A DNA stretch of 44,527 nt, from assembly GCA_035946615.1 (NCBI GenBank), contig DASYZB010000041.1, forward strand, positions 1 through 44,527, given 5' to 3'. The notes beneath the pieces were generated by a model. The model made no database searches. It was not told the origin of the DNA and saw only the letters and a list, made by a program, of their open reading frames with translations. The DNA comes from Verrucomicrobiia bacterium (lineage in GTDB: Bacteria > Verrucomicrobiota > Verrucomicrobiia > Limisphaerales > UBA8199). Both the position numbers and the translations under genes were made by a program. Positions 1 to 44,527 of this stretch are shown piece by piece (position 1 is the first letter of the stretch; every line of letters begins with the position of its first letter).

Positions 1-107
1 GGAACCAATCGGAGGCAAACCGCCCCCTGCTTCTTTCCTCTTTTCCCATTCCCCGTCCTCTCTGTACCTTCGTGGTCCCAGCGTCCCACACTGTCCTGTT
101 GCACTCG

Positions 108-129
108 TGTTGCACTTCAAAGTGCAACA
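108..129. promoter_or_regulatory. Perfect 10+10 palindrome with extra half-sites
   Basis: TGTTGCACTT, two bases, then AAGTGCAACA form a perfect palindrome. Two more half-sites in the same orientation lie at 97-105 (nine of ten bases) and 172-181. The form suits an operator for a dimeric repressor, but the controlled gene would lie outside the window to the left, so the function is inferred. Confidence 0.4.
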
Positions 130-474
130 TAAAACGCCTAACATTCCAGCGCCTTTATCGTAAACGTAGCATGTTGCACTTTGTTTCCCCCTCCCCGCGC
201 GCACAAACTTTCCCCCAACCCACCGCCCACCGGCCACTGACCACTTGCCCAGGCCCTGCTCCGTAATGGTTACTAACACAGAATCACGGTTATTAACACC
301 TACTCCCGCCAAATCACACTTCGCTCATTTTGCCCAAACTGATACCCCAACCCAAACCCCTTCCCCATCTGCGTTCATCAGGCAATTTTCCCAGACCCGC
401 CAAGTCTCACGATGAAGAATCCAAAATGCTCAATGTTCGACGTTCGATGTTTGACGCCTCCCTCTCCACAGATT

Positions 475-534
475 GCGCCAAATTGCAGTTAGTTGCGCGA
501 AATTGCAGCCAATTCCGCCAAATTGCACTTCGCC
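475..534. repeat. Three tandem 20-base units
   Basis: Units 475-494, 495-514 and 515-534 each begin with a [GC]CGC[CG]AAATTGCA core. The third unit continues into a copy of the sequence at 306-338. The array ends 60 bases beyond the 3' end of the multiheme cytochrome gene. No hairpin is evident and no function is assigned. Confidence 0.65.
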
Positions 535-593
535 CATTTCGCCCCAAAGCGTCCTCATCTCTCTCACCCGGCTTGCTTAGCCCCGGAATGAGA

Positions 594-2063
594 TCATCCG
601 CCGTTGTGACAATCGTTGCACGCCATTCCGGAATAGTCGCCGGCGGGATGATTGAACGGGACACCTTCGGTCTTCAAGGTCTGCGATTGCTCGCCGCTGC
701 TTTGTGCCAGGATGATGTGGCATTGCTGGCAGTTGCTGAATGTGATCTTGCGCTTGTGGTCAGCAGCAAAATGATTGTCGTCATGGCAGCGGGTGCAACC
801 GGGCCAATCCTTGTGGCCGATGTTGTTTGGATAATCCCGCCAGCTTGCCTTCATTTCAGGGAAAAAGTTGTCCTGGTAAATCTGTTGCACTGAGGCGATG
901 GCTTGCCGGACGGGCGCCTCATCAGGGTACTCGTTGGCCAGGGTGGTGGCGATATTGTCGAATGCTTGCGTTTGATTGGTGTAAGGGCGAGTCAACACCC
1001 AAACGGCGTTGGTCTTAATCCAAGGCAGCCCCGCATCAATGTGACCCAGGCGCAAGGCCAGATCGACCGCATCGTTGGGAGTCGCGTATTGGTGGCTGGG
1101 CCGGTTGTGGCAGTCCATACAATCCATTGTGCGGATTTCGTATTGGCTGATGTCGTTGGTGAACGAGGGAATACGATATTCGGTAACGACCCCTTGGGAA
1201 TCAGTGAGCCGGACCCAGGGAATCTTCTGCCTCCCTTCATCGGTGGCGATGTACTGGACTTTATTGGCGACGCTCATGTGCCAATGAATGCCACCGACAG
1301 GGCCGCGAGTTGGGTCAGCGCCACCAACCTTCAACAACAGCCGCACGGTAAAAACCGGATTGGTTTTGTCGCTCAGATACGAGACGAAAGTGCGATCCAG
1401 GTTGCCGATAAATTCGCGCGGCCAGTGGCAATGCTCGCAGGTATCCTGGGCCGGGCGCAGGTTTTTGACGGGCGTGGGAATCGGGCGGGGGTATTTGTGT
1501 GTCAAGGTGGCATAGACCTGATAAGTGCCGGAAAGCTTGGATTTGACGAACCAAGTGGCGCCAGGGCCGATGTGGCAGGCGACACAGGCGACTCGCGCAT
1601 GAGGGGAATGCTGGTAAGTGACCATTTCAGGCTGCATCACCGTGTGGCAGGCCTGCCCGCAGAACTGGACCGATTCTGTATAATGATAGCTGTAATAGCT
1701 GCCTACGGCGGTGATGAATAAAAAGCCGATGCTGCCTGCAATGAAAAGGCCCAGGAATCGGCGGTCTCGCGCTCGCGCGAGGTCAAACTGGACCGTCAGA
1801 ACCGTTCCCCCAGCGCGCAACCGATGACGATTCTGGAGCAATGCGCCGACAACCGTTAAGACCACTCCGAGCATCAGAAAGCCAGGAGCAACCAGGTACG
1901 TGAGAACCCCGATATACGGATTTGCAAAATGCGCAAAAAGGTCCAGCAGAAACAAAAGCAGGAAGGCAAACAGACTGCCAAGCGCCACCACCAGGCCACT
2001 CATGCTAAGCCAATTGCGCAGAAAATGAAACCGAGGCACGGGGCTCGGGTTGGCGTCGGTCAT
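594..2063 (-). CDS. Membrane-anchored heptaheme c-type cytochrome (NapC/NirT-like)
   Basis: This 489-residue protein has three likely membrane segments (about 20-42, 52-75 and 106-125) followed by a large periplasmic part. Seven heme-attachment sites are visible: an unusual C-G-Q-A-C-H (CX3CH, 135-140), then CVACH (160), CEHCH (209), CMDCH (315), CTRCH (423), CQQCH (445) and CNDCH (482). The Met three residues after the first heme histidine is typical of the NapC/NrfH group, whose members pass electrons from the quinol pool to periplasmic reductases. The extra hemes and length set it apart from a classic four-heme NapC. The stop codon lies in the repeat-rich left end, and no dedicated reductase gene is adjacent. 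The electron-transfer role is secure; the partner is unknown. Confidence 0.85.
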   Translation of the reverse strand: MTDANPSPVPRFHFLRNWLSMSGLVVALGSLFAFLLLFLLDLFAHFANPYIGVLTYLVAPGFLMLGVVLTVVGALLQNRHRLRAGGTVLTVQFDLARARDRRFLGLFIAGSIGFLFITAVGSYYSYHYTESVQFCGQACHTVMQPEMVTYQHSPHARVACVACHIGPGATWFVKSKLSGTYQVYATLTHKYPRPIPTPVKNLRPAQDTCEHCHWPREFIGNLDRTFVSYLSDKTNPVFTVRLLLKVGGADPTRGPVGGIHWHMSVANKVQYIATDEGRQKIPWVRLTDSQGVVTEYRIPSFTNDISQYEIRTMDCMDCHNRPSHQYATPNDAVDLALRLGHIDAGLPWIKTNAVWVLTRPYTNQTQAFDNIATTLANEYPDEAPVRQAIASVQQIYQDNFFPEMKASWRDYPNNIGHKDWPGCTRCHDDNHFAADHKRKITFSNCQQCHIILAQSSGEQSQTLKTEGVPFNHPAGDYSGMACNDCHNGG

Positions 2064-2238
2064 GCTTTAATATGATGCGAGAGCTTCACTCCAATGCAAA
2101 CTGAAACTGTAAAAGTTCGCCGCCCGGGGCGAAAAGCCGTTGAAACGGTTCGAATCCTCGCCGGGCCGCGCACCTCCGGACTAAAGCCGACTAAAGGACC
2201 TGGCGTTAAGAGCTGCGCGCTGGGTGCGAAATATGCTG

Positions 2239-3525
2239 CTAGCGATGGGAAAGATTCACCGCGTTGAGGTGTTTGTTATGGCTCATCAGGTCCAAGGCGC
2301 GCAGGAGTTGGCGATCGTCGCTGGCCTGGAGTTGGGTTGGGGTGAGCTCTCGTTCGGCCGCTGGCAGCAGCGGCACCACGTCCGTGGGCAGGGGCACCAA
2401 GTATTCCGGTACAATCCCCTTGTGCCAAAAGGAGCGGCCTTTGGGGGTGAGCCATTCCTCGACAGCCAGCAGCAGCGCGGAACCATCATTGAGGCGAAAT
2501 TCCTGCAGCACGGTTCCGGTGCCAAAGGTGGTCGTGCCAACCAGCGTCGCTCGGTGGGCGTCCTGCAGGGCGCCGGCGACGATTTCCGCTGCGCTGGCGG
2601 AGCCTTCATTGACCAGCACAATGAGAGGGACATGCACGGCCGCACCGCCGCTTAAGACCGGCACCGGCTCGAGTTGGCCCTTGGCATTTTTGGCCTGGAG
2701 CACATCGCCCGCGTCGAGGAATTGGCTGGCGACCCCAACGGCTTCGTCGAGCAGCCCGCCCGGGTTGTTGCGCAAGTCCAGGATAACCCCATCGACCTCC
2801 CTCTCTTTGATCTGCTGCAAGGCAATGCGCAAATCCTTGGTCACACCCGCCTCGAAACTGGCCAGCCGCAGGTGGACGATTCGGGTTCCTGGCAGCACGC
2901 GCCAAGTGACCTCATGGAGCTTGATGGACGCGCGCACCAGGGTAATGTCGCGCGAGTGAGTTGTGCGGGGGTCTTGAAGAGTTATCGTCACTTTGCTGCC
3001 GGGCCGCCCGCTAATGTGTTGCACGACGCGGTTCAGCGGCCAGTCCGAGACATCCTCGCCGGCGACTTTCTGGATGATGTCACCTGGCTGTACGCCGGCG
3101 CGCTGCGCTGGGGAGCCGTCGATGGGGGCGACGACCACGACGCGGCCTTCCTTGATTTGAATCTCGAGACCTACTCCCTTAAACTCACCACGTTCCATGT
3201 TTTGCAGGTCTTTAACCATCTGAGGCGTCAGAAAGGTGCTATGCCCCGTATCGCCCAGGGCATCGACCATTCCGTTGATGGCGCCGTAGGTCAGGTCCTG
3301 GGGTTGCACGGCCGAGCGGTCCACGTATTGCTGCTGGATGGTGCTCCAGGCCTGGGACATTAGAGTGAAATCCGGCTGGTTTTTGTTTGTTGAGGCGCAA
3401 CCCATTGCGCCCGCCCAGCCCAGTGTTATTCCACAAATCAGTGCAAGAACAACCCGGCCCGCCCGGCCCTTGGGCTTGGTTCCTTGAGGTCGTATTTCGT
3501 AGCTGTCGTCGATCATCAGTGACAT
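2239..3525 (-). CDS. S41-family C-terminal-processing protease relative (CtpA/Prc-like)
   Basis: The protein has an N-terminal hydrophobic segment ending in a cysteine (GAMGC, a weak lipobox), a PDZ domain (GVGLEIQIKEGRVVVVAP to QPGDIIQKVAGEDV) and an S41 core with LDLRNNPGGLLDEAV and the nucleophile motif NEGSASAAEI. It should act in the periplasm. The general-base lysine normally found in TFGKG is replaced: the DNA here reads TFGTGTVLQ. Related proteins with TFGTG may form a natural subgroup, so this could be a variant enzyme or an inactive relative. The ATG at 3525 was chosen; a GTG at 3591 would add 22 residues, and neither has a clear ribosome binding site. Confidence 0.85.
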   Translation of the reverse strand: MSLMIDDSYEIRPQGTKPKGRAGRVVLALICGITLGWAGAMGCASTNKNQPDFTLMSQAWSTIQQQYVDRSAVQPQDLTYGAINGMVDALGDTGHSTFLTPQMVKDLQNMERGEFKGVGLEIQIKEGRVVVVAPIDGSPAQRAGVQPGDIIQKVAGEDVSDWPLNRVVQHISGRPGSKVTITLQDPRTTHSRDITLVRASIKLHEVTWRVLPGTRIVHLRLASFEAGVTKDLRIALQQIKEREVDGVILDLRNNPGGLLDEAVGVASQFLDAGDVLQAKNAKGQLEPVPVLSGGAAVHVPLIVLVNEGSASAAEIVAGALQDAHRATLVGTTTFGTGTVLQEFRLNDGSALLLAVEEWLTPKGRSFWHKGIVPEYLVPLPTDVVPLLPAAERELTPTQLQASDDRQLLRALDLMSHNKHLNAVNLSHR

Positions 3526-3660
3526 TGTAGCATTTTGTTGGTTTTTCGCAGCTTGCGGCAAGGGATTTGGCTGATCGGTGCGACTTTCCACACGGCCAAT
3601 TGAACACGGCCCATGGCAATTGTGGTCGCTTGCCGCCGCACGCCAGCGCTATGGACAAAG

Positions 3661-3743
3661 TGTAGGGCAGGCATCCACGCCTGCCCAGTTAACCGGCCGT
3701 CTCGCCCGGTTCTTTGTGAGGTTCTGGCGGCGGGGACGCCGCA
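3661..3743. repeat. Cluster of three hairpins
   Basis: Three back-to-back stem-loops are seen: GGGCAGGC/GCCTGCCC (3665-3686), AACCGGGC/GCCCGGTT-like (3691-3711), and a GGCGGC/GCCGC stem ending next to the cytochrome stop codon. Bidirectional transcription termination or a dispersed hairpin repeat are both possible. Confidence 0.5.
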
Positions 3744-4340
3744 TTATTGGGCGTGCTGTTCGGCCGAGGGCTTATGCTGCTCGGACGCCGGTTGTCCTTT
3801 CATGTTCTGATAATCCTGAGGCGAAAGATGAGGGAGTTTCTCAAGAAAGGCCACCATCGACCAAATTTTTTTGTCGTCATGGGTCGGGCCCCAGGCAGGC
3901 ATCGCGCTGAATTTAATGCCGTACTTGGTAATCCAAAACAACTCAGCCGGCGTCCAGGTCGGGACGGTTTTGGCCAGGTTCGGCGCTTTCGGCCAAAGGC
4001 CCTTTGCGATGTCGTCCGGCTCAACACCCGGCGCCCCATGGCACTGCGCGCACATATTGTCGTAATGCATGAAACCGCCTTGCACCATGGCGGGGTCTGA
4101 CAGAGCCGGAACCTGAACGCCGTGGGCGTGAGATTGAACTGCGCGGGTCATGCTCGTATCGAGGAAATGATTGATCCATCCGGTGTCATGGTTGTACGTG
4201 CCGATATTATAGACACCGGAGTAAATCACGGCTAATAAGGCGCCCGTTTCCAGGAGCAAAATTATAAGCACCGTTAGGATGATGACCGGCGCTCGTTTGG
4301 CGCGCACCGGTTCCGGTTGAGTCGGCTGAGTTTCCGCCAT
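3744..4340 (-). CDS. Membrane-anchored monoheme cytochrome c
   Basis: This 198-residue protein has one N-terminal membrane anchor (VIILTVLIILLLETGALLAVI) and a periplasmic class I cytochrome c domain with the heme site MCAQCHGAPG and a likely axial methionine in SAMPAWGPT. ATG at 4340 was chosen because GAGGTG sits five bases upstream; an in-frame upstream ATG at 4400 lacks such a site. The C-terminus is a hydrophilic tail rich in Gln, His and Ala. It lies upstream of the S41 and multiheme cytochrome genes on the same strand, consistent with an electron carrier, but the gaps and hairpins leave open whether they share a transcript. Confidence 0.88.
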   Translation of the reverse strand: MAETQPTQPEPVRAKRAPVIILTVLIILLLETGALLAVIYSGVYNIGTYNHDTGWINHFLDTSMTRAVQSHAHGVQVPALSDPAMVQGGFMHYDNMCAQCHGAPGVEPDDIAKGLWPKAPNLAKTVPTWTPAELFWITKYGIKFSAMPAWGPTHDDKKIWSMVAFLEKLPHLSPQDYQNMKGQPASEQHKPSAEQHAQ

Positions 4341-4682
4341 ATCACACCTCGTCGAGTGAACTTCAATATACTGCCTTCGGCTGTTTTCGGGATGGGGCAA
4401 AGACCTGCCTCAGTAATGCCTCAGTGACTACGAGGCTGCCGGCTGAAGCCGGCGTTCCGGACGCGCGGAACGCCGCCTTTAGACGGCAGCGCCCGCCGTC
4501 ACTAACCGATTACCTACCTCACAGCCTCACACCTGCTCATTCCAAAGGCGGATTTTCTCGCTCTCGATTTCACTGAGAGCACGATTTTAAAAATGGATTG
4601 CCGTCATGGGGCATTCGCCCCGTTGTAATCATCCCTTACCAATGCGAAAAAGGAGGCCAACCAAGAGTCATATGGCTTTTTA
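4341..4682. other. Intergenic region with 99-base palindromic element
   Basis: The gap between the divergent cytochrome and FN3-protein genes holds one full 99-base element (4414-4512). An AGGAGG lies at 4651, 15 bases before a four-codon frame (ATG 4672, stop overlapping the next gene's ATG as TAATG). Nothing else is recognised. Confidence 0.6.
4414..4512 (-). repeat. 99-base multi-hairpin palindromic element, copy 1
   Basis: This is the reverse complement of the copies at 27549 and 41899. The element contains three perfect stem-loops in a row (GCCGCCTAAAGGCGGC; GGCGTTCC...GGAACGCC; GCCGGCTTCAGCCGGC) enclosed by an outer AGTGAC...GTCACT pair. This copy differs at a few positions (for example TTTAGACGGC breaks one stem). 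Confidence 0.85.
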
Positions 4683-6662
4683 ATGAAATGCCCAGTCCCC
4701 AGCCCGCTTCTGACCCCTGTTCGGACTCGTACCGCCTTGTGTCTAATCGGCGTGCTGATTGCATTGCTTTCTCGGAAAGTTGATGCGGATGACACCTTCC
4801 TCTATGCAGTCCAGATTAGCGCTCTGGTCCAGGCAAACCCGCCGCAAATTACTTTAAACTGGGAACCGGACATTTTTGGCGCGAACAGCTACACGATTTT
4901 TCGCAAGGCCAAACAAGACACATCGTGGGGCTCGCCCATCGCTTCACTTCCGGGGAGCGCCACCAACTTTACCGATTCCCAGGTCGTGGTCGGCGCGACC
5001 TATGAGTACCAAATCACCAAAGCCGCAACCCTCGGCTACACCGGTTACGGCTACATTTATACCGGCATCCAGGCGCCGATGATTGACCAGCGCGGGACGC
5101 TTTTGTTGATCGTCGCGCAGGAATCCACTATCGGCCTGGACAACGAACTGGCGCGTCTGCAGAGCGATCTGGCAGGAGACGGCTGGCAGGTCCTGCGCCA
5201 AAACGTCTCGACCAACGACACACCCGATAGCGTCCATTCGCTTATCCTGAATGATTACTGGGCCAATCCTTCGAGCGTGAACACCGTCTTTCTTTTCGGG
5301 CATGTGCCTATTCTTCAATCCGGTTACCTCGATTATGATGGGCACGGCCCACGCCCGATGCCAGCCGACGCGTTCTATGGCGATATCTATCAGGACTGGC
5401 CAACCACCCTCACCAATAGCCCCAGCTATCTCCCGTCAGATGTGGCGTTAATGGTTGGCCGGGTTGATTTGTTTGATATGCCCGGCGCGGCCTCACCTGT
5501 TCCCTGGCCCAGCGAGACCGAGCTGCTCCGCACCTACCTCAATAAAGACCACGCCTGGCGCCAGGGCCAGGTGAGCGTCCCACGTCGGGCGCTGATGGGC
5601 AACCGCCGTGGCGACGAAGGGGGTTTGGCCGTGGCGGCCAGCGGCTACAGGGCCTTTGAACCCTTCGTTGGGCCTGGGAATACCATCGAAGCCAATATCA
5701 GCGACACGGCGCCGGCAAACCAGCGGTGGATGTCGATGCTCGCCAGCGGCGGCTATTTGTGGGCATACGGCTGCGGCGCAGGCCAGGACACCGCCATCAG
5801 CTACCTGGGCACGAACGGGGTTTATTATGATGTCTGGAGCGCAGACATTGTCGATCAGAATGCCCAGGCGGTTTTTATGATGGTCTTTGGCAGCCACCTG
5901 GGCAATTGGGATCACCAGGACAATTTTATGCGGTCGGTGCTCGCCACGCCGGGCATCGGACTGGCCTGTTGCATGTCAGGCGAACCCCACTGGTTCATGC
6001 ACCACATGGGCCTGGGCGAGACGATCGGATACAGCACGCGCTTGTCGATGAACAACAGCACCCTTTATCAAAACGAACAGAATCCCTACACCCGAGCGGT
6101 CTATATCGCGCTGATGGGCGATCCGACCCTGCGCATGGAACCCGTGCCGCCTCCTTCCGCACTATCTGCCAGCCAGGTCCCGGGCGGCATCGAGCTGAAC
6201 TGGGCAGCTTCTCCCACCCCAGGGGCCGGGTATTACGTTTATCGCGCTCCTTCACCCGCCGGTCCGTTCAACCGTTTGACTCCAGCGCTCCTGCCCGGGA
6301 CGAGCTTCACCGATACCGGGCTTTTGCCCAACACCTACACGTATATGGTGCGCGCCGTCAGCCTCATTGCGAATTTCAGCGGCAGTTATTACGATCCAAG
6401 TGAAGGCCTTTTCACCACCATCACCACGACCAACTCGAGTTTGCCGATTCACCTTGGAATTGGAACCAGTACGAATGGCGTGGTGCTGAGCTGGGGTTCT
6501 CAAGCGGGGGGTGTCTATCATGTTGAAGCCACGGTAGCTCTCAATCCACCGGCGTGGACCAATCTGAGCGGCACCATCGAGGCCGCGGGCTCTACCATGA
6601 CCTGGACCGATTCGACGGCTTCTGGGCGTTCTCAGCGTTTTTATCGCGTCGTTAGCCCTTGA
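4683..6662 (+). CDS. Secreted FN3 protein with C25-peptidase-like core
   Basis: The 659-residue protein carries an N-terminal signal-like segment (about 15-36), a first fibronectin type III domain (about 45-130), a central region resembling the gingipain/C25 fold and ending in the typical ALMGDPTLRMEP, a second FN3 domain (about 490-580), and a C-terminal module ending SQRFYRVVSP. By eye, YGCGAG sits where C25 enzymes have a catalytic HG motif, and FGSHLGNWD where the catalytic Cys is expected, so it may not be a protease. It is probably exported; no sorting machinery is seen nearby. The start codon overlaps the stop of a tiny upstream frame (TAATG). The domain reading is from pattern recognition only. 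Confidence 0.7.
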   Translation: MKCPVPSPLLTPVRTRTALCLIGVLIALLSRKVDADDTFLYAVQISALVQANPPQITLNWEPDIFGANSYTIFRKAKQDTSWGSPIASLPGSATNFTDSQVVVGATYEYQITKAATLGYTGYGYIYTGIQAPMIDQRGTLLLIVAQESTIGLDNELARLQSDLAGDGWQVLRQNVSTNDTPDSVHSLILNDYWANPSSVNTVFLFGHVPILQSGYLDYDGHGPRPMPADAFYGDIYQDWPTTLTNSPSYLPSDVALMVGRVDLFDMPGAASPVPWPSETELLRTYLNKDHAWRQGQVSVPRRALMGNRRGDEGGLAVAASGYRAFEPFVGPGNTIEANISDTAPANQRWMSMLASGGYLWAYGCGAGQDTAISYLGTNGVYYDVWSADIVDQNAQAVFMMVFGSHLGNWDHQDNFMRSVLATPGIGLACCMSGEPHWFMHHMGLGETIGYSTRLSMNNSTLYQNEQNPYTRAVYIALMGDPTLRMEPVPPPSALSASQVPGGIELNWAASPTPGAGYYVYRAPSPAGPFNRLTPALLPGTSFTDTGLLPNTYTYMVRAVSLIANFSGSYYDPSEGLFTTITTTNSSLPIHLGIGTSTNGVVLSWGSQAGGVYHVEATVALNPPAWTNLSGTIEAAGSTMTWTDSTASGRSQRFYRVVSP

Positions 6663-6677
6663 TCCTTGGTTCATTGT

Positions 6678-8009
6678 TCAGGCCGCGCGGCTGCTCCGCT
6701 TTAATCGCGCGGGCCGGGTTTGCATCGATTTCATCAGCGCTTCAATGTCCCGCGTTTCGATTGGGATGTCGCCCATCAGGTCCATATTCTGGCCTTCCTG
6801 CACAAGAACATCATTCTCCAGCCGCACGGCAAAGCCTTCTTCCGGTATATAGATGCCGGGCTCGACCGTCAGGACCCACCCCGGTTGAATCGGTTCGGTG
6901 GTGTGGCCAACATCATGCACGTCCAGCCCGAGCGGGTGGCCAATGCCGTGCATGAAATACTTTTTCAGAGCCGGTTTGTCCGGGTCCTGTTTGCGAATGT
7001 CGCGCCGGGTCAATAAGCCCAGTCCGAGCAGCTCTGCTTGCATGAGCGCCTCGGCTTCTTTTTGCCATTGCTTGGGCAGTTTGCCCGGTGTGGCGGCCTG
7101 GCTGGCAGCCCGCAGCACGCGCAGCACCGCTTCATAGACCTGTCGTTGGCGCGCGCTAAACCGGCCATTCACTGGAATTGTCCGCGTGAGGTCCGCGTTG
7201 TAATGGGCGAAACTGGCAGCGACATCCAGCAAAAGCAGGTCCCCACTCTTGCAAGTTTGATCGTTTTGGTTGTAATGCAACACGCACGCATTCGGTCCGC
7301 TCGCGATTATCGGGCTGTAAGCGAAACTGCCCCTGCGCCGGATAAACTCGTGCGCAAACTCCGCTTCGATTTCCGTTTCGCTGACGCCGGGGCGCGCAAA
7401 ACGGGCCACCCTCAGAAAACCGGCCTTGGTGATGGCACAGGCCTGTTTGATTAACTCCAGCTCGAGGCTCGATTTTACAATCCGCAGCCGATGCAGCAAC
7501 CAGGCCAGGCGTTTGTACTCGTGCAAAGGATAACGCCGTTGCGTTTCCCGTACGAATCGCGCCTCGCGCGTTTCCACCTCTATGCGCGCGCGCTTGTGCT
7601 CGTTCGAGTTCAGATACACATGTTCGCATTCGCACATCAACCGATGGAACAAAGCCGGGAATTCCGAAAGCCATTCGACCCGCTCTATGCCAGAGACCCT
7701 CCGCGCCTCGTCCTTCGTCAATTTGTGCCCTTCCCACCGGGCAAGCAGGTCGTTGGTCTCCCGCAGAAACAGGATTTCACGCATCTTCTCCTCGTGCGCC
7801 TCCGGGTAGAGCAACAACACGGTCTCCTCCTGTTCAACCCCGCTGAGATAAAACAAATCGGAATTCGCTTCGAGCCGCAGAGTCCCATCCGCATTGGTTG
7901 GCAGGACATCGTTGGCATTCACCACAGCCAGCGAGTTGGGGAGCATCAGTTTTGCCAGGCTGGCCCGGTTGTTTACAAATAATTGCGAGTTAATCGGTGA
8001 ATAACGCAT
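6678..8009 (-). CDS. pepP: Xaa-Pro aminopeptidase (M24B)
   Basis: This 443-residue cytosolic metallopeptidase should remove N-terminal residues preceding proline. An aminopeptidase P N-terminal domain (about 1-150) is followed by a pita-bread M24 domain. The five metal ligands are recognisable: Asp in LLLDVAA, Asp in NADLTRT, His in HGIGHPLGLDVHD, Glu in TVEPGIYI and Glu in RLENDVLV. The ATG at 8009 was chosen because GAGGG lies four to five bases upstream and the homology begins there; a longer open frame extends to 8258 but has no similarity to the family. It is convergent with the FN3 protein, separated by only 15 bases. Confidence 0.93.
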   Translation of the reverse strand: MRYSPINSQLFVNNRASLAKLMLPNSLAVVNANDVLPTNADGTLRLEANSDLFYLSGVEQEETVLLLYPEAHEEKMREILFLRETNDLLARWEGHKLTKDEARRVSGIERVEWLSEFPALFHRLMCECEHVYLNSNEHKRARIEVETREARFVRETQRRYPLHEYKRLAWLLHRLRIVKSSLELELIKQACAITKAGFLRVARFARPGVSETEIEAEFAHEFIRRRGSFAYSPIIASGPNACVLHYNQNDQTCKSGDLLLLDVAASFAHYNADLTRTIPVNGRFSARQRQVYEAVLRVLRAASQAATPGKLPKQWQKEAEALMQAELLGLGLLTRRDIRKQDPDKPALKKYFMHGIGHPLGLDVHDVGHTTEPIQPGWVLTVEPGIYIPEEGFAVRLENDVLVQEGQNMDLMGDIPIETRDIEALMKSMQTRPARLKRSSRAA

Positions 8010-8361
8010 AAACCCTCGAAGGTCACGCCCGTGGTAATTACACCCACACCCGTTCCCCGTCAGGTTTAAATTTGAGGACCGGGGCGCCGCTATCTTTCGC
8101 GTCCATTGGCGTTCATTCGCAGTCGCCAATAAAAGCCAACGAGGGGAACCGCGACTGGCTGCCAATGAACGCGAATTCTTTAGTCGAAATTTTCTTCCAC
8201 TTGCTAAATACCTAGCGGGGAATAACTTGGCACAATCCGTGCTTCCTCGCGTTTGCAACGGCTCTACTCCTGGCTATATTGCCTTGGGGTTATTGTGGTG
8301 GTTGTTAGGTTGGTTGGGTAAGGCGGTTCAGGCAACTGAGCCGCCTTTTCCTTTACGGCAA
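8010..8361. other. Intergenic region with diverged inverted repeats
   Basis: No gene is supported here. Two related sequences, ATTGGCGTTCATTCGC near 8103 and GCCAATGAACGCGAAT near 8161, form an imperfect inverted repeat. A terminator-like hairpin lies at 8320-8347. The remainder shows nothing recognisable. Confidence 0.6.
8320..8347. terminator. 12-bp hairpin with GCAA loop
   Basis: AAGGCGGTTCAG and CTGAGCCGCCTT form a 12-pair stem (one G-U pair) around a GCAA tetraloop. A T-rich run (TTTTCCTTT) follows on the plus strand. It lies just past the 3' end of the RCC1-repeat gene and upstream of pepP; termination of the minus-strand RCC1 transcript is likely, although the better T-run is on the plus strand. 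Confidence 0.55.
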
Positions 8362-9618
8362 TCACTGCTGGCGCACTCGATAAAAACGCTGTGCGCCGGT
8401 TGCCGAACTGTCCGTTAAAGTGACCGGGCCGCCTGTTCCCGAAACCGATTGCAGAGCCGTCCAGTTGGTGGACGCAGGGGAGTTTTCGTATTCGAGCGAA
8501 TAAGATTTCCCGCTTTGAGTTTGCAGCGAGACGCTGAAAGCACCCTGGTTCCAACTCGGGCTGGCAAGCTTCAGTGGGGCCGCAGCGCTATTGCCCATCA
8601 GAGCCACGCTGTAGTTCCATCCAGCGCCGATTTCGGAAACATTGCCTAGCCCTGTCGGCACGTCGATCTGGCCGGATTCATCCCCACCCCAGGCGATGAC
8701 GGTGCCCCCCGAGGTCAATGCAAGGGCATGGTCTTCTCCGGCGGCGATGCCGATGGCGCCGGTGAGGTCCGTGGGAATCGCCGGGTAGTTGCCCCATCCA
8801 ACAACCGTGCCGCTCGATGTCAGAGCCAGGCAGTAATCGATGTTGCCCGCGATAGCAACCACGCCACTCAACCCGGCGGGCACATTGGTTTGGCCGGCGT
8901 CATTCGCACCCCAGGCCACCACCGTGCCGGTCGAGGTAAGCGCCAGGCTATAATCCCACTCGGCGAGGATCGCCACGGCATTCAGGGCCGCAGGCACATC
9001 GCCCTGATCATACGTATTGGAACCCCACGCCACCACCGTCCCGTCGTTCTTCAACGCCAGCGCATGAGCGCGCCCGGCTGATATTGCCTTAACGTTGGCC
9101 AGACTCGGGGGTACATGGCACTGCCCAAGCTGGTTATCTCCCCACGCCACAACCGTTCCGTCCGACTTGAGCGCCAGGCTGAAATACGCCCCCGCAGCCA
9201 CCGCCGTCACACCTGATAAACCGGACGGCACATCCGCCTGCCCATCGAAATCATTCCCCCAAGCCGACACGGTCCCGTCCGCTTTGAGCGCAAGGCTATG
9301 ATCGGTGCTGGTCGAGATGGCCACGACATTGTTCAGTCCCGACGGGGTGTTGGTCTGACCGGTGCCCCACGCCACCACCGCGCCCGCGGCGTGCGCCACC
9401 GGCATCTTGCAGAAGCAAACCACAATCGGAATGAGCAGAGTGATTACCCGTTTTTGCGCTTTGCTAGGAGAACGGCGAGATGGACTACATACAGAGGGAC
9501 CCCTCTCCCCTCCCGCTGCGACGACGCGATAGCGCGGCGAGCCCGAAGGAGAGATGGAGAATCCTCGGCAGGTTACGGTTGAGAATGTTCCAGACTCCTC
9601 TATAAAAAGCTGTTTCAT
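8362..9618 (-). CDS. Secreted RCC1-repeat protein
   Basis: The protein has six to seven repeats of about 40-50 residues with the pattern VVAWG.N..GQ..VP.GL..V.AI.AG..HSLAL..DGT, predicting an RCC1-type beta-propeller, then a C-terminal module ending AQRFYRVRQQ. A hydrophobic stretch (VITLLIPIVVCFC, ending MPVAHAAG) looks like a signal peptide but is preceded by an odd Ser/Arg/Pro-rich segment encoded by an intergenic-type repeat (9491-9568). ATG 9618 was chosen, with AAGGAG about 17 bases upstream; a TTG at 9645 is in frame. No start codon lies directly before the signal peptide, so the repeat seems to have become part of the gene or displaced its start. Substrate or partner unknown. Confidence 0.75.
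   Translation of the reverse strand: MKQLFIEESGTFSTVTCRGFSISPSGSPRYRVVAAGGERGPSVCSPSRRSPSKAQKRVITLLIPIVVCFCKMPVAHAAGAVVAWGTGQTNTPSGLNNVVAISTSTDHSLALKADGTVSAWGNDFDGQADVPSGLSGVTAVAAGAYFSLALKSDGTVVAWGDNQLGQCHVPPSLANVKAISAGRAHALALKNDGTVVAWGSNTYDQGDVPAALNAVAILAEWDYSLALTSTGTVVAWGANDAGQTNVPAGLSGVVAIAGNIDYCLALTSSGTVVGWGNYPAIPTDLTGAIGIAAGEDHALALTSGGTVIAWGGDESGQIDVPTGLGNVSEIGAGWNYSVALMGNSAAAPLKLASPSWNQGAFSVSLQTQSGKSYSLEYENSPASTNWTALQSVSGTGGPVTLTDSSATGAQRFYRVRQQ
9491..9568 (-). repeat. CT/GA-rich dispersed repeat inside RCC1 gene start
   Basis: Read on the minus strand this begins CGAGGATTCTCC and ends GGGGAGAGGGGTCCCTCTGT. The same ends occur at 37385-37431 with a shorter middle. Both copies give similar peptide in one frame (RGFS[IL]SPS and ERGPSVCS). 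It covers about 25 codons of the RCC1-protein N-terminus. Confidence 0.75.
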
Positions 9619-9805
9619 AGTGCTATTGCCGCCGTTCTCCTTCAATCGCGCGCCGTGCGCCCAACAGTAAGGAACGTTACCTTCTTAAGACAAACCGCCC
9701 CGGCATACAATTGGGGTAAAACCCTTTGGAGTCGGCGCTGACCAAATTTCAGTTCTTGACCCCATGGCGCAGAGGAGGGCGCTTCTTACTTTTAAATCCG
9801 TGAAT

Positions 9806-10393
9806 ATGACCAAAGCTTTGGCGCTCTCGATTGCTGGGCTTCTGCTGTCTCAATTGCATCTCCGTGCACAATCGCCTTACCTCTACCTCATCACCTTTCA
9901 AGGCGTGTGCTATCAAAAGAACTCCTCCGGCAATCTGGCTCCTGTTCCGCTCACTCAACAAACATTCCTGCAGGACGTCGCGCAGGCCGGCGGTGTGGAC
10001 CCAAAAACGCTGGTCCTGGTCTATCACATTCAAGGCTCCGGCTTGGGCGATACCATCGATGTGGTCAATGCCAGTACCGGCAGCACTTTGGTAAATCTGT
10101 TCGGACTCTATTTCGGGGACACCCTGGGCCGCACCGCCGCCACAAATGCCACCGCAACCGTTGTCCGTCGGGTCGATTACATTTATACCCAGCAAAACTA
10201 CACCTACACCTCCTGGAACCCGGACGCCATGGGCGCCGCATTCACCACCAAACGCTTCCAAACCGACGCCCAGGGCAACGTCCGCACAACGGTTGATGCC
10301 CAAATGCACTGGATCGTGAACCCTCAAGGGAACGCCAGCACCAAAATCTGCTCCGGCAGCTTCACCACAACCAAGCCCTTTACCCCACATTAA
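9806..10393 (+). CDS. Secreted protein of unknown function, paralog 1
   Basis: This 195-residue protein has a signal peptide (MTKALALSIAGLLLSQLHLRA, then QSPYLYLITFQG). The mature part carries no family I recognise. It is clearly paralogous to the next gene: both share QSPYL...TF.G.C(Y/F)Q, LVYHI.G...GDTID, FGL(Y/F)FGD, RRVDY(I/V)YT, MGA..TTKRF..DA.G.VRTT and TTTKPF near the end. Start 9806 gives a normal signal peptide; an upstream in-frame ATG at 9764 would add 14 residues. The two genes probably form one transcript (13-base gap) and arose by tandem duplication. Confidence 0.75.
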   Translation: MTKALALSIAGLLLSQLHLRAQSPYLYLITFQGVCYQKNSSGNLAPVPLTQQTFLQDVAQAGGVDPKTLVLVYHIQGSGLGDTIDVVNASTGSTLVNLFGLYFGDTLGRTAATNATATVVRRVDYIYTQQNYTYTSWNPDAMGAAFTTKRFQTDAQGNVRTTVDAQMHWIVNPQGNASTKICSGSFTTTKPFTPH

Positions 10394-10406
10394 AAGCCTG
10401 TCTCGA

Positions 10407-11000
10407 ATGAACTACTTCCTGCTTCTGGTCTGCTTCTCGCTAGTGGCCGCCCCCCTCGGCGCCCGCGCTCAATCCCCTTACCTGTTCCGCATGACCTTCC
10501 GGGGAGACTGCTTTCAGACCAATGGCGCGGGCCAGTTCGTCGATATCCCCATCACTCAAAACGACATCCTCCTGGCGGCGGCCCAGGCCGGCGGCACCTC
10601 GGACATCAGCTCGATGGCCCTGGTCTATCACATCATGGGCGACACCACCCACGGCGATACCATTGATATCTACAGCACCACCACCGGCCAGAAATTGACC
10701 ACCGTTTTCGGTCTCTTCTTCGGTGATGCCCCCTCGCTCAATAGGACCGCCCTGACTAATAACGCCGCCACAGAAATCCGGCGGGTCGATTATGTCTATA
10801 CCTTTAACGGCACCACCTACACCTATCCGGGAGGCCATTCCATGGGCGCTTCCTTAACCACCAAGCGGTTCAGTTCCGATGCCCGGGGACTCGTGCGCAC
10901 AACCATTGAAGGCCAGATGGAGTGGGTCGTCAATCCCATCAACGGCGCCGGCCCCAAGGTCCTCCGCGCCACCTTTACCACAACCAAACCGTTCCCGTAA
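10407..11000 (+). CDS. Secreted protein of unknown function, paralog 2
   Basis: This 197-residue protein has a signal peptide (MNYFLLLVCFSLVAAPLGARA, mature end at QSPYLFRMTFRG). Much of its length is similar to the upstream paralog, including a short conserved C-terminal TTTKPFP. One Cys in the mature protein (RGDCFQ) is conserved between the two. No catalytic motif is evident. Many G, T and N residues and alternating hydrophobics suggest a beta-rich fold, which is inference. Its 3' end abuts the left inverted repeat of the methyltransferase module. Confidence 0.75.
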   Translation: MNYFLLLVCFSLVAAPLGARAQSPYLFRMTFRGDCFQTNGAGQFVDIPITQNDILLAAAQAGGTSDISSMALVYHIMGDTTHGDTIDIYSTTTGQKLTTVFGLFFGDAPSLNRTALTNNAATEIRRVDYVYTFNGTTYTYPGGHSMGASLTTKRFSSDARGLVRTTIEGQMEWVVNPINGAGPKVLRATFTTTKPFP

Positions 11001-11017
11001 ATCGCCCCGCGCCCGCC

Positions 11018-11064
11018 AGCGTCTTGGACTGCGCCAGTCCTCTAGTCCTCTGCCGCTTTTGGAC
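11018..11064 (+). repeat. Left inverted repeat flanking methyltransferase module
   Basis: AGCGTCTTGGACTGCGCC opens this copy and GCTTTTGGAC closes it. The reverse complement of 13071-13109 matches it nearly base for base except for a gap of about ten bases. Similar sequences may be dispersed in related genomes, so this may be a repeat family member rather than a dedicated element end. Confidence 0.7.
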
Positions 11065-11078
11065 AGACAGCAAAGTCA

Positions 11079-11112
11079 AATTAATAAAAATAGGCAATTA
11101 ATAAAAATAGGC
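11079..11112. repeat. Two tandem perfect 17-base direct repeats
   Basis: AATTAATAAAAATAGGC occurs twice without a gap (11079-11095 and 11096-11112). It is strikingly AT-rich compared with its surroundings and sits 33 bases before the operator-like palindrome of the methyltransferase gene. It could be an UP-like promoter element, a protein-binding site or an insertion scar. Confidence 0.85.
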
Positions 11113-11144
11113 GTTCAGGAAAGAACAAGGTGATCTCAATGTCT

Positions 11145-11175
11145 TGTAACAGGGAAGATATACCCTGTTACAGGG
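11145..11175. promoter_or_regulatory. Operator-like palindrome upstream of methyltransferase
   Basis: TGTAACAGGG and CCCTGTTACA are perfect inverted arms of ten bases around an 8-base AT-rich spacer. The right arm continues as CCCTGTTACAGGG, itself a 6-1-6 palindrome, giving three half-sites. The site directly abuts the -35 box of the presumed promoter, so a bound protein would block or recruit polymerase. A repressor role, possibly by the methyltransferase N-terminal domain itself, is inferred. Confidence 0.65.
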
Positions 11176-11204
11176 TTGACAAAAAGGGCTTCATTCGTCA
11201 TACC
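11176..11204 (+). promoter_or_regulatory. Candidate promoter giving a leaderless transcript
   Basis: A perfect TTGACA (11176-11181) is followed after 17 bases by CATACC, a weak -10 box. Transcription would start about seven bases later, at or next to the ATG at 11211, which has no ribosome binding site. Leaderless translation fits. Confidence 0.5.
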
Positions 11205-11210
11205 TTCCCC

Positions 11211-12242
11211 ATGGCGCGCTCATCGACCACCTATCCCCCAAAGTGGCGCTCAGGAAAGACGACTGTCATCCGAGTGCCCGAACGCATCGCGGAGGACCTG
11301 CTCGACATCGCTCGACGGTTGGACGTTGCCCCAAAGTACTGCCTCCGCGAGGACGCCAACAGCTTTGTGCTCGAGCTCGTCCCGGCCAGGCGCGTGCGAT
11401 ACACAGCCGACAAACCTGCCAACGTGGCCAGTGTGCCCCAGAGGAGTCCGTTTCGCTACCCCGGCGGCAAGACCTGGCTCGTTCCATATATCCGTGACTG
11501 GCTCAAGAGCAAGAATTCCCCACCAGCCCGCCTGATAGAACCCTTCGCGGGCGGGGCGATAGTCAGCTTAACGGCCGCTTTTGAACGGCTGGCGAGGCAC
11601 GTCATCTTTGCTGAAATGGATGAAGGGGTTGCGGCGGTATGGCGCATTGTACTTAACGGTCAGGCGGAGTGGTTGGCGAAGCAGATACTGGATTTTGAAG
11701 TCACTTTGGAAACCGTCACCAAAGCGCTCCACGACGACCCCGCCGGCCTGCGCGAGAAGGCGTTCCAGACTGTTCTCCGGAACCGTGTCCAGCGTGGGGG
11801 CATCCTGGCGGCCGGAGCCGGACTAGTGAAGACTGGCGAGAATGGCAGAGGGCTGTTGTCGCGATGGTACCCTCAGACCCTGGCACGCCGCATCCGGGAG
11901 ATCAACCGTCAGAAAGACAGGCTCACTTTTGTCGAAGGTGACGCCTTCGCTTTGATCGATGAACACAAGGCCGATGCCGAGGCAGTTTTTTATATTGACC
12001 CTCCCTATACTGTGGCGGCGCGCCGCTTGTACACTGTGTGGCAGGTGGACCACGCCCGCCTCTTTGAGGCGATGACCGCTTGCAAGGGCGATTTCTTGAT
12101 GAGCTACGACAATACTGCCGAGATCGCGCATTTGGCCGAAAAGCACGGATTGGAAAGCCGGCCAATCGCCATGAAGAACACTCACCACGCCAAAATGACC
12201 GAGCTGCTAATCGGCAGAGACCTCTCCTGGCTTGGTGAATGA
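11211..12242 (+). CDS. D12-class N6-adenine DNA methyltransferase with N-terminal DNA-binding-like extension
   Basis: The Dam-type catalytic part runs from about residue 80: SPFRYPGGKTWLVPYI (AdoMet motif X), LIEPFAGGAIVSL (motif I), FYIDPPYT (DPPY catalytic motif) and the C-terminal KMTELLIGRDL typical of this class. It should transfer methyl groups to adenine in a short site. About 70 residues precede this core, including TTVIRVPERIAEDLLDIARRL, which resembles a ribbon-helix-helix strand-helix unit. With the palindrome at its promoter, this suggests autoregulation (inference). The ATG at 11211 was chosen since a TTGACA promoter overlaps the upstream part of the longer frame (from 11130). 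It converges on the four-cysteine gene with a 16-base gap. Confidence 0.85.
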   Translation: MARSSTTYPPKWRSGKTTVIRVPERIAEDLLDIARRLDVAPKYCLREDANSFVLELVPARRVRYTADKPANVASVPQRSPFRYPGGKTWLVPYIRDWLKSKNSPPARLIEPFAGGAIVSLTAAFERLARHVIFAEMDEGVAAVWRIVLNGQAEWLAKQILDFEVTLETVTKALHDDPAGLREKAFQTVLRNRVQRGGILAAGAGLVKTGENGRGLLSRWYPQTLARRIREINRQKDRLTFVEGDAFALIDEHKADAEAVFYIDPPYTVAARRLYTVWQVDHARLFEAMTACKGDFLMSYDNTAEIAHLAEKHGLESRPIAMKNTHHAKMTELLIGRDLSWLGE

Positions 12243-12258
12243 GGAAACTTGAGAATGG

Positions 12259-12942
12259 TCAATCGCTCCCGGAGCCCAGCGGGTGACCCGGGGCGAGCGA
12301 GCCAAGCTTGAAACGTAGCTGCTCCTCGAATTCCTCCTTCGAGAGCGGCACACCTCCGGTAAGCGACTTGACCGAGGCATCGAGCCTGGTGAAAGCTAAA
12401 TCCCGGGGGGCCAATTTCCACCCGGTCAATGTGGATTCATACCCCACAACGAACCAAGCGATCTCCGCGTTAGACAGGTGTTTCTCCCGCTCTAACCCAA
12501 CCAGCGACGAGAAAAAGGTGCCGATGAAATCACGGGTCTCCGGGTCGTCCTCTTCCTGCCGCTGTTCCGGACGAAGCCGGTCAAGGAACCCAATTTGGCT
12601 CAGCACAACGGGCTCAGTTGTTTGGAGTAACTTTTCGGCAACCCAGCGAAATATCGTTTCAGATTCCAAAAAACGCAGCGGGCAGGTGGTTATCACAGGT
12701 CCAACCCCGGTTACCGGCCCATCACCGATCTGCTGATACAGCCGAAGTGAGCAGACACCGCCCTTCTTGCTGCATTCTGCATCTACCTGGAAGGGGCAAG
12801 GTGTGCCCGTGAGCGCATCCAGTTCGTATTCTGCGTCGGCGCGGCTAAACCGCTCCCGCGGAGAGAGCGTCTCGAATCCAGCTCCGTACCATTCTCCTAT
12901 CGAATATCTGGCGGGGATTCGTGGTTTCTTAGGCTTTGCCAC
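12259..12942 (-). CDS. Four-cysteine protein resembling NotI-family endonuclease N-terminus
   Basis: This 227-residue protein has cysteines at 49, 57, 64 and 87 in the pattern TPCPF...ECSKKGGVCS...TTCPLRFLE. From memory, this matches the iron-binding Cys4 region of NotI-type restriction endonucleases (CPF, GVC, CP.R), and EPVVLSQIGFL could be the strand that follows. The expected downstream catalytic D and E-x-Q/E-x-K residues are not recognisable; AWFVVGYESTLTG is the only faint candidate. NotI is much longer (about 380 residues). It lies 16 bases from, and convergent with, an adenine methyltransferase, as expected for a restriction-modification pair. It may be a divergent nuclease, a shortened relative or a non-nuclease partner. 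Confidence 0.5.
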   Translation of the reverse strand: MAKPKKPRIPARYSIGEWYGAGFETLSPRERFSRADAEYELDALTGTPCPFQVDAECSKKGGVCSLRLYQQIGDGPVTGVGPVITTCPLRFLESETIFRWVAEKLLQTTEPVVLSQIGFLDRLRPEQRQEEDDPETRDFIGTFFSSLVGLEREKHLSNAEIAWFVVGYESTLTGWKLAPRDLAFTRLDASVKSLTGGVPLSKEEFEEQLRFKLGSLAPGHPLGSGSD

Positions 12943-13070
12943 GGGCTGTGTTTAACAGAGGGGAACTGGCTGGCCAACCCAAAACCTGCTCTGAGCTGTT
13001 CCACCTTAACCTCGAAACACGCTGCTCCTACACCCGCCATCAACGGCAGTTGAACCTCAAACACGAGGTT

Positions 13071-13109
13071 AGTCCAAAAGCACCAGAGACTGGCGCAGTC
13101 CACGACGCT
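13071..13109 (-). repeat. Right inverted repeat flanking methyltransferase module
   Basis: The reverse complement starts AGCGTCGTGGACTGCGCC and ends GCTTTTGGACT, matching 11018-11064. The pair encloses about 2.0 kb with the methyltransferase, its regulatory DNA and the NotI-like gene. Confidence 0.7.
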
Positions 13110-13211
13110 TCGCGCGGGCCGATGCCAGGCTGGTATGAACTGGCGCCGATGGCGTCACGCCACCTTACACCCGCCACTCGCGCCCAGCCAAAATACAGTC
13201 TGGTTAATGTC

Positions 13212-13239
13212 TTGACCCGCTCCCTCCATTCATTTTAAT
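13212..13239 (+). promoter_or_regulatory. Candidate mreB promoter
   Basis: TTGACC (13212-13217) is followed 16 bases later by TTTAAT (13234-13239), with mreB starting at 13262. This would drive the mre operon. Match quality is moderate. Confidence 0.45.
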
Positions 13240-13261
13240 TTCCCCCTGTTAGGCAGTATTC

Positions 13262-14287
13262 ATGTTCGCGCAACTCAAAAGCCTGTTTTCCAATGACATT
13301 GGAATAGACTTGGGGACTGCCAATTCCCTGGTTTATGTACGCGACCGGGGCATTGTCCTGCGGGAACCCTCTGTCGTGGCAATCCAGGCCGGCACCACCA
13401 ACGTCCTGGCGGTTGGCGAAGAAGCCAAACGGATGCTCGGGCGGACCCCTGGCAACATCGTGGCCATTCGGCCAATGAAAGACGGTGTCATCGCTGATTT
13501 CGAAATAACCGAAGCGATGCTGCGTCATTTCATCCAGAAGGTCCACCATCGCAAGCTCATTGCCCCGCGCGTAGTGGTTGCGGTACCTTCGGGCATCACA
13601 GAAGTCGAAAAACGGGCGGTCAAAGATTCCGCGACTCATGCCGGCGCGCGGGAAGTATATCTGATCGAACAACCGATGGCCTCGGCCATCGGGGTCGGAT
13701 TGCCGGTACATGAGCCGGCGGGCAATATGATTGTCGATATCGGCGGTGGGACTTGCGAAATCGCAATCATCTCCCTGGCCGGCATCGTCTTCAGCCGCAG
13801 CCTGAGGGTCGGCGGCGACGAGTTCGACGAAACAATCGTTGCGCACATGAAACGGGCCTATAACCTGATGATCGGTGAACGCACCGCGGAAGAGATTAAA
13901 ATACGGATTGGCTCTGCTTTTCCGCTGGAGCAGGAATTAACTATGGAAGTCAAGGGACGCGATTTGAGCGCCGGTTTGCCGAAAACCTTAACTATTCGGT
14001 CGGAAGAGATTCGCGAAGCCTTGCAAGAGCCGCTCTCGAGCATTTTGGAGTCTGTTCGCATCACCCTGGAACGTTGCCCTCCTGAATTATCCGCCGATCT
14101 GGTCGATCGGGGGATCGTCATGGCCGGCGGCGGGGCGTTGTTGCGCGGGATTGATCGGTTGGTGGCTGAAGAGACCGGCTTGCCGGTCCACATCGCCGAC
14201 GACCCCCTCAGCGCCGTTGCCGAAGGCACCGGCCGGGTCCTGCAGGAACTCCAATTCCTCAAGCGCGTCTCAAATAATTCCAAGTAG
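13262..14287 (+). CDS. mreB: Rod-shape-determining actin homolog MreB
   Basis: The 341-residue protein covers the usual MreB length. Visible actin-fold elements are the phosphate-1 motif [13 protein letters not shown] (N-terminus), the phosphate-2 motif [14 protein letters not shown] (about 155-170) and an adenosine-binding [12 protein letters not shown] (about 285). MreB forms membrane-bound filaments that position the elongation machinery. It is the first gene of mreB-mreC-mreD-PBP2-rodA, with about 108 bases before mreC that contain a small hairpin (GTGGCAG...CTGCCAC), possibly modulating expression of the downstream genes. Confidence 0.97.
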
Positions 14288-14395
14288 TTCCTCTCTGTGC
14301 AGCATGCCGTCGTTGGCGAGTGGCAGCCGGGCTAAGGCCCGCAGACACTTGCCTGCGGCAACTGCCACACCGCTCAGCAGTTACCGGTGAATTGA

Positions 14396-15205
14396 ATGTT
14401 GAAACGGCCGCATTATATCGCTTTGGGCCTGGTTGTGCTGATGACGCTGATTATTCTGAATCTGCCAAGCAAAACGACCGCCCGCCTTAAATCGGGCATC
14501 GGCAGCTTGTTCGTGCCCCTGTTCGGGTTGGCTAACTCCACCCAGCAGGCCGCAGGCCGCGCCGCCGATGACCTCACCCCGCGCTCCGAGCTCATCCGCC
14601 AGAATGAAACCCTCCGCCAGCAAAACCAGGAACTCCGCCTCCAAGCCGCTCGCACCGAGGGGCTTATCCGGGAAAATGACCGCCTGCGCGCCCTGGTTAA
14701 ATGGCAGCAGCAAAAACCCGCCAAATTCAAATTGGCCAGCGTCGTTCTGCGCGAGCCCGCCAACTGGTGGCGCGCCGTCCAGATTGATCTCGGCACTCGC
14801 GACGGAATGAAAGTCAACCTCCCAGTCCTCACCGGCGACGGCGCACTGGTCGGCCGCATCGCTTCGGTTAGCCTTACCCGTTCCCAGGTGGTGCTCCTGG
14901 GGGATCCCAACTGCAAAGTAGCCGCTCGCGTCGATAATGCCGCGCACGACTCGGGCGTTATCAGCGGGTCTGGACCCTTCGAGAGCGAATTTGTCGATAT
15001 GGGCTATCTCTCGCGCAACGCCGCCCTCAAGCCAGGCCAAAACGTCTGGACCAGCGGCTTGGGTGGCGTTTTTCCAAAAGACATCCTCATCGGCAAAGTC
15101 GTCGATATGCGCTCCGAAGATTACGGCCTCTACACCGTCGCGCGCGTCAAGCTCGCGGGCAATCTCTCCGCTCTCGAAGAGGTTTGGGTCATGCTCGAAC
15201 CATGA
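14396..15205 (+). CDS. mreC: Rod-shape-determining protein MreC
   Basis: The 269-residue protein has one N-terminal membrane segment (about 8-24), a coiled coil (about 60-103, with ELIRQNETLRQQNQELRLQA) and a periplasmic beta-rich domain with the family-typical GDGALVGRI and SGLGGVFPKDILIGKV. MreC links MreB, MreD and PBP2 in the elongasome. Its stop overlaps the mreD start as ATGA, indicating translational coupling. Confidence 0.95.
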   Translation: MLKRPHYIALGLVVLMTLIILNLPSKTTARLKSGIGSLFVPLFGLANSTQQAAGRAADDLTPRSELIRQNETLRQQNQELRLQAARTEGLIRENDRLRALVKWQQQKPAKFKLASVVLREPANWWRAVQIDLGTRDGMKVNLPVLTGDGALVGRIASVSLTRSQVVLLGDPNCKVAARVDNAAHDSGVISGSGPFESEFVDMGYLSRNAALKPGQNVWTSGLGGVFPKDILIGKVVDMRSEDYGLYTVARVKLAGNLSALEEVWVMLEP

Positions 15206-15753
15206 ATTGGCTCAAAACATCCCTCCTCCTCATTGCGGCGTTCCTGGCCGTTTTTTGGGAAGCCGCCTTTGGCGTCGTGCGGCATCTGTTGGGCGCGCAA
15301 ATCGATTTGTTGCCCCCCTTGCTGGTCTATGCCGGCTTGAGCACTGGTTGGATTTCCATTTGCCTGCTCTCCTTTGTGGGCGGCCTTCTGTTCGACTCCC
15401 TTTCGGCAAATCCTTTGGGTGTCTCGGTCCTCCCCTTGCTCGCTGTGGGTTCCCTTATTTATCTCCTGCGCGAGTTCGTCCTGCGCGATCAAACGCTCAC
15501 CCACCTCGTCTTGGGCCTGTTTGCCAGCGCCGCTGCCCCGGTCCTGACCCTCATCCTCCTGCTCACCACCGGCCATGGGCCGATGCTCGGCTGGGGCACC
15601 CTTTGGCAACTCACCGTCATGACCCTCGGCGGGGGCTTGGTCGCTCCTCTTGTCTTTGCCCTGTTCGACTGGCTCCATGGCGCACTCATCCACGCTCGAA
15701 CTGCCGAAACCAGCTTCCGCCCTGACCGCGAAATTCGCCGAGGACGTTCCTGA
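15202..15753 (+). CDS. mreD: Rod-shape-determining membrane protein MreD
   Basis: This 183-residue protein is almost entirely hydrophobic, with about five membrane segments, as expected for MreD. The sequence is poorly conserved in this family, so the call rests on position between mreC and the PBP2 gene, size and hydrophobicity. The ATG at 15202 (MNWLKTS) overlaps the mreC stop; its own TGA overlaps the next start as TGATG. An upstream in-frame ATG at 15184 is less likely. Confidence 0.9.
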   Translation: MNWLKTSLLLIAAFLAVFWEAAFGVVRHLLGAQIDLLPPLLVYAGLSTGWISICLLSFVGGLLFDSLSANPLGVSVLPLLAVGSLIYLLREFVLRDQTLTHLVLGLFASAAAPVLTLILLLTTGHGPMLGWGTLWQLTVMTLGGGLVAPLVFALFDWLHGALIHARTAETSFRPDREIRRGRS

Positions 15754-17810
15754 TGCTCATCTTCGATCAGCTTAAAAAAGGCGACCCGCACCTGCGCACC
15801 CTCACGCTCGTCATTCTCACCGGCTTGGCCGTCCTCTTGGCGGGCCTCTGGTGGGTCCAGATCGTCTCCGCACGCGATTACCAGGAATCTCTTGAAACCC
15901 AGTCCTTCCGCACCGTGCGCATCCCGGCAGTGCGCGGCAGGATTCTGGACCGCAACGGCAACGTCCTGGCGGAAAATCGCCCGGCCTACAATATCAGTTT
16001 ATACCTGGAAGAATTGGACCGCCCATTCAAGAATGCTTACTCCAACGAGGTCTGGGAAGTCCGGGCGGAACTCAAACAGCAGAGCGCTCAAATGGAGGCC
16101 AAGCTGGGGCGCAAACTCAACAAACAGGAACGCAAGCAACTCGCATTAACTACCGCCCAAAAGGCGCTCCTCCGCGAAAAGGCCCGCTATGAGGTCGTCA
16201 GCAATGTCGTCCTCCAGGTCAGCCGCCGGCTCGACCGCCCTTTAACCGTTGATCCCACCGATTTCGAACGCCACTACGAAACCCGCCTCGCGCTTCCCTA
16301 TCCTGTATTGCGCGACCTGGATGCAACCAACATCGCCCGCTTCGAGGAGCAATCCACCAGTCCCTTGGGCGTCGATCTCGAAGTCCAATCCACCCGCGTT
16401 TATCCTCACCAAACTCTCGCCGCTCACTTGCTCGGCTCCCTCAGGCGCGATGATAGCTCCGCCGAAGGCGAGGAGGCCTTTTTCTCGTTTCGCCTTCCCG
16501 ATTTCCGCGGCGCCTTTGGCATCGAATACGCCTTCGACAAAGCCCTTCGCGGCATGGCCGGCGCCAAATCCGTCGAGGTAAACAATATGGGCTACCGCAC
16601 GACCGAAAACGTTTGGAGCCCAGCCGAGCCTGGAAGCGACGTCGTCCTGACCCTGGACCTAGCCATACAGCAGGCTGCCGAACGCGCCCTCCAAAGCACC
16701 CCGGTCACTTACACCGGACCTGTCCGCGGCGCCGTCGTGGTTATGGACGTTTGGACCGGCGACATCCTCGCGCTCGCCTCCTCCCCTGCCTTCAACCCAA
16801 ACGACGCCCTCCTCCCTCACTTGCCCCCTGCCGAACTCGAACGCCGCGAAAACGAGGTTCTCCGCCCCATCTTCAATCGCGCCACCCAAGGAAGTTATTT
16901 CCCAGGTTCGGTGTTTAAGCTTGTGGTCGGCCTGGCAGCCCTGGACGCCGGCCTGGACCCCAACGAGACCTTCGTCGTCGCGCCCAACCCGGAAATGCCC
17001 AGCCGTGGCGCCATTTGGGTAGGCCCTGCCCACCACAAAATCAGGGACCTTGCCCCGCCTGGGGAGTACAACTTTACCCGCGCACTCTACAAATCGAGCA
17101 ACTCTTATTTTATCACCAACGGCCTGCGCATCGGCCCCGAGCGGATCGTCCGCATGGCCCAACGCTTTCATTTGGGTGAAAAGATCGGGCTCTTTACGCG
17201 CCAGGAGTCGTCCGGCTTTCTCCCCAGCCTGAGCCGGCTCAGCTCCGGCTGGAGCGAGGGCAACACCGCCAACCTGAGTATCGGCCAGGACCCTGTCATG
17301 GTTACTCCCTTGCAGGTCGCCGTCCTCACGTCCGCAATCGCCAACGGCGGCAAAGTCCTCTGGCCCCGCTTGGTCGCGCAAGTCGAGCCGGAACAGGCCT
17401 CGGCGGACCAAGACCCGGAGCGCTTTCCTCCAGGCCGGGTTCGGGACCAATTGGGGGTCAGCCAGCGGATTTTGAGCATTGTCCATCAGGCCATGCTCGC
17501 CGATACCGAAGCCCCGGACGGCACCGGGGTCGGCGCGGCACGCGAATGCCCCGGCCTGAGGATTTGCGGCAAGACCGGCACCGCCCAGATTCAAAATGAG
17601 AACAATGTCAAAACCGGCCAGACTACCTGGTTCGCCTCGTTTGCACCCTATGAGAAGCCGCGCTGGGCGGTGGTTGTTATGGTCGAGGACGGCATCTCTG
17701 GACCATCCTGTTCGTTCGTGGCTGGCAAGATATACCGCGCCATTCTCGATTCCCAGCGAAACAGCCCACGCAAAAACGATACAATGGCTAACGCCCGTTT
17801 AACTCAATGA
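15753..17810 (+). CDS. mrdA: Penicillin-binding protein 2, elongation transpeptidase
   Basis: The 685-residue class B PBP cross-links peptidoglycan during elongation. It has one N-terminal membrane anchor (about 16-36), a pedestal domain with VRGRILDRNGNVLAEN (59-75), and a transpeptidase domain with the nucleophile motif SVFK (Ser386 to Lys389), SSN (448-450) and KTGTAQ near residue 610. An insertion of charged coil (about 95-145) lies in the pedestal. It is translationally coupled to mreD and followed three bases later by rodA, the partner glycosyltransferase. Confidence 0.96.
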   Translation: MLIFDQLKKGDPHLRTLTLVILTGLAVLLAGLWWVQIVSARDYQESLETQSFRTVRIPAVRGRILDRNGNVLAENRPAYNISLYLEELDRPFKNAYSNEVWEVRAELKQQSAQMEAKLGRKLNKQERKQLALTTAQKALLREKARYEVVSNVVLQVSRRLDRPLTVDPTDFERHYETRLALPYPVLRDLDATNIARFEEQSTSPLGVDLEVQSTRVYPHQTLAAHLLGSLRRDDSSAEGEEAFFSFRLPDFRGAFGIEYAFDKALRGMAGAKSVEVNNMGYRTTENVWSPAEPGSDVVLTLDLAIQQAAERALQSTPVTYTGPVRGAVVVMDVWTGDILALASSPAFNPNDALLPHLPPAELERRENEVLRPIFNRATQGSYFPGSVFKLVVGLAALDAGLDPNETFVVAPNPEMPSRGAIWVGPAHHKIRDLAPPGEYNFTRALYKSSNSYFITNGLRIGPERIVRMAQRFHLGEKIGLFTRQESSGFLPSLSRLSSGWSEGNTANLSIGQDPVMVTPLQVAVLTSAIANGGKVLWPRLVAQVEPEQASADQDPERFPPGRVRDQLGVSQRILSIVHQAMLADTEAPDGTGVGAARECPGLRICGKTGTAQIQNENNVKTGQTTWFASFAPYEKPRWAVVVMVEDGISGPSCSFVAGKIYRAILDSQRNSPRKNDTMANARLTQ

Positions 17811-17813
17811 GCC

Positions 17814-19025
17814 ATGTTTGACGCCAGCCTCAACGAACACCAACGAACTTTGGACCGCCTGCAACTGGCGGCTTTGGGCGCCCTCATGCTCATTGGGTGC
17901 GCCTTCATCTACAGCGCCACAATGGTCAACAATGTCCCCAGCTTGCCCTGGTACAGCCAAAGCTGGTTCCGACAGATCGTCTGGTACACCCTCGGCATCG
18001 CCGCCGCCATCGCTGTGTGCCTGGTCGATTACCGCCGCGTCGCCCGTTGGTCTCTGGCCCTCTATTGGCTTTCCATCCTGCCACTCATTGCCGTCTTGAT
18101 CCCCCACATCGGCACCACTCACGGCTGGGGCGCCATGCGTTGGATCGATCTCGGTTATTTCCAATTTCAACCCTCCGAATTCGCCAAACTCACCTTTATT
18201 TTGGCCCTGGCCCATTTTTTAAGCTGCCCGCAGGATGAATTGCGGCACGCTCCCAATTTCCTTAAAGCGCTGGGGCTGCTGCTGTTGCCGTTTTTGCTGA
18301 TCCTGCGCGAGCCGGACCTTGGCTCGGCATTGGTGTTGCTGCCCACCGGCCTCATGATGTTGTATGTGGCCGGCGTCCCCAAGCGATTCCTGCTCCAGTT
18401 GGTCGGCGGCGTAGGGGTTTTGGGCGCTTTGTTCCTGGTGGGCGTGCTCTTCGCGCCCCCCAATTGGCAGATTTTCAAAATGCAAGATTACCAGCGCCGC
18501 CGGCTGCTGGTGTACTTCGACCAAGAATATGCTCCGCCCGGCGCGCCAAAGGCGGAGAGAGAACGCCTGCGCAAACAGCAGTTCGATGATTCGCATAATG
18601 TGCGGCAGGCGTTGATTTCCGTCGGCTCAGGTGGGCTGATGGGCAAAGGCTGGCGGCAGGGCACGCAAAATGCCCTGGGCTACCTGCCTCGGGCTGTGGC
18701 GCATAACGACTTCATTTTCTCCGTCATTGCCGAGGAAAAGGGGTTTGTCGGCAGCGTGACCGTGCTCATGCTGTATGGAGCGGTCCTGTTCACCGGGATA
18801 CGCATCGCCAGCCAGGCGCGCGATCGCCTGGGCAGATTGCTGGCTGTCGGAGTTGTCACACTCCTGTTCAGCCATGTCTTTATCAATATCGGCATGAACA
18901 TTCGGATTATGCCCGTGACGGGTGTGCCACTGCCGCTGCTCTCTTACGGCGGATCGTCGGTGCTCGGCTCGTTAATCGCCATGGGCTTGTTACAAAACGT
19001 CTATATCTATCGAAAGGCTTATTAA
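17814..19025 (+). CDS. rodA: Peptidoglycan glycosyltransferase RodA
   Basis: The 403-residue SEDS-family protein has about ten membrane segments. Family motifs are visible: WIDLGYFQFQPSEFAKL (extracytoplasmic loop after the middle helices), REPDLGSALVLLP, and the C-terminal MPVTGVPLPLLSYGGSS. RodA polymerises lipid II into glycan strands together with PBP2. It starts three bases after the mrdA stop, and the RNase gene starts one base after its own stop, so the six genes very likely share one transcript. Confidence 0.96.
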   Translation: MFDASLNEHQRTLDRLQLAALGALMLIGCAFIYSATMVNNVPSLPWYSQSWFRQIVWYTLGIAAAIAVCLVDYRRVARWSLALYWLSILPLIAVLIPHIGTTHGWGAMRWIDLGYFQFQPSEFAKLTFILALAHFLSCPQDELRHAPNFLKALGLLLLPFLLILREPDLGSALVLLPTGLMMLYVAGVPKRFLLQLVGGVGVLGALFLVGVLFAPPNWQIFKMQDYQRRRLLVYFDQEYAPPGAPKAERERLRKQQFDDSHNVRQALISVGSGGLMGKGWRQGTQNALGYLPRAVAHNDFIFSVIAEEKGFVGSVTVLMLYGAVLFTGIRIASQARDRLGRLLAVGVVTLLFSHVFINIGMNIRIMPVTGVPLPLLSYGGSSVLGSLIAMGLLQNVYIYRKAY

Positions 19026-19026
19026 T

Positions 19027-21003
19027 ATGAGTGAACGTAATTTCTCCAGACGCCGCCGGGGCGCCATGCGCTTCCGCCCCACAGGCGGCCTGGGCCATAT
19101 CCAACAGCGCACTGACCGCGACGCGCTCCAGGCCCGCGCCGATGCCGTCGGACAACAGGCTGCCCAGGAAAAGGTCTATGAACGCCGCCACGCAGGCGAA
19201 ATCGAGCGCGCCGAAAACATCGCCGCCGGCCTGCCTCCCGAAGGCGCGCCCCTCGATGCCTCTACCCTGCCGGTCCCCAGCAAACGCAATTTCCGCGAAC
19301 CCAACCTCCAAACCCCAGCCGAGGTCCAGGAGGAAAAAGAATTCGAACCCGTCCGTGTCCCGGAACAGAACCGCGGCCTTGTGGACAGCATCAAGGCGGC
19401 GGCGACCACACTGGTCAAACGCGTCCAGCGCCTGATCAAACCCGCCAAACAGTCCCACAAAGAGGTCATCATCAACGCCGAAAACCTCGAAACACGCGTC
19501 GCCGTTTCCGAAGATGGCCGGCTCGAAGAATTCAACATCGAGCGCACCTCCGAAGAGCGCCTGGTCGGCAGCATCTTCAAAGGCAAGGTTCGCAACCTCG
19601 AGGACGGCCTCAAAGCCGCCTTTGTCGATATCGGTTTCGAGAAGAATGCATTCCTGCATTACTGGGACATCGTCCCCAGCAGCTTCGATAGCGGCGTCGA
19701 AATCGTCGAGCGCGAGGGCAGACGGCGCGACAAACCCAAAATCACCCAGAAAGACATCCCCCGCGTCTATCCCCCCGGCAGCGAGATCATTGTTCAGGTA
19801 ACTAAAGGCCCGATCGGGACCAAAGGGCCCCGTGTCACAACCAATATCGTCCTGCCTGGCCGCTACCTGGTCCTGCTGCCCAACTCCGACCAGAGCGGCA
19901 TCTCGCGTAAAATCGAGAACCAGCAGGAACGCCAACGTCTCAAGAAGATTCTTCGGGAATTGACTATTCCGGAGGGCATGGGCGTCATTATGCGCACCGT
20001 GGGTGAAGGCCAGCAGACCCGCTATTTCGTGCGCGACCTGGCCCTGCTGCTCGAAGAGTGGGAACAAATCCAGGAACGTAAAAAGGCGCAGCCCCCCGCC
20101 ACCTGCATCTTCCAGGAACCCGACCTCATCGAACGCACGGTGCGCGATTTCCTCACCGAGGATGTCGATCGAATCGTGGTCGATAGCCCCAGGGCCTATG
20201 AACGCATGCGCGAGATGATCTCACGCATCTCCACCCGCTCAGCCGACAAGGTCAAACTCTACACTGACCCCCAGCCCATCTTCGATCGCTTCAATATCAC
20301 ACGCCAGTTGGAAAATGCCTTCTCCCGCCAGGTCCATCTCAAGAGCGGCGGGTATATCGTCGTGGATGAGACCGAAGCGCTGGTGGCCATCGATGTCAAC
20401 ACGGGCCGGCATAAAGGCGGCAAGGACCAGGAATCCTCAATCCTGAAGGTTAACCTGGAAGCAGCCGATGAAATCTCCCGCCAACTGCGCCTGCGCAACA
20501 TGGGCGGCCTGATCGTGCTGGATTTCATCGATATGAAATCCCGCCGCGACCAGCAGCAGGTCTATTTCCGCATGAAAGAAGGCCTGCGCCGGGATAAGGC
20601 CAAGACGCACGTCCTGCCCATTTCCCAGCTTGGCCTCATGGAGATGACCCGCCAGCGCCATTCCGAAAGCGTCAACGCCGCTGTCTATGACGATTGCCCG
20701 TACTGCAAGGGCCGCGGCAAGGTCAAGAGCGCCCTCACTATGAGCGTGGAAATCCAGCGCAAGCTCGGTGAAATCCTCAAGAAACGTCCGCGCGAGGAAT
20801 CGGATTTCCAGTTGCTGATCATCGTGCATCCGTCGATTCTTGAACGCCTCCGCACCGAGGATGAGAAACACCTGATCGAAATGGAGAAGCGCTATTTCGG
20901 AAAGCTCAATTTCCGCAAGGACCCCGCGCTGCACGCCGAGCAATTCAAGATCGTCAACATGGCAAATAACGAAGAACTCGCCAACGTCGGCGGGGATAAA
21001 TAA
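19027..21003 (+). CDS. rng: Ribonuclease E/G family endoribonuclease
   Basis: The catalytic core starts near residue 148 (IINAENLETRVAVSEDGRLEEF), followed by an S1-like segment (GSIFKGKVRNLEDGLKAAFVDIGFEKNAFLH), the Mg-binding aspartates in AIDVNTGRHKGGKD and LDFIDMKSRRD, and the zinc-link CPYCKGRGK. The enzyme cuts single-stranded AU-rich RNA in rRNA processing and mRNA decay. About 145 residues precede the core; they are Arg-, Gln- and Glu-rich and low in complexity, unlike E. coli RNase G. Linkage to mre genes is a known arrangement in several phyla. Confidence 0.93.
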   Translation: MSERNFSRRRRGAMRFRPTGGLGHIQQRTDRDALQARADAVGQQAAQEKVYERRHAGEIERAENIAAGLPPEGAPLDASTLPVPSKRNFREPNLQTPAEVQEEKEFEPVRVPEQNRGLVDSIKAAATTLVKRVQRLIKPAKQSHKEVIINAENLETRVAVSEDGRLEEFNIERTSEERLVGSIFKGKVRNLEDGLKAAFVDIGFEKNAFLHYWDIVPSSFDSGVEIVEREGRRRDKPKITQKDIPRVYPPGSEIIVQVTKGPIGTKGPRVTTNIVLPGRYLVLLPNSDQSGISRKIENQQERQRLKKILRELTIPEGMGVIMRTVGEGQQTRYFVRDLALLLEEWEQIQERKKAQPPATCIFQEPDLIERTVRDFLTEDVDRIVVDSPRAYERMREMISRISTRSADKVKLYTDPQPIFDRFNITRQLENAFSRQVHLKSGGYIVVDETEALVAIDVNTGRHKGGKDQESSILKVNLEAADEISRQLRLRNMGGLIVLDFIDMKSRRDQQQVYFRMKEGLRRDKAKTHVLPISQLGLMEMTRQRHSESVNAAVYDDCPYCKGRGKVKSALTMSVEIQRKLGEILKKRPREESDFQLLIIVHPSILERLRTEDEKHLIEMEKRYFGKLNFRKDPALHAEQFKIVNMANNEELANVGGDK

Positions 21004-21073
21004 CGGGCTCTCGTATGCGCGAAAAAGGGATTGGACAGGCCCGGCGCCGGTTCATTACAGTTGCCCGAATTCT

Positions 21074-21358
21074 ATGAGAAACAGTCCATTAACGACGGTC
21101 CTGCTATTCATTTTGTTCCTCAGCGCCCTGGCCTCATTGTTCTTGTGTTGGCGGTACATCGCCTACGCGCGGGAATTCCGGGACCTGCAACGAGAGGTCG
21201 TGGCCGTTCAGAGCAGGCGGGCGTTTATCCAGTCGCTCGCCAGTGAGACCCTCGAGTACAGCAAAAGAAACCCGGCCATTGACCCCATCCTCGAGGGGGC
21301 CGGCTTAATCCCGCCAAACACTGGCTCCACATCAAACAACAAACCCGCTTCCAAATAG
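21074..21358 (+). CDS. Small membrane protein of unknown function
   Basis: This 94-residue protein has one N-terminal membrane helix (VLLFILFLSALASLFLCWRYIA) followed by a short helical stretch and a polar tail (GSTSNNKPASK). The region FIQSLASETLEYSKRNPAIDPIL resembles FVRRLAEYSRAHPDFAPIA of the next gene, so the two are probably paralogs. The five-base gap to the next gene suggests co-translation. It lies 70 bases after the RNase gene. No family recognised. Confidence 0.65.
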   Translation: MRNSPLTTVLLFILFLSALASLFLCWRYIAYAREFRDLQREVVAVQSRRAFIQSLASETLEYSKRNPAIDPILEGAGLIPPNTGSTSNNKPASK

Positions 21359-21363
21359 TTTTT

Positions 21364-21741
21364 ATGGACGACCTCCCCAATTCACCTACCCCGCCGCCCG
21401 AGGTGGCGGAATTGCGCGCCGAGTGCCAGGCACTAAGACAGATGTTAGGCTCCATTTTAATCCTGTTAATTGTCGTGAGCGGCACACTCACTATCTTCCT
21501 GGCGCGCCAATGGAAGTGGTCCAAAAACGATGTCCAGGCGGCGCGCCAGCAAACTGAGGCTATGGTGGCCGAGTATAACCGCGGCGCGGGGCAAATGCAG
21601 GATTTCGTGAGGAGGTTGGCTGAGTATAGTCGCGCGCACCCTGATTTCGCACCCATTGCTGCGAAATATCGCCTGCAGGACGTGCTAACCAACTCTGCCG
21701 CAGCACCCGCCCCGCCCACACCCACACCGATGAAAAAATAA
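21364..21741 (+). CDS. Small membrane protein with coiled coil, unknown function
   Basis: This 125-residue protein has a cytosolic N-terminal heptad stretch (EVAELRAECQALRQM), one membrane helix (GSILILLIVVSGTLTIFLA) and an outer helical region with WSKNDVQAARQQTEAMVAEYN, then a Pro/Ala-rich tail ending PTPMKK. The order suggests a bitopic scaffold protein, but this is inference. It is convergent with the MscS gene 19 bases away. Confidence 0.65.
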   Translation: MDDLPNSPTPPPEVAELRAECQALRQMLGSILILLIVVSGTLTIFLARQWKWSKNDVQAARQQTEAMVAEYNRGAGQMQDFVRRLAEYSRAHPDFAPIAAKYRLQDVLTNSAAAPAPPTPTPMKK

Positions 21742-21760
21742 AGCGGCTGCCTTCTTCATC

Positions 21761-22969
21761 CTACGCAAACGCTATTCCCTCGGCGGCGAACCGTTCTTTA
21801 ATAGCCAGGTTAATCTCCTGTATCCCGGCCAGGTATTTCTGGTAATCGGTCCCTTTCCACCAGTGGGTGATCAGGATATTACTTGCCGCGCCGCTAAACT
21901 GGTTGAAGCTGATCCACACATCCTGTGTCATCGGCTGGCCCCGATAGATGGTTTCCAGCAACGCCAGCGCGCGTTTAATCTTTTCGGCCGGCAACTCGTG
22001 CGCCAGCGATAGGTTCGTCACCGTTTTAATGCTGGGGCGGCGGGATAGGTTGGTGATAATGCTGTTGCCCATTGTCTTATTGGGCACCGCCACCAAATGG
22101 CCATCCGGGCTGCGCACTCGGGTGCTGCGCAGACCCACGGCCTCGACGGTTCCTTCGGCCCCATCGAGCTTGATCTGATCGCCCACACGAAAGGGCTTAT
22201 CCACGAAAACCGCCACAGCGCCAAACAAGTTGCCCAGGGTGTCCTGCGCCGCCAGACCGACGGCCAGCCCGCCAATCGACAGAGAAGCAATTGCCGCCGT
22301 GATATTAACGTCCATGTTTTGCGCGGTGACCAGAATGGCCACCACGATCACAAAGGTGTTCAGGCTGATATGGATGACCGAAAACAGTTCGTCATTGAAC
22401 TTGCGGTCTCCCTCCTGTCCGTGGCGTCGGCGCCAGATGCCCAGCAACAGCCCGAGCACCTTGATGGCCAGGTACGTCAAGGACGCCGCGACCACCACGA
22501 TAAAGGCCTTCGAGAGATACAATTTCGCCAGCACAGACCAATCGAACAGGTTGAGCCCGATATCCAGCAGCGCCACGAACACAACAAGCTGGATTGGCCC
22601 GTGCAGCAGCTTGACCAACAACCCCTTCACCTCGCTGTGTGTGGCAACCCGCTTTAACCAGAAGTTGGTGATAAAATGAATGAGCTTCGAAATGAGGAAC
22701 GCCAGGAGGATGTAGATCACCGAGGCGATGTACTTCCAAAGGGGCTCGCCCAGAAACGTCACCTCGCGAAAGAGCGCAATTTCATCGAGTCTGAAGGTCA
22801 GAGGGTGCGCTTGCCACTGCTCGACGTTGCGGACCAGGGCCGAAAGTTCGTTGGTGGAGGCAGGTGGTTTATTGGTGACGGTTACCGCCGCTGCCCATAG
22901 ACTCCAGGCCCAAGCAATCCCTGCCAGGACCAAGGCCAGGCGAAAAAGCCGTTCCAGCTTCAATTTCAT
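21761..22969 (-). CDS. MscS-family mechanosensitive channel
   Basis: The 402-residue protein has an N-terminal hydrophobic signal-like helix, four further membrane segments and the conserved MscS pore and beta domain: SIGGLAVGLAAQDTLGNLFG (pore helix TM3), then DKPFRVGDQIKLDGAEGTVEAVGLRSTRVR and VAVPNKTM. The C-terminal cytosolic domain follows the standard length. Such channels release solutes on osmotic downshock. The ATG at 22969 was preferred to a TTG at 22984; neither has a clear ribosome binding site. Confidence 0.92.
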   Translation of the reverse strand: MKLKLERLFRLALVLAGIAWAWSLWAAAVTVTNKPPASTNELSALVRNVEQWQAHPLTFRLDEIALFREVTFLGEPLWKYIASVIYILLAFLISKLIHFITNFWLKRVATHSEVKGLLVKLLHGPIQLVVFVALLDIGLNLFDWSVLAKLYLSKAFIVVVAASLTYLAIKVLGLLLGIWRRRHGQEGDRKFNDELFSVIHISLNTFVIVVAILVTAQNMDVNITAAIASLSIGGLAVGLAAQDTLGNLFGAVAVFVDKPFRVGDQIKLDGAEGTVEAVGLRSTRVRSPDGHLVAVPNKTMGNSIITNLSRRPSIKTVTNLSLAHELPAEKIKRALALLETIYRGQPMTQDVWISFNQFSGAASNILITHWWKGTDYQKYLAGIQEINLAIKERFAAEGIAFA

Positions 22970-23048
22970 TGGATGTATGGACAATCTGCTGATTGCGCCT
23001 TCGCACCTGTTTTAAAAACGGCCCACTGACATCGCCCCGTTTTGGTTC

Positions 23049-23258
23049 TCAGCCCCCCGCCACAATCCGCACAATTTCCAGGCGATCCCCGGGGCGCACT
23101 TGGCGCCGCGCGAATTCCGAAGGGGCAACCGCCTGTCCGTTATGCTCAACGACCACACTGCGCGGCGGCAGTTGGCGCGCGATTAAAAACTCTTCGAGCG
23201 AGCAGGGCAATGTCGCTTCTGTGGGCTGTCCGTTAGCTGTGATAATGGCAGAATTCAT
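23049..23258 (-). CDS. thiS: Sulfur-carrier protein ThiS
   Basis: This 69-residue ubiquitin-fold protein ends in the essential Gly-Gly (RIVAGG), which is adenylated and then thiocarboxylated to supply sulfur for the thiazole ring of thiamine. Other family features are ANGQP near the N-terminus and VRPGDRLEIV before the tail. It lies 33 bases downstream of thiH on the same strand. thiG, the thiazole synthase gene that usually joins this pair, is not in the window. Confidence 0.9.
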   Translation of the reverse strand: MNSAIITANGQPTEATLPCSLEEFLIARQLPPRSVVVEHNGQAVAPSEFARRQVRPGDRLEIVRIVAGG

Positions 23259-23291
23259 GCACGGTGCCTGTCGGCGCGCGGCCTGGCCGCC

Positions 23292-24482
23292 TCAGGCTGT
23301 CAGGGCCGTATCCCAATCCTTCCAGACCGGCTCATAACCCAAACGCCGGATGCGTTCAGCGACCTCATGCGGCGGGCGCTCGTCAGCAATCTGGAATTGC
23401 CCGGTGGCCCGCATCTCTCCGTTAGGGGCCCATTCGCTGGCGCCTAACTCGACAATCCGCCCGCGTTCGGTGTGGTGGAGCGTTTCCTTGCCTGCCCCAG
23501 TATAGCCGCCCGGTTCGGTATGGCTTCCGGCGCTCATCAAAGTAATTCCCAACGGAATGAGCCCGTCCCGAAGCTTGGGCGATTCACGCGTCGAAAGGAC
23601 AAGCCCCACATCGGGGAACATCAGACGAAAGGCGCAGACCAATTGGACCATGTCGCGATCCGTCATTTGGGTAAGCGGTTGGAACTCGCCGGCACAAGGC
23701 CGCAGCCGGGGCAGTGAAATCGTTAGCGACGCCTTCCAACATTCCCGGAGCAGATACTGAGCATGCGCCGCCACGCTCAGGGCCTCGAAACGCCAATCGG
23801 CCAGCCCGTATAACGCGCCGACTCCCAATCGCCGGAACCCGGCGGCATAGGCGCGTTCAGGTGTTTGAAGGCGGGAAGTAAAGTTCCGTTTTGGCCCCGA
23901 GGTGTGCATTTGTTCGTAAATCGCGCGGTCGTAAGTTTCCTGGTACACGACCAAGCCGTCTGCGCCGGCCTGAACCAGGGGCGCGTAATCCGCTGTTTCC
24001 ATCGGCCCGATTTCGAGCGAGACACTGGGGGCCAGCTCATGCACCGCCCGCACGCACTCCGCCAGGTAAGTGTTCGAAACGAATTTCGGATGCTCGCCTG
24101 AGACCAGCAGGATATTGCGGAAGCCTTGCGCGGCCAGCGCCCTGGCCTCCCGCTGCACCTCGGTAACCTGCAGCGTGACGCGCAGGATCGGGTTGTCGCG
24201 CGAGAACCCGCAATACCGGCAGTTGTTGATGCATTCATTCGACAGATAGAGCGGCGCAAAAAGCCGGATGACCTTCCCAAAGCGCTGCCGCGTCAGTTGC
24301 TGTGCCGCCCTGCCAAGCGGTTCGAGAAACTCGCCCGCAGCGGGTGAGATGAGGTGGGCAAAATCGTTCAGGGACAACACGGCGCATCCCATGCTTTGCC
24401 GAACAGCTTGGGGCGAGGCGCCCAGCGACCGCTGCACGAGCCTCGGAAGGCAAAGCGAATCGAATACGCCGGTAAAACTCAT
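23292..24482 (-). CDS. thiH: 2-iminoacetate synthase ThiH (radical SAM)
   Basis: The 396-residue enzyme cleaves tyrosine to dehydroglycine for thiazole formation. The radical-SAM cluster motif is ECINNCRYCGFSRDNP (CX3CX2C), and the C-terminal MSAGSHTEPGGY and the following segment match the ThiH/BATS domain. ATG 24482 was preferred to a TTG at 24488; TAGGT lies a few bases upstream. It probably forms an operon with thiS. Confidence 0.93.
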   Translation of the reverse strand: MSFTGVFDSLCLPRLVQRSLGASPQAVRQSMGCAVLSLNDFAHLISPAAGEFLEPLGRAAQQLTRQRFGKVIRLFAPLYLSNECINNCRYCGFSRDNPILRVTLQVTEVQREARALAAQGFRNILLVSGEHPKFVSNTYLAECVRAVHELAPSVSLEIGPMETADYAPLVQAGADGLVVYQETYDRAIYEQMHTSGPKRNFTSRLQTPERAYAAGFRRLGVGALYGLADWRFEALSVAAHAQYLLRECWKASLTISLPRLRPCAGEFQPLTQMTDRDMVQLVCAFRLMFPDVGLVLSTRESPKLRDGLIPLGITLMSAGSHTEPGGYTGAGKETLHHTERGRIVELGASEWAPNGEMRATGQFQIADERPPHEVAERIRRLGYEPVWKDWDTALTA

Positions 24483-24592
24483 CGGCAAAACCTAGCAAAG
24501 CCGTGGCAATTGTCGAGAGCCGGCCCGGCCGGCCCCTTTCTTTGGCGAAAACAGGCCGGCTGAGCGAGAATTGCTGCCCACGCATCAGCAAG

Positions 24593-24763
24593 CCCGCCCT
24601 GTTGGCTAAAGAGGATGTGCTCGTCATTCCCAAGACAAGCCGCCGCGAACGCTTGAAGGAAAATCTCGGCGCTCTGCAGCATCCACTCAACTCAGAGCAG
24701 CTTTCCGAACTGGAGCGCCTCTTTCCGCCGCCCTCAGGGCCCGCCCCGCTGGATATGCTCTAA
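24593..24763 (+). pseudogene. C-terminal remnant of an aldo/keto reductase
   Basis: About 55 codons (ALLAKEDVLVIPKTSRRER to GPAPLDML) match the last segment of aldo/keto reductases, including the IPKTS cofactor-phosphate region and the terminal L..LFPPP.GP.PL.ML. The N-terminal three quarters, including the catalytic Tyr, are absent: the thiH start lies about 110 bases upstream on the other strand. An open frame does continue back to 24503 but with unrelated residues. Deletion or recombination at this point is likely. Confidence 0.75.
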
Positions 24764-24768
24764 CCCAA

Positions 24769-25707
24769 TCAAATGCGCTCCACTTTGACCTCGGCCGCCA
24801 GGCGATCCACTGCAGCGGGCTCGATGTCTCCCGGCATGGCCGACAAGGCATTGGCTGCGCCGAGAGCGGCCGCCCAACTGCACGCCTGGCTAAGCTGTTG
24901 GCCCTGTACCAGGCGCCAGGCCAATCCTGCCGTGAAGGCGTCGCCGGAACCAATCGGGTTCACGGCGGCAACAGTGGGAGAATGGATTCGCCACACCTCA
25001 TGTCCATCCAACGCCAGGGCAGGTTCTTTGCCGGCGGTGACGACTACTCGCCGGGCGCCAAGCTGAAGGATTCGGCGCATGGCCGCGATGAGGGCCTCCT
25101 CATTCTCGAGCGGCTGCCCGAAGGTGGCAACCAACTCCGCCCGATTGGGCTTCACCAGCCCGGGTTGCGCCTTCAACGATTCCAGCAGAGGAGCCCCTTT
25201 GGCATCGACTATCGAGAGCGCCCCTGTTTGATGCGCCAGCCGAGTGCAACGCGCGTAGAAATCAACCGGCCCACCAGGAGTGAGGGTCCCGGACATCACA
25301 AGAGCGGCGCAGTCTTTACTGCGCGCGGCGATGCGGCCATAGAGCGCCTCATAATAGCTGCTGGAAACAGCGCGACTTTCCTCGACCAACTCAGTCACCT
25401 TCCCGCAAGACTGGTCGATAATAGTAATGCACTGGCGGGTGCGCTCGGGAACCGTCACGAAATCAATTTCCACTCCAAGCTTCAGAAGTGCCTCGCGCAC
25501 CCAGGCGCCCCGGTCGCCTCCCAAGAACCCAGCCGCTAGAGGCTCTTGGCCGAGCGCTTTGAGCACTTTGGCCACGTTAATCGATTTGCCTGCAGCTCCG
25601 TCCAGAGTGGTTGCTGCGCGATTGACTGCATCGGTCACAAACTGAGGAAAGAGCATCACCCGCTGGGCAGCGGGTGTAGGTCCAATGCACAGAATTGTCG
25701 AGGTCAT
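24769..25707 (-). CDS. PfkB-family sugar kinase, 1-phosphofructokinase-like
   Basis: The 312-residue ribokinase-fold protein has AGKSINVAKVLKALG (substrate-binding start), LVKPNRAEL and the catalytic anion-hole motif NPIGSGDAFTAGLA, with Asp as base. Overall pattern (GAAGKSINVAKVLKALGQ, PGG, KPNRAEL) is closest to FruK/LacC, which phosphorylate fructose-1-phosphate or tagatose-6-phosphate. The substrate cannot be fixed from sequence. No PTS or fructose transporter is adjacent. Its start is divergent from ku, with 128 bases between. Confidence 0.88.
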   Translation of the reverse strand: MTSTILCIGPTPAAQRVMLFPQFVTDAVNRAATTLDGAAGKSINVAKVLKALGQEPLAAGFLGGDRGAWVREALLKLGVEIDFVTVPERTRQCITIIDQSCGKVTELVEESRAVSSSYYEALYGRIAARSKDCAALVMSGTLTPGGPVDFYARCTRLAHQTGALSIVDAKGAPLLESLKAQPGLVKPNRAELVATFGQPLENEEALIAAMRRILQLGARRVVVTAGKEPALALDGHEVWRIHSPTVAAVNPIGSGDAFTAGLAWRLVQGQQLSQACSWAAALGAANALSAMPGDIEPAAVDRLAAEVKVERI

Positions 25708-25835
25708 TTGTCTCTAATCAGTCAAAGCATTTGCCGGCCTCGGCGGAGTCTCACACGCCAGGCTGCTCTGAGCAAACCAAGTTTCGGAGGGGAGTACCCC
25801 ATTCGGACTGCGTCCAGCGCGGCGTACATTGATTC

Positions 25836-26669
25836 ATGCGACCGCTGTGGAAAGGAGCGATCAGTTTCGGCCTCGTGAACATCCCGGTCGGCCTGTACTC
25901 CGCTCTGAGCCGCCAGGCCACAGTCGATCTCGACCTCCTCCGGGATTCGGACCACAGCCGCATTCGGTACAAAAAGGTAGCTGAGGCCGATGGCAAGGAA
26001 GTCCCCAAAGAACATATCGTGAAGGGATTCGAATATGAGAAGGACCAGTACGTGGTTTTGACCAACGAGGATTTCCAGCGCGTGCAGCTTAAATCCAACC
26101 AGACGGTGGATATCCGGGAGTTTGTCAAAGCGGAGGAGATTGAACCGCGCTTTTATGAAGCCCCTTATTTTTTGGCGCCAGAGAAGAGCGGGGTGAAGGC
26201 CTATGTGCTCCTGCGCACGGCGCTGGAGAAAAGCGGGCTGGCCGGCGTGGCCAAAGTGGTCATCCGCCCCCCGCGGGAGCACTTGGCCTTGTTAAGGCCG
26301 CTGGAGGGTGTCCTGCTGCTGGAAACGATGCACTTTGCCGGCGAGTTGCGCGACCCGGCCGAGTTGCGTCCGGCCAAAACGGACATCGGGGAAAAGGAGT
26401 TGAAAATGGCGCTCTCCCTGGTGGAGACCATGACCGGCAAGTGGGAAGCAGAAAAATATCACGATGAGTACCGCGAGTCGTTAATGAAGATCATCGAGCA
26501 GAAGGTCAAGGCAGGCGGGCGCAAGATGCCGTCGGCTCCGCCCGAGCAGAAGCATCCTCCGGGTAAGGTTATCGATCTGGTTGCACTGTTGCAGGAGAGT
26601 CTTGGCAAAACCCAGAAGCAACCCCGAAAGAAGACCGCTGCCACGGTCGCCCACCGCAAAGCGGCATAG
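25836..26669 (+). CDS. ku: Ku protein, non-homologous end joining
   Basis: The 277-residue protein has the bacterial Ku core: MRPLWKGAISFGLVNIPVGLYSA at the N-terminus, IRYKKV and VPKEHIVKGFEYEKDQYVVL, EIEPRFYEAPYFLAPEKSG, and EKYHDEYRESLMKIIEQKV near residue 215. A Lys/Arg-rich tail (KTQKQPRKKTAATVAHRKA) may bind DNA. Ku dimers ring broken DNA ends and recruit LigD. No ligD is in the window, so its partner must be elsewhere or replaced. Confidence 0.96.
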   Translation: MRPLWKGAISFGLVNIPVGLYSALSRQATVDLDLLRDSDHSRIRYKKVAEADGKEVPKEHIVKGFEYEKDQYVVLTNEDFQRVQLKSNQTVDIREFVKAEEIEPRFYEAPYFLAPEKSGVKAYVLLRTALEKSGLAGVAKVVIRPPREHLALLRPLEGVLLLETMHFAGELRDPAELRPAKTDIGEKELKMALSLVETMTGKWEAEKYHDEYRESLMKIIEQKVKAGGRKMPSAPPEQKHPPGKVIDLVALLQESLGKTQKQPRKKTAATVAHRKAA

Positions 26670-26671
26670 GT

Positions 26672-26701
26672 AAAAAAGAGCGGCGCTCTGTCGAGCGCCG
26701 C
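26672..26701 (-). terminator. Rho-independent terminator
   Basis: A perfect nine-pair stem GCGGCGCTC/GAGCGCCGC with a four-base loop is followed on the minus strand by a run of six T. It serves the Spy-like gene ending at 26744; it also lies right after ku but lacks a T-run in that direction. Confidence 0.85.
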
Positions 26702-26743
26702 CACAACCAGCAATCCTTTTAAGGATGCGAGGGATTTCGGACG

Positions 26744-27154
26744 CTACTGGCCGTTGCCCTGGCCGCCGGCAGCATTGCGCCGGGGGCGCGCCATCTGGCT
26801 GCGGATCTTCTGCCATTTCTCATACTGATCGGAGCTGAGAATGTCTTTGAACTTCTTATTGGTGTCTTCACGCAAAGCACGGACTTTTTCACGCCGGTCA
26901 TTGCGCGAGAGGCTGCTGTCGTTGCGCAGTTCGCGCATTTGCTTGCCCTCGGCTTCAAGAGCTGCCGTGACTTTGGTTTTCTGGTCTGACGAGAGGTCAA
27001 GTTGGGTGGAGATACGGTCCACGCGCTGCTGGAGGGTCATTCTTCCGCCCCGTCTGGGGGCAGCATTGGTATCCTGGGCCTGCGCAACAGTTGCGCAGGT
27101 CAATAGCGCGCCCATTGCCAGCGCTGCAATTAAACTGGTTTTCTGCATTTTCAT
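26744..27154 (-). CDS. Periplasmic Spy/CpxP-like helical protein
   Basis: This 136-residue protein has a signal peptide (MKMQKTSLIAALAMGALLTCATVAQA, cleaved before QDTN) and a helical body with two LTxxQ-like motifs: LDLSSDQKTKV and DILSSDQYEKWQK. Charged Arg-rich helices between them and the size fit the Spy/CpxP periplasmic chaperone/stress fold, but sequence similarity in that fold is weak and the function is uncertain. The tail is Arg/Gly/Asn-rich (RPRRNAAGGQGNGQ). A strong terminator follows. Confidence 0.7.
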   Translation of the reverse strand: MKMQKTSLIAALAMGALLTCATVAQAQDTNAAPRRGGRMTLQQRVDRISTQLDLSSDQKTKVTAALEAEGKQMRELRNDSSLSRNDRREKVRALREDTNKKFKDILSSDQYEKWQKIRSQMARPRRNAAGGQGNGQ

Positions 27155-27749
27155 GTTCTTTTAGTTTTTCTGTTTTCGACCCACTGCCGATTCGGTTTGG
27201 GACAGCGGCCATTTCGTTACAACATAAGAGACGCTTGGCGGCTCGTTTGGTTACAACACGCGGGCAGAGATGCAATCAACCTCGAGGAAATGACGCCCTT
27301 GGAAACTATCGGGATTTCCGGGATTATAGTCTCTTGAGCCGGAATGGGTTGGGATTACCGCAGAGCAGCCAAGAGCAGGTTTTAATAATAGAATTGCCGC
27401 CGTCCTCCTCCTCGTCCTCCATTTTTCAGGGGTTTCGAGGACCAGGACGTCCGGAGACCCGACCCATTCCCAGAATGCGCTTAGAATATTGCTTTACTAC
27501 ACCAGGGTTGCACCGCCTAGGGTGAGCCCTTTGAGCCCCTATAGTCTGTAATCGGTTAGTGACGGCGGGCGCTGCCGCCTAAAGGCGGCGTTCCGCGCGT
27601 CCGGAACGCCGGCTTCAGCCGGCAGCCCCGTAGTCACTGAGGCGTTACTATAGTCTCGATTACCACGCTTGCAATCTGGCCGAGGGCACTCCATGCTGCA
27701 CAAGCGGCATTTGAAAGGCGCACCTTTCTTAGCGCCTGAAGTGAAGTAA
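27155..27749. other. Long intergenic region with one 99-base element
   Basis: This 595-base gap between divergent genes includes copy 2 of the 99-base palindromic element (27549-27647), and a CCTCCTCCTCGTCCTCC tract facing GAGGACCAGG as an imperfect inverted repeat (about 27401-27450). Phrases TATAGTCT occur on both sides of the element. No coding region or RNA gene is recognised. Confidence 0.6.
27549..27647 (+). repeat. 99-base multi-hairpin palindromic element, copy 2
   Basis: Starts TAATCGGTTAGTGACGGC and ends GTAGTCACTGAGGCGTTA. All three internal stems are perfect here. It differs from copy 3 (41899) at only about two positions, suggesting recent spread or strong conservation. Confidence 0.88.
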
Positions 27750-29552
27750 ATGAGCATAGTACCAGATAACGAATTTGACCTCGAGAAGCTTTTTCTGCCT
27801 GCCTGGGCACAGGAGGCGCCCTCTGCGATTAAATACGCCAAATATGAGGGCGAAGCACAGCGGCGAGATGAGAAAGGCCCGCGCGGGCCGCGGCGGCAGG
27901 GCCGGCCTGCCGGCCAGCACGCTGGCGCGCGCCCACCCGGAGGTGATCGCCGGCGAAGGACGGACTCCGAGGGCCGCCAGGGCAGACCTGGTGGCGGACC
28001 AAGACCCCAGGCCGGACGCGATGCGGGGTTCGATGCGCGTCCAGGGGACCGGCGTCCCCGCCGTGAACCGCCACCGCCTCTACCGGAGATCGCTGTGAAT
28101 ATCGTGCCGGAGGAAAAAGGGGTTGAATCGCTGGCGAGGCAAATCAAAATGGCAGGCCGGGCGTATCCGTTGTTCGATATCGCCCAGATGATTTTACAGA
28201 AGCCGGAACGGCACACGGTCGTGTTCGAAATAAGAAAGAACGCCCAGGGCCAGCCGCTCCAGCCCTTATTCCTGTGCGCACTGGACGAGACGCTTTGGCT
28301 TTCGGAAGAGGAAGCCATCGCCCACGTGTTAAAGAAGCATTTCACGACGTTTTACCTGCCCGAGCGCACAGCGACCGAACCGCCAAAAGGTAAGTACACC
28401 TTTGTCGCCCAATGCGGCATGAGCGGAACCATCCTGGGCCCGCCTAACCACCACGATTATCAGAACCAATTGCGCAAGCTGCACGCCGAACGCTTTTCCC
28501 GCATGCCCTTCGAGGCCTATAAGGCGCGCGTCAAAATTGTTCGCGACGAAGAGGTAGTCAAGAAATGGGTCGAAGACCAAAGCTGGAAGACGGAGTATCT
28601 TTGCTTGAATCTGCCTGAGCCGGCGCGCCTGGGGAGCATGGAAGCCGTCGAGAAGCACTTCCGCGAGACGCACAAGGACAACATTATTAAGCAAGTCGAG
28701 AGGCAATCGATGGCGGGCACCGCCGCGCGCGCCTTGCGCTGTGATGGGCTGGCGCGGCTGGCCCGCAGCGCCTGGGAGGATCAACGCCGATTCCCACTCC
28801 AGATAGCCACGGTGCTGAGCCAGCAGTTTGCTGGTCACGGCCTCCAGTTCTTTAAGGTCAATAAGACCATCACCCACGTATCGGTAGCCCGTCCGCACTA
28901 TTTGGACCTGGTCCTCACGCCGGTTTCGGAAGGGGTCCAGCGGATTGTGGAATTCATTAACGCGCAGCCCAAATGCACACGGCGCCAGTTGGTCGAGGCG
29001 CTCGCCCCTGCGCCTGCGGCGGCTCAACCAGTCCCACCGCCTGCGCCTGCCGAGAATCCCACCGCCCCGGCCCGCAGCGAGCCAACACCGGAACAGACGG
29101 CTGTCATTTCCGATCTCCATTGGCTTATCCACCAGGGGCACGTCATCGAATTTGCAAATGGCGTTTTGGAAACGGCCAAAAAACCAATCCCCAAGCCGCC
29201 AAAGTCGGCGCCCAGACAGCCCGCGCCTGCCAGCGAGACCGGCCCCTCCGCGCCGGAAACGGTTCAGGCCCGGCCTGCCGAGCCGGCGACGTTGGCGGAT
29301 GCCGCGCCTGCCGCATCATCAGGAATGCCGGTTGAATCTGCTCCACAACCTGCCGATGAGAAGCCTGCTCTCGAGCACCAGGGCGGCCTTACGCCCCCGC
29401 AGTCAGAGGAAGCTCTGCCGTCCAATGGCTTGAAGACAGAACATTTCGAGCCCAGTTCCACTTCAGAGCCGAGCCGGAAGGAATCAATCCAAGCTGAAAC
29501 TGAAGAGCCGGCGGCCCAAACATCCCCCGCGCCTTTAGGCTCGCATCTCTGA
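27750..29552 (+). CDS. Conserved protein of unknown function with Arg/Gly-rich segment
   Basis: This 600-residue protein has a short acidic start (MSIVPDNEFDLEKLFLPAWA), an Arg/Gly/Pro-rich disordered segment (about 38-110, GPRGPRRQGRP, RPPGGDRRRR) like those that bind RNA, a folded centre (about 115-425) with no family I can name, and a Pro/Ala/Glu-rich tail (about 430-600). VEFINAQPKCTRRQLVEAL and DLHWLIHQGHVIEFANGVL look like winged-helix pieces split by a Pro/Ala linker. The DEAD-box helicase gene begins one base after its stop, so the two are probably co-translated and may act on RNA together. Function is inferred only from context. Confidence 0.8.
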   Translation: MSIVPDNEFDLEKLFLPAWAQEAPSAIKYAKYEGEAQRRDEKGPRGPRRQGRPAGQHAGARPPGGDRRRRTDSEGRQGRPGGGPRPQAGRDAGFDARPGDRRPRREPPPPLPEIAVNIVPEEKGVESLARQIKMAGRAYPLFDIAQMILQKPERHTVVFEIRKNAQGQPLQPLFLCALDETLWLSEEEAIAHVLKKHFTTFYLPERTATEPPKGKYTFVAQCGMSGTILGPPNHHDYQNQLRKLHAERFSRMPFEAYKARVKIVRDEEVVKKWVEDQSWKTEYLCLNLPEPARLGSMEAVEKHFRETHKDNIIKQVERQSMAGTAARALRCDGLARLARSAWEDQRRFPLQIATVLSQQFAGHGLQFFKVNKTITHVSVARPHYLDLVLTPVSEGVQRIVEFINAQPKCTRRQLVEALAPAPAAAQPVPPPAPAENPTAPARSEPTPEQTAVISDLHWLIHQGHVIEFANGVLETAKKPIPKPPKSAPRQPAPASETGPSAPETVQARPAEPATLADAAPAASSGMPVESAPQPADEKPALEHQGGLTPPQSEEALPSNGLKTEHFEPSSTSEPSRKESIQAETEEPAAQTSPAPLGSHL

Positions 29553-29553
29553 A

Positions 29554-30789
29554 ATGGCTTTCAGCAAACTAGGACTCTCCCATCCGATGCTCGAAGGCGT
29601 CAAGGCCATGGGCTATACGGAACCGACGCCCATTCAGCTTCGGGCCATCCCCTTGATCATGGCAGGCCGGGATGTCATCGGCAGCGCCCAAACCGGCACC
29701 GGCAAGACCGCCGCCTTTGCGCTGCCGATCCTTTCTCAACTCGGCCAGCACCAGCCCCAACCCCGGGTGCTCGTGCTCGAACCAACCCGTGAGCTGGCCG
29801 CTCAGGTGGAAACTGCGTTTCGGGATTTTGCGCGGTTCACCGATTTGCACGTGGCGGTGATGTTTGGTGGAGTGGGATATGGCGCGCAGCGCGAGGCCTT
29901 GCGCAATGGCGTGGATGTCCTGGTCGCCACCCCCGGGCGCCTGCTGGATTTGATTCAGCAGGGATGTTGCCGGCTGGACCAGATCAAATTCCTGGTGCTC
30001 GATGAGGCCGACCGGATGCTCGATATGGGTTTCCTCCCGGATGTGCGGCGCATCCTGCAAAGATGCCCGCGCGAGCGGCACACCTCGCTCTTTTCGGCCA
30101 CCATCCCGCCCGAGATCGAGACGCTCATCCAGTGGGCCATGAAATCGCCCCAAACCGTCGAAATCGGACCGCGCCGCACCCCGGTCGAAACGGTCAAGCA
30201 TGTCATCTACGCTGTAGCCGAGGCGCAGAAGACGGACCTGCTCCTGGAATTGCTTCGGCGGGTCAACTACGATTCGGTGATTGTCTTTTGCCGGACCAAG
30301 TATGGCGCGGACCGCGCAGCGCATTTGCTCAAGCGAAACAACCACGCGGTGGCGGTGCTCCATTCCAATCGCACGCAGCGAGAGCGCGAGCAAGCCCTTC
30401 GCGGGTTTCGGGATGGCCGCTACGAAGTGCTGGTGGCAACAGACATCGCCGCCAGAGGACTCGATATCGCTGACGTAAGCCACGTCATCAATTACGATGT
30501 GCCGCAGCATCCGGAAGATTACATTCACCGCATCGGGCGCACTGGGCGGATGGAGGCCAAGGGCGATGCGTTCACCTTGATGGTCGCCGAGGATGGCCGC
30601 CACGTGCAGGCCATCGAGCGCTTTATCGGCCAGAAAATCCCGCGCGTTAAACTCGAGAACTTTGATTACCGCTACACCGCCCTCTTCGAGGAGGGCAAGC
30701 CCGGCCAGCCCCAGGGCGGGCCTATGCGCGCTCGCGGCGCACGGGTGCGCGGCGGTTACTTCTACGGACCCGCGCGGCGCCGGCGGTAG
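29554..30789 (+). CDS. DEAD-box RNA helicase, RhlE-like
   Basis: The 411-residue protein shows the helicase motifs in order: Q-motif (PTPIQLRAIPLIM), AQTGTGKT (I), PTRELA (Ia), TPGRLLD (Ib), DEADRMLDMGF (II), SAT (III), IVFCRTK (IV), VATDIAARGLDI (V) and HRIGRTGR (VI). It unwinds RNA duplexes in ribosome assembly or mRNA decay. The C-terminal tail is short and Arg/Gly-rich (RARGARVRGGYFYGPARRRR), which helps RNA binding. It is tightly linked to the upstream Arg/Gly-rich protein. Confidence 0.95.
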   Translation: MAFSKLGLSHPMLEGVKAMGYTEPTPIQLRAIPLIMAGRDVIGSAQTGTGKTAAFALPILSQLGQHQPQPRVLVLEPTRELAAQVETAFRDFARFTDLHVAVMFGGVGYGAQREALRNGVDVLVATPGRLLDLIQQGCCRLDQIKFLVLDEADRMLDMGFLPDVRRILQRCPRERHTSLFSATIPPEIETLIQWAMKSPQTVEIGPRRTPVETVKHVIYAVAEAQKTDLLLELLRRVNYDSVIVFCRTKYGADRAAHLLKRNNHAVAVLHSNRTQREREQALRGFRDGRYEVLVATDIAARGLDIADVSHVINYDVPQHPEDYIHRIGRTGRMEAKGDAFTLMVAEDGRHVQAIERFIGQKIPRVKLENFDYRYTALFEEGKPGQPQGGPMRARGARVRGGYFYGPARRRR

Positions 30790-30825
30790 GTTGAATCGGG
30801 ATAAGCAAAATGCTAGAATTGGTTG

Positions 30826-31401
30826 ATGGCCAATCCGGATGCTTATCTTTTGCGTGAGAATACCGGCACAGCGGGAGTGGTTCAAACTGCCCGCGATGCC
30901 GTCGAGACCTTGGCGCATTTTGAGATTCCGCATCTGATTGTTGGCGGGATTGCGGTCCAGGAGCATGGTTACCCCCGCGTCACCATCGATGTGGACATCG
31001 TTGTGCCGGATGCGTTGGAAGCAGTCGAATTTCTCACCGCAAACGTAAGCGGCCCCTTCATCCGCATCCCGGTGCGTCAGGATGGAGTCGAAGACCGCCG
31101 AAACCATGTGATTGTCGATCTGCTGCCCGGGGGCGCGGTGCTGAGACCTGGCAACAAGGTCCCCTTTCCATTTCCCACCAAAGTGGCGGACAAGCTCCAG
31201 TTGGTGACCCTCGAGGAACTCGTCTCTCTCAAATTGGATAGCTGGTTTGGCGCGCCTTTGCGTCGTCTCAAAGACCGAGCGGATGTAGTTGAATTAATCC
31301 TGCGCCGCAAATTGCCGCGCAACCTGGCGGTCGCGCCCGCCGCTCAACAGCTTTATCTGGAGACCTGGGACGGTCTTCAGGCCGAAAGCCAGGGAGCATG
31401 A
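30826..31401 (+). CDS. Nucleotidyltransferase-fold protein (AbiEii/MNT-like)
   Basis: The 191-residue protein has HLIVGGIAVQEHGYPRVTIDVDIVV, matching the GG...hD[DE]hD[hDE] signature of minimal nucleotidyltransferases such as AbiEii toxins and kanamycin nucleotidyltransferase-like proteins. VTLEELVSLKLDSW and RLKDRADVVELI also fit AbiEii-type proteins (LKDLADI). No paired antitoxin gene is adjacent, so a toxin role is not shown. ATG 30826 directly follows a TTG. It is 36 bases after the helicase and may share its transcript. Confidence 0.75.
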   Translation: MANPDAYLLRENTGTAGVVQTARDAVETLAHFEIPHLIVGGIAVQEHGYPRVTIDVDIVVPDALEAVEFLTANVSGPFIRIPVRQDGVEDRRNHVIVDLLPGGAVLRPGNKVPFPFPTKVADKLQLVTLEELVSLKLDSWFGAPLRRLKDRADVVELILRRKLPRNLAVAPAAQQLYLETWDGLQAESQGA

Positions 31402-31413
31402 GGATAGATAACT

Positions 31414-31474
31414 GGTTCCGCGCGTCCGGAAAACGCCAGCTTCAGCCGGCAGCCCCGTCGTCAATGAGGCCTTA
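31414..31474 (+). repeat. Partial 99-base element, copy 4
   Basis: Only the right two thirds remain, starting GTTCCGCGCGTCCGGAAAACG and ending at CCTTA, with several changes that break the stems. It lies just beyond the nucleotidyltransferase stop. Confidence 0.75.
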
Positions 31475-31479
31475 CCATT

Positions 31480-31616
31480 GCGCATTGAGCATTGCACATT
31501 GAGCATTTGCTATTTTTTATTGCGGCCTCTGACAGTTTTTACGAGGCGCCGAGAATCTTTACAGAGCTGCGCGCAATGAAAAATGTAAAATGCTCAATTC
31601 TCAATGCTCAATGCGC
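31480..31616. repeat. Large imperfect inverted repeat of TGAGCATT type
   Basis: Arms GCGCATTGAGCATTG (31480-31494) and CAATGCTCAATGCGC (31602-31616) are perfect; the match continues inward imperfectly for about 45 bases per side. It sits between convergent genes and may end transcription both ways. Confidence 0.7.
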
Positions 31617-31638
31617 CCGGTCGCCGCATGGTTGGAGC

Positions 31639-33393
31639 TTACCTGCCTAGCTTGCTTCGAACCAGTTCCGGCAGGTATTTCACCGGCACCGCACCCGGTT
31701 CAAGAACCGCTTCGTGATAGCGGGCTAAAGAGAACCTGGGTCCCAGCTCACGCTCAATTTGCTGGCGCAGACGGTAATGGGCCATGCGCCCGACAAAATA
31801 GGTCGAGAGCTGGCACGAGCTCTGTTTAGCCCGGATAATCTTCAACCGCGCCTCGCCTTCGGATTGGAAACAGTCATGGGTCAGAAACCGCAGGGCCTCG
31901 TCATCCGAGAGGTTCGAGCAATGCATTTTGTGGTCGAGGATGGTGTTGGCGACTGTGCGGAGATAAAACTTGAGCTGGTTGAGCCGCAGCGCGAGATCCC
32001 CCTGGCCATACCCCTGGTCCAGCATCATCTGTTCGGTATAGACAGCCCACCCTTCGATGTACACGCCTGATTGCAGCAAGCGCCGAATCAGCGACGGGTT
32101 CCGGTTCATATACTGCAACTGGACCGCGTGCCCGGGATAGCCCTCATGAATCGTCAGGATGTCGAGCATGTGGTCATTGTATTCTTTGAGGTAACTCTCG
32201 ACGCGCCGGGCGTCCCAATCTTTCGGTGGCGGGCTGACGGCCAATTGGCCGGCGGCATTGGGGTCCAGCGGCGGGGGCGCCTCCATGTACGCAGTTGAAT
32301 TGCCGCGCCGGAATTCAGGCATCTCGACAACCTGGCAGCGGTCCGGCTCGGGCAGTTGCAGGATGTTATTGTCGGTAATGAATTTTTTGAGCCGGGCGAC
32401 CCGCGCCACCATTTCCCGGGTAAGGTCTTCGGACCGGCCATGGTCTTTGGCAACCGCAGCCAGGACCTCCTCGACGGTTGCGCGCCGGCCTTCCGGGTCG
32501 TCCGGAGGGAGGGCTTGTCCCGGGTGATAGCGGCTCCAAAGCTGGCGCGCGATGACATACATGTCGCGAGTCACCCGGGCGAACTCAGCCTCGGCATCCG
32601 CCATCACCTGGTCCGCGTTCACTGCGGCATCCAGTTCCAGGTCGAGCTTGCGCGCGAACTTTTTTGGTCCCAGCCGCCACTCGCCATTGGCCCTTGGCAA
32701 CAGGTCCTTTTCGAGAAAATCCTGGTATTGTTTTAAACAGTCCACCACAGGCACGGCGGCGGCCTTGAGCGCGTCGAGCTGGCGTGTCGCTCCCGCGAAC
32801 TCAAACAGGTCGTGCTGATAAAAGTTAATCGCACCCCGGTTCTGCCGGATAGCCGTTTCGGTATGGACCCGGGGCGGGTTGCGCAGGTTCTCCCTTGCGG
32901 CAGCGACGATCCTGGGGATTTGCCCCATTCGCGCGATGCAATTGGCTACATTGGTCTCCAGCGGCATTGTCGATTGCGTCAGCAACAAGTACACGCAATC
33001 GTTGATGTAACCGTTGTAAACACGCGGGTCTTCCCTGAACGGATGCAGGTTATCCGTCAGCCACAGGTCTGTCTTGAGGGAATGTTGCAGTATCTCGAAA
33101 TCAATTTGCGCGGGGCGGGAGAGGCTGGCGTAATCAATTTGCCTGGGCAACTCCGCCATGGCCCGCTCGGTTCGGCGGCGCCATGCCGCCCGGGCCGGCG
33201 CGCTCAGGTCATCGAGTTGGCAATCGAATCGGTGGTCGCCCAGCCGCGTGGCTTCCATGGGGCGCATGCGGAAATAATCGTCCAGGTATGCCTTGAAAAA
33301 GACTTCGAGTTTTTGCTCCTGGGTTTGGGCCTGGGCATGAAGGTTCATCAGGATGAAAACCAGCGCCAGGGCGCGGCATAACGAGTTTCTCAT
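31639..33393 (-). CDS. DUF885-family predicted metallopeptidase, secreted
   Basis: The 584-residue protein has a signal peptide (MRNSLCRALALVFILMNLHAQA) and the DUF885 hallmark HEGYPGHAVQLQYM, an HExxxxH-like zinc site, with downstream EGWAVYTEQMM likely supplying a further ligand. YLPELVRSKLGR closes the protein as in this family. Such proteins are broadly conserved in bacteria and are thought to be periplasmic or surface peptidases; the substrate is unknown. It is transcribed away from the HpaI gene by about 150 bases of hairpin DNA. Confidence 0.87.
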   Translation of the reverse strand: MRNSLCRALALVFILMNLHAQAQTQEQKLEVFFKAYLDDYFRMRPMEATRLGDHRFDCQLDDLSAPARAAWRRRTERAMAELPRQIDYASLSRPAQIDFEILQHSLKTDLWLTDNLHPFREDPRVYNGYINDCVYLLLTQSTMPLETNVANCIARMGQIPRIVAAARENLRNPPRVHTETAIRQNRGAINFYQHDLFEFAGATRQLDALKAAAVPVVDCLKQYQDFLEKDLLPRANGEWRLGPKKFARKLDLELDAAVNADQVMADAEAEFARVTRDMYVIARQLWSRYHPGQALPPDDPEGRRATVEEVLAAVAKDHGRSEDLTREMVARVARLKKFITDNNILQLPEPDRCQVVEMPEFRRGNSTAYMEAPPPLDPNAAGQLAVSPPPKDWDARRVESYLKEYNDHMLDILTIHEGYPGHAVQLQYMNRNPSLIRRLLQSGVYIEGWAVYTEQMMLDQGYGQGDLALRLNQLKFYLRTVANTILDHKMHCSNLSDDEALRFLTHDCFQSEGEARLKIIRAKQSSCQLSTYFVGRMAHYRLRQQIERELGPRFSLARYHEAVLEPGAVPVKYLPELVRSKLGR

Positions 33394-33437
33394 AAAGCTC
33401 CAAAAGGCTAGTGACGACGCAGGGACGGCCTCACATT

Positions 33438-33536
33438 ATGGAGCGCGGCGGCAAGCGAAGCGCGACGCCGCTTTGGAACTGGCTGCGCATGTGGGCAAAA
33501 GCGCCGTCGTCGCTGCGCTTTGCCGGCGCGCTCCAT
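33438..33536. repeat. Long GC-rich inverted repeat
   Basis: ATGGAGCGCGGCGGCAAGCG (from 33438) and the reverse complement of the segment ending at 33536 (ATGGAGCGCGCCGGCAAAGC) pair over about 37-40 bases with few mismatches. The arms enclose 22 bases. It lies between the aldolase stop and the DUF885 start on the same strand. Confidence 0.75.
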
Positions 33537-33541
33537 GAGTG

Positions 33542-34348
33542 CTAAAGCCCAGCGACTGGTGTTGCGCATTTTGCTTTTCCCAGCGGCCCAAGCAACTGGT
33601 TCGCCCCTGCGCTCATAAGTTCCAGGTCCGTGGCTGTCATGAAAAACTGAAAGCCTTGTTGGCGGTATTTCTGGACCTGCTCGGAACTCCATGCCGGTCT
33701 GCCGAGGGCCTTTCCATGTTTCTTGCCGGCAACCGCTATTTTCGCCACCGCCGCATCGAGCGTGGGATGGTCCTGAGCTCCGCGCAGTCCCAGAGAAAAG
33801 GAAAGGTCGCTGGTGCCGATGAACAGCACGTCCACGCCCGGTGTGGCCGCGATTTCGTCGATGTGTTCAACGGCGGAAGTATCCTCGACGACCGCGACCA
33901 CGAGGATATTTTGATCGGCAAAATCGTAATAGCCTTCCGGGGCAGGCCAGCGGGCCTGGGCCAGGTTCGCGCCCGAGCCACGCAAGCCGGCGGGCGGATA
34001 ACGGCAGGCCGCTGCAGCCTGGCGCGCCAGCGCCGCCGTGCGCGTAAATGGGAAAATAACGCCCAGGACTCCGGCATCCAGGACCCGTTTAGCGGTCCAG
34101 AGTTCGTTTACCGGCGGTCGCGCGAACGGCGCCGCTTTGAGGCCACGCGTGGCCAGGACCATGTTTCGCAAGCCTTCGAGCGAGACCGGCGAGTGCTCCA
34201 TTTCGATCCAGAGAAAGTCGAAACCGAGGCCCGCCACGTGCGCCGCGACTTCGACGTTATTGACGCTAATGACGGCCCCAATTACCGCCTGGCCTCGAGC
34301 CAACTGTTCCTTTACCGGGTTTTTCCATTCGTGCGAGGTTGATTGCAT
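33542..34348 (-). CDS. HpcH/HpaI-family class II aldolase
   Basis: The 268-residue TIM-barrel protein has FDFLWIEMEHSP (metal/base region), ARPPVNELWTAKRVLDAGVLGVIFPF, the Arg/Gly segment GLRGSGANLA and a later FIGTSDLSFSLG, all typical of the 2-keto-3-deoxy acid aldolases HpaI/GarL/RhmA. They cleave sugar-acid or aromatic-degradation intermediates to pyruvate and an aldehyde. The exact substrate is open; no other sugar-acid catabolic gene is adjacent. ATG 34348 used; homology begins soon after (VKEQLARGQAVIG). Confidence 0.88.
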   Translation of the reverse strand: MQSTSHEWKNPVKEQLARGQAVIGAVISVNNVEVAAHVAGLGFDFLWIEMEHSPVSLEGLRNMVLATRGLKAAPFARPPVNELWTAKRVLDAGVLGVIFPFTRTAALARQAAAACRYPPAGLRGSGANLAQARWPAPEGYYDFADQNILVVAVVEDTSAVEHIDEIAATPGVDVLFIGTSDLSFSLGLRGAQDHPTLDAAVAKIAVAGKKHGKALGRPAWSSEQVQKYRQQGFQFFMTATDLELMSAGANQLLGPLGKAKCATPVAGL

Positions 34349-34418
34349 TTGGGTGGAGAGTTTTTCGGAGGTGATTTAAAAAATGGGGCCTTGGGACAGA
34401 TTACAGGGAGTGACCCCG

Positions 34419-34717
34419 CGTTTTCTGCGAGAAAACTTGAGGACTTCTAATCGCATGTGGTTTTCGGTGGCTTGGACCCAGGGCCAGCCGCGGGTTCAAA
34501 CCCCGTAGGGGGAACCTGTTTATAGTACCCGCCCGGCTGCCAGCGCCGCCAAACCCCGTAGGGGTGACCTCGCCCACCATCAATCGACAGAGACGCGACA
34601 GCTTCCGGCAAGTCACCCCTGCGGGGTTTGGTGTCTTCTGGGCAGGGGCGTTACTATAAACAGGCCACCCCCGAGCGGGGGTTTTGGGATCGGGTGCCGC
34701 AAGTCCACTTAAATGCG
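34419..34717 (+). mobile_element. RAYT-derived repeat without transposase (inverted partner of 42121-42540)
   Basis: The sequence contains paired hairpin-forming units such as AAACCCCGTAGGGGTGACCT and CACCCCTGCGGGGTTTGG and the motif CTGTTTATAGTA/TACTATAAACAG near both ends. Its reverse complement matches the DNA on both sides of a RAYT C-terminus in the other copy, whose central insert is replaced here by about 25 unrelated bases (ACAGAGACGCGAC). It looks like a nonautonomous (MITE/REP-like) form. Confidence 0.8.
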
Positions 34718-34817
34718 CAGATGGAAAAATGAGGAGCTGCGGTTTTGGAGCCGGCAATGGCGTCAGAACCGCGAAGGGGTGTTGGTGGAGATTTGGGACG
34801 CCCTTCCGCGCAAGACG
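34713..34817 (+). pseudogene. Fragment of a DUF559 endonuclease gene
   Basis: The frame reads NEELRFWSRQWRQNREGVL then VEIWDALPRKT, nearly the same as IEELRFWNRQWRQNREGVL and VEIWHALQRRT in the intact DUF559 gene at 37569-38039. At the base level the two appear about 90% alike over 85 bases. The N-terminal half is missing where the mobile repeat ends, so insertion or recombination at the repeat edge removed it. Confidence 0.8.
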
Positions 34818-34873
34818 GTCCTCCCCGTAATTCCTATGAAGGTGTTGAGCCATGAGGCCGTATGGAATTCTGG

Positions 34874-37303
34874 TCAGGGGGGAGCCCCCGGTCCAGTGTC
34901 TTTCAAAAGCCACACCTCGGAGACCTGGCAGGCGCGGCCATTGCCGCCCAGCCTTGGCTCGCCAAACCAGCTCAGCGCCAATTCACCGCCCTCGGTTGCC
35001 GCATGGGGAATGGGAAACTCGACCGGTTTAAACGGGAATGGTTTCGTGATATAAGGGTGAACCTCTATATTCCCGCCGGCCATTAGCCGAATCTTGCGAA
35101 AGGGACTGTCCCCTGCATAGACCACCCTAATCTTGTAGTTCGCCTTTGGGTCCAGCCCGGTGTAGTGCATCCGCAACGGAGTATCATAAAGGCTCTCGGC
35201 GTGGTCAATCCATGAAACACGCCGCGGCCCGCCCGCTTTCTCTTCCGGCTCGTCCACCACCAGGTCCTCCTCAAAATCGACCCGGCTGGACTCCATCGAG
35301 CCGGGGTCTTCGAGAAAGCCCAGACCGCGCGCAAGGTGCGGCTGGCGGCCAACGTGGCCCAGGTCATCGTAAAAACCGCCTGGGCCAGGATTGGTCCAAT
35401 CCACGATTTGACGGAGGGCATCGAGCCGCTCGTTCTCGGAAGTGATTTTGCGGATTTGAGCGAACCGCGCATCGAGCCAAAACCGATCATTCAAAGGATA
35501 TTCGAGTGTATCGAGGCTGGCGCCGCGATCGATGCCGCTGGCCTGGTACCTTTCCACGCTCAATTGCATCCCGATGCTTTGGAACAGGGCCTCGCCTAAT
35601 TCCAGGATGCGCTCACGGCGGCTTTGCGAGACGCGCTGGCTTGTTGCGCGGCTCAGAACATTGGCCGCCGCGTCCATCGCCTTCATCGCGCCCTGCGCCG
35701 GGGCGTCGCGCAACTGTTCCATGGCCTGTTGTTCGAGGCTCGTCTCAAAAAGCAACCGCTGCCGGATATAGGCGTCGTAATAGGCGCGAAAAAGGCCCTG
35801 CTGAAACCGCCAGTTTTTCAGGTCCGCTGGTGTGGCGTCCTTTTCGAGCTTTTGAAACGATGCGAGCGTTGCTTCGACGCTGATATTGGTGAGCAATTCG
35901 CCATGCCAATCGCGTTCGAGGGCCAGAAGGCCCTGCGCGAAACTCTCTGCATAACGCTCGCCGATAAAATAGCGGCTATATTGTCGCAGGATAGCCCGCA
36001 CCGGGGCATCGGGGTCCCAGCCCAGCGCGCTCCAAACCATTTTGTTCACGTCGTCATTGCACCCTTCCGAATAGGTCAGGAAACCGATGGTGTAGGGCTG
36101 CATTTTCCGGAAGATGGCCGCCTCGCCCTCGGGCCGCGGGTTGATGCACTCGCGCGCCTCGGTGACCGCGTAGGCCGTATCCCAATCCGGCACGGGATAC
36201 TGGCACTGGCGCGAATGGGTGATGTCGGGGTAGTGGCGAATGGGGTATTGGGCGGGCACAAGCTGGCGCAGGCGCGGCAGGCTGATTCTCACCTGCGGGC
36301 CATAGACAATCCCGCTCAACCAGGCAGGCCGCTCCCGGTTGAGTATCCCAATGAATTCATCCAGCCAGGCCTGGTTGAAGCTCTGGGGCGATACCCACAT
36401 CTGCGCTCGCGGGTGGTAGCGATGGAGATTTTGAGTTTGCTTCTCGAGCAACGCCATCAGCCATTTCGGCTCGGTATGGCCCGGGTCACCGCCAGGCACA
36501 AATACCGCATCGATTCGCGGCAGCTTGCGGAACACCTCACCCCATTCGCGCAGAGCGGACTGGACGGTTTGCGGGTTGGAATAATCCTTGTCCATGGCCG
36601 GATACCAAATCCACACATCCAGGCCATAGGAGTCCGCCAGGCCGGACATGCCGATCATCATCTCCATTTGCGGGCGGGGAAAATGCGGGCTGAATGCCGC
36701 GTCATCCGAGCGAGGCGGAATCAGTTCGATGGCGTTGCAGCCGAATACCGCCAGGTCGCGGATGTACTGCTCCCAAACCGGCAGGTCCCAGGCATCGTAG
36801 GAATTGCACTTGGGCCGGTAGCCGAGCTGATGGCCGCGCAGCTTGTATTTGGGGGCCGTTTGGATGTCAAGGCCAGCGGGCAACGTTGCGCTCCCTCGCT
36901 CCATGCGCAGTTCGCGCAACAACCGGCCAACGCCGAAGAGCACGCCTCGGGCATCGTTGCCAATAACGAGCGCCGCCGGATTTCCGCGCGTTTCCTTTGC
37001 GCGCAAGCGGTAACCCTCCGGGGCGGGCGGTTGGCTCCTGCGCTCCAACTCGAGTGCGAATGGCCCGGCAAAGGCGCTCAGTTCGGACCGTGGACCGACG
37101 GCGATGACCGGTATGTTGGATGGCCAATGCTCGGTCACCGGCCAGCGAATGTGGGTTCGCTTCTCGACTTCCTCGACCAGCATCGTCACCGCCTTCTGTT
37201 CCTGCGCGGACAGATTAGGGGGGCGAACCACGACTGCATTGTTCAGGTCGTATCCGGCGGCGCAACGCAACGCCATGACGAGCGCCGCAGCAATCCAGGC
37301 CAC
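34874..37303 (-). CDS. Large secreted glycoside-hydrolase-like protein
   Basis: About 809 residues: a short signal-like start (VAWIAAALVMALRCAAG), a beta domain (NNAVVVRPPNLSAQEQKAV to GVLFGVGRLLREL, about 20-140) like the N-terminal domain of GH20/GH67/GH115 enzymes, a TIM-barrel-like core with FGCNAIELIPPRSDD, VWIWYPAMD and VFVPGGDPGHTEP, and a C-terminal beta module (about 690-809). The acidic residues fit a hydrolase acting on glucuronyl or hexosaminyl sugars, but the substrate is not clear. Start is uncertain: GTG 37303 is in frame, while a better ATG at 37322 is out of frame by one CG unit of a (CG)5 tract at 37303-37312. Confidence 0.7.
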   Translation of the reverse strand: MAWIAAALVMALRCAAGYDLNNAVVVRPPNLSAQEQKAVTMLVEEVEKRTHIRWPVTEHWPSNIPVIAVGPRSELSAFAGPFALELERRSQPPAPEGYRLRAKETRGNPAALVIGNDARGVLFGVGRLLRELRMERGSATLPAGLDIQTAPKYKLRGHQLGYRPKCNSYDAWDLPVWEQYIRDLAVFGCNAIELIPPRSDDAAFSPHFPRPQMEMMIGMSGLADSYGLDVWIWYPAMDKDYSNPQTVQSALREWGEVFRKLPRIDAVFVPGGDPGHTEPKWLMALLEKQTQNLHRYHPRAQMWVSPQSFNQAWLDEFIGILNRERPAWLSGIVYGPQVRISLPRLRQLVPAQYPIRHYPDITHSRQCQYPVPDWDTAYAVTEARECINPRPEGEAAIFRKMQPYTIGFLTYSEGCNDDVNKMVWSALGWDPDAPVRAILRQYSRYFIGERYAESFAQGLLALERDWHGELLTNISVEATLASFQKLEKDATPADLKNWRFQQGLFRAYYDAYIRQRLLFETSLEQQAMEQLRDAPAQGAMKAMDAAANVLSRATSQRVSQSRRERILELGEALFQSIGMQLSVERYQASGIDRGASLDTLEYPLNDRFWLDARFAQIRKITSENERLDALRQIVDWTNPGPGGFYDDLGHVGRQPHLARGLGFLEDPGSMESSRVDFEEDLVVDEPEEKAGGPRRVSWIDHAESLYDTPLRMHYTGLDPKANYKIRVVYAGDSPFRKIRLMAGGNIEVHPYITKPFPFKPVEFPIPHAATEGGELALSWFGEPRLGGNGRACQVSEVWLLKDTGPGAPP

Positions 37304-37568
37304 GCGCGCGCGTGCCCGCCATATATGACGCCGAAGGCGCCCTTCACAGAGAAATCTGCAATCTGCGCTACAACCGCGAGATCCCGAGGATTCTCCCTCT
37401 CCCCTTCGGAAGGGGAGAGGGGTCCCTCTGTGTGCAGTGCATCCCACAGTCATGCCCAGGGAAGCGCCCTGACACTGGAGTGACAGCGGCGTCTCATGCT
37501 GGCTGCACGCTGAAAGCGTGCTCCCCCCTCTCCTTCTTTGGAGGAGAGGGCTCGGGAGAGGAGGTCTT
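37304..37568. repeat. Intergenic region with CT/GA hairpins
   Basis: This stretch has the 37385-37431 copy of the repeat also found at 9491-9568 and a similar hairpin CCCCTCTCC.../GGAGAGGG around 37525-37561. The reading frame that runs through from the DUF559 region into the secreted protein lacks protein-like composition and is not counted as coding. Confidence 0.65.
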
Positions 37569-38039
37569 TTACATGCCTCGCCCATGAGTGTAGTGGTTCT
37601 CCCACGGTGGTTTTCGGGCCGGCTTCTTTCCGAGTTGGTCCACAGGCAGGGGCAGGTAGGTCTGATTTTCCAGTTTGCGCATGATTTGAGTGCAGCCCGT
37701 CCTGCGCTGAAGGGCGTGCCAAATCTCCACCAACACTCCTTCCCGGTTCTGACGCCACTGCCGGTTCCAAAACCGCAGCTCCTCAATGCCTCGCTCCTCA
37801 AGAAACTTCTCTCGCCCGATGTCATGAGCCATCTGCTGAGGCAAGCCGTGTGAAAAGCCATCCAGTTCGATCGAGAGCCGGGCCAAAGGACAGTAAAAAT
37901 CAAGGGCATACTGGCCAATCGGATGTTGGCGGCGAAATTTGAATCCGGCAAACCGGCCGGCCCGCAAAGCGCGCCAAAGCTGCTTTTCTTCCCTGGTTTG
38001 GTCACGTCGAAGACGGCGCAGGTTGGGGGTTGGATTCAT
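37569..38039 (-). CDS. DUF559-family endonuclease-like protein
   Basis: This 156-residue protein begins MNPTPNLRRLRRDQTREEKQ and shows the DUF559 pattern LWRALRAGRFAGFKFRRQHPI..YALDFYCPLARLSIELDG, where D and E..(D)G sit as in a Vsr-like PD-(D/E)xK nuclease, then RFWNRQWRQNREGVLVEIWHAL. DUF559 proteins are small and often found in several copies near repeats or restriction genes; the role is uncertain. ATG 38039 preferred over GTG 38048. The C-terminal extension (PARKPPWENHYTHGRGM) may be read-through into repeat DNA. A broken second copy lies at 34713. Confidence 0.82.
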   Translation of the reverse strand: MNPTPNLRRLRRDQTREEKQLWRALRAGRFAGFKFRRQHPIGQYALDFYCPLARLSIELDGFSHGLPQQMAHDIGREKFLEERGIEELRFWNRQWRQNREGVLVEIWHALQRRTGCTQIMRKLENQTYLPLPVDQLGKKPARKPPWENHYTHGRGM

Positions 38040-38434
38040 CAGCGGCACAGTACAAGGACCTCAGCGTGGAGGCAAGGTAAAGGGCCCCCTCTCCCCGCAG
38101 ACGGGGAGAGGGAACCTGGCAGCGCGCGCTATCGGTGGTCGGTGGTCGGCAGGCGCTCACCCCCTCTCCCTCCATCCTCAGGGAGGAGCGGCGCGCCGCA
38201 CTGCCATTGCGTTTAGGCGACTGCGGCGCAAAACGCGATCTCCCTCTCCTCCCTTTGGAGGAGAGGGGCGGGGAGAGGAGGCCCCATTCGCTGCACCCGA
38301 CCATGAGAGTCCTAAGCGTCACCCAGCGAACGGGCCCCTCTCCCTGACCCTCTCCCCGCAAACGGGGAGAGGGAACCTGGCAGAGCGCGGAGGTAGGAAA
38401 TGAGGAAAAAACGGCAGAGTCCGAAAAATGGCAG

Positions 38435-38506
38435 ATGAAAAATGATCAATACTCAATGATCAATGATTGCGGGCTTATTGAGCATTGAGCATTCTAGATT
38501 TTTCAT
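38435..38506. repeat. AT-rich inverted repeat of TGAGCATT type
   Basis: ATGAAAAAT...CTCAATG on the left and CATTGAG...ATTTTTCAT on the right form a long imperfect stem around GATTGCGGGCTT. Same motif family as 31480-31616. Confidence 0.7.
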
Positions 38507-38635
38507 TGTAAGACTTGGCCTGCCTGGCTTGCGAAGGAGGGGGAGAGTGAGGGCGGCGCTCTCACGGCGAAAAATCCCGAGGGACGGCTTAATGGAGGCC
38601 CCCGGCCAATCTTTATTTTTTTTCAAAAATGTCTA

Positions 38636-38665
38636 TTGACATAACGGGGGGCAATCGATGATATT
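38636..38665 (+). promoter_or_regulatory. Candidate promoter of prepilin-like gene
   Basis: A perfect TTGACA (38636-38641) follows an A/T-rich tract, with GATATT about 18 bases downstream as a moderate -10 box. The gene starts at 38715. Confidence 0.5.
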
Positions 38666-38714
38666 CCGTAACAGCACAAAGCACACCTTATGCGCAGGGT
38701 TTCTACTGAACTGT

Positions 38715-39617
38715 ATGAATGATTCAAAACAGGCCGCTTCAAGAGATACCTCCACCGTTGGCGCATTGCGCCGGGGTTTCACGCTCATCGAGCTGTTGGT
38801 CGTAATTGCCATCATCGCCATTCTGGCGGCGATGCTCCTGCCCGCCCTGACCAAAGCCAGGCAAAAGGCCCAGGGCATCTCGTGCCTGAATAACCTGAAA
38901 CAGATTATTCTCGCCTGGCACATGTACAACCTGGATAACAACAGCAAGCTCTGTCCCGCATTCCACGGTGGCGATGCGATGAACGGCAATTATCCCGCTG
39001 TTTACGGTCCCGGCTGGGTCGAGGGATGGCTTGATTGGTCAACCAGCCCTGATAATACCAACCTCAATTTCTTGATCAGCGCCAAGTACGCCAGGTTCGG
39101 CCAATACCTAAAGAATCCTTCAGTTTTCAAATGTCCCGCCGACAATTACCTATCTGCACCGCAACTCTCGGCAGGATTTAAGTCCCGCGTGCGCAGCCTT
39201 TCAGGAAACATCGGGGTTGGTCCCGGCAACGCCAATGCAGGTCCTTGGGCCGCTGGAGTTTACCAGCAATACACAAACGATTATTCCTTCCTGTACCCCG
39301 GTGTTGCCCAGACTTGGGTTTACATAGACGAGCATCCTGACAGCATCAATGATGCCGGTTTCTTTAACCCACAGAACCCTACGCAAGTGACAGACATCCC
39401 TGCCACGTACCACAATGGAGCCTGTGGAGTAACTTTCGCGGACGGCCACGGGGAGATTCACAAATGGATTGCTTGCATGTCGCAGCCTAAGGCCCAGCAC
39501 GTTGGCGCTATCAACGGGCAATACAACAACGGGGCAATTTATGGCGCCCGAGGTGACGCCGATATCCATTGGCTCTCCTGGCATGGGGGCACCGTCGGGC
39601 CAAACACATCATACTGA
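38715..39617 (+). CDS. Prepilin-like secreted protein with H-X9-DG box
   Basis: The 300-residue protein has a type IV pilin-like leader: RRG then [24 protein letters not shown], cut after Gly by prepilin peptidase and methylated on Phe. The C-terminal part carries [13 protein letters not shown], the H-X9-DG pattern of prepilin-processing-associated proteins that are expanded in Planctomycetes and Verrucomicrobia. Function within a pseudopilus or envelope is unknown; no secretion genes lie nearby. ATG 38715 gives a normal leader; an upstream frame begins at 38658 over the promoter. Confidence 0.9.
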
Positions 39618-39628
39618 TTTATTCACAG

Positions 39629-39955
39629 ATGAATCGGTGGATACTGACAATTTGTCTTCTCTGCGCCACGGCTGTGGTGGGTTGTAAGCAACAAAAACCG
39701 CCCCCGGGTGCGGCATTCCAAGAGGTGAACGGCGCGCCTCTGGTTCAAGCGTTCGCGGCGGCACAAGGCGACACGCAGGCCACGGTGAGAAAAACGATAA
39801 TGGACATCCAGGGGTCGTACTACACGGACGCTCTCGGTGATCTCGATAAACTCGCCAGCACGCCTGGCCTTACCGACCAACAGAAAAAGGCGGTTGCCGA
39901 TCTGTCGGATCAAGTCAAGAAGAAGGCCCAGGAGGCTGCGGGAGCCGGCCAATAG
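39629..39955 (+). CDS. Small lipoprotein of unknown function
   Basis: This 108-residue protein has a lipoprotein signal (MNRWILTICLLCATAVVGC, lipobox VVGC) and a short helical domain ending KKKAQEAAGAGQ. Two helices are suggested by VQAFAAAQGDTQATVRKTIMDI and TDQQKKAVADLSDQVKKKAQ. It begins 11 bases after the prepilin-like gene, so the two probably share a transcript and could act together in the envelope. No family recognised. Confidence 0.75.
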   Translation: MNRWILTICLLCATAVVGCKQQKPPPGAAFQEVNGAPLVQAFAAAQGDTQATVRKTIMDIQGSYYTDALGDLDKLASTPGLTDQQKKAVADLSDQVKKKAQEAAGAGQ

Positions 39956-39998
39956 GCAGTCTGCCACCAACCCGCGTGACGGAGGCCTGCTCAAGTCT

Positions 39999-41804
39999 CT
40001 ATCTTGCGACGACAAGCTTTGGCGAGGGGCTTGCCGGGGAATCAGTTTGCGTAAACTTCTCCTGCCCGTAGGCGATGCGCCACATCGTCCCGTTGCCGTC
40101 TTCGGTTATCAATAAGGCGCCGTCGTGGGCCACCGTGACCCCCACTGGCCGGCCCCACACACTGTGGTTATCGACTACAAACCCCGTTAGGAAATCGTCA
40201 TACTGCCCCGTGGGGGCCCCGTGGTTGAGCAGCACGCGGATGACCTTGTAACCGGTGCGAATGGTGCGGTTCCATGACCCATGAAGCGCCACAAAGGCGT
40301 CGCCGCGAAAATCCGCCGGAAACGCCGCCACGCCGGCGGTCGCGGTGTAAAAGGTCATTTGCAGCGAGGCCGAATGTGATTGCTCGAGCACGTCGGGGAC
40401 AATTGCCTTGCCCGCCAGGTCGGGGCGTTCGCCGGCATGCCTGGGGTCCTCGTGGTTGCCAATGTAATACCAGGGCCAGCCGTAGTAGCCCCCCTCTTTC
40501 ACTCGAGTCACGTAGTCCGGCACCAGGTTGTCCCCCAGAGCGTCACGCTCATTGGTGGAGACCCACAAATCGCCTGTTTCCGGGTTGACCGCCAAACCGA
40601 CGCCGTTGCGGACGCCCGTGGCGAACGGATGAAAAGGCTGATGTCCCTCCGGGTCGGTCACCAGGATGTCGGCCCGGTTCATTTCCGGTCCCCAGGCTGC
40701 TCCCACCCCATGCTCAGCCTCCCACGCCCGGATTTCCTCGGGCGTCTTCTTCTTCATTCGGTCAGCCACATTCGAGCCGGAACCCACTGAAATGAACATG
40801 CGCTTGCCGTCCTTGGAAAACACCACGTCGCGAGTGCTGTGGCCGCCGGTGCCATCCGCCAGCTTGGGCACAATCACCTCCGGCGCCCCGCCGGCCTTCA
40901 AATCCCCGCTGTGATAGGGCAAGCGCACCACAGAATTGTTGTTGGCCACGTACATCCACTGCGGGTTGTCGCCCGGCGGATAAAACGAGATGCCGAATGG
41001 ACGGTCCAGGCCCTCCGCGAAAAGCTGGTTCTCCTTCGGCGCATCCGCCCCGTCCGTCGTCCGCATGACTCGAATCCGGTTGCGACCCGTCTCGGCGATG
41101 AAGATGTCCCCATTTGGCGCGGTGCGCAGCAGGCGCGGGTTGTGCAGGCCATTGGCGAATAGCTTCACGGTGAAGCCAGGCGGCACTGCCAGCGTCGCGT
41201 TCGCCGGGGCCGGCACCACCTCGGGGCCATTGCCAGCAGACTTCGTCTCGTAGGGCTTGGGCATCTCGGCCTCCGTGAAATGATGTTGCGCTCCCGGGGC
41301 CTGGCGCTGCCAGTCGTTCGGGTCTGTTCCCCCGGCTGTCTCGGGCAGGACCTCGTATTTTAGCGTCACGCCTTCCGGGATTTTCAGCGTTGCAAGATAA
41401 GCGATGACATCGGCGCGATTGGCCGGGTCCGCCACCGGTATCGGCATCGTCGTGCCGGGCACTACCACCATCGGGTTGGACAAAAAACGGTTCAAAGTGG
41501 CCGGGTTCCATGTAAACCCCGATTGCCGTATCGCCTTGGTGTAATTGAAATTTGGCTGCGACCCTGCGGGCCGCCCCAATACGCCGACCAGGCTCGGCCC
41601 TTGTTTCATGATCACCGTGTTGTCCGGCCCCAACACCGGCGAATGGCAAACCGCGCAATTGACTTGAAAAAAGGCCTTGCCCCGCGCGGCATTGCCCGGA
41701 GGCGTCTCCTGGGCGTCCAGGTTTAGTGGCGTCAGGGCGGCGATCAACAACATGGCGGGCGCCACCGCGCGCTGGAACAATCTTCGAGGTGACATTTTTT
41801 GCAT
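39999..41804 (-). CDS. PQQ-type sugar (sorbosone) dehydrogenase fused to cytochrome c
   Basis: The 601-residue periplasmic protein has a signal peptide (RAVAPAMLLIAALTPLNLDAQ), a cytochrome c domain (about 35-145) with heme site CAVCH and likely axial Met in PGTTMPIP, a linker, and a six-bladed propeller of the L-sorbosone/PQQ glucose dehydrogenase type (about 205-590) with PRLLRTAPNGDIFIAETGRNRIRV, YVANNNSVVRLPY and GHSTRDVVFSKDGKRMFISVGSGSN. Sugar or aldehyde oxidation with direct electron transfer to the fused heme is the expected role; the substrate is not known. It is convergent with the lipoprotein gene. Confidence 0.88.
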   Translation of the reverse strand: MQKMSPRRLFQRAVAPAMLLIAALTPLNLDAQETPPGNAARGKAFFQVNCAVCHSPVLGPDNTVIMKQGPSLVGVLGRPAGSQPNFNYTKAIRQSGFTWNPATLNRFLSNPMVVVPGTTMPIPVADPANRADVIAYLATLKIPEGVTLKYEVLPETAGGTDPNDWQRQAPGAQHHFTEAEMPKPYETKSAGNGPEVVPAPANATLAVPPGFTVKLFANGLHNPRLLRTAPNGDIFIAETGRNRIRVMRTTDGADAPKENQLFAEGLDRPFGISFYPPGDNPQWMYVANNNSVVRLPYHSGDLKAGGAPEVIVPKLADGTGGHSTRDVVFSKDGKRMFISVGSGSNVADRMKKKTPEEIRAWEAEHGVGAAWGPEMNRADILVTDPEGHQPFHPFATGVRNGVGLAVNPETGDLWVSTNERDALGDNLVPDYVTRVKEGGYYGWPWYYIGNHEDPRHAGERPDLAGKAIVPDVLEQSHSASLQMTFYTATAGVAAFPADFRGDAFVALHGSWNRTIRTGYKVIRVLLNHGAPTGQYDDFLTGFVVDNHSVWGRPVGVTVAHDGALLITEDGNGTMWRIAYGQEKFTQTDSPASPSPKLVVAR

Positions 41805-41898
41805 GATTACAATTCCTGCTCAGTTCCGCACAATATATGGCTAAAGCGCAGAATAACCCAAGCCCGCCATACGGCAAGCACTCAAACCGCAACAGGAG

Positions 41899-41997
41899 TA
41901 ATCGGTTAGTGACGGCGGGCGCTGCCGCCTAAAGGCGGCGTTCCGCGCGTCCGGAACGCCGGCTTCAGCCGGCACCCCCGTAGTCACTGAGGCATTA
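41899..41997 (+). repeat. 99-base multi-hairpin palindromic element, copy 3
   Basis: Starts TAATCGGTTAGTGACGGC and ends GTAGTCACTGAGGCATTA. It is almost identical to copy 2, 14 kb away in the same orientation, and lies just upstream of the PQQ-type dehydrogenase gene. Confidence 0.88.
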
Positions 41998-42120
41998 CCA
42001 ACAGGAGCGATCAGCCCGGACGCACCGAGCTTTCCACCTTGCGGTTGCTCGGAGTCCCTACCGGCTGGAAGTCGGCGGTACAGCAGGTTGAAAGCTCTTG
42101 TCATTACCCACATTTTTCCA

Positions 42121-42540
42121 TGTGCTCATTTAAGTGGACTTGCGGCGCCTGGTCTCAAAACCCCCGTTAGGGGGTGGCCTGTTTATAGTAACGCCCCCGC
42201 CCTGAAGACACCAAACCCCGTAGGGGTGACCTGCCGAAAGCTGTGGGAATAATCGATTACATCGGCAACCAGGAACGCCATCATGCGCGAAGGGGTTTCC
42301 GAGACGAATACCTCCGGTTTCTCAAGAGGTACGAGGTCCAGCATGAAGAGAGATACACTTTTAGGCCGCTCGATTGATGGTGGGTGAGGTCACCCCTACG
42401 GGGTTTGGCGGCGCTAATAACGGGGCGGGTACTATAAACAGGTTACCCCTGCGGGTTTGAACCCGCGGCTGGCTCTGGGTCAGGCCAGCGAAAACCGCCT
42501 GCGATTAGAAGTCCTCGAGTTTCCTCAAAGAAAACGTGGT
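42121..42540 (-). mobile_element. RAYT-associated mobile repeat, inverted partner of 34419-34717
   Basis: Both flanks are the reverse complement of the 34419-34717 repeat. They contain REP-like hairpin units such as CCAAACCCCGTAGGGGTGACC and GGTCACCCCTACGGGGTTTGG facing each other. The central insert (about 42237-42377) codes for the C-terminal end of a REP-associated tyrosine transposase, so this copy shows what the repeat derives from. Confidence 0.82.
42249..42377 (+). pseudogene. C-terminal remnant of REP-associated tyrosine transposase (RAYT)
   Basis: The frame reads IIDYIGNQERHHARRGFRDE followed by YLRFLKRYEVQHEERYTFRPLD and a TGA stop. It matches the C-terminal part of RAYT/IS200-like transposases (Y.NQE.HH...F..E...FL.R....YDERY). 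The catalytic HUH motif and Tyr are in the missing N-terminal part. It lies exactly between two REP-like flanks. Confidence 0.8.
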
Positions 42541-42687
42541 AATGACAAAGGGGTGGAACCTGCGTTACTAAGCGCCGGCGCGAGCGGGCTAAACAGATAC
42601 CCCCTTCGGAAGGAGAGAGAGAAGCATGAGCACCTTGCGGTCGTAACGCATGTTGCAGACTCCTCTGTACGCGGAAAAACCGGGTGG

Positions 42688-44031
42688 CTACCTCTTGATC
42701 AAACCTGCTGCACCGCCGCCCATCTTGGCCATCATCTTCTGGAATTTGCCCATCTTCTTCATCATCTGCTGCATTTGGGCGAACTTGTTAAGCATCGTGT
42801 TGAGTTCGGTGACCGTCGTGCCGCTGCCCTTGGCGATGCGCTGCCGCCTCTTGGCGTTCAGGATGTGCGGATTGCGCCGCTCCTGCAGGGTCATCCCGCA
42901 TATCATCGCTTCCATGTGACGGAACTCCTTTTCCTGTTTGCTCAAATCATTGTTCTTGGCTATCTCAGCGCCGCCCGGGAGCATCCCGATAATTGATTCC
43001 AGCGGACCCAACTTTTTCATCTGGCGCAACTGATCGAGAAAATCCTCGAGCGAAAACTGCCCCTTGCGCATCTTCTCTTCGAGCCGCATCGCTTTGTCCA
43101 TATCGACCGCCTCGGCCGCTTTCTCGACCAGGCTGACCACGTCGCCCATGCCCAGAATCCGTGAAGCCATGCGCTCCGGATGAAACGGCTCGAAATCCTC
43201 CAGCTTCTCGCCTATCCCGGCGAATTTGATCGGCTTGCCCGTCACCGCCTTGAGGCTTAACGCCGCCCCGCCTCGCGCGTCCCCATCCAGCTTGGTCAGA
43301 ATCGAACCGGTGATGTTCAGCGCCTTGTCAAAATGCGCCGCCACATTCACCGCCTCCTGCCCCGTGGCCGCGTCCAGCACCAGCAACACTTCCTGCGGCT
43401 TGACCAAATCGCGCAGGCGGACCAATTCCTGCACCAGCGGTTCGTCGATCTGCAACCGGCCTGCCGTGTCGAAAATGAGCGTATTGCGGTTGCCTGCCCG
43501 GGCGGCTTCGAGGGCTTCCCGGGCGATCTTCAGCACGTCCGTTTCCCCGTGATGCGCATAGACGGGCAGTTGAGCCTGCTCGCCGAGCTTTTGGAGCTGG
43601 TCCATCGCCGCCGGGCGGTACACATCGGCAGCCACCAGAAGCGGAGTGCGCCCCTGCTTGAGCAGCAAGCGCCCCAGCTTGGCCGCCGTGGTGGTCTTGC
43701 CCGAGCCGTGCAATCCGGCCATCAGCACGCAACTGGGATTGCCGCTCAACTGCATTGTGGCATTGGCGGACCCCAGCAGCTCCACCATCTCATCGTGGAT
43801 GATCTTGATGATTTGCTGCCCGGGCTGGATGCTCTGGATGACCTCTTGTCCGAGGGACTTCGCGCGGACCCGCTCGATGAAATCGCGCGCGACCTTGAAA
43901 TTCACATCCGCTTCGAGCAGAGCCAAACGCACCTCGCGCAGGGCCTCCCCGACATTATTTTCGGAGAGCTTGCCCAGCCCGCGGAGGTTCTTGAAGGCAT
44001 TCTGGAGTTTCCCGCTCAGCGCATCGAACAT
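42688..44031 (-). CDS. ffh: Signal recognition particle protein Ffh
   Basis: The 447-residue GTPase binds SRP RNA and signal sequences of nascent membrane proteins. The N domain is followed by the G domain: GLHGSGKTTTAAKLG (G1), DVYRPAAMDQL, IFDTAGRLQID (G3), TKLDGDARGGAALS (G4), and a Met-rich M domain with LNTMLNKFAQMQQMMKKMGKFQKMMAKMGGGAAGL and GSGTTVTELN. Normal family length. The ATG at 44031 fits the standard start (MFDALSGKLQNAFKNLRGLGKL). It is on the opposite strand from, and shortly upstream of, tRNA-Tyr. Confidence 0.97.
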   Translation of the reverse strand: MFDALSGKLQNAFKNLRGLGKLSENNVGEALREVRLALLEADVNFKVARDFIERVRAKSLGQEVIQSIQPGQQIIKIIHDEMVELLGSANATMQLSGNPSCVLMAGLHGSGKTTTAAKLGRLLLKQGRTPLLVAADVYRPAAMDQLQKLGEQAQLPVYAHHGETDVLKIAREALEAARAGNRNTLIFDTAGRLQIDEPLVQELVRLRDLVKPQEVLLVLDAATGQEAVNVAAHFDKALNITGSILTKLDGDARGGAALSLKAVTGKPIKFAGIGEKLEDFEPFHPERMASRILGMGDVVSLVEKAAEAVDMDKAMRLEEKMRKGQFSLEDFLDQLRQMKKLGPLESIIGMLPGGAEIAKNNDLSKQEKEFRHMEAMICGMTLQERRNPHILNAKRRQRIAKGSGTTVTELNTMLNKFAQMQQMMKKMGKFQKMMAKMGGGAAGLIKR

Positions 44032-44178
44032 GGCCTCACAGTAGGGCGCCAGGAGCGCATTGACAAGGCCGCCGCTTCGGCTAGATTCACCGCTCGCGTA
44101 GCGTTTGATGGTCCGGCCAAGACGGCTCTTTGGGGGTGGCTGGCCCGGTTTCCGCCATCAACGCTTCGGCTATCCGGC

Positions 44179-44264
44179 GGTAGGTTACCCAAGTGGCCAA
44201 CGGGGGCAGACTGTAAATCTGCTGGCTTACGCCTTCGATGGTTCGAATCCATCACCTACCACCA
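44179..44264 (+). tRNA. tRNA-Tyr (anticodon GTA)
   Basis: Acceptor stem GGTAGGT/ACCTACC, an anticodon stem GCAGA/TCTGC around loop CTGTAAA with anticodon GTA at 44213-44215, a long variable arm as in bacterial tyrosine tRNAs, T-loop TTCGAAT, and an encoded A-CCA end (44261-44264). Confidence 0.95.
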
Positions 44265-44381
44265 CCTCTCAAAACGGCTGAACGAAGCCGATTTTCCCTC
44301 GCAAAGCGCAGTTTCAATCGCCTTGGGGTTGTTCGCTTCTGTGCGTTTCCTGACTCTTGCCGACTTTTCCGAAATGATGCT

Positions 44382-44462
44382 CAGAAAGCATACAGAAAGC
44401 ATACAAAGCCGACGGGCAGATTCCGATCAGATCAATTGCATTGCGTGCTTTGTGTATGCTTT
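44382..44462. repeat. Two 11-base direct repeats plus inverted copy
   Basis: CAGAAAGCATA occurs twice head to tail (44382-44392, 44393-44403), so that AAAGCATACA is repeated at 11-base spacing; its reverse complement TGTATGCTTT lies at 44453-44462. This arrangement about 120 bases after a tRNA gene resembles recombinase or excisionase arm-binding sites beside a tRNA attachment site. No integrase is visible before the window ends. Confidence 0.5.
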
Positions 44463-44527
44463 TGGTGGTGGCGATGCCGTGCTTTGGCAGCGTGTCCGCA
44501 CGCGCTTTGCCGTGCCCAAGGAGCGTT

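Follow-up and report, generated by a model that had tools for sequence, protein, structure and literature searches.

A NotI-family endonuclease gene without its nuclease core, convergent with a D12 adenine methyltransferase gene that is probably self-regulated

A Verrucomicrobiia bacterium (GenBank assembly GCA_035946615.1, contig DASYZB010000041.1, positions 1-44,527) carries two convergent genes that we take, with good confidence and on the basis of their sequences, to be a type II restriction-modification (R-M) module whose endonuclease (R) has lost its core and whose methyltransferase (M) is probably active and self-regulated, with an mRNA that is probably leaderless. The ancestral module would have been of a widespread type, a NotI-family endonuclease gene convergent with a D12 adenine methyltransferase gene. 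One in-frame deletion of 267 bases would have cut out the nuclease core of R, fusing the Cys4 part to the C-terminal part, and restriction would thereby have been lost. M would go on methylating as a solitary enzyme at the old recognition site, and the pattern of conservation suggests that its N-terminal extension would bind a palindrome before its own promoter and repress it, in a feedback loop that sets methylation. The locus would then illustrate clearly an R-M system in the course of losing restriction while modification stays.

Layout of the locus

The window (all 44,527 nt of the stretch that was analysed) belongs to a genome of 5.6 Mb in 161 contigs. An earlier reading of the letters alone, here called the sequence-only reading, had described the two genes as convergent and 16 bases apart, and both open reading frames, their stop codons and the 16 bases between the stops were confirmed. 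The features are listed below; L017 is the intact relative closest to R.

11018-11064, no strand: left repeat copy, member of a dispersed family, outside the mechanism
11145-11154, no strand: second partial site TGTAACAGGG, with the TGTWAC cores 21 bases apart
11163-11175, no strand: palindrome CCCTGTTACAGGG, the putative M operator, with exact copies in six close loci
11176-11181, plus strand: TTGACA, resembling a -35 element, 35 bases ahead of the M start and followed by a 17-base spacer
11199-11204, plus strand: CATACC, -10-like hexamer, 6 bases before the ATG
11211-12242, plus strand: M, 343 aa from the probable ATG at 11211; the longest frame, 11130-12242, has 370 aa and begins with GTG at 11130
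11211-11420, plus strand: N-terminal extension of M, about 70 residues, close subclade only, proposed DNA-binding autoregulatory domain
12259-12942, minus strand: R, 227 aa, GTG start; Cys4 and C-terminal parts kept, catalytic core missing
12519-12520, minus strand: junction of the deletion, with residue G141 of R on one side and T142 on the other; residues 142-230 of L017 absent
13072-13109, no strand: right repeat copy, inverted, member of the same dispersed family, outside the mechanism

No Rfam family was found within 10900-13300. Left of the module, 9764-11000 holds two adjoining secreted paralogs with no Pfam match and only weak NCBIfam matches, far under the cut-offs. An exact tandem copy of AATTAATAAAAATAGGC (two units, 11079-11112) sits between the left repeat and the control region of M.

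The endonuclease gene and its missing core

R matches the NotI family (PF12183) with E 4e-16 and 59.5 bits (cut-off 22), and its cysteines C49, C57, C64 and C87 are invariant in a 32-row alignment. The earlier description of a four-cysteine NotI-like protein holds by family and by fold. Searches of solved structures by sequence returned nothing for R or its relatives, and NotI was reached by fold comparison only. L017 is the closest by E-value among the best 80 of 104 relatives (69% across the full alignment); its R, of 316 aa, matches PF12183 with E 3.4e-56. The model of L017 R (pLDDT 91.4) has NotI as its best fold (3c25, Foldseek E 5.3e-7); the VIA comparison with NotI gave Z 16.6 over 258 aligned residues, the next unrelated fold having Z 8.2. 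After NotI, the L017 model (R at 4001-4948) resembles XisH family proteins (2okf, Z 8.2; 2inb, Z 8.1).

The R of the window is exactly 89 codons shorter than that of L017, with no other indel between the two. The deletion is single and in-frame (267 bases), and the start, the stop and both flanks are intact. Residues 142-230 of L017 hold D144, E161, Q163, K204 and R205, nearly invariant in the 32-row alignment, and the gap takes out three strands and two helices of the L017 model (142-148, 157-162, 169-181, 198-219 and 224-229). From the D-ExQ pattern these five would be catalytic residues; a passage in a review states that NotI has Q where lysine is usual (PMC4081073). Among the best 80 of the 104 relatives, an [E/K]xQ-A/G/T-V-Y/D motif was present in 77 loci and a looser ExQ in 2, with none in the remaining one (L018, a stub).

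No remnant of the core was found at the junction in any of the six reading frames, nor did the core turn up in another frame elsewhere in the window, and full-length relatives matched only the two flanks by tblastn. The D and ExQ of the NotI-family nuclease core are absent from the window R. A functional family member would cut GCGGCCGC or another long site. With no counterpart of residues 142-230 of L017, R is a derived relative by descent and, judging by this loss, very probably does not work as an endonuclease. An active new R-M system is unlikely, since R has no catalytic core. PF12183 matches once in the genome, and no second NotI-type R was thus found there.

Age of the deletion

With L019 as outgroup, codon positions 1-2 and position 3 carried 34 and 47 changes found only in the window R, against 35 and 37 found only in L017; with L020 the counts were 32 and 38 against 33 and 46 (Fisher p for the contrast 0.42 with L019 and 0.74 with L020). 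Amino-acid changes were 16 in the window versus 17 in L017 (outgroup L019), and 16 versus 8 (outgroup L020). Identities to the outgroups, window versus L017, were 61.0 versus 60.5% for L019, 40.0 versus 40.5% for L054 and 46.7 versus 50.5% for L020. In these counts the rest of R resembles a constrained gene, which fits a recent deletion and equally a retained function. If R was broken only recently, the locus represents ordinary decay.

In NotI, the Cys4 and C-terminal parts lie on the DNA. A core-less R might have been kept as a sequence-specific binding protein, either a regulator or a shield of sites. Such retention would agree with a single, clean, in-frame deletion that leaves start, stop and both flanks intact, with the 16 versus 17 amino-acid changes counted against L019 and with identities to L019 and L054 close to those of intact L017, but not with the lower identity to L020 or the 16 versus 8 changes counted against it. 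The removed strands, moreover, lie in the central sheet, and what is left of R might be unable to fold; neither the best 80 of the 104 loci nor the search of the order gave another genome with this core-less form, and a recent deletion accounts for the same facts. We judge retention of R as a binding protein improbable. It is likewise doubtful that the disarmed R was kept as a Cys4 site-specific DNA binder together with a self-regulated M, the R-M module having turned into a regulator or epigenetic pair.

Decay in the order

R matches were found in 13 of 320 genomes of the order, our own included. R was uninterrupted over most of its length in four of the other twelve (G393, G491, G654 and G655, the last taken as the same contig as L054), and two ambiguous cases (G440, G516) had a long open frame with the C-terminal part unaligned. 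The remaining six were damaged, by a frame change near residue 95 (G642), absence of the N-terminal third (G517), reduction to a 134-residue stub (G464, taken as the same contig as L018), a stop, with the N-terminus alone present (G593), reduction to a 22-residue trace (G601) or two stops (G395). The relatives in the order show other stages: intact, frameshifted, a stub beside another nuclease gene, and a fragment. M was damaged or not seen in some genomes (G517, G395, G593, G601), so the module decays and R is often hit, with no proof that M always survives.

These genomes also bear on the reliability of the deletion. It could be an artefact of assembly or a variant of a minority of cells, with an intact and active R-M system in the organism, and a genome in 161 contigs lends this some weight. 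An exact in-frame loss of 267 bases with clean flanks would be unusual for an assembly error, however, and damage to R in 6 of the 12 other genomes of the order argues in the same direction; we regard an artefact or a minority variant as unlikely and a genuine loss of the core as the better reading.

In L018 (4001-6651), a HaeII-family endonuclease gene (PF09554, E 1.3e-5, 25.1 bits, barely reaching the cut-off) and an open reading frame of 102 aa separate the R stub from M, whose last residues are unlike those of all aligned relatives. This looks like a swap of the endonuclease by recombination.

Pairing and distribution

The scan for relatives covered one genome per species and used an alignment of R N-termini only as query, so that core-less forms could be found. 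It yielded 104 relatives, and the 80 best were retained. Among these best 80 of 104, 67 adjoin a D12 methyltransferase gene and 12 a cytosine-5 one, and in one the contig ends inside R. The pairs with D12 are convergent as in the window in 42 cases, with M upstream on the same strand in 19 and downstream on the same strand in 6. In these 67 pairs R and M are within 400 bases of each other, except in L018, where 1,242 bases and another gene separate them. M is in two pieces in L035, L057 and L072, and in L062 (1512-4259) the D12 methyltransferase lies within a 915-residue open frame.

The recurrent adjacency of R and M is that of a type II R-M system; the two genes belong together, as the sequence-only reading had supposed, and the pair recurs as neighbours in other genomes. 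That reading had also held the pairing to be unfamiliar and possibly new; with 67 of the best 80 of 104 relatives beside a D12 gene, and plasmid copies already annotated automatically, it is common.

Eight plasmid records carry R, seven of them beside a D12 gene by position and one, pBN5, beside a cytosine-5 gene. On pBN5 (L013, 3548-6359) a very short patch repair endonuclease accompanies the minority pairing of a NotI-family endonuclease with a cytosine-5 methyltransferase. R relatives were absent from 50,697 phage records and from two scans of viral contigs. In a search of 387 genomes of the phylum, the R of the window matched no genome other than its own; PF12183 matched nine, our own included, the other eight comprising five with R beside a D12 gene and three with R beside a cytosine-5 gene.

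The methyltransferase

M matches the D12 family (PF02086, E 1e-12), as the sequence-only reading had claimed. No match for M was obtained when solved structures were searched by sequence; the modelled M matches E. coli Dam (for example 4rtn, Foldseek E 2.3e-11), with Dam structures among the best Foldseek matches. The catalytic part starts at about residue 69, its FAGGA and DPPY align with invariant columns (FxGxx and DPPY), and it shares 44-79% identity with the M genes that adjoin R relatives. By sequence and modelled fold, M is an intact Dam-fold D12 adenine methyltransferase, and it is probably active, a solitary enzyme that would still methylate the old recognition site.

The start of M is placed at the ATG at 11211, and the first 27 codons of the longest frame are probably untranslated, because a MARSS start is common to the relatives and the preceding stretch holds the conserved palindrome and TTGACA.

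Control of the methyltransferase

The N-terminal extension was found by tblastn in 10 of the 85 loci with an M. Six extension sequences gave no significant Pfam family; the best match was RHH_1 (E 0.034, in one sequence, under the cut-off), and Amphi-Trp appeared at E 0.04-0.075 in two of the six. The model of the extension, a helix plus a hairpin, is of low confidence. A ribbon-helix-helix fold, the first idea for the N-terminus, is one candidate, with RHH_1 under the cut-off in one of six sequences and the model of low confidence.

An exact CCCTGTWACAGGG palindrome lies within 50 bases of the M start codon in six close loci, in which the M genes behind it share 63-76% protein identity. Mismatches to the palindrome numbered 0, 0, 0, 0, 0, 0, 1, 2, 3 and 5 in the ten loci with the extension (the 5 being L116, without an M start) and 3 to 6 in the 75 loci without it (the rows for L028 and L068 being invalid, with the wrong stretch at contig ends). 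The consensus was derived from the close loci themselves, which builds part of the match into the counts there, so more weight falls on the exact copies. In the 5.6-Mb genome the exact 13-mer has a single copy, at M. With one mismatch allowed there are three further places, and the reversed control pattern is commoner than the palindrome (11 per strand versus 4), so the palindrome is not enriched genome-wide.

The arrangement around the palindrome is shared as well. In the window, L017, L018, G642, L019 and L020, TTGACA lies 35 or 36 bases ahead of the M start and is followed by a 17-base spacer and a hexamer that ends 6 or 7 bases ahead of the start. TTGACA directly abuts the end of the palindrome in the first four of these, and in L019 and L020 the palindrome overlies the -10-like hexamer, with another partial site at TTGACA. 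The 21-base spacing of the TGTWAC cores is common to the window, L017 and L018. The other three loci tested (L115, L118, L054) have no TTGACA at the M promoter position. A consensus promoter scan left the proposed M promoter unscored, the -10-like hexamer being poor, and the sole site that it found is on the other strand. Near the R start, the loci inspected showed no 13-mer with two or fewer mismatches; only L018 has a 9-mer, TGTAACAGG, placed 45 bases ahead of its R stub.

The spacing implies that the mRNA of M is probably leaderless. Leaderless transcripts are reportedly mentioned in one paper for C-protein R-M systems. From conservation, we infer that the extension probably binds the palindrome at its own promoter and represses M by feedback; the link between extension and palindrome rests on one lineage, since the two occur together in one clade only, and a separate repressor may act at the palindrome in place of the M N-terminus. 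The observations point to a candidate autoregulatory switch for one methyltransferase subclade, and the search suggests that the extension with an exact palindrome near the M start is unreported in the literature reached. If correct, this would be an R-M control design that we did not find described in the literature searched: a D12 methyltransferase fused to an N-terminal regulator, its leaderless promoter governed by a CCCTGTWACAGGG operator.

Comparison with known systems

The window R resembles the NotI family (PF12183; 3c25, 3bvq) in its family match above the cut-off, its four cysteines and the best fold of intact L017. It differs in lacking 89 core residues, and its relatives mostly pair with a D12 methyltransferase, a cytosine-5 one being the minority (12 of 80, among the best 80 of 104). 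The same two families stand side by side on pEST4011 (NC_005793), in Aeromonas veronii (NZ_CP121823) and on Thermus brockianus pTbrSNM4-1c, plasmid pairs automatically annotated as 'NotI family restriction endonuclease' next to 'DNA adenine methylase'. Those pairs are on the same strand, with a full-length R and an M without the extension, whereas in the window the genes are convergent, R is core-less and M is extended. A search for NotI-family or NotI-like endonucleases paired with a methylase or methyltransferase returned nothing from the literature, and none of the papers listed on NotI, Cys4 and iron appeared to concern such a system.

For control, the nearest likeness is M.SsoII, which also has a region of about 70 residues before the methyltransferase domain. 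Residues 1-71 of M.SsoII regulate transcription, and the enzyme is a cytosine-5 methyltransferase with an N-terminal region modelled on the phage 434 repressor (PMC3978073). The window M is, in contrast, a D12 adenine methyltransferase whose extension has no significant family match and whose regulatory role is putative. By analogy, M probably controls itself as M.SsoII does, though it is of another methyltransferase class.

The best PADLOC match of M is PD-Lambda-5_B (E 9.6e-47), the match being to its methyltransferase part. PD-Lambda-5 is described as a compacted prophage RM+Abi-like system (PMC9519451), unlike the two-gene NotI-type pair of the window, whose R relatives have no PADLOC match. 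Three R proteins tried against PADLOC-DB 2.0.0 gave none, which points to a widespread NotI-D12 R-M type with an endonuclease unmatched in that database. Methyltransferases left without restriction are well known (PMC12707154). The finding is mostly ordinary; its new parts are the clean deletion and the unreported control element.

Flanking repeats

Near-matching inverted repeats do exist on both sides of the two genes, where the sequence-only reading had seen them. Their arms are 11018-11039 with 13088-13109 (22 nt, 95% complementary) and 11048-11064 with 13072-13088 (17 nt, 88% complementary), and shuffled windows would be expected to yield 0 matches to a pattern built on the right copy. As module borders they did not stand up, being a genome-wide family: the right copy alone has at least 43 places in the genome, and E is 2.3e-7 or lower for at least 42 of them, the copy's own among these (40 of 76 first-look candidates scored). 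A 19-base core with up to three mismatches has 16 places, the reversed control 1. These repeats play no part in the mechanism.

That reading proposed a novel R-M or R-M-derived system, possibly acquired as a unit; the case for an active system of this kind, gained in one piece together with the repeats around it, draws on two convergent genes of the right kinds enclosed by inverted repeats. The pairing is common, however, the core of R is gone and the repeats are genome-wide, and the GC contents of M and R (58.3 and 57.6%) are like that of the window (58.9%); we judge such a new, active system acquired as a unit highly improbable, and we retain the reading of a module that lost the core of R.

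mreB is present in 10 of the 12 other genomes of the family, and none of the 10 shares the left flank. The stretches upstream of mreB (708-8,815 bases, two of them ending early at contig ends, at 708 and 2,133 bases) are without R, M, the secreted paralogs and the two genes further left, so that an empty site cannot be defined.

Seven matches to Y1-transposase occur in the genome and would fit a REP-like repeat family. Elsewhere in the genome some copies of this palindromic repeat are near neighbours, as at C150:40287 and C150:40413, which have opposite orientations.
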